From Gilliamella bombi (lineage in GTDB: Bacteria; Pseudomonadota; Gammaproteobacteria; Enterobacterales; Orbaceae): a stretch of DNA of 42,875 nt. Below, piece after piece: positions 1 to 42,875 of the stretch. Each line of letters begins with the position of its first letter. Within the stretch, counting starts at the first letter, position 1. The DNA is taken from positions 2,049-44,923 of the forward strand of contig NZ_FMWS01000065.1 in assembly GCF_900103255.1 (NCBI RefSeq), in the 5' to 3' direction. Made by a program: the position numbers and the translations under genes. The notes below the pieces were generated by a model. The model was given only the letters and a program-made list of their open reading frames with translations. It did not search any database and was not told the DNA's origin.

Positions 1-3
1 TAA

Positions 4-225
4 GTTTGGGGTATTTACAGTAAAATTTTCCATGCGGGTACTAGTTTAGAAAAAGGGCGAGTCTACACCAATGGGGGACGAGTATTATGTGTAACTACAC
101 TTGGCAACACAGTACTTGAAGCTCAACAACGTGCTTATCAGCAAGCCAAAGACATCTATTGGCATGGTTGTTTTTATCGCCATGATATTGGCTACCGTGC
201 AATTGAGCGGGAAAAAAATAAATAA
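4..225 (+). CDS. purD: phosphoribosylamine-glycine ligase, C-terminal part (partial)
   Basis: This is the last 73 codons of PurD (GAR synthetase), which joins phosphoribosylamine and glycine with ATP in purine synthesis in the cytoplasm. The match to the enterobacterial C-terminus is clear: KIFHAGT, then TNGGRVLCVT, and the end RAIERE. The gene begins left of the window. In this reading frame bases 1-3 are TAA, so the frame is closed immediately before the visible part. Either the gene is frameshifted or disrupted just upstream, or this is a leftover 3' fragment. The other two frames do not give PurD-like residues over the first codons. Identity of the fragment is secure; whether it belongs to a working gene is not. 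Confidence 0.8.
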   Translation, partial: VWGIYSKIFHAGTSLEKGRVYTNGGRVLCVTTLGNTVLEAQQRAYQQAKDIYWHGCFYRHDIGYRAIEREKNK

Positions 226-240
226 CCGTTTATGAAAAAT

Positions 241-303
241 TGATTTATTAAAAAACAATAAATAAAAAGTTCAATAAAATCAATACTCTATCTGAATGTT
301 TTT
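241..303. repeat. imperfect direct repeat, copy A (left of adhesin gene)
   Basis: This AT-rich stretch of about 63 bases is repeated with a few substitutions and single-base gaps at 2334-2396. Shared core words include ATTAAAAAA, AATAAAATCAATA and CT(A)TCTGA. The two copies bracket the adhesin gene at 630-2153. Inside copy A and just after it, bases 285-295 pair with 307-317 to form an 11-bp stem (with G-U pairs) that could end purD transcription, although no T run follows. Confidence 0.6.
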
Positions 304-317
304 GCCTTAGGTAGAGT
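285..317 (+). terminator. hairpin downstream of purD
   Basis: ACTCTATCTGA (285-295) pairs with TTAGGTAGAGT (307-317) across an 11-base loop. It lies 60 bases after the purD stop. No clear U tract follows, so it may be an RNA-end or processing hairpin rather than a strong intrinsic terminator. Confidence 0.4.
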
Positions 318-629
318 GTTTGATAGCGCTAAGTGCTTTATCATTTTGATATAAAATAGCTTAAATAGTATGATGTCACCGTTGCGGTTTGCTACTCTCA
401 AAGCTCAAAATATCAGAAATCTTGCTAAGTTTTTAAATAAAAAATATATCCTAAAAGCTGTCATAAAGCCAAAACAATAACATTTATTCTTGACAAAAAT
501 TAACCAAAATTTATCTAAAAACTAGCAAAAATTTACATAAACGTCTATAATTTCACCAATTTAAAATTAGTTAATTTAATTATAAGGTTAATATAGAAAC
601 CAATAAACTTAATCGACAGGTGGAACGTA
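318..629. other. non-coding leader upstream of adhesin gene
   Basis: No gene is seen here. A TTGACA box at 490-495 and a TATAAT at 546-551 are both present, but they are not at the normal spacing to each other, so no promoter is assigned. The ribosome site AGGTGGA (618-624) sits six bases before the ATG at 630. Confidence 0.4.
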
Positions 630-2153
630 ATGCAGTATCATTTTAGACACAAGCAGAGGCAAGCCAATGTCTTAAATTTATTAAATAACCAAGTTAGATG
701 TAGTGTTACACAAATCTTGTTTATCTTATCAAAGTTATCTTTAAAATTTTTATCGAAATCACTTGCTAAATTTCCGTTTTCATTGACACTACTACTATTA
801 TTGCCGTATTCATTGGAATCGCAGGCATTATCGGCCACGACTTCTAAACGTATTAATGGTACTGTACCTTATTTAACTTTTGAGGATGGTACTACAAAAG
901 TGACTACAACAGATGACTTATTAAGTATTAGGTTATCAGATGGTCGTACACTCACACCGCAAAACAATTCTTCATCATCAACAAATCCCATTGAGCTACC
1001 CGCATCAGGTCAAAGTTTTGAAAATATTGACATGATAGTACCGACATCAACCAATTCTGTGAACCTTAGCGATTTAGTCGCACAGGGTAATTGGGGTGAT
1101 GATGATGGTGATGGCCAAGATGGCGGGGTAATGGCAGAAGGAAGTATAACGCTTAGTATCACAGATAAAAATAACCAAACGGTTAGTCGTAATGAAGTAT
1201 TAACGATAAGTAATGCACCTTATAAAGTAAAATTAAGTAGTACAGGGGGATCTTTAAGCACACAATACGGGGAACCAAAAGCTAATACCTTCACAGAAGG
1301 TAGTGAAACATATTACATCAAACCAAAGGTTACAGTAGGTGTCAATTTCGTAAGGCCGAATTTGCAATTAGGAACAGACATTTTCGCAGGTCCAGCTTAC
1401 GAATGGAACCCTGATAAGGGATTTCTAGTTCAATCAACCAATTCAGTATCATACGCGTTAAATTTTCCGACTACGGGTGCTGATGGTTTGTATTTTGATT
1501 TAAATATAGTTGGAGTAGATGCAAGTCAGTTGACTTGGGAGCCAGTCACGCATGAAGGAATAACCGCTACGGTGACAAGGACAACCGCTAGCGATAGTTG
1601 GATTCCTAATGGTTCAGAAACAGTAACGCGTGTTACTCTAACGGGCCCAGAGGCTAAAGCACAATGGGATAGTGCTAATCCAGATCCAATTACAATCCCA
1701 AATTTACCGAAAGAATTTGAATTAAAAGGCAAGGATAGTAGTGGTAATGTGGTGGTAAAATATGGATTTGTTTTGCAAAAGTGGTTTGTCAATGGAGGAA
1801 CTAGATTTGATATCTATTCTAATAGCGTATCTTGGTGTAGTAGTTTAGGTTATCGAATTCCACAAATAAGGGATCTTACTAATACATACAGTTCTGCTTG
1901 GGGAAATGATTGGCAAGGAGCTGTACCGCCATCCTCTAATAATGGTTCTTACCAACGACGAATAGGGGCTGGATTAGCCACAGAGTGGGGTAACATGATG
2001 TATTATACTAATACAGGTTTTGAATACAGCATGTACAACTGGACTAGTGATAGTATGGGAGGAACAGGCTACTATATGTACACAGTGGGTTTGTCGAATG
2101 GTATTGTTAACTACTCCACAAGCTTCTCTTCTATTGTTTGTGTCACTCCTTAG
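630..2153 (+). CDS. secreted adhesin-like protein with invasin/intimin-type C-terminal lectin-like domain
   Basis: A 507-residue protein with an unusually long N-terminus: about 50 residues rich in K, R, N and Q, then a hydrophobic stretch (about 47-62) and a likely cleavage site near residue 68 (SQALSA). This resembles the extended signal peptides of type V secretion substrates. Residues about 70-180 are Ser/Thr/Asn rich with an acidic DDDGDG segment that could bind calcium. Residues about 180-385 look like beta-rich, bacterial-Ig-like repeats. From about residue 390 the motifs WFVNGG, SWCSSLGYRIPQIRDLTN, RRIGAG, WGNMMYYT, YNWTSD and the final VCVTP match the C-type-lectin-like tip seen at the end of invasin/intimin-family adhesins; the two Cys residues may form a disulfide. 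There is no recognisable inverse-autotransporter barrel or LysM domain, so how it reaches the surface is unclear. The start is supported by AGGTGGA upstream. The family call is from motif recognition; host-binding function is inferred. Confidence 0.7.
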   Translation: MQYHFRHKQRQANVLNLLNNQVRCSVTQILFILSKLSLKFLSKSLAKFPFSLTLLLLLPYSLESQALSATTSKRINGTVPYLTFEDGTTKVTTTDDLLSIRLSDGRTLTPQNNSSSSTNPIELPASGQSFENIDMIVPTSTNSVNLSDLVAQGNWGDDDGDGQDGGVMAEGSITLSITDKNNQTVSRNEVLTISNAPYKVKLSSTGGSLSTQYGEPKANTFTEGSETYYIKPKVTVGVNFVRPNLQLGTDIFAGPAYEWNPDKGFLVQSTNSVSYALNFPTTGADGLYFDLNIVGVDASQLTWEPVTHEGITATVTRTTASDSWIPNGSETVTRVTLTGPEAKAQWDSANPDPITIPNLPKEFELKGKDSSGNVVVKYGFVLQKWFVNGGTRFDIYSNSVSWCSSLGYRIPQIRDLTNTYSSAWGNDWQGAVPPSSNNGSYQRRIGAGLATEWGNMMYYTNTGFEYSMYNWTSDSMGGTGYYMYTVGLSNGIVNYSTSFSSIVCVTP

Positions 2154-2246
2154 TTTTTTGTATTTAAACCTAAACTGAGGACACTCAACCAAAGAACAAG
2201 GTCCTGTGTAAGACCAGACGATACGCACAATAGATTTTAAAAGCTT

Positions 2247-2275
2247 GCGCTTTTTCTAATAAATAGCAAAAGCGC
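2247..2275 (+). terminator. hairpin downstream of adhesin gene
   Basis: GCGCTTTT (2247-2254) and AAAAGCGC (2268-2275) are perfectly complementary, with a 13-base loop, 94 bases after the adhesin stop. The tract after the stem is TTTGCAAAA rather than a pure T run, so termination is plausible but not certain. Confidence 0.45.
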
Positions 2276-2333
2276 TTTGCAAAAATAAAAAACAAAATTT
2301 AACTTAACAAACGAAAAATAATCTATAACTATT

Positions 2334-2396
2334 TGATTTTATTAAAAAAGAAAAAATAAAAATTAAATAAAATCAATAGTCTACCTGAGTTTTTTT
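2334..2396. repeat. imperfect direct repeat, copy B (right of adhesin gene)
   Basis: Second copy of the repeat at 241-303, in the same orientation. It differs by scattered substitutions and small gaps and runs into a T8 tract. The rest of 2400-2600 holds no gene; a 7-bp inverted repeat (CACTATA 2519-2525 with TATAGTG 2544-2550) is the only structure seen there. Confidence 0.6.
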
Positions 2397-2600
2397 TATA
2401 AGGTCATCTTAATAAATATTTTCAATGATTTTCTTAAAGACTTAATTTTTTCTCTATTGATGAAATCTTATCTCGCATATGTAAGGCTTTCTCTATTCAT
2501 TATCAAAGTTTTTTGGATCACTATAGGTAATTTATGTATTGCATATAGTGAGTAATTACTTTCGCATCATCATATCACTAATTTAAACTAATAATAGAAA

Positions 2601-3812
2601 CTAAAGTTTAATTTCCTTTTTTGCCAATGAAATAAAACACAATAGCGAAGCAAATGTTAGAATGGTTACAGTGCCCCATACTGCTCGCCATCCGTAGATA
2701 TGGGCGATATCAGCAATAATAATAGGAGTTAGAAACGAAGTGATAAATACAGTAGTGCCAATCATACCCAAGGCTGTTCCCGTACGTTCAATGCCCGCTT
2801 TCACTGCTACCTCGGTATAAGCAATACCGTGCCACGCATGGCCAAATAAACCTGTTAACACAATAAATATAATCCCCATATATGTATTATTCACCGTTAA
2901 ACAAAGCATTAAAGATGCCATTCCACCAAGTATGGCGTAATATTTTAATAAGGCAATACGATTCTTTTCTTTGTCTGTATAGTAACCTGACCAGATCCTG
3001 AGCACCCCACCGCCAATCTGAACACCAATAAGAATAATAGCAATTGATGCTAAATCAATATGTAGGTTATCACGCATATAGATGCTGCCAAATGTGAGTA
3101 CTGCCATTTGAGGTACCGTTAGAAAACCCGCAGCCATAACGACCCTCCAAACTGCCCCAGTTTTTAGTGGGGAGGGGATAGTGAGGGTTGATTTTGGTGT
3201 ATATTTTGATTCACTCTGTTTAGTGTTGATAAACAATACAACTACAAGACCAACGCTAAAGCCTGTGGTAGCTAATACAATAAACATCAGTTCAAATCCA
3301 TATGAATAGGATAACCAAGGCAGTAGTCCAGTTCCAATCGCACCGCCAACTGGGATTGCGGTTTGACGAACACTCATAGCAAATCCACGTTCACTATCAT
3401 CAAACCATGACATCACAGTTCTGCCAGATGATGAGTTAATACTACCGCTGAAAGCTCCTGTTACAACTAGGGCTGCTCCCAAGTGTAAATATTTAACACC
3501 ACCACCAAGTGAAGCTTCTGGCGTGAGTGATATGGCGATTAAGGCATACATTATAGCTGATGACCATAACCCAAGAATCAAAACCTTCTTGTCACCTAAT
3601 TTATCTGTCAAGATCCCCCAAATTATCTCTGAAGCTGCAACACCTAACCCCATTGCTCCTAAAACGAAACCAAGTTCGTATAATGAAAAATGATAAGCAT
3701 CTCGCATTAAAATTCCAGTAATGGGTATGCCAGCAAAACCCATCGCAAATGTTGCTTGTGCCAGAACACCAATTCCAAGCACAAACCAACGATAATTATT
3801 TTTTTTATCCAT
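2601..3812 (-). CDS. MFS transporter, 12 membrane segments
   Basis: A 403-residue major facilitator with about 12 hydrophobic segments and the loop 2-3 signature GILTDKLGDKKVL (about residues 65-77), the motif A of the superfamily. It would move a small solute across the inner membrane, using the proton gradient as a rule for the family. The substrate cannot be read from sequence. It is transcribed away from the GAPDH gene at 4010, and both genes have a near-identical palindrome 22-26 bases before the start codon, so they are probably controlled together by the TetR-type regulator at 5041/5059. AAGGA lies upstream of the ATG at 3812. It does not look like ArsJ, the arseno-phosphoglycerate exporter that is often paired with GAPDH. 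Confidence 0.85.
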   Translation of the reverse strand: MDKKNNYRWFVLGIGVLAQATFAMGFAGIPITGILMRDAYHFSLYELGFVLGAMGLGVAASEIIWGILTDKLGDKKVLILGLWSSAIMYALIAISLTPEASLGGGVKYLHLGAALVVTGAFSGSINSSSGRTVMSWFDDSERGFAMSVRQTAIPVGGAIGTGLLPWLSYSYGFELMFIVLATTGFSVGLVVVLFINTKQSESKYTPKSTLTIPSPLKTGAVWRVVMAAGFLTVPQMAVLTFGSIYMRDNLHIDLASIAIILIGVQIGGGVLRIWSGYYTDKEKNRIALLKYYAILGGMASLMLCLTVNNTYMGIIFIVLTGLFGHAWHGIAYTEVAVKAGIERTGTALGMIGTTVFITSFLTPIIIADIAHIYGWRAVWGTVTILTFASLLCFISLAKKEIKL

Positions 3813-3834
3813 TTAATTTTTCCTTACTTAATTG

Positions 3835-3850
3835 CATACCAATTGGTATG
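3835..3850. promoter_or_regulatory. palindromic operator O1 (TetR-type)
   Basis: CATACCAATTGGTATG is a perfect 16-base palindrome, 22 bases upstream of the MFS start codon. A close variant is found in front of GAPDH (3968-3983). The pair is the likely binding site of the TetR-family protein encoded downstream of GAPDH. Confidence 0.7.
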
Positions 3851-3967
3851 TTTTGATTTATAGTATTCTATTTATTTGTATAAGTAAAATTAAATAAATT
3901 TCATTAAATTATTTGCATTTATTAATTATTTTAATTTTAATTAGTATATAGGGTGTTTTTGTGTTAA

Positions 3968-3983
3968 CGTACCAATTAGTATG
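3968..3983. promoter_or_regulatory. palindromic operator O2 (TetR-type)
   Basis: CGTACCAATTAGTATG differs from O1 at two positions and lies 26 bases before the GAPDH start codon. It sits just downstream of an AT-rich TATATA (3945-3950) that could be a -10 element, so a bound repressor would block transcription of GAPDH. Confidence 0.65.
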
Positions 3984-4009
3984 TTTTATTAATATAATTG
4001 GAGGTAATA

Positions 4010-5008
4010 ATGACTAATGTAGCAATTAATGGTTTTGGTCGTATTGGGCGTAGTTTTGTCCGTGCATTGCAGGATTGTTCACACGACATAAAAATTGTTG
4101 CGATCAATGATCTGGGTTCAATTGATCAGCTCGCTCATCTTTTAAAATATGACACAACTTTTGGACGTTTTGCTAAAAGTATTGATGTAAAAAAAGGTTG
4201 CTTAATTATTGACGAACAAGAGATTGCGATATATCAAGAACGTGATCCTGAGGCTTTCCCATGGGCTAAACATCAAGTTGATGTGGTATTAGAATCAACT
4301 GGTGTATTTAATGATGGCACAAGAGCACAGTCTCATATTAAAGCTGGAGCTAAAAAAGTGCTCATTTCTGCTCCAGCAAAAAATGTCGATTTAACTATTG
4401 TTCAGGGGGTGAATGAGCACTTGTATAACAAAGATGAACACCACATTATTTCTAATGCTTCATGTACAACAAATTGTTTAGCCCCTTTAGTTAAGGTGTT
4501 ACATGAGAATTTTGGAATTAAATCAGGTTTTATGACAACGATTCATGCTTATACGCAGGATCAAAATCTTCAGGACGCACCGCATAGGGATATGAGGCGA
4601 GCACGAAGTGCAGCGCAAAATATTGTTCCAACTTCAACTGGTGCTGCGCAGTCAATTGGACTTGTTTTTCCTGAATTAAAAGGCAAATTAGATGGTGGTT
4701 CGGTGCGTGTTCCTGTCATTACTGGATCCATGATAGATCTTACATTAAATCTAGAGAAAGAAGTGACAGTACAATTAGTAAATGATACTATCAAAAAAGC
4801 TGTAAACTTGAAAAAAATGGATGGTATTCTTGCCTATACAGAAGATGAAATTGTTTCTTCTGATATTATTGGCAATCTAGCTTCCTCTATTTTTGATGCT
4901 AAGCTAACTAAAGTGATGGATGGTACTTTACTCAAAGTTGTCAGCTGGTACGACAATGAATGGGGATTTTCAAATCGTTTGGTGGATACCATTTTACAAA
5001 TTAAATAA
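4010..5008 (+). CDS. type I glyceraldehyde-3-phosphate dehydrogenase (probable accessory copy)
   Basis: A complete 332-residue phosphorylating GAPDH, which converts glyceraldehyde 3-phosphate, NAD and phosphate to 1,3-bisphosphoglycerate in the cytosol. Visible signatures: NAD-binding INGFGRIGR at residues 6-14, an acidic Asp at about 34 (INDLG) that favours NAD over NADP, the active site SNASCTTNC with catalytic Cys152, and His179 in TIHAYTQDQN. The ATG at 4010 is preceded by GGAGG at 4000-4004, five bases away; an in-frame TTG at 3998 is upstream of that site and is not the start. The setting is unusual for housekeeping gapA: it stands between a divergent MFS gene and a TetR regulator and has its own palindromic operator. 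I infer an inducible second GAPDH, for instance resistant to an inhibitor, or feeding a compound moved by the MFS protein. Whether the genome has another gapA cannot be seen here. Confidence 0.93.
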   Translation: MTNVAINGFGRIGRSFVRALQDCSHDIKIVAINDLGSIDQLAHLLKYDTTFGRFAKSIDVKKGCLIIDEQEIAIYQERDPEAFPWAKHQVDVVLESTGVFNDGTRAQSHIKAGAKKVLISAPAKNVDLTIVQGVNEHLYNKDEHHIISNASCTTNCLAPLVKVLHENFGIKSGFMTTIHAYTQDQNLQDAPHRDMRRARSAAQNIVPTSTGAAQSIGLVFPELKGKLDGGSVRVPVITGSMIDLTLNLEKEVTVQLVNDTIKKAVNLKKMDGILAYTEDEIVSSDIIGNLASSIFDAKLTKVMDGTLLKVVSWYDNEWGFSNRLVDTILQIK

Positions 5009-5040
5009 TTAGTTAATTAAATATACCGTCAATTGATGGT

Positions 5041-5643
5041 GTGTTGAGTTATAGCAATATGAATAACGAACAAAAAACTAAACAAAATTCCAGAGAAAAG
5101 CTCATTATTGCTATGGCTGATCTCTTATTAGAAAAAGGTCTAGCAAATACTAGCCCTAAAGATATTTTAAAGCGGTCAGGTGTTGGACAAGGTAGTCTTT
5201 ACCACCATTTCAACGGTAAAGAAGATTTGGCTTTATATGCTATAACTTATAATGTAGAACAGTTAATAAGCATAAATGCTTCAGTACTAAATACTGATAC
5301 AAATGCTTATAATAAACTGTCAAATTTGCTATTAAAACCTCGTAATATACAACGAGGCTGTTTAGTTGGTCAAATGGCACGAGATAGGTCTATTATGACA
5401 AATCCTCATTTAGCGGCAGAAGTTACACGCGGATTTTTGACAATGAAACAAACGTTAGAAAATCTTATAAGAATGGGAATTTCTGATGGAAGTATTTCTA
5501 ATATTCTTGCACCGTTAGAAGCAGTAACACTGATCATATCTACTTTGCAAGGCGCTTATATTTCAGCAAAAGGATTGCAAGATGAATCCTATTTTCACCT
5601 AACAATCAATTCACTATTGAAAATATTTACGCCAAAATCATAG
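5041..5643 (+). CDS. TetR/AcrR-family transcriptional regulator
   Basis: A TetR-type repressor of 194-200 residues. The N-terminal helix-turn-helix is typical: a helix around EKLIIAMADLLLEKG, then DILKRSGVGQGSLYHHFNGKEDL. The C-terminal all-helical part resembles the ligand-binding domain of TetR regulators with the C-terminal family seen near NemR/YcdC-like proteins (RGCLVGQMARD). Two starts are possible: GTG 5041 or ATG 5059; neither has a strong ribosome site, and the ATG looks more natural. The gene follows GAPDH by 32-50 bases on the same strand, so it is probably co-transcribed and autoregulated through O2, and acts on the MFS gene through O1. The ligand is unknown. Confidence 0.88.
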   Translation: MLSYSNMNNEQKTKQNSREKLIIAMADLLLEKGLANTSPKDILKRSGVGQGSLYHHFNGKEDLALYAITYNVEQLISINASVLNTDTNAYNKLSNLLLKPRNIQRGCLVGQMARDRSIMTNPHLAAEVTRGFLTMKQTLENLIRMGISDGSISNILAPLEAVTLIISTLQGAYISAKGLQDESYFHLTINSLLKIFTPKS

Positions 5644-5746
5644 TTTATTTTTGTTTAATTTGTGTTGAATTACAAACAATAAAACAGTCAAACCGTCATT
5701 TATAGCTCAATAAAGTAGCTCATTTTTCTTTATTGTTTTTTCTATT

Positions 5747-6126
5747 TCACAATGGACATAAACCAATCCTCCATTTTTGGATTTTGATGCGAGAAGAAAA
5801 AACTATGCCAGTATCTAAAGTAGTAATGAGCTTTATCTCTTGTTCTGAAAGGGCAAAGTTCAAAAGGCGATCTGGGTAAAATTGCTAACGCCGATGGCTT
5901 TAGCCTTGCCTTTTTCGTAAGCTTCTTCCATTAATCGGTAAGCATAATAGTAGTCATTAAATGGCTGGTGAATTAATAGTAAATCAATATAATCTGTCTT
6001 TAATTTGCGTAATGACTCTTCTATTGATTGTTTGGCTTTGTCATAGTTAGTGTTGGTGATCCATATTTTTGTGGTAATAAATAGTTCTTGACGGGGGAAT
6101 GCTACATTTTTGTATGGCATTGCCAA
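5747..6126 (-). pseudogene. aldo/keto reductase remnant with missing start and middle
   Basis: An 88-residue open segment (5860-6126) matches the interior of aldo/keto reductases of the 2,5-diketogluconate reductase type: QELFITTKIW, then SLRKLKTDYIDLLLIHQP and KAIGVSNF. The first roughly 55 residues, including the NADPH-barrel start and the catalytic Tyr region, are absent. The frame then stops at TGA. In another frame, directly after, bases 5857 down to 5747 encode FALSEQEIKLITTLDTG, the C-terminal end of the same family. So the roughly 100 residues in between are deleted and the ends fused out of frame. This is a relic and not a functional enzyme. Confidence 0.85.
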
Positions 6127-6246
6127 CCTGACGTATTTTAAAAATTAAGACCTGTTTTAGATGGACGGTAAATCCATCTAACATTCATTATTTAGCCAAA
6201 TTTAAAATATTAGCAATGACCTGCTTGCTATAAATGTCACTAACAG

Positions 6247-6276
6247 CAAAAAAGGGGCGTTTTGTGCCCCCTTTTA
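6247..6276. terminator. bidirectional intrinsic terminator
   Basis: AAAAGGGGC on the left pairs with GCCCCCTTTT on the right around a short GTTTTGT loop, with one bulged C. It has A and T runs on both sides. It lies about 70 bases beyond the stop of the minus-strand membrane enzyme at 6343 and so would end that transcript. Confidence 0.85.
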
Positions 6277-6342
6277 TAATATTTTTATATAAAATTTATA
6301 GTCGATTTCTATCAATTCCTCAAACGTATAATAGGTAACAAA

Positions 6343-7944
6343 TTAATGCTTGTTGAGAACTTCTAAAAAAGGCATGACACTACTGTTTGGCATAAAAACT
6401 CGATCATTGTTTTTTTCTTTGTCAAGGATAACTGGATCAATCTCATAACCTAACAGATTAGAAAGAATATATTTATTCATAAGCCCACTTAAATAGCCAT
6501 CTGGTCCTCGAAATGATTCAATAAATTGACAATTATATCGTTGATTGGTTGATATAAACATAAAAGGGATTAGGAACTGGTCAACGTTGTCACCTATACC
6601 ATGCCCAACATTCACAATTTCGCCATGATCCGAGGTATAAATAACGGTATAGTTGTTACTATATTTATTAATAACATCATATAATGCTTTGATTGCACGG
6701 TCGGTGTGATGAATAGTTAAATCATATTCTTCGACATCAGGTAAAGCCAACTTATCAACTTCATCATAACCTTTTGTATAGGGTTGATGGCTACCGCGCA
6801 AATGTACAAAAATAAATTTTTTCGGAAAATTATCTTTTTGTAGAGTGTCTTCTAATAATTGACTTAAATTAATATCCAGAATATCTTCAGTAAAAGTGAT
6901 AACATCGCTTTTACGTGCAATAAAACCAAACTTAGTATTAAATGTACCTTGAATTTGTTGCCCAGCCGATGCTAACCAATAGGTTTTGTAATGATTGAAC
7001 TTAGCCATCTCAATAATCGATTTATTATCAAATAAATTATCATCACTTTCGGGCACATTGAATGAAAGTGTCATTGGTATAGAATCCCTGGTTAAAGCGG
7101 CTGCTGAGTGGCTATTTGGGATAATACATCTGCCATTTTGACTAAAAATATTGGTCATAAAAGGCGTAGTTTGTTGATGATAACCATAAGCGCTATAGCG
7201 GGAAACTAAAGAAGATTCGCCCATAATAAATACGATCAAGTCGTTATCAGGCTTATTAGGAGGTAAAATCACAGCTTGATTAAATTTCTCAATTTCATTG
7301 GTATTTGAATAGATATCTGTTGATACATAACTAGCCAAAAGATAGGATAAATCGCCTAGCACAGCAGGAAATATTGCACGAATTACACTAATACTACTTT
7401 TAAGGTGACCATTTTTAATGTCAGTTTTTAGTGATGATTTAGTTATTAAGAATAAACTAACAATGAATATTATAAGTATATATAAAGATAGGGGGACAAA
7501 AAGTTTAAATCTAACGGAAATTAGTTTTTTAAGAATAAATAAAATAAGAAAGGTTGTAATAAATGCTGGACCTATTATGAGCAAAGCCTGTTTAGTCATT
7601 GACATTACTTCGTGAGAATTAGTCTCAATAATAGAATCAAGTACTCCTTCTGATATCATTTCTCCATAAAAAATGAAATAACTAATTTCAGATAAAAAAA
7701 GAAATAAAAATAAAGAGCCAAAGGCAACAATGGGTTTATGACGACTATTAATGCTTTTATGTATTAACATAATAAAACATAAAGTTGTTATCAAATTTAA
7801 ATAAAATAAAGGATTTTCTAAAAAAAATCCATCCCGCTGTGCACTAGACTTATTAAGGTAAATAAAAGCAAAAATAGCACTAATAAAAGTATAAATTAAC
7901 AGTAAAATTAAACGGGAACTTTTTGCTATTCCATATGATTTCAT
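6343..7944 (-). CDS. phosphoethanolamine transferase-like sulfatase-fold membrane enzyme
   Basis: A 533-residue protein with five N-terminal membrane segments (within residues about 10-185) and a large periplasmic alkaline-phosphatase/sulfatase-fold domain from about 230. Key motifs: IMGESS with metal ligand Glu243, YGYHQQTTPF, the likely nucleophile Thr in AAALTRDSIPM, HLRGSHQPY, SDHGE with Asp439 and His440, and a GHG metal His. This is the layout of EptA/EptC/CptA-type enzymes that move phosphoethanolamine from phosphatidylethanolamine to lipid A or the core sugar. The exact acceptor cannot be told from sequence. It is a single gene, facing away from the pilus locus, with AT-rich DNA upstream and a terminator downstream. 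If active it would change surface charge and polymyxin or host-peptide sensitivity. Confidence 0.88.
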   Translation of the reverse strand: MKSYGIAKSSRLILLLIYTFISAIFAFIYLNKSSAQRDGFFLENPLFYLNLITTLCFIMLIHKSINSRHKPIVAFGSLFLFLFLSEISYFIFYGEMISEGVLDSIIETNSHEVMSMTKQALLIIGPAFITTFLILFILKKLISVRFKLFVPLSLYILIIFIVSLFLITKSSLKTDIKNGHLKSSISVIRAIFPAVLGDLSYLLASYVSTDIYSNTNEIEKFNQAVILPPNKPDNDLIVFIMGESSLVSRYSAYGYHQQTTPFMTNIFSQNGRCIIPNSHSAAALTRDSIPMTLSFNVPESDDNLFDNKSIIEMAKFNHYKTYWLASAGQQIQGTFNTKFGFIARKSDVITFTEDILDINLSQLLEDTLQKDNFPKKFIFVHLRGSHQPYTKGYDEVDKLALPDVEEYDLTIHHTDRAIKALYDVINKYSNNYTVIYTSDHGEIVNVGHGIGDNVDQFLIPFMFISTNQRYNCQFIESFRGPDGYLSGLMNKYILSNLLGYEIDPVILDKEKNNDRVFMPNSSVMPFLEVLNKH

Positions 7945-8148
7945 AATATATTTTAGTTATCTTATCGTTATTTTGTAAAAATTATAATAATCAATTATAT
8001 TTTTTCAATTAAATTTTATTAAATAGAGTGCATTATCATATTTCTTAAAAAAAATACATGTATCTTAAAAATAAAAGTAATCATATTTATACTACAGATG
8101 AATATTTTCACGATAATTATGGATGAATTATTAAAATACAATTTTCGA

Positions 8149-8178
8149 TTGATAGCTAGCCATTTTGTTTTTTATAGT
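8149..8178 (+). promoter_or_regulatory. candidate sigma-70 promoter for the tad locus
   Basis: TTGATA (8149-8154) and TATAGT (8173-8178) are separated by 18 bases, in the 315-base gap between the divergent genes. Transcription would start near 8185, leaving a leader of about 75 bases to flp. No other structure is seen in 7945-8148. Confidence 0.5.
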
Positions 8179-8259
8179 GTAAGATATGTGCACTTCTTGT
8201 TAAGGAAGTATAAAATTTTAGTAATAATATTAAAAAATATTTAAAAGGAGAAAATAATA

Positions 8260-8499
8260 ATGATGTATTTATCTGCAATTCGTGCTCAAGCAAGAAATTT
8301 TTTAGGTAAATTTGTTAAAAATGAGCAAGGCGTAACAGCAATTGAATATGCAATTGTTGCAGCTGGTGTTGCTACTGTTGTATTCGTTGTCTTTGAAGGT
8401 AATGGTCCAGTAGCGACAATGTTAAGTGAGGTTTTTGACTCTTTAAAAGGTAAAGTAACTGATACAATTAATGCTACACAGACACCTTCTGCTCCTTAA
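8260..8499 (+). CDS. flp: Flp-family type IVb major prepilin
   Basis: A 79-residue prepilin and the main subunit of the Tad (tight adherence) pilus. It has the short basic leader expected, then the peptidase site with Gly before VTAIEYAIVAAGVA, the hallmark of Flp proteins (Glu at +5 of the mature chain, Tyr at +6), followed by one hydrophobic segment. TadV at 21228 would cut after that Gly. AAGGAG (8245-8250) is nine bases before the ATG at 8260; the second ATG at 8263 is twelve bases away and less likely. It is the first gene of the locus and is separated from tadA by a strong hairpin, which may let pilin exceed the machinery genes. Confidence 0.95.
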   Translation: MMYLSAIRAQARNFLGKFVKNEQGVTAIEYAIVAAGVATVVFVVFEGNGPVATMLSEVFDSLKGKVTDTINATQTPSAP

Positions 8500-8543
8500 T
8501 TTAATTTAATTTGAAGATAATGTATTATTATCTTTGTTGAGTT

Positions 8544-8581
8544 AAAGTTACTAGCACTAGCTAGGGTGCTAGTAACTTTTT
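8544..8581 (+). terminator. strong hairpin with T tract between flp and tadA
   Basis: AAAGTTACTAGCAC (8544-8557) pairs perfectly over 14 bases with GTGCTAGTAACTTT (8566-8579), with an 8-base loop and T residues to 8581. It looks like an intrinsic terminator placed 45 bases after flp. Because ten co-directional machinery genes follow, it more likely works as a partial terminator or mRNA stabiliser. Confidence 0.85.
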
Positions 8582-8606
8582 CGTAGTGTAAAAATAATAT
8601 AATATA

Positions 8607-9923
8607 ATGAATATTATGGACAATGAACAATCTAGGTTTTCTGCTGAATGGGGTAGAGTTCGTGATTTGGTTTTTCAAGTTCTTGATCTTGATTTAATTG
8701 AACAATTAAAGAACGAACCTAATCGAGTTTTGCGTGAAATTCAAACAATAATCAGAGATATTGTTAATTCTGGCAATGCTTATATTACTGCCGATGAATC
8801 GGGTATTTTGGCAGGCATGATTTGCGATGAAATTATTGGTTATGGTCCAATTGACTCCTTAATGAAGGATGAAACAGTTAATGATATTTTAGTCAACGGT
8901 CCTTATAGTATTTATGTTGAACGGAGCGGGGTCCTTGCCAAAACGGATAAGTTTTTTATAAATGAACGTCAACTACTTGATATCGCAAGACGTTTAGTCA
9001 ATAAAGTTGGTAAAAATATTGATGAGGCGCATCCTTTAGTCGATTCAAGAATGCCCGATGGTAGTCGTCTCAATGTTGTTATTCCTCCTGTTGCCATTGA
9101 TGGAACATCGATGTCAATTCGTAAATTTGGTACTGGTCGCCGAACATTTCATGACTTGATCAACTATGGTTCACTAAATGAAGACATGGCTAACTTTTTA
9201 GTTATTGCAGCTCGATGCCGAATGAATATTATTGTTTCGGGTGGAACAGGTTCTGGTAAAACAACAATGCTTAATGCACTGTCTGGATTTATTGGTGAAC
9301 ATGAACGAACTATTACACTTGAAGATGCCGCTGAGTTAAAGTTGCAGCAAGATCATGTGCTTAGACTGGAAACCAAATCAGGTGGTGAGGATGGTCGTGG
9401 AAGAGTAACTATGCAAAATCTCTTAGTTAATGCACTGCGTATGCGACCAGATCGAATTATTTTAGGGGAGTGCCGTGGTGAAGAAGCTTTTGAAATGCTT
9501 CAAGCTATGAATACTGGTCACAATGGTTCAATGTCGACGTTACACGCTAATACTGCTAAAGATGCTTTATCTCGATTAGAAAGTATGATCATTATGGCTC
9601 AACCTGAATTACCTATTGTTGCAATTAGACATTATATTGCTTCTTCAGTTAACTATATTATTCAGGCTTCACGCCTTCCAGATGGACAACGTAAAGTAAT
9701 GAGTATTACTGAAGTTATAGGATTAGAATCTGAAAATATTATTACTCATGATGTTTTTAAGTTTAAAATTCATGACGAAAGGGATGAAAATGGTAAAATT
9801 CAAGGTGAATTTGTCTGTAATGGATTAGTTAGGCGATCTGCACTTTATGATAGTGCTCAATATTATGAAATGTCAGATGTGTTAGAAAAACTAATGTTAA
9901 ACGCAGTAGGTTTAAAAGCATGA
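8607..9923 (+). CDS. tadA: TadA/CpaF secretion ATPase
   Basis: A 438-residue cytoplasmic hexameric ATPase of the type II/IV secretion superfamily that powers Flp pilus assembly. The C-terminal motor core shows Walker A GGTGSGKT at residues 212-219, an Asp box DSRMPDGSRLN ahead of it, Walker B region RIILGECRG near 285-293, and the His box MSTLHANT. The N-terminal roughly 110 residues form the usual CpaF cap. The ATG at 8607 (or ATG 8616) has no obvious ribosome site; TATAAT repeats directly before it could be a promoter for a nearly leaderless message, but this is only a guess. Its stop overlaps the start of tadB by four bases (ATGA), showing coupled translation. Confidence 0.96.
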   Translation: MNIMDNEQSRFSAEWGRVRDLVFQVLDLDLIEQLKNEPNRVLREIQTIIRDIVNSGNAYITADESGILAGMICDEIIGYGPIDSLMKDETVNDILVNGPYSIYVERSGVLAKTDKFFINERQLLDIARRLVNKVGKNIDEAHPLVDSRMPDGSRLNVVIPPVAIDGTSMSIRKFGTGRRTFHDLINYGSLNEDMANFLVIAARCRMNIIVSGGTGSGKTTMLNALSGFIGEHERTITLEDAAELKLQQDHVLRLETKSGGEDGRGRVTMQNLLVNALRMRPDRIILGECRGEEAFEMLQAMNTGHNGSMSTLHANTAKDALSRLESMIIMAQPELPIVAIRHYIASSVNYIIQASRLPDGQRKVMSITEVIGLESENIITHDVFKFKIHDERDENGKIQGEFVCNGLVRRSALYDSAQYYEMSDVLEKLMLNAVGLKA

Positions 9924-10846
9924 TTTTACTTCTTTCACTTGTGCTCATTTTTGTTGCTGTTATAAATATTTTTACATTACATCGTCGTAGTGGGCGATTA
10001 CAAGTATTTTATAATGTCGAGGCCAAAAAAATTTCTTTATCAAGTTTGGTTGAAAGAGAATTATCTCAAAGACAACAATCCTTTTGGGAACGCACTAGTT
10101 TTAATATAAAAATGATGATTAAACCTCATTACAATTTACTTGTAATAGGGCAATCAAAAAGTCGGTTGTTTGTTTATATTTTTGTAGGTGCAGTTGTGGG
10201 TATCATATTGAATGAAAAGTATATTAACTATAATAGCTATATTGCTGCTTTAGTTAGTATTATTACCACAATTGTTATAATTATTTTTATAAAAAAAAGA
10301 AAGTTAAAAAAAGAGTTTTACGATACATTTCCTGAAGCATTAAACACTATTACAGGTGTTGTATCATCTGGTGGTGCAATAACAACGAGTTTTAAAACGT
10401 GTGGAAATTCTATTGATGGAATTGTTGGCAAAGTAATGAAAGATGTGGATAGCCGAATTGAAATTGGTGAAAATATTGAGGATGTGTTAATAAGATCTTA
10501 TTTAAGGCTTCCATTTCCAGAATATTATTTTTTTATTTTGACAGTAATGGTTAATCTAGATAGTGGTGGAGAATTAAAAGAAGTTCTTAGTCGGTTAACA
10601 AAAATGTTAATAAACAATCGAATTTTAACTAAAACCAGAGACGGTAAAACAGCAGAATTAAGAATGACTATGAAAATATTAGGTTGTATGCCTTTTGCTT
10701 TTATTTTTATTCTTAAACTTGCTTCACCAGCAAATTATGAACAATTGGTTGGTACAACGGTTGGCCATTATGTTTTATATTATATATTCGGTAGTGTGGT
10801 TATTGGACTTTCCATTATAAGAGGAATGGTTAGCAAGGTCATTTAA
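9920..10846 (+). CDS. tadB: TadB inner-membrane platform protein
   Basis: A 308-residue type II secretion F-domain protein, part of the inner-membrane base with TadC. It has an N-terminal membrane segment at residues 1-18, a pair near 88-125, the F-domain helical bundle around residues 135-260 (FPEALNTITGVVSSGG, a feature of the fold), and a C-terminal hydrophobic pair. It starts within the tadA stop codon and ends three bases before tadC. The role is known from other Tad systems. Confidence 0.9.
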   Translation: MILLLSLVLIFVAVINIFTLHRRSGRLQVFYNVEAKKISLSSLVERELSQRQQSFWERTSFNIKMMIKPHYNLLVIGQSKSRLFVYIFVGAVVGIILNEKYINYNSYIAALVSIITTIVIIIFIKKRKLKKEFYDTFPEALNTITGVVSSGGAITTSFKTCGNSIDGIVGKVMKDVDSRIEIGENIEDVLIRSYLRLPFPEYYFFILTVMVNLDSGGELKEVLSRLTKMLINNRILTKTRDGKTAELRMTMKILGCMPFAFIFILKLASPANYEQLVGTTVGHYVLYYIFGSVVIGLSIIRGMVSKVI

Positions 10847-10849
10847 ATT

Positions 10850-11728
10850 ATGATGAATTTACTAAATATATTAATTCCCATTATTTTAATTTTTATAGGC
10901 AGTAGAGAATTAGTCTGTTTATATTTGTTGCATCAAAGAAAAGAAAAACTCAATTTATTATTAAATAATGAGAATGAAGAAAAGAGAGCACCTAAAAAGC
11001 ATATTAATCAAAGAAACCTTGCTTTTGAGAGACTAGCTGCAAAAAATAGTATAAGCTTAACTTTTTTGCGTCGCTTTCAAGAAAAAAATAGTTGGAAGAT
11101 TTACGCCATCATTATCGGATTTTCGTTTTTTTATCTTGCAAATCAAATATTTTCTTTTATTGAACTTAGTTCAAATATATTACTAATTGTATTATTCCTT
11201 ATTATTATTATAGTCATTATTCTGCCTGATAGATTAGTAAAAAAACAGACAGAAAAAAGAATTAAGAGAATTTCACAAGATTTACCATTGATCATTGATA
11301 TGATGGCAATTATGGTGAAATCAGGTATGACAGTCGAAAATGGTTTTAGATATTTGAGCACGAAAGTAAAACCAATTAATAGAGATGTGGCAACTATTTT
11401 AGAAAGAGCTTGTTTAATGATGGATGTTAACGGTATTGAACTTTCCATCGATTTAATTCAGCGTGAGGTGCCTTGTAAAGAAGTCAGAATGTTTTGTATT
11501 ACTTTAAAAAGAAGTATTAGTTATGGTAATTCGATTTATGACGCTTTATTAGAATTATCAGCTGAAATCAGAGAAGTACAAAAATTAACAATAGAAGAAA
11601 GAATTGCTGCTATTGCAGCTAAAATGACAATGCCGATGATGGTATTCTTTTTAGTTCCAGTTCTTGTTGTTGTTGTTGCGCCAGTTATTATGAATATTAT
11701 ATCGACATTAAGTCAGATGAATAATTAG
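10850..11728 (+). CDS. tadC: TadC inner-membrane platform protein
   Basis: A 292-residue partner of TadB with the same secretion F domain: two central membrane segments (about residues 82-120), then DLPLIIDMMAIMVKSGMTVENG typical of TadC, and a hydrophobic C-terminus with a valine-rich run. Three bases separate it from tadB. It would form the platform on which TadA acts. Confidence 0.9.
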   Translation: MMNLLNILIPIILIFIGSRELVCLYLLHQRKEKLNLLLNNENEEKRAPKKHINQRNLAFERLAAKNSISLTFLRRFQEKNSWKIYAIIIGFSFFYLANQIFSFIELSSNILLIVLFLIIIIVIILPDRLVKKQTEKRIKRISQDLPLIIDMMAIMVKSGMTVENGFRYLSTKVKPINRDVATILERACLMMDVNGIELSIDLIQREVPCKEVRMFCITLKRSISYGNSIYDALLELSAEIREVQKLTIEERIAAIAAKMTMPMMVFFLVPVLVVVVAPVIMNIISTLSQMNN

Positions 11729-11741
11729 GGATCTAGAGATA

Positions 11742-13154
11742 ATGAATGATTTTTTAAAATACTGTAAACCAAAAATGTTAATAAATCCGAAATTTATTGC
11801 GGTGTGTTCAATATTGTTTGTTGCTACTGGATGTCAAAATAGTACTTTAAGATACGATTTAAATGAGCAACAAAAAATTTACATTCATGAAACCACAAAA
11901 AATTACGGTGGTTTAATTGAGCTTTATAAACAACGTTTGCAAAAATCTGATACTGAAGATACAAGATATAAACTAGCCCAGGTCTATTACTTATCTAATG
12001 ACTATGATGCTGCAAAAAGAACATTAACCCCTGTTTTAAATAAAACCAAAAATGATAATCTTTTTGTTTTGTATGGTCATGTTGAATCGAAAATGAGGAA
12101 TAATGACACTGCATTAGAATATTTAGACAAAGCAATCACGATTAATCCTAAAAACGGTGAAGCATATAATGTAAAAGGTATAGTTTTGTTGAAAAAGAAA
12201 CAATATGATGCTGCACGATATTCGTTCAATCTAGCTAGAGAAAACTTTTATGATGAGAACAAAGTCACAAATAATCTAGCTATGCTATCAATTTTGAATC
12301 AAGATTATAATGAGGCTTATAAGCACTTAAATATTTTATATACAAAAGGATATCGTGATCAAACCATTCTTCATAACTTGCTTTACACGTTGGTTAAATT
12401 AAATAAAATTCAATTAGCTAAGTCATTTTGCTTAGGGCATAGGTTATCTAATGAGCCAGAAATATTAATTCAAGAACTAAAACAGATCGAGCCAATTAAA
12501 GCGATTAAATTTAATGAAATTGTGCCAGCGCAAAGTGATAATCAAAAGCAGTATACAATTGAAAAAGCGGCATCACAAAAGCTAAATAAAACGGACAAAA
12601 AAGTTGTTAAGCCTGAAAAAGTAACTAATTCACAAACAACTGATAAGTCGGAAGTTAGTACTAAATTATCGAGTGTGGCTAAATTAGATTCAGAAACTGA
12701 ATCCAAAACAGCTTCTCAAGCTACTGCAACTAATTCAGCAGTTATAAATAAAACAGATTCTAAACAAAATAATCAAGTCAATCGGGCGACGACTAAATCG
12801 ACTATTTTAGCTGTTCGATCTGGCGAACATCGAAAATTTAGCCGAATAACTTTTGAAACAGTTAGTCCATTAAATAAAAATCAATACGTAATTGAAAAAA
12901 TTTCACCAACAGAGTTCAAATTATCGTTATATGACGTAACCCTTCCTAGCAAAGGAATAAATTATATCATTAACCAAATTTCTCGTAGTGATCGTGATTT
13001 TGCCAATGTTACAGGAACTTTAACTGCCGAAAAAACATTAGTTTTACAAATAAAAACAAAACAAAACTCAATAGTGAAGGATTTCGATGCAGGCCCTAAT
13101 TCTAATGGTAAAGCTCATTGCTTTGCATTTGATTTTTATTTAGAGAATAAATAA
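11742..13154 (+). CDS. tadD: TadD-type TPR lipoprotein with extra C-terminal AMIN-like domain
   Basis: A 470-residue lipoprotein: hydrophobic segment with lipobox ATGC, the lipidated residue being Cys31 (Cys20 if translation began at the internal Met12), so it is expected to be lipid-anchored. Residues about 50-215 contain tetratricopeptide repeats (helices such as YKLAQVYYLSNDYDAAKRT and EAYNVKGIVLLKKKQYDAA). This is the usual TadD, an assembly factor thought to help the secretin. Unlike typical TadD it continues with a long Lys/Ser/Thr-rich linker (about 255-350) and a beta-rich domain from residue 354 to the end (ILAVRSGEHRKFSRITFETV, then TEFKLSLYDV) that resembles AMIN domains of cell-wall-binding proteins and PilQ secretins. 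The AMIN likeness is by eye. It may tether the channel to peptidoglycan. No RcpB is seen in the locus, so this protein may also serve as pilotin. Confidence 0.8.
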   Translation: MNDFLKYCKPKMLINPKFIAVCSILFVATGCQNSTLRYDLNEQQKIYIHETTKNYGGLIELYKQRLQKSDTEDTRYKLAQVYYLSNDYDAAKRTLTPVLNKTKNDNLFVLYGHVESKMRNNDTALEYLDKAITINPKNGEAYNVKGIVLLKKKQYDAARYSFNLARENFYDENKVTNNLAMLSILNQDYNEAYKHLNILYTKGYRDQTILHNLLYTLVKLNKIQLAKSFCLGHRLSNEPEILIQELKQIEPIKAIKFNEIVPAQSDNQKQYTIEKAASQKLNKTDKKVVKPEKVTNSQTTDKSEVSTKLSSVAKLDSETESKTASQATATNSAVINKTDSKQNNQVNRATTKSTILAVRSGEHRKFSRITFETVSPLNKNQYVIEKISPTEFKLSLYDVTLPSKGINYIINQISRSDRDFANVTGTLTAEKTLVLQIKTKQNSIVKDFDAGPNSNGKAHCFAFDFYLENK

Positions 13155-13204
13155 GTGCAAAAAAAATAATAATAACAATAGATATAAAATTTTAGGGAGT
13201 TTGC

Positions 13205-14083
13205 ATGAAACAAAAAAAAATAATTATTCTATATATATTAATGTTAGTTGTGGGACTGGCATTACTATTTACTAAATCATCGCCTGAACCTGTTGCTGAG
13301 CCCATAGTTCAGCAACCAGTTCAAGTTAAAGAAGAGCCTAAAAAAGAAGAACCTAAAACAGAAATCATAACTGTAGCTGCTGCTAAACGTAGTATTAGTA
13401 AAAGCAATATTTTGACTAAGGATGACTATTATTTTAAATCGATTGAAGTCAAAATTGGGTCTAATGACAAATCCAAATATATAAGTGATGCAACAGAAAT
13501 CGATTCTTATGTTGCTAAAAATAATATCGCAAAAGATGCATTTATAGAAAGTAGTTTTATTGCTTCACCTAATTCAGAGGAATATTTACTGTTAGCGATA
13601 AAAGAGGGGAATTATATGTTCCCATTCAAATTGGATCAAATTGACTCTTATTTAGTAAAAAATTTGAAGAGTGGTGATCTTGTTGATCTCTATATATTTT
13701 ATAGTGATGATGAAATAACTAAGTCTAATACTAAAAATTATAAAGAGGATAGATTGGCTTCACCTAGTGATAATTTTGTTAAAAATCGCATAAAACCAAT
13801 TATTGTTGGTAAAAAGATTCTTTATATTGATCTAGGATCTACAATAGATCAAAAATTTCAGAGAAAAGACGTAGCTCAAGTCCAATTAGAGCTTTCAAAT
13901 CAAGAAATTAAATTATTAAGAACACTAATGACAAATTCTACAGTTATGATGTATCCAAGTACTTATAAACAAAATGTTGATGATGGATTACGTTTGTTAA
14001 GTGATAAAGAAAAGAAATGGCCATTAACTGATAAAGCTATTTTTTCAAAGAAAAAACAGATTAATTTGCTAAAAGGGAATTAA
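13205..14083 (+). CDS. rcpC: RcpC/CpaB family pilus assembly protein
   Basis: A 292-residue periplasmic or envelope protein with an uncleaved or signal-anchor hydrophobic N-terminus (residues 4-23), a Pro/Glu/Lys-rich linker (to about 60), and a SAF-like then RcpC-like region (AAKRSISKSNILTKDDY; GDLVDLYIFY). CpaB/RcpC proteins work beside the secretin and are needed for Flp assembly. AGGGAG lies six bases before the ATG. It is followed by rcpA after two bases, as usual for this pair. Confidence 0.8.
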   Translation: MKQKKIIILYILMLVVGLALLFTKSSPEPVAEPIVQQPVQVKEEPKKEEPKTEIITVAAAKRSISKSNILTKDDYYFKSIEVKIGSNDKSKYISDATEIDSYVAKNNIAKDAFIESSFIASPNSEEYLLLAIKEGNYMFPFKLDQIDSYLVKNLKSGDLVDLYIFYSDDEITKSNTKNYKEDRLASPSDNFVKNRIKPIIVGKKILYIDLGSTIDQKFQRKDVAQVQLELSNQEIKLLRTLMTNSTVMMYPSTYKQNVDDGLRLLSDKEKKWPLTDKAIFSKKKQINLLKGN

Positions 14084-14085
14084 GA

Positions 14086-15516
14086 ATGCTAATAAAAGTT
14101 AAACCAATTATTAACAAAATAAAAAAGCTAGCTTGTTTATTATCAATTAGCTTCTCTCCGTTGGTTTTTGCTAATACTCACAATTTACAGATTGGGCAAA
14201 GTAAAACAATTGTTTTACCTGAGAATGTAGGTACGGTTTTTATTAGCCAAGACAGCGTAGCAAATTATGAAGTTGTTGATGGTAAATCGCTAATTATATA
14301 TGGTAAGCAAAATGGTAGAACTAGCTTGCTTGTTTATGATGATGCAAATAATATTATCATTAATGATAATATCAATGTTGATCCACTCTTATCTCAAATT
14401 ACACATAGGCTAGCGCAAAACTTTCCAAATAGTAGCGTAACAATAGATCGTTACGATAACGGCGACCCAAGTGGTAGATTTGTTTATGTACTAAATGGTA
14501 CTACACCAGATACTACAACAAAAGGTAAAATTATGGCGCTTGTAGGTACACTCGTTGGACAAGATGCGGAGCGAATACGAAGTAAAGTATCTGATGAATT
14601 TGTTAGCCCAGATCTGACATTTCAAGATTACTATGTATATAACAATATTATTGATAATATTAGAGTAATTGAAGAGTATCAAGTTAATGTAAGATTGACT
14701 TTTGTTGAAGTTAGCAAAACTTTTACTGATTCATTGGGTATTGAGTGGCAAAGTTTAACATTAGATAGTATGGCCAAAGGTCAAGATTTTAAGATGAACA
14801 ATATTGGTGAGTTTACTCTATTAGGTCTAAAAAAAGGATTCAATATTCATAACATTACTACAATGATTCGTGCTATAAAAAATGATCGCTTAGCTAAAAT
14901 TTTAGCACAACCTAATTTATCTGTATTATCTGGCGAAAGTGCAGCGTTTCTTGTTGGTGGTGAGATTCCTATTGTGACTAAAGGTAAAGATGGTGATTCT
15001 GAAGTTACTTATAAAGAATATGGTATTAAATTGAATATCAGCACCAAAGTAAACAATGACAAACGCATTAGATTATTTATTAATAACGAAGTGAGTTCGG
15101 TAGCAGGTTCATATGCTTTTAATGACTATAATATACCGACTTTACAAACTCGAAAAACAAGTTCTACTATTGATTTATCTGATGGTGACAGCTTTGTTAT
15201 TGCAGGATTAATTAGTGAACAGGACTCAGAAACATTATCCCGTATCCCTTTTGTTAGTGAAATTCCTATTTTAGGAGCATTGACTCGTAGTACTACAACA
15301 GGTCGTGAAAAGACTGAAATGGTCGTATTTGCAACAGTTAATTTAGTTACACCTAATAATAGTTTTGATGGTGTAGAATTACCGATTTTAGAGCGAACAG
15401 ATGCAGTAAATAGTTTCTTTAATATTAAGAATAATATGGATAAACAACGACGAAACACAGTACCAATATCTAATGAAAGTGAAAAGTTTATTAACGATAT
15501 GGGTTTTATTGAATAA
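14086..15516 (+). CDS. rcpA: RcpA/CpaC secretin, outer-membrane channel
   Basis: A 476-residue secretin that forms the outer-membrane pore for the pilus. It has a signal peptide ending near residue 29 (SPLVFA then NTHN), an N-terminal pilus/secretion domain (GQSKTIVLPENVGTVFIS and the VDGKSLIIYGKQNGRTSL region), and the secretin core from about residue 200 (VRLTFVEVSK), through GGEIPIV and ending with GDSFVIAGLIS and IPFVSEIPILGALTRS. Its length fits the family. No RcpB gene follows, in contrast to Aggregatibacter-type loci. Confidence 0.92.
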   Translation: MLIKVKPIINKIKKLACLLSISFSPLVFANTHNLQIGQSKTIVLPENVGTVFISQDSVANYEVVDGKSLIIYGKQNGRTSLLVYDDANNIIINDNINVDPLLSQITHRLAQNFPNSSVTIDRYDNGDPSGRFVYVLNGTTPDTTTKGKIMALVGTLVGQDAERIRSKVSDEFVSPDLTFQDYYVYNNIIDNIRVIEEYQVNVRLTFVEVSKTFTDSLGIEWQSLTLDSMAKGQDFKMNNIGEFTLLGLKKGFNIHNITTMIRAIKNDRLAKILAQPNLSVLSGESAAFLVGGEIPIVTKGKDGDSEVTYKEYGIKLNISTKVNNDKRIRLFINNEVSSVAGSYAFNDYNIPTLQTRKTSSTIDLSDGDSFVIAGLISEQDSETLSRIPFVSEIPILGALTRSTTTGREKTEMVVFATVNLVTPNNSFDGVELPILERTDAVNSFFNIKNNMDKQRRNTVPISNESEKFINDMGFIE

Positions 15517-15534
15517 AAAATTAGTGGGATTTTT

Positions 15535-16698
15535 ATGCAATTATTTGGTAATAAAAAAGATAAAGATATATCAAAAGAACCATCACAAGAATTTGTAGTT
15601 GGACGCATTTCTGGTTTTCAGATAGCTATTTTAAGCAAAAGAACTGAATTGATTGAAAATATTCGTTCGGTGCTTTTCCTTTATAACGTGTTAGCCATGG
15701 AGATCTTCTCATTAGAATTATCTGAATTAAAAGAAGCTCCACGTTGGAATAAATATGATGCTATTATTTTAGATATTAAAGATGAAGGTGATGCTGAGCT
15801 ATTATCTGAAAATGTCAATCGTTTTTTTCCAATTCAAGCATCAACAATACTTGTTGGTAGTCATGATTCAATCCAATTTTCTGAATTTTTGTTAAAAAAA
15901 GGAATTCATTTTTTATTAGAGAATAGTCAATTAGAGAAAATTCCTGATATCTTACACTCAAGGAGTATTACTCCACCTGGTTCTAGCCAAAGAGTCGGTA
16001 GCGTTATTACATTTTTAGGTTGTAAAGGTGGAATTGGCACATCATCATTAGCAGTTCATACACTAAAAAAAATCAGTTCGTTAACAAATTATCCACTTCT
16101 TTATATCCAAGGTGCAACTACAAGCCCTAATGCAGATTTTTTATTTGAAACACCAATTCCTCAAGATGGTTCAATTGTTGATATTGAAATGTCTTTACGA
16201 GTAAAAGTTGAACTTGCTGATAAGGCTTGGAAATATGATGATCTAAATTCAGGTCAATTCAATATTACTGTTATTGATCAAAATATGGGATTGCAATCTT
16301 CGTTTAAGCATTTTGATGAAATCATAAAGCTTTCAAACATTGTGTTTATTGTAATAAATAGAGATCCCTTTTCAATCAAAATTGCTAAGAGAATTTTGGA
16401 GGAAATTGCACGTATTAGTACACAAAATACGGATTTATTAAATAAACGTTTTTTGGTTTGTTTAAATGAAAACCTTCCTTATGATAAAAAAAATGCTTTG
16501 CAAAATGAGGATATTGAAGAATTCTTAGGTAGAAATATCGATTTTACACGCAAATTTATTCCAAAATTAGATAAATTTAAAAAAGCACATACTAGCAGTG
16601 AAATAAATGAAATGGCTGCGGCTATTATTGGTAATAAAAAAGTTAAAATAAATAAACAAAAAATGTCTTTTTCAATATTAAAGAAAAAGAATGATTAA
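15535..16698 (+). CDS. tadZ: TadZ/CpaE-type pilus localisation protein
   Basis: A 387-residue protein with a receiver-like N-terminal domain (about 20-135, lacking a clear phospho-acceptor set) and a ParA/MinD-like C-terminal domain from about 155. TadZ proteins direct the pilus machine to a cell pole. The P-loop is GCKGGIGTSS: the Lys of the signature KGGxGK is replaced by Thr. The next conserved stretch LLYIQGATT lacks the Asp normally seen after the P-loop, while a VIDQ segment remains. Nucleotide hydrolysis is thus doubtful. It sits between the secretin and pseudopilin genes. Confidence 0.88.
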   Translation: MQLFGNKKDKDISKEPSQEFVVGRISGFQIAILSKRTELIENIRSVLFLYNVLAMEIFSLELSELKEAPRWNKYDAIILDIKDEGDAELLSENVNRFFPIQASTILVGSHDSIQFSEFLLKKGIHFLLENSQLEKIPDILHSRSITPPGSSQRVGSVITFLGCKGGIGTSSLAVHTLKKISSLTNYPLLYIQGATTSPNADFLFETPIPQDGSIVDIEMSLRVKVELADKAWKYDDLNSGQFNITVIDQNMGLQSSFKHFDEIIKLSNIVFIVINRDPFSIKIAKRILEEIARISTQNTDLLNKRFLVCLNENLPYDKKNALQNEDIEEFLGRNIDFTRKFIPKLDKFKKAHTSSEINEMAAAIIGNKKVKINKQKMSFSILKKKND

Positions 16699-16729
16699 TC
16701 GTTAATATAATAGAGTAGAGCAAATAATT

Positions 16730-17194
16730 ATGTTTAAATATTGGAAATTATTCTTTCGTCAAAAAAATGCAAGTGTTTCGATAGAGTTTGCAATTGTTTT
16801 TCCTTATTTAATTGTTCTATTTTTATTTGTACTAGAATTTAGTCGAATTATGATTATTGGTTCGGCTTTAGATCTGGTGACTACAGAAATAACTAGAAAA
16901 ACGGCGATTTCTCAAAATGCAAACTATAATCAACAGTTACAAGAATTGATTAATTCTGAAGTACCATTATGGCCCTATATAGCAGATCCACAAAAATTTG
17001 AAATAACTGTGAAATATTGTAGAAAAATTGATGAGGCAATTAATAATAATTGCCTAAATACTCCAGTTAGCGATGCTCCAATACTATTATTTGAATTGAA
17101 GTATGACTACAATGCTATATTCTCCAAGCTGTTTGGTCGTATACTTGACAGCTCTCTGGAAAAGAAGACTATTGTTTACCGTGAGTTTTATTAA
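16730..17194 (+). CDS. tadE: TadE-like pseudopilin
   Basis: A 154-residue TadE-family protein. A basic leader (RQKNA) is followed by SVSIEFAIVFPYLIVLFLFVLEF, the hydrophobic class III-like segment with Glu at position +5 after the presumed cleavage. TadV should process it as it does Flp. The rest is a small periplasmic domain with a CRKIDEAINNNC loop, where two Cys may be disulfide-bonded. Minor pilin role from the family. Confidence 0.85.
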   Translation: MFKYWKLFFRQKNASVSIEFAIVFPYLIVLFLFVLEFSRIMIIGSALDLVTTEITRKTAISQNANYNQQLQELINSEVPLWPYIADPQKFEITVKYCRKIDEAINNNCLNTPVSDAPILLFELKYDYNAIFSKLFGRILDSSLEKKTIVYREFY

Positions 17195-17226
17195 AATAAT
17201 TGATAATTAAAGGAATGAAGTAGCAA

Positions 17227-17997
17227 ATGAGATATTCTGATAATTTTTTTCGTAATAGAGACGGTATAATTTCAATAGAGTTTGCAGCATGTTTTTGTTT
17301 GTTTTCACTTTTAGTATTTATTATCTATGATACTTACAGTAGCATCATGTTACAGAATAGATTAGAGCGGGCAAATTATACTGTAGCTTCTATTTTTCGT
17401 GAAAGATCAGCAATTTATCCAGTTACAAATGGCTCGACAGTTCAAGAAGTCGCTGCATTATGTGCTGATCCTAACTCCTGTTTTAATTCTCATGAGTTAT
17501 TTGATGATACTCAAGTGGAGCAACTCAGCCAGTTAGCAAGCTCATTACTAAATGGACGTAAAGTTACTTTAAGAGTTGATAGTTTATTTATATTTCAAGA
17601 TGTTACTAACCCCAAAAGCTTGGCTCATGCGCAATTTGTTAATCTAAGCACTAGTTCTTGCTCCTCTGGTGTATGTAATGATGGTAGTATTGAGAACTAT
17701 TTTACTTCTTTACCTAGTATGACTGATGATTTAGATAACTCACTTACTGACTATTCAAAACTTGTTCCGTATGTTGAACGAACAGCTGATCCCACAACAG
17801 GGTTGACAGGGCGTTGGATTCCCTTATATCGAGTTAGTATGTGTATAGTTAACGAAGAAAGCCTTTATTTAAAATGGTTTAATTCAAGCAGAAAAGTTAC
17901 TGATACTTTACCAAATTTATGTAGCAATATTGTAGCGTTATCACGTTGTAATGATATTTCAAGCTCTGATGGAAATTGCCCAATTTATTATCGGTAA
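17227..17997 (+). CDS. tadF: TadF-like pseudopilin
   Basis: A 256-residue TadE/TadF family member. The leader NRDG is followed by IISIEFAACFCLFSLLVFIIYDTYSSI, again with SIEFA. The periplasmic part has several Cys residues (CADPNSC; SSCSSGVC; LCSN; SRCND; GNCP) likely in disulfides. It lies 32 bases after tadE with a ribosome site AAGGA. Confidence 0.82.
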   Translation: MRYSDNFFRNRDGIISIEFAACFCLFSLLVFIIYDTYSSIMLQNRLERANYTVASIFRERSAIYPVTNGSTVQEVAALCADPNSCFNSHELFDDTQVEQLSQLASSLLNGRKVTLRVDSLFIFQDVTNPKSLAHAQFVNLSTSSCSSGVCNDGSIENYFTSLPSMTDDLDNSLTDYSKLVPYVERTADPTTGLTGRWIPLYRVSMCIVNEESLYLKWFNSSRKVTDTLPNLCSNIVALSRCNDISSSDGNCPIYYR

Positions 17998-18021
17998 TCA
18001 ACACATTTTTGAGAGTATTAT

Positions 18022-20013
18022 ATGAGCCATAGCAATAATAGACATAACAAAATTAATTATAAGAAATCTTTTTTTAAGTGTTCTTCAGGGAGTGCTGCTA
18101 TAAGTTTCGCCTTAATGTTTCCTGCAATGCTAATTTGTATGTTAGTTTCAATAAATCATACTCAAACGATGCGAGACCGAGCAAGGATCTCTGAAGCTAC
18201 TAACGAAGCTTCGTTGGCAGTTATCGCATTAAACAATAAAAATGCCGATAAAACAGCAATTGAACAAAATCGCAAAATGGCATTGAACTATATTAATTAT
18301 TTTGTTTATCAAAAAATTAGTGATGATTTAGTAGAAGATGCCGATGCCTCTATTAATATAGAATATAATAAAAACACTAAGGTATATAGTATTGCCTATA
18401 AACAGAAAGTTGATTCCTTAACAAGTAGTAAAGACAAAGGAAAAGTTGGTGAGTTAAATCAATCTATGATTGTTAGCAATAAAACTGAAAGTTATGGTAA
18501 TACAAAGAAATTTGATAGATATGACTCATTTGATATTGCTTTTATTAGTGATTTTTCAGGTTCAGCAACATGCCAATATGGCGATACAGGTTGTAATGAC
18601 TACTCTCCTCAAAATGGAAATAGTGATCAGCAACGTCTTCAATATATGAAACAAGCAATAACAGATATAATTAATAAGCTTAAAGAATCCTCAGGAATTA
18701 AATTTGCATTGATTCCTTATGATATCGGTGTACCTGTTAAGTTGGAAGCTAAAAACCTAGCTGGTGGAGAAAGTTACGGTTGTTCGGTTATGTACAAAAT
18801 GCAGGGGCCTTATTATGATAAAATCAATTATAATTTTTGGGCAAATAAAAACATTGCATATTCTAAATGGATTAATTATTCAAAATCTTATAACGAATCA
18901 AAGTTACCGCCGACATATTTCATAGAAAATTTACCTTATATGTATTTCCCTCATAAGAACGATGTTACTTATTATTTAGATTATTTTAATTATCGTTATT
19001 ATTCACAAATAATTGGGCCAGCGAAAGGATTGTATGATGATGATGCCTTAGTGCGTGAAAGATTGTGCAAGCCAGTTCTTAATGATGAGGGAGCAGCAAG
19101 GTATCGGTGTGGTGAAGATAATTGGGATTATCCATTGCGTCATGAACATAAGAAAACTATTAATGAACAATATGGCGCTATTGTCCAACTATATCATTTC
19201 ATGTTTTCGGGGGAATATTCGGACGTGCATTATTCATTTGCTAACACTAAAACAGTTGATGTACAAGGTACAATTGATGAATTGTTCAGTGGCATAAACA
19301 CTAATATAATAACATTTAATCGACCTATTTCGCCTACTGTTGGTGATTTTTCGCCATTTTTGGGAATGTGCCAATCGCCTTTATATAATAATGACATAAT
19401 GAGCGAAAAGGTGATTAATTTGCCAACTAACCATCAAAGATTTTTAGAAGCATCAAAACATATTAGAACATTTAAGGCATTCCCTCATTTAGTTCCTTTT
19501 AGTAAAGACAGAAATCATAATTCGACTTTACTTAGTTATATTGGTGAGAGTGAGCAATCTTGGCAACCAGGTGGAGGAACAGACACTATAACCGCCTTGT
19601 TAAGGACAGTTCCTGTAATGGCAAATGGATCCGCTAATAATAAAATGATGATTATTATTACAGATGGTAAAGATGATGCTGGAGCCGATATTCTTAGAGA
19701 TGATTTTTTGGATAAAGGTGTTTGCCAAGCAATAACGACTGGATTAACTTCAGCAGATAATGAGAATAAAGGCTATATTGAGAAGGCGGCTAATACAGCA
19801 ACGATCCACTATATAAAACTTGATCCAAAAGCAGCCAATTTGACAACTGATGAACAATATGAAGAAGTATATGGAAAATGGTTTACTAAATGTATGAATG
19901 GTAATAGAGAATATTTACACGAGGCTCAAGATTATCAGAGTCTATTTGATACTATGGCAAAAATTATTCAGACGGAAACAGGTAATTTTGTTAACAGAGA
20001 TGAATCTAATTAA
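18022..20013 (+). CDS. tadG: TadG-like vWA pilus protein
   Basis: A 663-residue protein with an N-terminal pilin-like segment (GSAAISFALMFPAMLICMLV, around residues 24-43) and a von Willebrand A domain. The metal site motif DxSxS is seen as DFSGS with Asp177, Ser179 and Ser181; the later ITDGKDD may be the second metal-ligand strand. A long Tyr/Asn-rich insertion (about 240-400) separates the halves of the fold. TadG is thought to anchor or regulate the pilus in the envelope. Length is in the upper range of the family. Confidence 0.85.
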   Translation: MSHSNNRHNKINYKKSFFKCSSGSAAISFALMFPAMLICMLVSINHTQTMRDRARISEATNEASLAVIALNNKNADKTAIEQNRKMALNYINYFVYQKISDDLVEDADASINIEYNKNTKVYSIAYKQKVDSLTSSKDKGKVGELNQSMIVSNKTESYGNTKKFDRYDSFDIAFISDFSGSATCQYGDTGCNDYSPQNGNSDQQRLQYMKQAITDIINKLKESSGIKFALIPYDIGVPVKLEAKNLAGGESYGCSVMYKMQGPYYDKINYNFWANKNIAYSKWINYSKSYNESKLPPTYFIENLPYMYFPHKNDVTYYLDYFNYRYYSQIIGPAKGLYDDDALVRERLCKPVLNDEGAARYRCGEDNWDYPLRHEHKKTINEQYGAIVQLYHFMFSGEYSDVHYSFANTKTVDVQGTIDELFSGINTNIITFNRPISPTVGDFSPFLGMCQSPLYNNDIMSEKVINLPTNHQRFLEASKHIRTFKAFPHLVPFSKDRNHNSTLLSYIGESEQSWQPGGGTDTITALLRTVPVMANGSANNKMMIIITDGKDDAGADILRDDFLDKGVCQAITTGLTSADNENKGYIEKAANTATIHYIKLDPKAANLTTDEQYEEVYGKWFTKCMNGNREYLHEAQDYQSLFDTMAKIIQTETGNFVNRDESN

Positions 20014-20036
20014 TAATGAAGTAGGGATTATTTAAA

Positions 20037-21222
20037 ATGAAATTAATTAGAGTAATGGTATTATTTGCATCATGTTTATGCCTTTCATTATTTGCAAACG
20101 AAAGAAAAAGAAGTGATGCTGTCATGTTGACGATAAAATCATTTATAAAAATTCCTACTTCAACTAACTCTATTGATACAGGAATTACGATAGAAAATGG
20201 AAATATTTGGCTTACAGGATACAGCGATTCATGGATATTGGGCAGTGTTTTGTTGGGGATGTGGTCATTAAAAGCCTCATTATAGAGTAGAATTTTTGTC
20301 GATGAAGGGATTTATATTACGCAAATAACTGCAGGAGCATATCATCAATCATGGTGATGTTTGGTCATGAAGCGACAATCACGCTTGGCAAGCCTCAGCT
20401 ATTAAGGTTGAAAATATTGGGGGTTATCAAACTATACCAGCCCTAGTTTTGGTAGCTAAAGATGTCATCATGACAGAAGCTGGAGAATATACTTCTTTTG
20501 TTTTAACCCGGAGTGGAGAGGTTTATGCTTGGGGGAGATGATGAATCAAATCAATATCGGTTTAGATATAGTGTACAGGAACTACCAGTACATGTTTACC
20601 AGACGTACCACCCAGTGCAAATTACTAATCTTCCCCCTTATATTAGTGGTGAGGATATATAACTATTAGGGGAGGAAACCGTTACACTGCTTTTTTAACT
20701 TCGGAAGGCGAGGTGTACGCTATGGGAGATGCTAATCATCTCGGTATTGAATTTGGTTATTTGGATGGTACACTATATGAACCTGGATTGTATCTTGATG
20801 ATGTAAATGGAAAGAGCTATAAAGTAAGTGTCCCTATTCCCCAGTTTGTTATGGATGATGTTAATACGCTTTATTGTCGATTTGGGGGATGTGTTGCGGT
20901 CATTAATGATAATGAATTATTTACGTGGGGAGTAACACTTGCTGCAGGTGTAGAAAATGGTTCCCTTTGGCAGATAATGTATGGTTATAAACCCTTGAAA
21001 AGGGAAGTTATTGGTAATTTGACTAAATTTGATGGTGGTAAAGAGAGTATAATCTATTGGAATGATGAAGGGAAAGCTTTTGGCGTTGGATGGAATAATC
21101 ATTTTAAATATGATCCTAAAGGTAAAGCTCCTCTTGTCGTTAATTGGCCAGGAGTAGAATTAAAATTTGTTACAGATGAGATGAAAAAAGTTTATGGTGA
21201 AGATTTTGTTCCAGGACAGTGA
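20037..21222 (+). pseudogene. RCC1-repeat secreted protein, multiply frameshifted
   Basis: An ATG at 20037 with a signal-like start (LIRVMVLFASCLCLSLFANE) opens a frame that stops at 20285. Continuing in alternating frames, RCC1-type pieces are clear: GNIWLTGYSDS (frame 1), then ITQITAGAYHQS, then after an in-frame TGA EAGEYTSFVLTRSGEVYAWG, then another shift GDDESNQYRF, and finally RYTAFLTSEGEVYAMGDANHLGI, which stays open to 21222. These are the GxxxTxxLTxxGxVYxWG repeats of the RCC1 beta-propeller. At least five shifts or stops break it. Neighbouring tad genes have clean frames. It lies between tadG and tadV, so it once may have been an exported pilus-associated propeller. Confidence 0.85.
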
Positions 21223-21227
21223 TACTA

Positions 21228-21677
21228 ATGGTTAATCAAGAATTAATTAATGATATTATTATTCTAGCTATTTGGGCATGTTTGTTATTTTCATGTTATA
21301 CGGATTTAAAATATCGAACTATCTCAAATAAAATTGTTATAATAATATTCATTTTAGTTATTTTGAATTTTGCCCTTGGCAAAGGGCATCTAGATTATAT
21401 TGCATCAGCTATATTTTTAATTTGCGGTCTATTCATGTTTTATTGCCGACTTGTTGGTGCTGGAGATATAAAATTAATTACTGTTCTTTTGATCTCTATT
21501 CCAATAAATAGTGTGCCGTTTTTCTTAGTCGTTATTACCTTTTTGGGGTTACCAATGGCAATTATTGCAATAATATACAGATCCTTCAAAAAAAATTCTG
21601 TTACATTGCCTTATGGGCTTGCCATTAGTGGTAGCTATTTTTTAACATCAATAACCTTATTTGAGGTTATACTGTAA
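21228..21677 (+). CDS. tadV: TadV/CpaA prepilin peptidase
   Basis: A 149-residue A24-family aspartic peptidase in the inner membrane. It has about six hydrophobic helices; the two catalytic Asp are in YTDLKYRTISN and in GAGDIKL (the GxGD motif). It lacks the methyltransferase domain of PilD, as Tad peptidases do. It should cut Flp, TadE and TadF. I take ATG 21228 as start because AGGA lies at 21213-21216; an upstream GTG at 21219 overlaps the preceding stop and is too close to that site. Its position last in the locus is uncommon; it is usually next to flp. Confidence 0.93.
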   Translation: MVNQELINDIIILAIWACLLFSCYTDLKYRTISNKIVIIIFILVILNFALGKGHLDYIASAIFLICGLFMFYCRLVGAGDIKLITVLLISIPINSVPFFLVVITFLGLPMAIIAIIYRSFKKNSVTLPYGLAISGSYFLTSITLFEVIL

Positions 21678-21734
21678 TAATTAACTTATAGTTAACATCT
21701 TAAATATAATCGCATTTTTATAATAAATATCAAT

Positions 21735-21774
21735 GTTTCCCATCCTCAATAAGGCGGGTGGGAAACTCTTTTTT
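21735..21774 (+). terminator. intrinsic terminator of the tad locus
   Basis: GTTTCCCATCC (21735-21745) pairs with GGGTGGGAAAC (21756-21766) in an 11-bp stem (one G-U), then CTCTTTTTT. It is 58 bases after tadV and marks the end of the locus. The rest of 21775-21986 has no gene; it should hold the promoter of the next operon, which I cannot pick with confidence. Confidence 0.92.
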
Positions 21775-21986
21775 AACCTGCAAACACTTAATAACTGTTA
21801 TTCCTTAAAAAAGTTGTATGAATTAGTGTAGTCGATCCATAATTATTTTTAATTAGTTTTTTGCTCAAAAAACAGTAATTATATTAACTAACATTTATCA
21901 AACTTTGTTTAAGTTATGGCATAGTTATTGCTTATAAATAACTTTGGATAGATTTGTAATTATAAATATTTAGAGGAAACATCCGT

Positions 21987-23222
21987 ATGGAAAATCATAG
22001 CAGTAGTACTGTTGCTTTTGTTAAAAATCGGCGTGCTTCATTAATCAGTGCTATTTTTTTAATGGCAACATCGGCAATTGGCCCAGGCTTCATTACTCAA
22101 ACCGCTACCTTCACCGTTACGCTTGGTACTGCTTTTGGCTTTGGTATTTTAGCCTCTATTATTATCGATTTTGTTGTTCAGCAAAATATTTGGCGAATTG
22201 TAGCATTAACCAAAATGAACTCTTCAGATATATCTAATGCAACCATTCCATTTAGTGGTTATTTGCTAGCGGTGTTAATTATATTTGGTGGATTAGTATT
22301 TAATATTGGTAATATAGCTGGTGCAGGTTTAGGTTTAAATGCATTGGTTGGCCTTGATCCTAAATGGGGAGGGGCAATTAGTGCACTTTTAGCGGTTTAC
22401 ATATTTTCTTCCCGTAAAGCGAGTCATTTTATAGATCGTTTGATGATTGGTTTTGGTTTGCTAATGATTGTTTTAACGTTATTTGTGGTGTTTGCATCGC
22501 ACCCTCCAGTTGGTGAAGCGTTAAAAGAAACCGTGTTTCCGAGCGATATCAATTTTGCTTCAATCACAACTATTGTTGGTGGAACCGTTGGCGGTTATAT
22601 TTCTTACGCAGGCGCTCACCGTTTACTTGATAAAGGTATGGTTGGTGTAGAGCATATTGATTATGTTTCAGGCGCAGCCACAAAAGGAATTGTCGTTGTT
22701 GGTTTAATGCGTTACATTTTATTTTTAGCGATTTTAGGTGTGGTTGCAAGTGGTGTGACAATTGATATTTCAAGTTATGCTGCTAACCCTGCATCGCAAG
22801 CATTTCAAGCGGCTTTGGGAGAGTTTGGATTGCGCCTTTTTGGTTTGATTTTATGGGCAGCAGCCATCACTAGTGTTATTGGGGCAGCTTATACTTCAAT
22901 GACGTTTATTACTCCGTTTAAACGTACTATTACAGACAGACAACGTCAGTTTGCTACCATTATTTTTATTGTTGTTTCGCTTGCAATTTATTTAATTATG
23001 GGGACTGCACCAGTATCATTATTAGTCTTTGCTGGTGGTTTTAATGGTTTAGTTTTACCGCTTGGGTTAACTATTTTTGTTTATATTGGCTGGAGACGTG
23101 CTGATCTTATGTCTGGATATCATTATCCAAGATGGTTATTACTTTCAGGCGTGGTTGTGTGCGCAATTACTTGGTATATGGGCATAATGTCGGTCGCGAC
23201 TATTTTTAACTATCTAAAATAG
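21987..23222 (+). CDS. NRAMP-related transporter of the pxp (5-oxoproline) operon
   Basis: A 411-residue membrane protein with about 11 hydrophobic segments, related to the NRAMP metal transporter family and to YcsG of the Bacillus subtilis ycsF/kip locus. The usual first-helix metal site DPGN is replaced by GPGF (residues 32-35), and the sixth-helix MPH motif is replaced by GGYISYAGAHR (about 202-212). It is therefore unlikely to carry divalent metals as NRAMP does. Ten bases before pxpA on the same strand, it probably imports the substrate of the pxp enzymes or a related amide. AGAGGA is nine bases before the ATG. The substrate is an inference from context. Confidence 0.8.
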   Translation: MENHSSSTVAFVKNRRASLISAIFLMATSAIGPGFITQTATFTVTLGTAFGFGILASIIIDFVVQQNIWRIVALTKMNSSDISNATIPFSGYLLAVLIIFGGLVFNIGNIAGAGLGLNALVGLDPKWGGAISALLAVYIFSSRKASHFIDRLMIGFGLLMIVLTLFVVFASHPPVGEALKETVFPSDINFASITTIVGGTVGGYISYAGAHRLLDKGMVGVEHIDYVSGAATKGIVVVGLMRYILFLAILGVVASGVTIDISSYAANPASQAFQAALGEFGLRLFGLILWAAAITSVIGAAYTSMTFITPFKRTITDRQRQFATIIFIVVSLAIYLIMGTAPVSLLVFAGGFNGLVLPLGLTIFVYIGWRRADLMSGYHYPRWLLLSGVVVCAITWYMGIMSVATIFNYLK

Positions 23223-23231
23223 AAGGGCAAT

Positions 23232-24014
23232 ATGATAATCACCAAATGTATTGATTTAAATAGTGACCTTGGCGAGAGCTTTGGTCAATGGCAAATGGGT
23301 AATGATGAAGCAATGCTAAATGTTGTTAGCAGTGCCAATGTCGCTTGTGGATTTCATGCAGGTTCGCCTGCTGGCATTTTAAAAACGTTGAATGCCGCTA
23401 AAGCCAATAATGTCCAAGTGGGTGCTCATGTTGGTTACCCTGATTTAGTGGGATTTGGTCGTCGTAATATGGATGTTGCAACTGATGAGTTAACCGCTGA
23501 TGTGATTTATCAAATTGGCGCACTTAAAGGATTAGCCACATCAATCGGTACCAAAGTGAGTTACGTTAAACCACATGGCGCATTATATAACACTATTGCA
23601 CACGATAAACGTCAAGCAATGGCGGTGATTGATGCGCTTTGTCTTGTTGATCCCACGCTTATTTTGGTTGCGCTTGCTGGCTCAAAACTGATTGAATGGG
23701 CTAAAGAAAAGGGTTTAAACGTAGTTGCTGAGGCTTTTGCTGATAGAGCTTATCATGCTGATGGTACTTTAGTTTCTCGTAAAGAGGTTGGAGCGGTATT
23801 GCATGATCCTGATTTAGTTGCCGAACGCATGTTGCAATTGGTTAATGATGGTGGCGTGATGTCTATCGAAGGGCAATTTGTGCGTATTGAGGCAGGATCA
23901 ATTTGTGTCCATGGCGATAGTGCAGGTGCTTTAGGCATGGCACAAAAAGTACGACAAAAACTACAACAAAATGGCATTCATATTGCCTCGTTTGCTAAAA
24001 GTAATAATAACTAA
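23232..24014 (+). CDS. pxpA: 5-oxoprolinase subunit A, LamB/YcsF family
   Basis: A 260-residue LamB/YcsF protein, the A subunit of the prokaryotic ATP-dependent 5-oxoprolinase that opens pyroglutamate to glutamate. Characteristic motifs: [11 protein letters not shown] at the start, [37 protein letters not shown] and CVHGD near the end. AGAAGGGC lies just before the ATG. It is full length. A gap of 157 bases with a 7-bp hairpin (ACCAAGT 24077-24083 with ACTTGGT 24093-24099) separates it from the B-C fusion. Confidence 0.93.
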
Positions 24015-24171
24015 ATTAGTTAACGTTTTGAAAAAGTTAATTAAATTAATAAAAAAATATGATTAGACAACACGTTACCAAGTGGGCTATAAACTTGGTC
24101 TTTAATATGACAAAACAATGTAAAATATGTATTGTTAGTGATTGGATGTTGATCATATTTCGAGGTACTTA

Positions 24172-25779
24172 ATGCGATTTTTACCCGTTAATATCGATGC
24201 GTTTATCGTAGAATTAAACAGCCTTGAGCAAACCATGGCGCTTACTGATGTGCTTCAAGGTGTTATTGCTAATTGGCATATCAATGAAATAATTCCAGCG
24301 GCACGAACCCTATTAATCCGTTATAACCCCATTGTAACCAATGCTAATATACTTGCTGAGCAGATTGCTCAATTAGATATTTCGGCAAGCGTTATGCAAT
24401 CAGGCGAACAGGTAACAATACCTGTTCGCTATAATGGTGAAGATTTACCTCAAGTGGCAGATTATCTTGGCATAACGGTTGCCGAAGTCATTGCAAGGCA
24501 CACTGATAATGAGTATCAAGTGGCTTTTTGTGGCTTTGCTCCTGGATTTGCTTATATGGTATCTAAAACGGCTCAGCTTAATGTGCCACGTCGAAGTTCG
24601 CCACGAGTCCGCATTCCAGCAGGATCGGTTGCTTTGGCAGGGGAATTTAGTAGTGTTTACCCACAAGCAAGCCCTGGTGGTTGGCAATTGATTGGCATTA
24701 CAGATACGGCAGTTTGGGATATTTATCGTGATGAGCCAGCGCTGTTCAAACCTGGTACTCGGGTTAATTTTATTGATGTGAGCCAATCGAAAACAACTTA
24801 TCATTTACCTGCTCATTTATCAGCAGCTAAAAAACAAGATGATCTTGTTGAGCAACAAGATATAACAGTATTAACGACAGGGTTGCAAACATTGTTTCAA
24901 GACAATGGCCGAATTGGGCAGGCGGCGTTAGGCATTTCTGAATCGGGAGCGATGGATAAAAACGCATTACACAGTGCCAACCGCGTGTTAGGTAACTCAA
25001 TTAATGAACCAGCGTTAGAAATTACCCAAGGTGGTTTTAGCGCCCAAATAAACAGACCAATGTTAGTTGCTGTGACGGGCTCTATATGTGAGATCACAAT
25101 AACCACCATCCAAGGTGAAACCTATACTTCTCCTATGTATCGGCCAATTCAATTAGAAGCAGGTGATATTATCCGTTTAGGTAATGTAAAATGTGGCGTT
25201 CGTAGTTATTTTGCTGTGCGTGGCGGTTTTCAAGTAACACCTATTTTAACCAGCTGTGCTTTTGATACGCTTGCACAAGTTGGGCCCTTACCACTAAAAT
25301 CGGGTCAAATGTTGGCGATTAAGCAAGCAAAAACGTTAAATCCAGTATCATTATCAGAAACTCCTATGATTAATTACCCAACTAGTGATGATATAGTAGT
25401 GTTAGATATTGTGCTTGGACCACGTACCGATTGGTTTACTCAGCAATCGATAGCGCTTCTTACTTCACAGTTGTGGTCGGTTACTCCAGCTTCTAACCGT
25501 ATTGGCTTGCGTTTATCTGGCAAGGAACCGTTAATTCGTGAAAAACAACAAGAATTACCTAGTGAAGGTACCTGTATTGGAGCAATACAAATACCAGCTA
25601 ATGGACAACCTGTATTATTTTTGAATGATCACCCTTTAACAGGAGGTTATCCTGTTATTGGCGCAGTATGTAATTATCATTTAGATTTAGCAGGTCAAAT
25701 TCCAGTCAATGCTAAAATAAAGTTTAATCCTATAGGGATGTTTAAAGAATTTGAAGGGAGTGATGTTGATCATGTCTGA
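24172..25779 (+). CDS. pxpBC: fused 5-oxoprolinase subunits B and C (KipI-KipA, AHS1-AHS2)
   Basis: A 535-residue fusion. Residues 1-about 230 are the AHS1/KipI (PxpB) domain with GFAPGFAYM, PRRSSPRVRIPAGSVALAG and SPGGWQLIG. Residues about 240-535 are the AHS2/KipA (PxpC) domain with LQTLFQDNGRIG, ISESGAMD, NEPALEITQGG and, near the end, NDHPLTGGYP. Both are homologous to the carboxyltransferase half of urea carboxylase. In E. coli and B. subtilis they are separate genes. ATG 24172 has GAGG six bases upstream; an in-frame TTG at 24142 lies before that site. Its stop overlaps the next start by eight bases, indicating coupling to the biotin enzyme. Confidence 0.92.
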   Translation: MRFLPVNIDAFIVELNSLEQTMALTDVLQGVIANWHINEIIPAARTLLIRYNPIVTNANILAEQIAQLDISASVMQSGEQVTIPVRYNGEDLPQVADYLGITVAEVIARHTDNEYQVAFCGFAPGFAYMVSKTAQLNVPRRSSPRVRIPAGSVALAGEFSSVYPQASPGGWQLIGITDTAVWDIYRDEPALFKPGTRVNFIDVSQSKTTYHLPAHLSAAKKQDDLVEQQDITVLTTGLQTLFQDNGRIGQAALGISESGAMDKNALHSANRVLGNSINEPALEITQGGFSAQINRPMLVAVTGSICEITITTIQGETYTSPMYRPIQLEAGDIIRLGNVKCGVRSYFAVRGGFQVTPILTSCAFDTLAQVGPLPLKSGQMLAIKQAKTLNPVSLSETPMINYPTSDDIVVLDIVLGPRTDWFTQQSIALLTSQLWSVTPASNRIGLRLSGKEPLIREKQQELPSEGTCIGAIQIPANGQPVLFLNDHPLTGGYPVIGAVCNYHLDLAGQIPVNAKIKFNPIGMFKEFEGSDVDHV

Positions 25780-27520
25780 AAATAATAAAAATATAACACA
25801 TAAAGTATTGATAGCTAATCGAGGTGAAATTGCTGTACGTATTATTCGCGCTTGCCGTGATATAGGCTTGTTATCTGTTGCAATTTATGCCGATGCTGAT
25901 ATTGATGCACTTCATGTACAAATGGCTGATGAAGCTTATGGATTAACAGGCAATGTACCTAGCGATACATATTTAGATATTGATAAAATTATCACAATAG
26001 CTAAAAAATCAGGAGCCACCATGGTTCATCCAGGTTATGGTTTTTTATCTGAACGTGTTGAATTTGCTAGAGCAGTACAAGATGCAGACTTAATTTGGGT
26101 AGGCCCTACCCCTGAAACAATTGAAATATTGGGTGATAAAGTCAAAGCAAGACAGCTTGCGTTGCAAGTGGGAGCTCCTTTGGTTGTTGGTACAAAAGAG
26201 CCTGTAAAAGATGCCAAAGAGGTTATTGAGTTTGCGCATGCCCATGGTTTACCAATTGCTATTAAAGCCGCATTTGGTGGCGGTGGTCGAGGTTTAAAAG
26301 TAGCCTGGCAAATGGACGAAGTAGAAGAACTTTATCATTCCGCAGTTCGTGAAGCTACAACTGCTTTTGGGCGAGGTGAGTGTTTTATTGAACAATTTTT
26401 GCATAATCCTCGGCATGTTGAAGCACAAGTTATTGCTGATACATTAGGTAATATTGTTGTCGTTGGTACACGTGACTGTTCATTACAACGACGTAATCAA
26501 AAATTAATTGAAGAGTCTCCTGCACCTTTTATAACAGATCAATTAGTACAGCAAATTATTCAATCTTCGATTGATATTTGCGCTAAAGCAAACTATGTAG
26601 GCGTAGGGACAGTTGAGTTTTTACTTAGCCAAGATGGTAAGTTATCTTTTTTAGAAGTTAATACGAGATTACAAGTTGAACACCCAGTAACAGAAGAAAC
26701 TACAGGCGTCGATCTTGTTATTGAGCAACTGCGTATTGCCCAAGGTTTACCTCTGAGTATAGATGAAACACCTGCACCTAGAGCTCATGCCATTGAATTT
26801 CGTATCAATGCTGAAGACACAGCTAACGGTTTTTTACCTGTAGCTGGTACTATTACACGTTTTGATGTACCAACCGGTCCTGGTGTACGCATAGACAGTG
26901 GGGTGATGGCTGGTTCAACAATTCCAGCAACGTTTGATTCCCTTATGGCAAAATTGATTATTGTTGGTAATAATCGACAACATGCCATTGCTAGAGCTCG
27001 CCGTGCTTTGGCTGAGTTTTCTATTGAAGGGGTAGCTAGTGTGTTGCCATTTGCTCGTGCGGTTATTGAACATTCTGATTTTTGTGATGATTTTAAATTA
27101 CATACACGTTGGATTGAAACTGAATTTACTACAACAATAGCACCAGCCAAAAGGCAAATACCACAAAAAGAAGCAGCGTTGACACGCACATTTATTGAGA
27201 TTGACGGTAAACGTTGTAAACTCGGTTTACCTGCACAACTCCTTGCAGGGTTATCCTTGCAAACGGAAGCTAATTTAGATACATCCTCAAGCGTGAAAGA
27301 AGAATTATCTGAATTGATTGTCCAGTCACCTGTTTCTGGTAGTCTTTTTAAATGGGTGATCAATGATAATCAAAGCGTAAACGCAGGCGATGTCATTGCT
27401 ATTATGGAAGCCATGAAAATGGAAGTTCAAGTTATTGCACATCGAAATGGTGTGCTAAAACAAATACTCAAAGAAGGCAATTATGTTAATGCAGGATCAC
27501 CTGTTGCAGAAATCATTTAG
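25772..27520 (+). CDS. biotin carboxylase fused to biotin carboxyl carrier domain
   Basis: A 582-residue protein: residues about 10-455 are an AccC-type biotin carboxylase (KVLIANRGEIAVRIIRACR; ATP-grasp glycine loop AAFGGGGRGLKVA; FLEVNTRLQVEHPVTE; RINAED), then a Pro/Lys-rich linker and a biotinyl domain ending the chain, with biotin-accepting Lys549 in the EAMKM motif and the two flanking Gly turns. It carboxylates biotin with ATP and bicarbonate. ATG 25772 with GGGAG eleven bases upstream is preferred to in-frame ATG 25763 and TTG 25751. It is not the housekeeping AccB/AccC pair (fused, no accD nearby). Its translation is overlapped with the carboxyltransferase-like PxpBC, so the natural reading is a biotin-dependent carboxylase acting with PxpBC, by analogy with urea carboxylase. 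Acceptor unknown. Confidence 0.9.
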   Translation: MSENNKNITHKVLIANRGEIAVRIIRACRDIGLLSVAIYADADIDALHVQMADEAYGLTGNVPSDTYLDIDKIITIAKKSGATMVHPGYGFLSERVEFARAVQDADLIWVGPTPETIEILGDKVKARQLALQVGAPLVVGTKEPVKDAKEVIEFAHAHGLPIAIKAAFGGGGRGLKVAWQMDEVEELYHSAVREATTAFGRGECFIEQFLHNPRHVEAQVIADTLGNIVVVGTRDCSLQRRNQKLIEESPAPFITDQLVQQIIQSSIDICAKANYVGVGTVEFLLSQDGKLSFLEVNTRLQVEHPVTEETTGVDLVIEQLRIAQGLPLSIDETPAPRAHAIEFRINAEDTANGFLPVAGTITRFDVPTGPGVRIDSGVMAGSTIPATFDSLMAKLIIVGNNRQHAIARARRALAEFSIEGVASVLPFARAVIEHSDFCDDFKLHTRWIETEFTTTIAPAKRQIPQKEAALTRTFIEIDGKRCKLGLPAQLLAGLSLQTEANLDTSSSVKEELSELIVQSPVSGSLFKWVINDNQSVNAGDVIAIMEAMKMEVQVIAHRNGVLKQILKEGNYVNAGSPVAEII

Positions 27521-27653
27521 ATAACGCTGATAAAACAAGAATGTTTTTCATCAAAATAGCAAAAAAACATCAAATATAGACAATATATTTTGCTTATTTT
27601 ATACTCATGAGCATGATATTTTGTCTATTTTTAATGTGTTAGGATGATTTATA

Positions 27654-29003
27654 TTGAAGTTTTCTCAGCAATCAAAACTCACTAATGGCGCATTAGCCTT
27701 AGCGTTATCGCCAGCCTTAACACCAGATGGAATTATTGACAACCCTCAATTTTTTGCTGGTTATGCTCTTTACCCACAAATTCTTGCTAGATCTTTACTG
27801 GTTCTAGCTGATATTACTGCGACCCGATATTTTAAACCAGTGCCGGTAGCTTTTCGTGATCCTATTTTATCTGCACAAGGGAATCAATTAAGAGCAGAGG
27901 TTTTTTCTGCCTGCAATAGTGTTTATGCTCGTTTAGATTTGTTACAACAAGGGTTTGATGGACAAATTTTACGAGGCACAACCAATGTAGATATTGGTAT
28001 TAGCTTAAGGCAAGCGCTAACTCAGGTTAATTATAAAGATAAACTTTATCTCAATATTGGCAATCAAGGTTTGGCAACGCACCATATCCAAAAACAAGAT
28101 GAAGATGTAATTGGAATAAAGGCCATTATTGAGCGCCCTGTTGCAATGCCAGATAGGTGGATTCGAGCACTTGGTAATGTAGCTGAAATTCATACCAAAA
28201 TGGTCGCTGTTTTTACGGTAACGGGAATACAAGCACAAACCTTTATTGCAGGATTGCCAACCGTGACTAGTAAACATCAATCAAGCTGGCTAGTGCCATC
28301 TAATACTGGTATTAAATTGATGGCTCAAGGCGGTCTCGATAGTGTGTATATTTCTGGGCTACATCGGTTAAGTGCACTTAAGCGATTAACGACCAATATT
28401 AAGCGTTTAACTTTTTATCAGCTAGCAAGTGGCGAACAAGGACCCTGCATGGTTGAAGTTGAACTCGACGGTGCAAGACTTACTTTGAGCTTAACTGCAC
28501 AGCCATGGCAAGGCTATTCTGGCGAAGGTGCCTTACTTGAGCTGCTTGCACCAAAACAGCAATTACAAAATGCTCAACTTGTTCAATCTATTTTACAATT
28601 TGATTCGCTGATCGATCTGACTCAGCTAGCGATAAAAACAGGTTTAGATACTCAGCGCATTAATAGTTCGCTGGCGTATCTAGCTGTTTCAGGTAAGTTG
28701 GGTTTTGATGTACACCAGAATGGCTATTTTCATCGTCAATTGCCTGAAGATCCTAATCGACTTATCAAAGATAATCCGCGTTTAAAATCGGCCTATAAAT
28801 TGATTGAATGTATTGATCGGGTTGATGAAAACACATGGATGGTTCACTCGAATAACGAAGACTATCGTGTCCGTTTTGTTAGGCAGAATAGTAAAATGAC
28901 ATCACAATGTACTTGCTCATGGTATCTGAATCATCAACTCAAAAAAGGACCATGTAAACATATTTTAGCAGTACAAATTAAGGAAAATATTTATGAATGC
29001 TAA
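27654..29003 (+). CDS. SWIM zinc-finger protein
   Basis: A 449-residue protein that starts at TTG 27654, nine bases after AGGA. The last 35 residues hold a SWIM zinc finger, Cys419-x-Cys421-x12-Cys434-x-His436, predicted to bind DNA or protein. The remainder is not a fold I can name; the middle has a Trp-containing beta region (about 260-330) and a winged-helix-like segment (about 318-365, LIDLTQLAIKTGLDTQRINSSL). The last ten bases overlap the next gene's start, so the two are translationally coupled. This resembles YehQ of the E. coli yehLMPQ set, where SWIM, repeat, MoxR ATPase and VWA proteins cluster; the MoxR and VWA genes are absent from this window. Confidence 0.72.
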   Translation: MKFSQQSKLTNGALALALSPALTPDGIIDNPQFFAGYALYPQILARSLLVLADITATRYFKPVPVAFRDPILSAQGNQLRAEVFSACNSVYARLDLLQQGFDGQILRGTTNVDIGISLRQALTQVNYKDKLYLNIGNQGLATHHIQKQDEDVIGIKAIIERPVAMPDRWIRALGNVAEIHTKMVAVFTVTGIQAQTFIAGLPTVTSKHQSSWLVPSNTGIKLMAQGGLDSVYISGLHRLSALKRLTTNIKRLTFYQLASGEQGPCMVEVELDGARLTLSLTAQPWQGYSGEGALLELLAPKQQLQNAQLVQSILQFDSLIDLTQLAIKTGLDTQRINSSLAYLAVSGKLGFDVHQNGYFHRQLPEDPNRLIKDNPRLKSAYKLIECIDRVDENTWMVHSNNEDYRVRFVRQNSKMTSQCTCSWYLNHQLKKGPCKHILAVQIKENIYEC

Positions 29004-32000
29004 CTTAGCGAAAGCCGAAGCGATTTTTACTTCTTTGAATTGGAACAATGTCACAGCTGACAATATTTTACAACAACCGCTAGGTAGCAAAGAGCAGCAA
29101 AAGATTGCACTTTTAGGATTAAAAAATGGCAAATGGGGTGACTATGTCAAAGTTGGTAACGCTTTTCAATGGCAAGATTATGTTAAGTGTAATAAAGCAT
29201 ATTTAGCTTTGTACGCCATTCGGATTGGGGTATCAGTGAGCCGAGCGTTAAAACTTGCTCATTATACTTATTCATCTTTGTTATTGCCGGTTATTATTGA
29301 ACGAGGTGAAAATTACGCACAAAATTTTGTGCAACAAGCATCTGCACCAACAGATCTTGCTGTGCAGTTGGTTGATCGTTTAAATTTGGTTATTCCTAAA
29401 AATCAGAATTATATCGGCGGTTGGACGTTGTATGCGGCGGTTGCTATGCGTGGTGATGATGTTGTAAAGCATTTTTCAGTTGCTACTCATGATGCAGATG
29501 TTGTCAACCCTTTTTACGATAAAATTCCTCCAAATATAGCTCAATGTCAGCGTCGATTTATCGAACATATTCATATTGCTATAGCGATAAATACACCTGC
29601 TACACGATCATTTATCGAGGTGTTTTGCTTGGGGGTAACATTAGGTTGGCTTGACCGAGAGCAAGCAAAAGAGTTACTTTTTTTAGCTTTAGATATCGCT
29701 ATTCGTCCTATAGATCGTAAAGTATGGCTAGATACACTTTATGATTTAGGTATTACCGATGCTGAATTGTGCCAGCGAGTACCTGCTTTAATTCCATTAC
29801 TAGCCATGGGTGAATCTGCAATAATTAATCGATTAGCACCTGTTTTAATTCCCTTTGTTGATGATGAATTATTAATCGAAGTGATGACGGCATGTTTATC
29901 ATCTAAAATAAAATCGGTCAAAAAATTAGTGTTAAAGATAGCCCTAAATCGCAAAGCGCCCCAAAATACTGATTTGTTTATGCCTTTGTTAAACCTATTA
30001 CTTGACCAAACTGATGAATCAATTGTGGCTTTAACTAGCAAGCTAATTACACAGTGGCATCTTGATGATCATACCGTACAATCTAATTCCTCCGAATTAC
30101 AACAACTTTGGCAACCAACACCGCCACTTTGGCAATTGCCGCCTTTTGAATTAGAGCCTATTTCCCCTGATGTATTAACTGAGTTAGCCTCTGAATTAGT
30201 AAAAAGAAACATATCTGGTCATGATAGTGTGACGGAAAGATTTTTAGCTGTAGCTAATATTATTGCTTATCACGATCCTCAAGCAGCAAAAGCGAGTTTA
30301 GCGGGTATAAAATTACGGGTTGATCAGCTTCTTGGTTTTCTATTTTATTGGCGTAAAGGCGAAGAGATTCCGTATCATAAATATTTGTCTGATTTATTAA
30401 CAGCACGCGATTATATTGTTTGTAAAAATTTAGGCAAAATACCTTGTTTACTGTCGACACCAAGCATGAGTGATCTTTCAATAACAGTGGATGATCTTAG
30501 TCAACGATTAGCGATTTATCAACAGTTGAAAATTGATGCATTAGAGGCGGATCTGTTTTTAGCCTTGACTCGTCTTGATGTTTCGACAAAAACATCATCA
30601 ACGATAGAAAAACTCAAGAAGTTAAATGTTGCAGTCGTTTTGCAATCAGGACAAAAAATGCCAATTGATGCAGGCTCTTTAGTATTACAGTATCTGGACG
30701 ATCCATTAATCGAACCTAAATTAGCGTTAAATACTTATATTGAAGACGTACTGTCTTTACCACAATCATTAAATTATTTTCCTAAACGTATTGGAAATAA
30801 CGGGTTTACAAAAATTCTTGCTATTTTCCCGTTATGGAACGATAGTGCAATACCGTCAGATATTGATTGGGCTACATATTACCATCAAGGTTTTGAGTTC
30901 CAGCAAATTGTTAACAGGCGTTCTCCTTTTGATTCACGTTCTGCAATGGCATTGTTAGCTATGCAACGCGCTAATTCGCCTTATGTGGCTAGCAATATGG
31001 CTCAAGCAGTAAACGATGCATGGCAAAGAGGTTTGCTTATTCCAGGTGTGGCGGATATTTTGTTACTGGAGCGATTTAGTCAGGTTCCTTGTCGTATAGC
31101 TAGTTTGGTGTCAGTATTAACCGATATTGCAAAACAAGGCATTCTTTCGGTGGTTTGGCCTATTTTGGATCAATTAATTATCGCATCATGTAAAGCACCA
31201 AGACTGTTATCTGGCACGCTTGAAACTGTTGATGCGATAGCTGAGTTTTTACCAGAAGTTCAATATGCTGTCGATCAAGGCATAGCCGATGCCAATCAAT
31301 TGCAATTACTTGGCATCAGAATGTTAGCCAGTAAAGAAGGTAGTGCTAATGCGATTAAGAAAGCAAAAGCCATAGTTGAAAAACTACCTAAAATCGCCCC
31401 TTTAAAACAAGACGTATCGATGCGAGCTCCTGATGATTTTGACCAAGTATGGTCAAAACCGCAAAAGGCTAAAGTTGTGCCTGAAGATAATGTTTCAATT
31501 ACTATTAGTAAGCCTGTAATAGATCAATCATCACGATTTTCTAAAGCATTGGCTAAATCACTAATGTTTACTTTAAAACTACCCAATGTGTCTAATCAAG
31601 TTTTCCACATAGTAAAAAATGATTGGTATTATGATTTAGAATACGAATTCCAATGCGAAGCTTACCCTCCATTATCAAAAGATCAACAAGTTATACCTAA
31701 TTTTCAATCAAGAGTTTGGTTACATTGGTGTATTAACAAACAGTTACTTGATGTTGAGAAAACACGTAATTGGCAAGAAAATAACGATGGGCCATTATCA
31801 AGTATAGATAATCTGATTTTTTCAAAATCGTTAGTGACAGTGATTATCGGATTGTTGGCTCAAGACAGTAATACTTATAAAGCAAATTTTATTTTTGAAA
31901 AAAATGTTAAAAAAGGAATCATTGATGCAGATACCATGCGTAAAGCTATTATGTTGTTTCTCGATTATCCTGATTTAAGCCCAGCTAAATTAATTCGATT

Positions 32001-32283
32001 ACTAGAAAAAAAGCCAAGTTTATTGCCAATATTTTGTCCAGTATTAATTGAATGCATTAAGTTTGTTGGAAATCTAGTAAAACAAGGTGAAAAAATACCT
32101 GCTTGGATCAATCGGATTTTAGATATGTCATTAACCTATGCCCCTTATTTGAAAGAGGCAACTAGGCGCGGTTATCTAACTGAACTTGATTCTCAATGGC
32201 AAGGATTAGCGGATATTGCCCAAGCAAAAGCAAAATCAGTGGCAGTAAACAAAGCAAAACAATTACTTGAATTACTTATGTAA
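28993..32283 (+). CDS. large helical-repeat protein partnered with SWIM protein (unknown function)
   Basis: A 1096-residue protein made mostly of amphipathic helices, as in HEAT/Armadillo-like repeat proteins (for example VARLAP/ LIPLLAMGESAIINRL and LLNLLLDQTDESIVALTSKLI around residues 270-350). It has no signal peptide, no membrane segment and no catalytic motif that I can see. A Trp- and Pro-rich patch (LWQPTPPLWQLPPFE, about 374-388) and a second helical block (about 750-1090) follow. It overlaps the SWIM gene by ten bases, and they surely act together. The arrangement resembles the YehM-type or DUF6493-type partners of SWIM proteins, but I cannot assign a family with certainty. Confidence 0.6.
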   Translation: MNANLAKAEAIFTSLNWNNVTADNILQQPLGSKEQQKIALLGLKNGKWGDYVKVGNAFQWQDYVKCNKAYLALYAIRIGVSVSRALKLAHYTYSSLLLPVIIERGENYAQNFVQQASAPTDLAVQLVDRLNLVIPKNQNYIGGWTLYAAVAMRGDDVVKHFSVATHDADVVNPFYDKIPPNIAQCQRRFIEHIHIAIAINTPATRSFIEVFCLGVTLGWLDREQAKELLFLALDIAIRPIDRKVWLDTLYDLGITDAELCQRVPALIPLLAMGESAIINRLAPVLIPFVDDELLIEVMTACLSSKIKSVKKLVLKIALNRKAPQNTDLFMPLLNLLLDQTDESIVALTSKLITQWHLDDHTVQSNSSELQQLWQPTPPLWQLPPFELEPISPDVLTELASELVKRNISGHDSVTERFLAVANIIAYHDPQAAKASLAGIKLRVDQLLGFLFYWRKGEEIPYHKYLSDLLTARDYIVCKNLGKIPCLLSTPSMSDLSITVDDLSQRLAIYQQLKIDALEADLFLALTRLDVSTKTSSTIEKLKKLNVAVVLQSGQKMPIDAGSLVLQYLDDPLIEPKLALNTYIEDVLSLPQSLNYFPKRIGNNGFTKILAIFPLWNDSAIPSDIDWATYYHQGFEFQQIVNRRSPFDSRSAMALLAMQRANSPYVASNMAQAVNDAWQRGLLIPGVADILLLERFSQVPCRIASLVSVLTDIAKQGILSVVWPILDQLIIASCKAPRLLSGTLETVDAIAEFLPEVQYAVDQGIADANQLQLLGIRMLASKEGSANAIKKAKAIVEKLPKIAPLKQDVSMRAPDDFDQVWSKPQKAKVVPEDNVSITISKPVIDQSSRFSKALAKSLMFTLKLPNVSNQVFHIVKNDWYYDLEYEFQCEAYPPLSKDQQVIPNFQSRVWLHWCINKQLLDVEKTRNWQENNDGPLSSIDNLIFSKSLVTVIIGLLAQDSNTYKANFIFEKNVKKGIIDADTMRKAIMLFLDYPDLSPAKLIRLLEKKPSLLPIFCPVLIECIKFVGNLVKQGEKIPAWINRILDMSLTYAPYLKEATRRGYLTELDSQWQGLADIAQAKAKSVAVNKAKQLLELLM

Positions 32284-32468
32284 GATAGTTATTTTTTGAA
32301 AATTGATTAGAACACCTAAAATATGTCTAATATAAAAGCAATGAAAATTAAATTTAATCATTATGTAAAGTGATATATAAAAAAACATTATGATGATGAT
32401 TATTTTCTATAAACATAATGTTGAATTATGTTATTGTTTTGCCTTTATTTTAATAAACAAGGAATATT

Positions 32469-33705
32469 ATGACTCATTCTTCTCATCCGTTGGTTCGTTT
32501 TTACTTAAAAGTAGGGTTGATACCGCAGATTTTATTGGGCTTAATATTTGGTATTATTCTCGCCGCAGTATCGAAAGATACCGCATTAGGAATGTCTCTT
32601 ATAGGTGGACTATTTATTAATGCCTTAAAATCGGTAGCTCCTATACTTGTGCTCATTTTAGTGATTGCATCAATATCCAACCATCAGCATGGTAAACAGG
32701 CGAATATGAGATCGTTAATTACCCTTTATCTTGTTGGAATGATGTTAGCTGCACTATTAGCAACCATTGCTAGTTTCATTTGGTGATACGTTAAATAACC
32801 TTGAACTTACACCGCCTAGTGGTATTGCTGCTGTTTTAAAAACCTTATTAGAAAAAATGATCGACAATCCGATAAATGCACTAATTAATGCAAACTATAT
32901 TGGTCTTATCATTTGGTGTGTTGGTATCGGTTTGGCATTAAGACACTCTAGCCAAAGTTCTAAAACAATGATGAATGATCTGTCTTATGCTATTTCTTTT
33001 ATTGTAAGAGTTATTATCCGATTTGCCCCTTTGGGTATATTTGGACTTGTCGCTTCAATATTAGCCGAAACAGGTTTTGATGAACTGTACAAGTATGCCC
33101 ATTTATTGGTTGTATTAGTTTCTTGTATGTTAATTGTTGCATTAGTTATCAATCCATTACTTGCCTATTTAGTTATGCGAAAAAACCCTTATCAGCTAGT
33201 GTTTACCTCTTTAAAAGAAAGTGCTATACCTGCTTTCTTTACGCGTAGCTCTGCGGCTAATATTCCAGTGAATATTGAAATCTGTAAAAAATATAACATG
33301 GATGAAGACACCTATACTGTTGCTGTACCGCTAGGTGCTGCAATTAATATGTCAGGAGCTGCCGTTACTATAACAGTTTTAACTCTAGCCACCGTCAACT
33401 CAATGCCAGCTAGTGCTGGTATACATGTTGATATCTATTCTGCGGTATTACTTTGTATTGTAACTTCAGTATGTGCTTGTGGGGCATCAGGGATTGCGGG
33501 TGGATCGTTACTGCTTATTCCTGTCGCATGTAGTATGTTTGGTATACCTAACGAAATTTCAGCCAAAGTGATTGACATTGGAATTGCAATTGGCGTTATT
33601 CAAGATTCGGTTGAAACCGCATTGAACTCATCAAGTGATGTTGTGTTTATTGGTGCGGTTTCATCAGCCGCGCAGAAGAAGAAAAATAATACGACTAAAA
33701 ATTAA
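32469..33705 (+). pseudogene. sstT: serine/threonine:sodium symporter, split by a frameshift
   Basis: Two adjacent frames together make a full SstT of about 412 residues, which takes up serine and threonine with sodium. The first (32469-32786, 105 codons) covers the N-terminal helices (ALKSVAPILVLILVIASISNHQHG), and the second (from about 32767 to 33705) carries the rest: [72 protein letters not shown] and [14 protein letters not shown]. The break is at the ATTTGG run around 32775-32783, where a lost pair of T residues (or one gained base) explains the shift. No slippery site suited to programmed frameshifting is seen. AAGGA precedes the ATG. Either a recent mutation or a sequence error. Confidence 0.9.
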
Positions 33706-33741
33706 GTATTCAAGCCTATTTAATTGGTAACTCTGATTTAT

Positions 33742-33783
33742 AACTGAGCATGGTAATTTGTTATTATCAGCTCAGTTTTTATT
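33742..33783 (+). terminator. intrinsic terminator after sstT
   Basis: AACTGAGC (33742-33749) and GCTCAGTT (33770-33777) form an 8-bp stem with a 20-base loop, followed by T residues. It is 37 bases after the sstT stop. Confidence 0.75.
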
Positions 33784-33914
33784 TATCCCTCACAACCAAA
33801 CATATCACATTGCTTTTTCTCGAATGACTCTTTATTATTAAAAAAACATCTAATATTTAAGTGGATTATTATATTATTTAGATGTTCCGATACTATATGT
33901 GATGAGGAGACACT

Positions 33915-34910
33915 ATGTCATTTAATGCCATTGTTTTATCGAAAGAAGAAAAAACGGGGTTTTCATGCTCCTTAAAGAGTATTAGTAAACAGCAGTTATT
34001 AGCGCAAGAAGGTGATACCTTAATCCAAATAACCTATTCAAGTATTAACTATAAAGATGCGCTAGCTTTAACTAATAAAAGTCCTGTTGTTAGACAGTGG
34101 CCAATGGTACCAGGTATTGATGGTGTTGGTATTGTGCTAGAGTGTCGTAGTGGTCGTTATCAAAAAGGCGATATAGTTATATTAAATGGATGGGGGTGTG
34201 GCGAGACTCATTGGGGATGTTTGTCACAATATGCTTATTTAAAATCTGATTGGCTAATACCCTTGCCCAACAAACTTACAAATTATCAAGCAATGGCAAT
34301 TGGTACAGCAGGTTATACAGCAGGCCTTTGTGTCCAACGTATTGTTGATTTAGGTGTAAAACCACAAGATGGTATGGTTTTGGTAACAGGTGCTAGTGGT
34401 GGAGTTGGCTCAATTGCCGTTGCATTACTTACTAAACTTGGTTATCAAGTCACCGCATCAACGAGTAAAATTGAAGAAGATCATTATTTACGACAACTTG
34501 GTGCAGTTAATATTATTGATGGTCAAACCTTAAAAGAAACGGGTAAACCATTACAAAAAGAACTGTGGTCAGCTGTTGTCGATGCGGTTGGTTCGCACAC
34601 TTTAGCAAATGCTTGTGCCCAAACTCGATATGGCGGAATTGTGGCGTGTTGTGGTCTTGCTCAAGGCATGGACTTACCAGCAACGGTTGCGCCGTTTATT
34701 TTAAGAGGTGTTTCGTTAGCTGGGGTGGATAGTGTGATGGCAAATTATGATAAACGTGTGGCAGCATGGAATTTATTGGCACACAATCTGGATGAAAAAG
34801 TGTTATCTCATATTAGTAATACAATCACACTAAATGATTGTGTTGAGGTGGCAAATAAAATGATTGCAGGGCAAATAAAAGGGCGTTTTGTTGTTGATGT
34901 AAACAAATGA
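33915..34910 (+). CDS. acuI: acrylyl-CoA reductase AcuI/YhdH family (MDR dehydrogenase)
   Basis: A 331-residue zinc-independent medium-chain dehydrogenase. It has the YhdH/AcuI signatures INYKDALALT, VPGIDGVG, GWGCGETHWGCLSQYA, an NADPH-fold loop VTGASGGVGSIAVALLTKLGY (about residues 156-176), and RGVSLAGVDSVM. AcuI enzymes reduce acryloyl-CoA to propionyl-CoA with NADPH. GAGGAG precedes the ATG by about six bases. It is a single gene with its own terminator at 34991. The neighbouring sstT and lipoprotein give no pathway link. Confidence 0.92.
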   Translation: MSFNAIVLSKEEKTGFSCSLKSISKQQLLAQEGDTLIQITYSSINYKDALALTNKSPVVRQWPMVPGIDGVGIVLECRSGRYQKGDIVILNGWGCGETHWGCLSQYAYLKSDWLIPLPNKLTNYQAMAIGTAGYTAGLCVQRIVDLGVKPQDGMVLVTGASGGVGSIAVALLTKLGYQVTASTSKIEEDHYLRQLGAVNIIDGQTLKETGKPLQKELWSAVVDAVGSHTLANACAQTRYGGIVACCGLAQGMDLPATVAPFILRGVSLAGVDSVMANYDKRVAAWNLLAHNLDEKVLSHISNTITLNDCVEVANKMIAGQIKGRFVVDVNK

Positions 34911-34984
34911 ATCTAGGTTTGACTAAACAGTAGTATTTTGATAATTACTGTTAATTACTTGTCCTACTCATTTGCTATAAAGTT

Positions 34985-35020
34985 AAAAAAAAAGCGATGT
35001 AATATTTACACCGCTTTTAT
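34985..35020. terminator. bidirectional terminator between acuI and the lipoprotein gene
   Basis: AAAGCGATGTAA (34991-35002) pairs with TTACACCGCTTT (35006-35017) over 12 positions with one mismatch, flanked by A and T runs on both sides. It serves acuI on the plus strand and the minus-strand gene ending at 35088. Confidence 0.8.
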
Positions 35021-35087
35021 TTATACCACTATTTATTGTCATTGATAATGACTAAAATGTTAGCAATGAAACGATGTTTATCTATTT

Positions 35088-36157
35088 TTAATTGATTACT
35101 TGATTATAGCCATTAATTACACTTTTAAGTTCCTCATTCAAAGAATCAACTTCTCTTTCTACAGTATTGGTCTGTAAATTTTTTAAAACTACTTTCATTT
35201 GATTAATCAATCTAGGTAAACGATCAACAAAACCGTCATAATACATATCGTTTAAACCTTGTTGTTTAATCAATTTATTTTTGCCTTTATTCGTCATTAA
35301 TTCATTGGCTATGGATTCTATTTGTTGAATTTTTTGTTCAAGGGCTGATTTATCGAGATTTTTAAACTGGTTGTCTTCGTTAAAGCTTTCATTGATTAAA
35401 TCGATAACATCTTCAGATAAATCCATGATTTCCATGCAATTGTAGTTAAGTGTTAACCCTTTGTTTTTTATTTCTGATTTTTGAAATGCATGGATTTCTT
35501 TGTATAATTTACCATAAGCCGCTAAAGCCACACTTTTTGCTTCAATATATTGGTTATAAAGCGTGTTCAAATTATTTAACAGTTCAGGTAATTTGGCAAA
35601 GTCATCCAATTTATACTCATTATCTAAATAATATTTAGCTATCTGATCATAAGCTAATCCTATTTCAATATATTTATCACTTAATGCTTTGCCTGCGGCA
35701 TCAAGTTCGGGTAACTCTGGTTTAAATGCTAATAACTCAGTAATCAATTGTTTATATTCATCAAGCTCTTTTGGTCCTGGGTGATAACCGATAAAAAGTT
35801 TCGTTGGATTTTTTTTCACATAATTGACATCAATTTTACCGTTTTTATCACTGATACCTCTTAAAAAACCCTCAACACTGCTATCAAGATGATAAAGAGA
35901 AGAAGTCATCCTGCCATGTCCATTCCCTCTTAATTTATCTGCAGCTTGGGAGACATTAGCATTAAAAATCTCTAGCCATATGTTACCTTTACGTGCTTTC
36001 AGTGCAAATTGCCGTGAAACATCTTCAGTAGTTTTAGACTTAGAAGATTTAACTTCTGAAGCTGCTGTTGGTTGTTGCGTTTGTTTTCAGTTGGTTTGTC
36101 ATCACAGCCAATCATCAAAAATCCAGCAATCAATACGGTTAAAAAATTTTTTTTCAT
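35088..36157 (-). pseudogene. DUF3829/YiiG-like lipoprotein, frameshifted near its N-terminus
   Basis: The 273 codons from ATG 35909 (minus) give a helical DUF3829-type protein with three coiled stretches (for example YKQLITELLAFKPELPEL, DLINESFNEDNQF and LQTNTVEREVDSLNEELKSVI). Upstream on the same strand, ATG 36157 begins MKKNFLTVLIAGFLMIGC, a lipoprotein signal with Cys18. A one-base loss in the GAAAAC run at about 36083-36088 puts this start out of frame; in the other frame the coding continues without interruption through PTAASEVKSSKSKTTEDVSRQFAL to the main body. So the original protein was about 355 residues, a lipid-anchored envelope protein of unknown role. The function is not known for the family. 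Confidence 0.75.
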
Positions 36158-36645
36158 TGTTTATCCCTTCATTTTTGTGTTCTAAATTCATTGAATTAAT
36201 ACTTTATTATCTTTTAAAGATTATTTCTAATAAAATATGAAATGAAATAAAAATTGTGATATTGGGGCTTAATTTTGTAATAAGTCTTATATTGTAGGAA
36301 AACACCGAGTTGCTTATATTTCATGGTTAAAATGATTTTTTAAAAACTCATAAGGTATTTTGTTGGAAATTATTTAACCTTTTGTTTTTTATCTTTGAAT
36401 GGTGAACTATTTGCTGATCATTCCATTAAGGTATGTATTATTTTTTTGATTAACCCATTTATTTGAGGAATACCTGTTTCGTGAGTTTTTAATTGATATG
36501 ATGGTGATCACACGCTTTACTAAGAAGGATTCTGAGAAGTTTTAATTATCAAATGATATTGACTCCTGAATCTGTTTACAAAAATATAATCTAAAAAGTG
36601 AATATTTTTGTAAATACCCTATAGTGCTTATCTGGAAAATTACGC
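36158..36645. other. gene-poor AT-rich stretch
   Basis: I see no coding sequence, RNA gene or clear repeat here. The next 750 bases hold relics listed separately. Confidence 0.5.
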
Positions 36646-36721
36646 TTACGCTGTTTGTTTTAGTGTTTTATATTTTATAGAAGTTGTGGTATTCAATATT
36701 TAACAGCACATTTCAGCGCTT
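36609..36721 (-). mobile_element. relic of IS3-family element end (transposase C-terminus and terminal sequence)
   Basis: On the minus strand, bases ending at 36646 encode STOP-preceded YKTLKQTA with NTTTSIK before it, matching the last residues NMTPIEYKTLKQAA of the IS3-type transposase at 42773-42875. On the plus strand the terminal sequence TGTAAATACCC at 36609 and CTGTTTGTTTTAGTGTTTTATA at 36651 parallel TGTAAATACCC at 42733 and CTGCTTGTTTTAGTGTTTTATA at 42778, at nearly the same spacing (42 against 45 bases). The rest of the element is gone and the frame is broken before position 36700. Confidence 0.8.
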
Positions 36722-36811
36722 AAATGGTTGTAAGGTTAACTATAATTTTTAGTCAAATTAGTGACAGTTATTTTTTGATAAAATTGAATTTATATTTTTT
36801 TAAATTGTAGT

Positions 36812-37107
36812 TTATTGATTTATAATGAAAGAAGATGGAGGAAGCGCAGAAAAAGTAAAATTCGAGCAACTCAATTGTTAGGATTAATTGCTCTCTAGGT
36901 CTTTTAGCTGGAAGAAAGCTTTTTTATTAACTAATTCTTTTTGTAATAGTGCTATAAAACTTATACTCCACTAAACGGTTATCATCTTGCAAATGTTGTT
37001 CAATGGTTCGTGTTTACATTAGGATTCATCATTTCAGCCTTTACAGTCATAATAATAGAAAAATTAAAATACAATATTAAAATAAATAGTCTATTTTTCA
37101 TGTCCAG
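36812..37107 (+). pseudogene. small two-helix membrane protein relic
   Basis: Segments of hydrophobic coding sequence are visible in shifting frames: IRATQLLGLIALSLGLLAGRK-like residues around 36850-36915 (with a stop inside, at CTCTAG) and, from about 36965, TPLNGYHLANVVQWFVFTLG then FIISAFTVIIIEKLKYN to a stop near 37107. Together they would give a protein of about 85 residues with two membrane helices. I do not recognise the family. The frame is broken at least twice. Confidence 0.45.
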
Positions 37108-37298
37108 TTGACCTTATTAATTGATTCAAAAGTTGCTCTTGTAGATAGTGTAGCACGTTGTCTAAACTAAAAAAGTTATTACACTCTGTATTAATCGCTT
37201 TGATATATCCAATTTTATTCCTTGATTTGACACTATCAAGCTAACTTATTCACATAGTGCTTTATTTACACTTTTATATTTTTTTACACTAAAATCTG

Positions 37299-37333
37299 TT
37301 GAAGTTCGCATTATATGCTGTATATTTATCCAT
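37299..37333 (+). promoter_or_regulatory. umuDC promoter with LexA-box-like operator
   Basis: TTGAAG (37299-37304) and TATATT (37321-37326) are 16 bases apart. Overlapping the -10, CTGTATATTTATCCAT (37318-37333) matches the LexA consensus CTGT-N8-ACAG in the left half and in two of four right-half bases. This fits SOS control of umuDC. Confidence 0.6.
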
Positions 37334-37404
37334 GTTCGTTTTTTGCCACGATAACTAAAAAAACAGTGGTGATGTTCTTTCGTTTAGTTTTTAGGAGTAT
37401 TTTC

Positions 37405-37854
37405 TTGCACAAATTCAGTTGTATTGTGCTTGGCTGTGTTGATACATCTATTATTAATCAACTACCGTTGGTGGATATACCAGTTAGAGCTGGTTTCCCT
37501 TCGCCAGCTGATGATTATTTAGAAGCGAAACTCGATTTAACTGAGCATTTAGTCAAACACCCTAGTGCGACCTATTATATCAAGGCAATGGGTGATTCAA
37601 TGGTGGATTATGGTGTTTTTAGTGGTGATTTATTAATTGTTGATCGCTCTTTAGAACCAGTAGTCGGTGATGTGGTCATTGCAGCCATTGATGGAGAGTT
37701 AACCTGTAAATGCCTTGGCGTAATTAATGGTCAATATCATTTATTAGCTGGTAATGCGCTTTATCCACCGATCTCATTAGCTGGTAAAGAAGTGCATATT
37801 TGGGGAGTAGTGATTCATACGATCCACTCTCTCAGAGGTCGTGGCTATTTGTGA
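37405..37854 (+). CDS. umuD: UmuD, SOS mutagenesis protease subunit
   Basis: A 149-residue S24-family self-cleaving protein. After RecA-stimulated cleavage it joins UmuC to form DNA polymerase V. The start is TTG 37405, seven bases after AGGAG (37393-37397). Earlier in-frame ATGs at 37315 and 37372 are rejected because 37315 touches the LexA-like site and they add an unrelated 30 residues. The cleavage site is Ala29-Gly30 in RAGFPSP (E. coli has Cys-Gly). Catalytic Ser65 (GDSMVDYG) and Lys102 (TCK) are 37 apart, just as Ser60 and Lys97 in E. coli. Its TGA overlaps the umuC start. Confidence 0.93.
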   Translation: MHKFSCIVLGCVDTSIINQLPLVDIPVRAGFPSPADDYLEAKLDLTEHLVKHPSATYYIKAMGDSMVDYGVFSGDLLIVDRSLEPVVGDVVIAAIDGELTCKCLGVINGQYHLLAGNALYPPISLAGKEVHIWGVVIHTIHSLRGRGYL

Positions 37855-39116
37855 TTGGGTTAGTGGATTGTAATAATTTTTACGCATCTTGTGAGCGAGT
37901 GTTTAATCCTAAGCTTGAAGGACAACCGATTGGTATTTTATCCAATAATGACGGCTGTGTCATTGCGCGATCGAATGAGTTGAAACCACTTGTTCCGATG
38001 GGTATGCCTGCTTATCAAATTTCCCCGAGTGTTCGTAAAAAAATCACCTTGTTGAGTTCTAATTATGAGCTATACGGTGATATGAGTCAGCGTGTTTTTA
38101 ATACAGTGCGTGATTATACAGCAGATGTAGAACTGTATTCGATTGATGAAGCCTTTATTTCCTTAACAGGGTTCTCAGATGTTATTTCGCACTGTCAAAC
38201 AATAAGAACCAAAGTCAAACGTGATACAGGTATCCCCGTCAGTATCGGTATTGCGTCAACACGAACTTTAGCCAAAATAGCCAATTATGTTGCTAAAAAA
38301 CAACCCACTTATCAAGGAGTTTGTTATTTACCGAATAATAAACCTTTATTGAGTCGAGTCTTGCAGCAGTTTCCTGTGAGTAAAGTGTGGGGTGTTGGAA
38401 GGCGTATTTCAGAGAAACTACAATCGTTAGGCATCCAGACTGCATGGGATTTGCGGCAAGCAAACACTAAACAAATTAGACAGCAATTTTCCGTGATGCT
38501 TGAACGGACGGTGTTAGAGCTACTAGGTACACCTTGTATCGAATTGGATGATTTATCTATTCCTAAACAGAATATTATGGTTTCGCGTAGCTTTGGTCAG
38601 TTAACTGGTGAGCTATTTGATGTGCAAGAAGCGATTCGCATTCATGCTAGTCGAGGAGCTGAAAAGCTCAGAAAGCAAAGTTCTGTGACTAGTGCCGTAC
38701 AGGTCTTTTTAAAAACTAATCGATTTCGTGAGGATATCGTGCAATATCATCCTTCTATCGTGGTTCCACTGCATTTGCCTACAGATGATTCACGGCTCAT
38801 TATTCAAGCCGCACAAAAGGGATTGCAGGCTATTTATAAACAAGGTTTTTTGTTTATGAAGGCCGGCGTGGTGTTACTTGACTTACAGGTTAAGCACACC
38901 GATACGCAGTATGAGTTATTTGAAACGTTCAATAATATAGAGCAAAAGCAAAAAAGTGATAAGTTGATGCAAGCACTGGATGCCATCAACCAGAAGATGG
39001 GTAAACATACGGTGCAATTAGGCACCGTAAGAAAGCAAGCCCCTTGGCAGATTAAACGTGAATTACTGACTCCGCGTTATACTACTCGGTGGGAAGAGTT
39101 GTTAATCGTTAAATGA
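37851..39116 (+). CDS. umuC: UmuC, Y-family DNA polymerase V catalytic subunit
   Basis: A 421-residue translesion polymerase. The palm motifs are LVDCNNFYASCERVF at the start (first catalytic Asp) and YSIDEAF (second acidic pair), with the fingers/little-finger and HhH region (WGVGRRISEKLQSLGI) following. The beta-clamp and UmuD-binding C-terminus is complete. The start is GTG 37851, overlapping the umuD TGA by four bases (GTGA), so the two are translated together. SOS induction through the site at 37318 is likely. Confidence 0.95.
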   Translation: MIGLVDCNNFYASCERVFNPKLEGQPIGILSNNDGCVIARSNELKPLVPMGMPAYQISPSVRKKITLLSSNYELYGDMSQRVFNTVRDYTADVELYSIDEAFISLTGFSDVISHCQTIRTKVKRDTGIPVSIGIASTRTLAKIANYVAKKQPTYQGVCYLPNNKPLLSRVLQQFPVSKVWGVGRRISEKLQSLGIQTAWDLRQANTKQIRQQFSVMLERTVLELLGTPCIELDDLSIPKQNIMVSRSFGQLTGELFDVQEAIRIHASRGAEKLRKQSSVTSAVQVFLKTNRFREDIVQYHPSIVVPLHLPTDDSRLIIQAAQKGLQAIYKQGFLFMKAGVVLLDLQVKHTDTQYELFETFNNIEQKQKSDKLMQALDAINQKMGKHTVQLGTVRKQAPWQIKRELLTPRYTTRWEELLIVK

Positions 39117-39433
39117 TTATTTTTTAGTTTGATTTAGTAAAACTATGATATTATCGATATAAATGCTTGAATTTAAGTCATTAAAGCAAACACAATTATT
39201 CTTATCTCGATTTGGCAATATCTATGATCATTTCAATTGTGTAAGGTGCTTGTGCTCTGCTAAAACCTTTCGAGTTTTAGTCACATGTCAATTTACCGAA
39301 TGGTCTCTATTACCCGAGTTTCACCCAAAATTATAAATAAAAAATTAGTTATCAAATTTAAACTCATATTAGAAAGTTAATTTGACAGTACCTTTGGAAT
39401 TTATATACACAATTAATCACCTCTTGAATTTTT
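39117..39433. other. AT-rich gap between umuC and the DHA2 exporter
   Basis: No gene seen. One 7-bp hairpin (CTAAAAC 39260-39266 with GTTTTAG 39274-39280) lies between the two converging genes, but with no T tract. Confidence 0.4.
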
Positions 39434-40819
39434 TTAACAACGTAGACGTAATGTACTAACAACTGATGATATTGCAGCAATCACACAAGCAATAGAAAAA
39501 ATATATACACCAAATTCTGCGTTGGTACTCTCCATTAATCCATTTAATAGCGCAATTACCATAGCTACCAAAGCAGCACCGATTGACTGCCCAGTCGTTC
39601 TGGCTGTAGATAATACTCCAGACGCTGTGACTGTTCGATTTTTTGAAACATTGCTAAACATTTCCTTATTATTTGGCGGGAGAAAAAAACCATAACCAAC
39701 GCCACAAATGACCACTCGCCACAAGAAGTCACTCACTGTTGCAGCTTCCGATAACAAAGCTAATGAACCTAAACCTATACAAAAAAACATCACGCCAATA
39801 GTAGATATATGGGTAGGATTAAAACGGTTTGACAGTCTTCCTGCAATAGGTGCGCAACAAGCTACAGCTAGTGGCCAAGGTGAAAAGATAAAAGCAGACT
39901 CTAGCACAGAATAGTTATAAGTATGTTGTAAAACAAAAGGTAAGCTTACCAAAGCAATTCCTTGAGCAACAAACATAGATAGGGAAGAGAGCACCGCAAA
40001 AGTGTATCGGCGTGAACAAAATATATCAAGCGGTAATAAAGGATGCTTTGAACGAGTCTGGACAGCAATAAATAGGATAAATAAGATCGTTGAAACCACT
40101 GCGCAAAATATCAACGAATGATTTTCCCAGCTACCAATTTGATCAACTGTAATCACCATCAAGCCTAATGCTCCTGCCGAGCTAATTGCTCCTGCTAAAT
40201 CAAAGCCTTTTTCATTTTCATTATCTTTCCCTAATGAGATAAACGAAAAGATTATAGCAACCCCTCCAAGTGGAATGTTGATATAAAAAAGCCATGGCCA
40301 AGATAAATAAGAAATAATAATTCCTCCTAATGCTGGGCCGACAGCCGTACCCACCGCAAATACCATCGCATTTAGCCCAAATATTGTCCCCAACTTATAA
40401 GGTGGAAATATAACTCTGTACAGCCCCAACCCAACGCTAATCATTACAGCGTAACTAATTCCTTGTAGTATCCGCATAGTGACCAGAGCACTAAAGGTTG
40501 GAGAAAGGCTACAACCTAAGGATGAGAGCGTAAATAAAATCATACCTGCTGTATAAAAACGCTTTTCACCAATCCTCGATCCAAGCGATGCACAAATTAG
40601 CATCGTGGCTGCGCTGGCAACCTGATAGCCGTTGATAATCCAAATACTAGATGCAGAATCAATTTGTAACGTACAAGCAATGGAGGGTAATGCAATATTA
40701 ACAATGGAACCATCTAATGCTGACATTAGCACCCCTATCAAAATGGCCGCAGCTGCAAAATAGCGCCTTGGTACATCAAAACCTTGCTCAAGAATACTGC
40801 TATTACTTACCAACGACAT
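39434..40819 (-). CDS. DHA2-family MFS drug exporter (EmrB/QacA type)
   Basis: A 461-residue transporter with about 14 membrane segments. It carries the D1 motif of the DHA2 family, LDGSIVNIALPSI (about residues 36-48), motif A GSRIGEKRFY, and the motif C GTAVGPALGG in helix 5, features of proton-driven multidrug antiporters. AGGACC is before the ATG at 40819. On the minus strand after the PrpD-type fragment and with a LysR regulator divergent beyond it, it was probably part of a LysR-controlled unit. Substrate unknown. Confidence 0.9.
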   Translation of the reverse strand: MSLVSNSSILEQGFDVPRRYFAAAAILIGVLMSALDGSIVNIALPSIACTLQIDSASSIWIINGYQVASAATMLICASLGSRIGEKRFYTAGMILFTLSSLGCSLSPTFSALVTMRILQGISYAVMISVGLGLYRVIFPPYKLGTIFGLNAMVFAVGTAVGPALGGIIISYLSWPWLFYINIPLGGVAIIFSFISLGKDNENEKGFDLAGAISSAGALGLMVITVDQIGSWENHSLIFCAVVSTILFILFIAVQTRSKHPLLPLDIFCSRRYTFAVLSSLSMFVAQGIALVSLPFVLQHTYNYSVLESAFIFSPWPLAVACCAPIAGRLSNRFNPTHISTIGVMFFCIGLGSLALLSEAATVSDFLWRVVICGVGYGFFLPPNNKEMFSNVSKNRTVTASGVLSTARTTGQSIGAALVAMVIALLNGLMESTNAEFGVYIFSIACVIAAISSVVSTLRLRC

Positions 40820-40846
40820 ATTTACAGGTCCTTTATTATAATGAAA

Positions 40847-41090
40847 TTATGCGCAAAGAATTTTTGTCTCTAAACTTTTGCTTTCGAGAAAGGTCATCAT
40901 TCCAAGAGTCAATACTTCTTCTGGCCTAGCTATTACTGGATTACGAGGAGCTTTCCATTCCTACTTGCTACCGTTGATACGAATATTTCTGAGAAAGCAG
41001 TAAGCGGTGAGGACATAAAATAGATTGTGCATACTTTCACTAATCAGCGGAAGCATACCCGTAATCCCTCCTAAGATCTTAGCCATAGAG
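40847..41090 (-). pseudogene. broken open frame of unknown origin
   Basis: On the minus strand one reading frame starts at about 41089 (MAKILGGITGMLPLIS) and runs to a stop at 40847 with one internal TAG after RINGSK. The second half reads EWKAPRNPVIARPEEVL then TLGMMTFLESKSLE. I do not recognise it. It lies between the PrpD-type fragment and the exporter and may be leftover of genes lost from this operon. Confidence 0.4.
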
Positions 41091-41307
41091 ATCTATCTAT
41101 AATGGGAATGCCCTGACTGTTTTTGCTGAATTGCACACTATTCATCAATCTCGAAAAATCGGCATCAGAAGAGGCAGCTATCGCACACCCTATCGAATCT
41201 AACAAACAAAAATGTGCCATGCGGATCGCATCATTATCAGAAGTTGTTTGCTCGTAGGCATAATCAACCAGATTATTCATTACTCTATCAAACTTAGTGT
41301 GCACCAT
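41071..41307 (-). pseudogene. MmgE/PrpD-family N-terminal fragment
   Basis: 78 codons with the N-terminal pattern of MmgE/PrpD (2-methylcitrate dehydratase-like) proteins: LVDYAYEQTTSD then MAHFCLLDSIGCAIAAS. Full proteins are about 450 residues; here the frame stops after residue 78 and what follows in other frames is not PrpD. Divergent from the LysR gene at 41686, so it was probably the regulator's target. Confidence 0.75.
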
Positions 41308-41685
41308 ATTTTATCCTATTTACGAGTAGAAAGTTTCAATAATTAGCTGTAATTAACACTAGATAACGTATCAAAGTCTATTCGGTTTATCATGCAACTA
41401 TTTGATTGTGTCACTATTACGTTATAGAATAGACAAACGATATTAATGCTAAAATCATAATTCTCAGAATAATAAAAAACCAGTGAATAAAATCGTGATG
41501 TACATCGAAAAGATTGATACCCTAATAATATTATGTTGAGACAAGCTCATGGAATAGAGTTGTTAGATATGAAGGTTTATTTTTAGCCTAGTACTATTTT
41601 TGCTGCAACTATCCTACAAAAGCCCTCTTCTGATAACTAAAAATATTGTTGAAATATTTATTCAACACTTAGAAGGAGAGTTAAA
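41308..41685. other. divergent intergenic region of the LysR locus
   Basis: No gene seen. It should hold promoters for the LysR gene and the exporter/PrpD side. The only clear site is the inverted repeat at 41647-41667. Confidence 0.45.
41647..41667. promoter_or_regulatory. inverted repeat, possible LysR-type operator
   Basis: TGTTGAA and TTCAACA are arms of an interrupted dyad with a 7-base AT-rich centre, 18 bases before the LysR start and partly next to its ribosome site. Dyads of this shape are common binding sites for LysR regulators. Confidence 0.45.
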
Positions 41686-42573
41686 ATGAAGCTAGATGAA
41701 CTTCTGGCGTTCGTAACAGTTGTAGACACAGGGAATATAACCCAAGCCGCAGAACGCCTAAATCGAGTGCAGTCTAGTATTTCTCATCGAATACGAAGTC
41801 TGGAGGAAAAGCTAGATGTTACATTATTAGATAGGAAAATCGAAGGATGTCTACCTACTACACAGGGTAAGATACTTTATGAATACGCACTTAAAATGCT
41901 GAACCTAGCGAATGATTGTAAAAATAACATTTCCTACTCCAAAGATGGTCAGTTGACCATAAGAATTGGAATAATTGAGTGCTTACCCCCCTATATAATT
42001 ACTGCTTTGATTGATTTTGGTGAAGAGTTGGGTTGGAACATCGATATTTCAATAGGAAACACGATCAGTTTGCTCAACGCTTTTGATAAAAACGAATTTG
42101 ATGCAGTCATCATTGGAGCAGGCTTTTCTAACAAACGGCATACATGTTTCACATTACTTTCCAGCGAATTAGTGATTGTCACAGAAAAAAATCATTTACC
42201 AATCACAAATATATCTAGTCTAGACGGGGAAGTTTTTTTGTTAAGTAGTAAAAAATGTGCCACATCAACTCGCAATTTCAGTGTACTGTTTAATGAAGGT
42301 AACATTACGCCTAAACGAGTAATTGAATGTGGATCTTATCCTGTTTTGTTTTCAAACATAGCCGCTGGCAAAGGGGTCTCGCTGGTCTTACGTTGCTCAA
42401 TCAGTAATGAAATTAAGAACAAAATAAAAATTCATCAGCTAGCTAGAGAGTTTAATGATTTTAAAATTGAGCTTATCTACCGTGTTGATTGTCCCTATTT
42501 GGATACTGATAAATTCATTGATATGATGATATCAATATTCCAAGATCCTCGGTTGCATGATATCGGTTATTAA
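41686..42573 (+). CDS. LysR-family transcriptional regulator
   Basis: A 295-residue LysR protein. The N-terminal winged helix-turn-helix shows MKLDELLAFVTVVDTGNITQAAERLNRVQSSISHRI-type residues, and the C-terminal substrate-binding domain is complete. AAGGAGAG precedes the ATG at 41686. Divergent from the PrpD-like fragment and DHA2 exporter, its probable targets. Inducer unknown; the target operon looks damaged, so the regulator may be a leftover. Confidence 0.92.
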   Translation: MKLDELLAFVTVVDTGNITQAAERLNRVQSSISHRIRSLEEKLDVTLLDRKIEGCLPTTQGKILYEYALKMLNLANDCKNNISYSKDGQLTIRIGIIECLPPYIITALIDFGEELGWNIDISIGNTISLLNAFDKNEFDAVIIGAGFSNKRHTCFTLLSSELVIVTEKNHLPITNISSLDGEVFLLSSKKCATSTRNFSVLFNEGNITPKRVIECGSYPVLFSNIAAGKGVSLVLRCSISNEIKNKIKIHQLAREFNDFKIELIYRVDCPYLDTDKFIDMMISIFQDPRLHDIGY

Positions 42574-42732
42574 CTGACCTGCACGCATGATACTAGCTCA
42601 GACTATGCTATTGAAATATTTTAACACGCAAACTGTTCCACATTGCTCAGATATTAAAGGAATGGGAGAGTATCTTATTGACACAATCCCTTTCTCTCAC
42701 AATACTATTATCCAAATTCAGAATATAACATT

Positions 42733-42875
42733 TGTAAATACCCCAAACTTAGTACACAACTCACGTAGAAAATCATGCTGCTTGTTTTAGTGTTTTATAC
42801 TCAATCGGTGTCATGTTATTTAATGCCTCATGCGGTCTTTCGGTATTATAAATCGTTAACCATTCTTCGGTTATT
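42733..42875 (-). mobile_element. end of an IS3-family insertion sequence (continues beyond window)
   Basis: On the minus strand bases 42875-42773 encode the C-terminus of an IS3-family transposase (DDE integrase core end: EEWLTIYNTERPHEALNNMTPIEY then a stop), which cuts and joins the element ends. The outer end appears at about 42733 where the sequence TGTAAATACCCC begins, the terminal inverted-repeat-like sequence. The 5' part lies outside. A similar, decayed end is at 36609-36721. 42574-42732 holds no gene I can support. Confidence 0.85.

What the first reader, a model, noticed from the sequence alone, without database searches (positions are those of the whole stretch)
21987..27520. Biotin carboxylase-carrier fusion coupled to fused 5-oxoprolinase B-C subunits and PxpA
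PxpB/PxpC are homologues of the AHS1/AHS2 carboxyltransferase part of urea carboxylase. Here a BC-BCCP fusion overlaps the PxpBC fusion by eight bases and follows PxpA, giving all domain types of a urea-amidolyase-like enzyme, with PxpA in the place of the amidase. This suggests an N-carboxylated lactam (5-oxoproline or analogue) as intermediate, an enzyme not obvious from the ATP-dependent model of PxpABC. Seen: domains, overlap, biotin Lys. Inferred: chemistry and substrate.
Basis: partly seen in the sequence, partly recalled or inferred. Interest (0 to 1): 0.7.

Follow-up and report, generated by a model that had tools for sequence, protein, structure and literature searches.

The report
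Biotin-linked version of bacterial 5-oxoprolinase
A bacterium of the bee-gut type carries a gene cassette in which the 5-oxoprolinase proteins are tied to their own biotin-carboxylating partner, suggesting that it opens a damaged-glutamate ring by first attaching carbon dioxide rather than phosphate; a matching operon known in Acinetobacter was read as a urea enzyme.

Summary
In detail: an NRAMP-like transporter, PxpA, a PxpB-PxpC fusion and a biotin carboxylase-carrier (BC-BCCP) fusion lie in line at 21987-27520, the last two overlapping by 8 bases. It is no chance neighbourhood. In a sample of 299 Pseudomonadota genomes, 13 of 13 PxpBC loci of this subfamily adjoin a BC-BCCP, 0 of 87 other PxpB loci do in the stretches fetched, and all 13 close BC-BCCPs found sit there. 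67 of 80 named relatives repeat the cassette. Housekeeping accB-accC lie elsewhere; no amidase-family gene was found. A Mycobacterium smegmatis relative in the same clade is in a solved entry titled as bound to an acyl-CoA carboxylase complex, with AccA3 in it (9yx5). The cassette matches the Acinetobacter mum operon, published as a urea carboxylase. I favour a biotin-dependent 5-oxoprolinase: carboxybiotin activates the lactam on PxpBC and PxpA opens it. Coupling to biotin is well supported; substrate and carboxyl-lactam chemistry are inferred. Against a urea-carboxylase-like mechanism, the catalytic Lys1605 is Arg, as in ordinary PxpB. Novelty: a variant of PxpABC, and a known operon re-read.

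The parts
21987..23222 (+). NRAMP-family transporter; relatives next to pxp genes are called PxpT/YcsG/MumT (5-oxoproline or Mn import)
   Evidence: Pfam Nramp E 7e-20; an NRAMP gene lies within the fetched stretch of 33 of 80 named loci
23232..24014 (+). PxpA (LamB/YcsF), the lactam-opening subunit
   Evidence: Pfam E 6e-101; NCBIfam NF003814 above its cut-off; 34 highly conserved positions shared by cassette and BC-less PxpA
24172..25779 (+). PxpB-PxpC fusion, urea-carboxylase-type carboxyltransferase pair; ORF open from TTG 24142, ATG 24172 preferred
   Evidence: Pfam CT_C_D E 4e-57 and CT_A_B E 2e-78; start; AF2 model pLDDT 91.7, closest folds 3mml, 3oep, 5dud, 5i8i
24589..24591 (+). Arg140 codon, in the place of Lys1605, the likely carboxyltransfer general base of K. 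lactis urea amidolyase
25772..27520 (+). biotin carboxylase-BCCP fusion, 582 aa; overlaps the PxpBC gene by 8 bases (25772-25779)
   Evidence: Pfam Biotin_carb_N, ATP-binding, Biotin_carb_C, Biotin_lipoyl; start read
27416..27418 (+). codon of the biotin-acceptor-type lysine (EAMKM), Lys549
   Evidence: motif recognised from recall

Best explanation
A self-contained, biotin-dependent branch of the prokaryotic 5-oxoprolinase. The BC part carboxylates the biotin of its own BCCP with ATP and bicarbonate; the BCCP docks on the PxpBC carboxyltransferase pair, which passes the carboxyl group to the ring amide of 5-oxoproline (or a very close lactam); PxpA hydrolyses the activated ring and CO2 leaves, giving glutamate. 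The NRAMP-like protein imports the substrate or Mn2+. Shown: genes, domains, conserved linkage, subfamily status, separate housekeeping AccB/AccC, and a solved entry whose title puts a relative on a carboxylase complex. Inferred: that the BCCP serves PxpBC catalytically, the substrate, and the carboxyl-lactam intermediate.
For: Two-way genomic linkage: of 100 non-urea-carboxylase PF02682 loci from 299 Pseudomonadota genomes, 13 of 13 in this subfamily adjoin a BC-BCCP and 0 of 87 others do; in the same sample the 13 BC-BCCP matches of 60% identity or more are exactly those 13, and the next matches listed are at most 49% identical and cover the BC part only (at most 4 candidates per genome were scored, and the list is cut). 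67 of 80 named loci repeat fused PxpBC + BC-BCCP + PxpA. Gene overlap. PxpBC and BC each fall in a clade of SH-aLRT 100, apart from the other PxpBC, the urea-carboxylase BC and the genome's own AccC. M. smegmatis MSMEG_0436, in the PxpBC clade, is in 9yx5, titled long chain acyl-CoA carboxylase complex with MSMEG_0435-MSMEG_0436 bound, and AccA3 (BC-BCCP) is in the same entry. Only two PF01039 carboxyltransferase genes in the genome, which match opposite ends of the profile, as AccA and AccD would (recalled). Biotin-ligase-family gene present. Substrate: 34 highly conserved PxpA positions are the same in cassette and BC-less sets; a D-glutamate cyclase family gene in the stretch of 33 of 80 named loci and 6 of 13 sampled cassettes; a PxpT/YcsG-type transporter is needed for 5-oxoproline use in C. 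glutamicum (PMC13274462).
Against: No activity is measured. Lys1605 of urea carboxylase is Arg in all 93 cassette-clade PxpB and in 75 of 76 BC-less PxpB, so the known carboxyltransfer base is missing. BC-less PxpABC hydrolyses 5-oxoproline with ATP (Niehaus 2017, recalled; not held) and is assumed to phosphorylate it (PMC13274462), so PxpBC need not use biotin. The window and its genome lack the D-glutamate cyclase family, which also occurs at 11 of 76 BC-less loci. NRAMP kin import Mn in B. subtilis and A. baumannii. In A. baumannii urea use depended on mumC. Of the 80 named loci 10 have no BC in the stretch and 3 have a BC without a BCCP found. PxpB-PxpC fusion alone is not diagnostic: TTHA0988 is fused and lies outside the clade. 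Pyruvate-type carboxyltransferases were not searched as other partners. The contacts of MSMEG_0435-0436 in 9yx5 were not seen by me.
Confidence: 0.62

Rival explanations
1. A split urea carboxylase: BC-BCCP and PxpBC make allophanate from urea, as proposed for MumC/MumH of A. baumannii.
For: Same fold and domains as K. lactis urea carboxylase; urea use as sole nitrogen source depended on mumC (PMC5050338).
Against: No PF01425 amidase was found in the genome to split allophanate (the same search rings in 12 of 14 control genomes). Urea-carboxylase Lys1605 is Arg here and Lys in 20 of 20 urea carboxylases examined. PxpA sits where the amidase would be. The mumH deletion still used urea, although MumH, by gene order the PxpBC carboxyltransferase, would be needed to carboxylate urea. 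The NCBIfam urea_carbox cut-off is not reached.
Confidence: 0.1
2. PxpABC works as the ordinary ATP-only enzyme and BC-BCCP is a separate activity, or a passenger, that shares the operon.
For: 76 of 100 PxpB loci in the sample have no BC in the stretch fetched, and enzymes of that kind work without one (Niehaus 2017, recalled).
Against: Two-way linkage and gene overlap; 9 and 16 cassette-specific positions in PxpB and PxpC against 4 in PxpA (PxpA is also the more conserved protein); only two PF01039 carboxyltransferase genes, AccA- and AccD-like; 9yx5.
Confidence: 0.13
3. The same biotin-dependent chemistry on another lactam or cyclic amide (2-pyrrolidone, hydantoin, or D-5-oxoproline only).
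For: Aspergillus lamA and lamB serve lactam catabolism (PMC8016842); LamB is the PxpA relative (PMC3412718) and LamA is, as recalled only, urea-carboxylase-like. D-glutamate cyclase neighbours would point to the D form.
Against: 34 highly conserved PxpA positions are shared with ordinary 5-oxoprolinase-type PxpA; 4 others differ.
Confidence: 0.15

Closest known systems
PxpABC prokaryotic 5-oxoprolinase (B. subtilis, E. coli, C. glutamicum pxpTABC)
   Same: PxpA, PxpB and PxpC domains, an NRAMP-family transporter beside them, shared conserved PxpA positions
   Different: PxpB and PxpC fused and in a separate clade; own BC-BCCP; scores under the NCBIfam equivalog cut-offs for PxpB and PxpC
Acinetobacter baumannii mumTLUHC operon
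   Same: NRAMP, PxpA, D-glutamate cyclase family, PxpBC, BC-BCCP in that order in Acinetobacter sp. NIPH 2100, L188, the order of mumT-L-U-H-C
   Different: The window lacks the gene in mumU's place. The published reading is urea carboxylase; mumR was not found outside Acinetobacter by its authors. A. baumannii itself was not aligned here
Urea carboxylase / urea amidolyase
   Same: BC + carboxyltransferase of the CT_A_B/CT_C_D type + BCCP
   Different: Two polypeptides, no amidase found, Arg for Lys1605, BC in a different clade
Mycobacterial AccA3 and the 9yx5 entry
   Same: Closest solved BC-BCCP by E-value, and a PxpBC-clade pair in one entry with it
   Different: AccA3 is shared by several acyl-CoA carboxylases (PMC11001197); here the BC-BCCP occurs only with the cassette in the sample
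Aspergillus lamA/lamB
   Same: Lactam catabolism genes; LamB is a PxpA relative
   Different: Fungal, sequences not examined here; LamA domain make-up recalled only

Membership tests
PxpABC 5-oxoprolinase | PxpA, PxpB and PxpC domains encoded together | tested here: met
PxpABC 5-oxoprolinase | PxpB and PxpC above NCBIfam equivalog cut-offs | tested here: not met
   PxpC NF045499 174.5 of 500 bits; PxpB TIGR00370 134 of 145.55; the broad domain model TIGR00724 is met (248.7 of 230.2): related, not the canonical subunits
PxpABC 5-oxoprolinase | ATP-dependent 5-oxoproline hydrolysis | not testable with these tools
   needs an assay
Urea carboxylase | BC, CT_A_B, CT_C_D and BCCP domains | tested here: met
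   on two polypeptides
Urea carboxylase | catalytic Lys1605 in the carboxyltransferase | tested here: not met
   Arg in the window and in 93 of 93 cassette-clade sequences; Lys in 20 of 20 urea carboxylases
Urea carboxylase | NCBIfam TIGR02712 cut-off | tested here: not met
   496.8 (BC-BCCP) and 146.1 (PxpBC) against 1303.85 bits
Urea amidolyase system | amidase-family allophanate hydrolase in the genome | tested here: not met
   no PF01425 match at E 0.001
Acetyl-CoA carboxylase BC (AccC) | NCBIfam AccC cut-offs | tested here: not met
   NF006367 543.2 of 597 and TIGR00514 523.7 of 626.5 bits; separate accC- and accB-type genes elsewhere
mum-type cassette | NRAMP, PxpA, PxpBC, BC-BCCP in line | tested here: met
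   the gene in mumU's place is absent
Biotin-dependent enzyme | BCCP actually biotinylated | not testable with these tools
   motif EAMKM and a biotin-ligase-family gene are present

The most novel reading that the evidence does not exclude
Carboxyl activation may be the original chemistry of the whole PxpABC family: PxpBC proteins without a neighbouring BC would borrow carboxybiotin from the cell's acyl-CoA carboxylase (AccBC or AccA3), so that ordinary 5-oxoprolinase is a hidden biotin enzyme. Hints: BC genes accompany PxpBC-type loci in at least three separate forms; the 10 cassette-type loci without a BC nearby are all actinobacterial; and one actinobacterial relative is in a solved entry with an AccA3-bearing complex.
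Probability: 0.1. Interest if true: 0.85.

Novelty: new variant of a known kind. Interest (0 to 1): 0.6.

Why it matters
How ATP energy opens 5-oxoproline in PxpABC is stated in the literature as an assumption (phosphorylation). A subfamily welded to its own biotin carboxylase would give a second, testable activation route, a lactam counterpart of urea amidolyase. It would also re-read the mum operon of Acinetobacter, published as urea metabolism, and bear on an open question of Lombard and Moreira 2011 (PMC3199775): whether urea-carboxylase-type carboxyltransferases work with other biotin carboxylases.

Tried and rejected
A triple PxpA-PxpB-PxpC fusion (suspected from 815- and 821-aa open frames) was an artefact of stop-to-stop frames and was dropped. 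A single-sequence fold was useless (pLDDT 33) and was replaced by an alignment-based one. Paper searches that showed no biotin-dependent 5-oxoprolinase: 20 of 42 papers listed; 10 of 10; 20 of 25; no paper; 15 of 36 listed. Not held: Niehaus 2017 (the DOI tried was from memory and differs from the one printed), Katz and Hynes 1989 (42), a urea carboxylase structure paper (DOI from memory, 43), Lee 2025 (73); what I say of these is recalled or second-hand. The structure paper behind 9yx5 was not found. A mirror-tree comparison was not pursued; Bartonella and Acinetobacter group in the PxpBC tree but not in the BC tree, which tells against strict co-inheritance in that one case. Promoter-like sites were no more than in shuffles (21 against 21.2) and terminator-like ones 7 against 4.5. 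In the second look at folds the related entries stood above the rest; absence of other families there proves nothing.
Full report
What is there. Reading 21987-27520 on the + strand: an NRAMP-family transporter, PxpA, a PxpB-PxpC fusion and a BC-BCCP fusion. The likely starts are ATG 24172 for PxpBC and ATG 25772 for BC-BCCP, the second overlapping the PxpBC gene by 8 bases. In the same genus 21 of 35 genomes carry a close PxpBC (75-100%), 2 carry split, distant homologues and 12 none (3 of these 12 are under 90% complete); 9 of 9 genomes from other genera of the family have none.

Is it the cell's AccBC? No. The genome (2.6 Mb, rated 100% complete) has a second biotin carboxylase of 461 aa with a 152-aa BCCP-type protein beside it on another contig, and two PF01039 carboxyltransferase genes that match opposite ends of the profile, as AccA and AccD would (naming recalled). 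Pyruvate-type carboxyltransferases were not searched. No amidase-family gene was found, although the same search rings in 12 of 14 control genomes.

Linkage. Of 299 Pseudomonadota genomes, 103 hold PF02682. I set aside 38 rows of urea-carboxylase length and one weak row and examined the other 100 loci (99 fetched stretches of 10.6-19 kb plus the window). Thirteen belong to the window's subfamily; all 13 have a BC-BCCP next door, and 12 of the 13 have PxpB and PxpC fused (in L095 they are separate, overlapping ORFs). Of the other 87, 11 have a lone BC within the stretch and 76 none; some stretches end at contig ends. The 13 come from 12 genomes of 7 families, so they are not independent draws. 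Conversely, a search of the 299 genomes with the window's BC-BCCP gave 13 matches of 60-100% identity over nearly the whole protein, and they are exactly the 13 cassettes; the next matches listed fall to 49% or less and cover the BC part only (at most 4 candidates per genome were scored and the list is cut). In the 80 best named loci found with a cassette alignment (a biased set; more existed), 67 have fused PxpBC + BC-BCCP + PxpA, 32 of these with an NRAMP gene in the stretch. Three more have a BC with no BCCP found (L205, L206, and L219, which is cut by its contig end). Ten have no BC; by their names all ten are Actinomycetota, and one, L212, is cut by its contig end.

A separate subfamily. 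In a 93-row tree of PxpB+PxpC (quick method, SH-aLRT only) all 13 sampled cassettes, 25 named BC-linked loci, 7 actinobacterial loci without BC and M. smegmatis MSMEG_0436 (a PxpB-only row, 39% of columns filled) form one clade with support 100; the 28 BC-less loci drawn from the 76 lie outside it. So does TTHA0988 (34% of columns filled), which is also a PxpB-PxpC fusion, so fusion alone is not diagnostic. The cassette BC forms its own clade (support 100) apart from urea-carboxylase BC and from the genome's AccC. Positions fixed in 90% or more of the clade and in at most 25% of BC-less sequences number 9 in PxpB and 16 in PxpC (for example PxpC Asp135, Arg188, Trp191 and Pro258, domain numbering), against 4 in PxpA, where 34 positions are highly conserved in both sets. 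I read this as a change in the activating subunits rather than in the ring-opening one; PxpA is the more conserved protein anyway, which may explain part of it.

Known operon. Juttukonda et al. 2016 (PMC5050338; abstract, section 11 and passages seen) describe mumTLUHC of A. baumannii: NRAMP transporter, two genes without predicted function, 'allophanate hydrolase' MumH and 'urea carboxylase' MumC. Acinetobacter sp. NIPH 2100 (L188) has NRAMP, PxpA, a D-glutamate-cyclase-family gene, PxpBC and BC-BCCP in that order, so MumL, MumU, MumH and MumC are, by order, these proteins (inference; A. baumannii itself was not aligned). The words lactam and oxoproline do not occur in that paper's main text. 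It reports that use of urea as nitrogen source depended on mumC, while the mumH deletion still used urea. If MumH is the carboxyltransferase, urea carboxylation should need it; this is the weak point of the urea reading, though the mumC phenotype remains unexplained by mine.

Mechanism. Favoured: ATP + bicarbonate + BC gives carboxybiotin; PxpBC transfers the carboxyl to the lactam; PxpA opens the ring. Shown steps end at domain content, linkage and the 9yx5 title; chemistry and substrate are inferred. A result against a simple copy of urea carboxylase: Lys1605, called most likely the general base (PMC5770610, passages), aligns with Arg140 here. It is Arg in 93 of 93 cassette-clade sequences, 75 of 76 BC-less PxpB and 5 of 11 'lone BC' loci, and Lys in 20 of 20 urea carboxylases and the other 6 lone-BC loci. 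One could read Arg as the lactam type and Lys as the urea type, but 4 of the 6 Lys-bearing lone-BC loci also carry PxpA close by, so the residue does not track the presence of PxpA cleanly. The base that would act in the cassette enzyme is unnamed.

Substrate hints. The D-glutamate cyclase family gene (PF07286) lies in the stretch of 33 of 80 named loci, 6 of 13 sampled cassettes and 11 of 76 BC-less loci, but not in the window or its genome. PxpT of C. glutamicum, an NRAMP relative, is needed for growth on 5-oxoproline (PMC13274462, introduction and passages), but its relatives import Mn in B. subtilis (PMC10448178, passages) and A. baumannii. The transporter therefore does not settle the substrate.

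Verdict. As an operon it is known; as a biotin-dependent 5-oxoprolinase I saw nothing in print in the held library (three of these list only part of the papers found).

Noticed in passing
L126, L128, L129, L132 (and L124, L130): A different biotin system: lone BC, a small separate BCCP of 86-109 aa open frame (none found for L130, which ends at a contig end) and split PxpB/PxpC that keep the urea-carboxylase-type lysine. They branch between urea carboxylases and PxpBC. PxpA is close by in 4 of 6, about 6 kb off in L124, and not seen in L130.
   Followed up: partly
L044, L082, L085, L104, L106: A third kind: pxp loci with AccC-like BC and AccB-like BCCP genes nearby, the BCs grouping with the housekeeping AccC in the tree.
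   Followed up: partly
window 21735-21774: Inverted repeat GTTTCCCA...TGGGAAAC followed by a T run, just upstream of the cassette; probably the terminator of the preceding operon (read by eye; the scan does not list it).
   Followed up: no
window 16730-21677: ORFs that look like Tad/Flp pilus genes (TadE/TadG-like, prepilin-peptidase-like) upstream of the cassette; judged from the translations by recall.
   Followed up: no
window 27654-32283: A 449-aa SWIM zinc-finger protein and a 1096-aa protein with a weak DUF7824 match, below its cut-off, overlapping each other downstream of the cassette.
   Followed up: no
G321 C24:48216-49823 and G038 C55:30780-32516: In-frame stop codons reported inside a close PxpBC match (G321) and a cassette BC-BCCP match (G038); possibly match ends or broken copies.
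   Followed up: no
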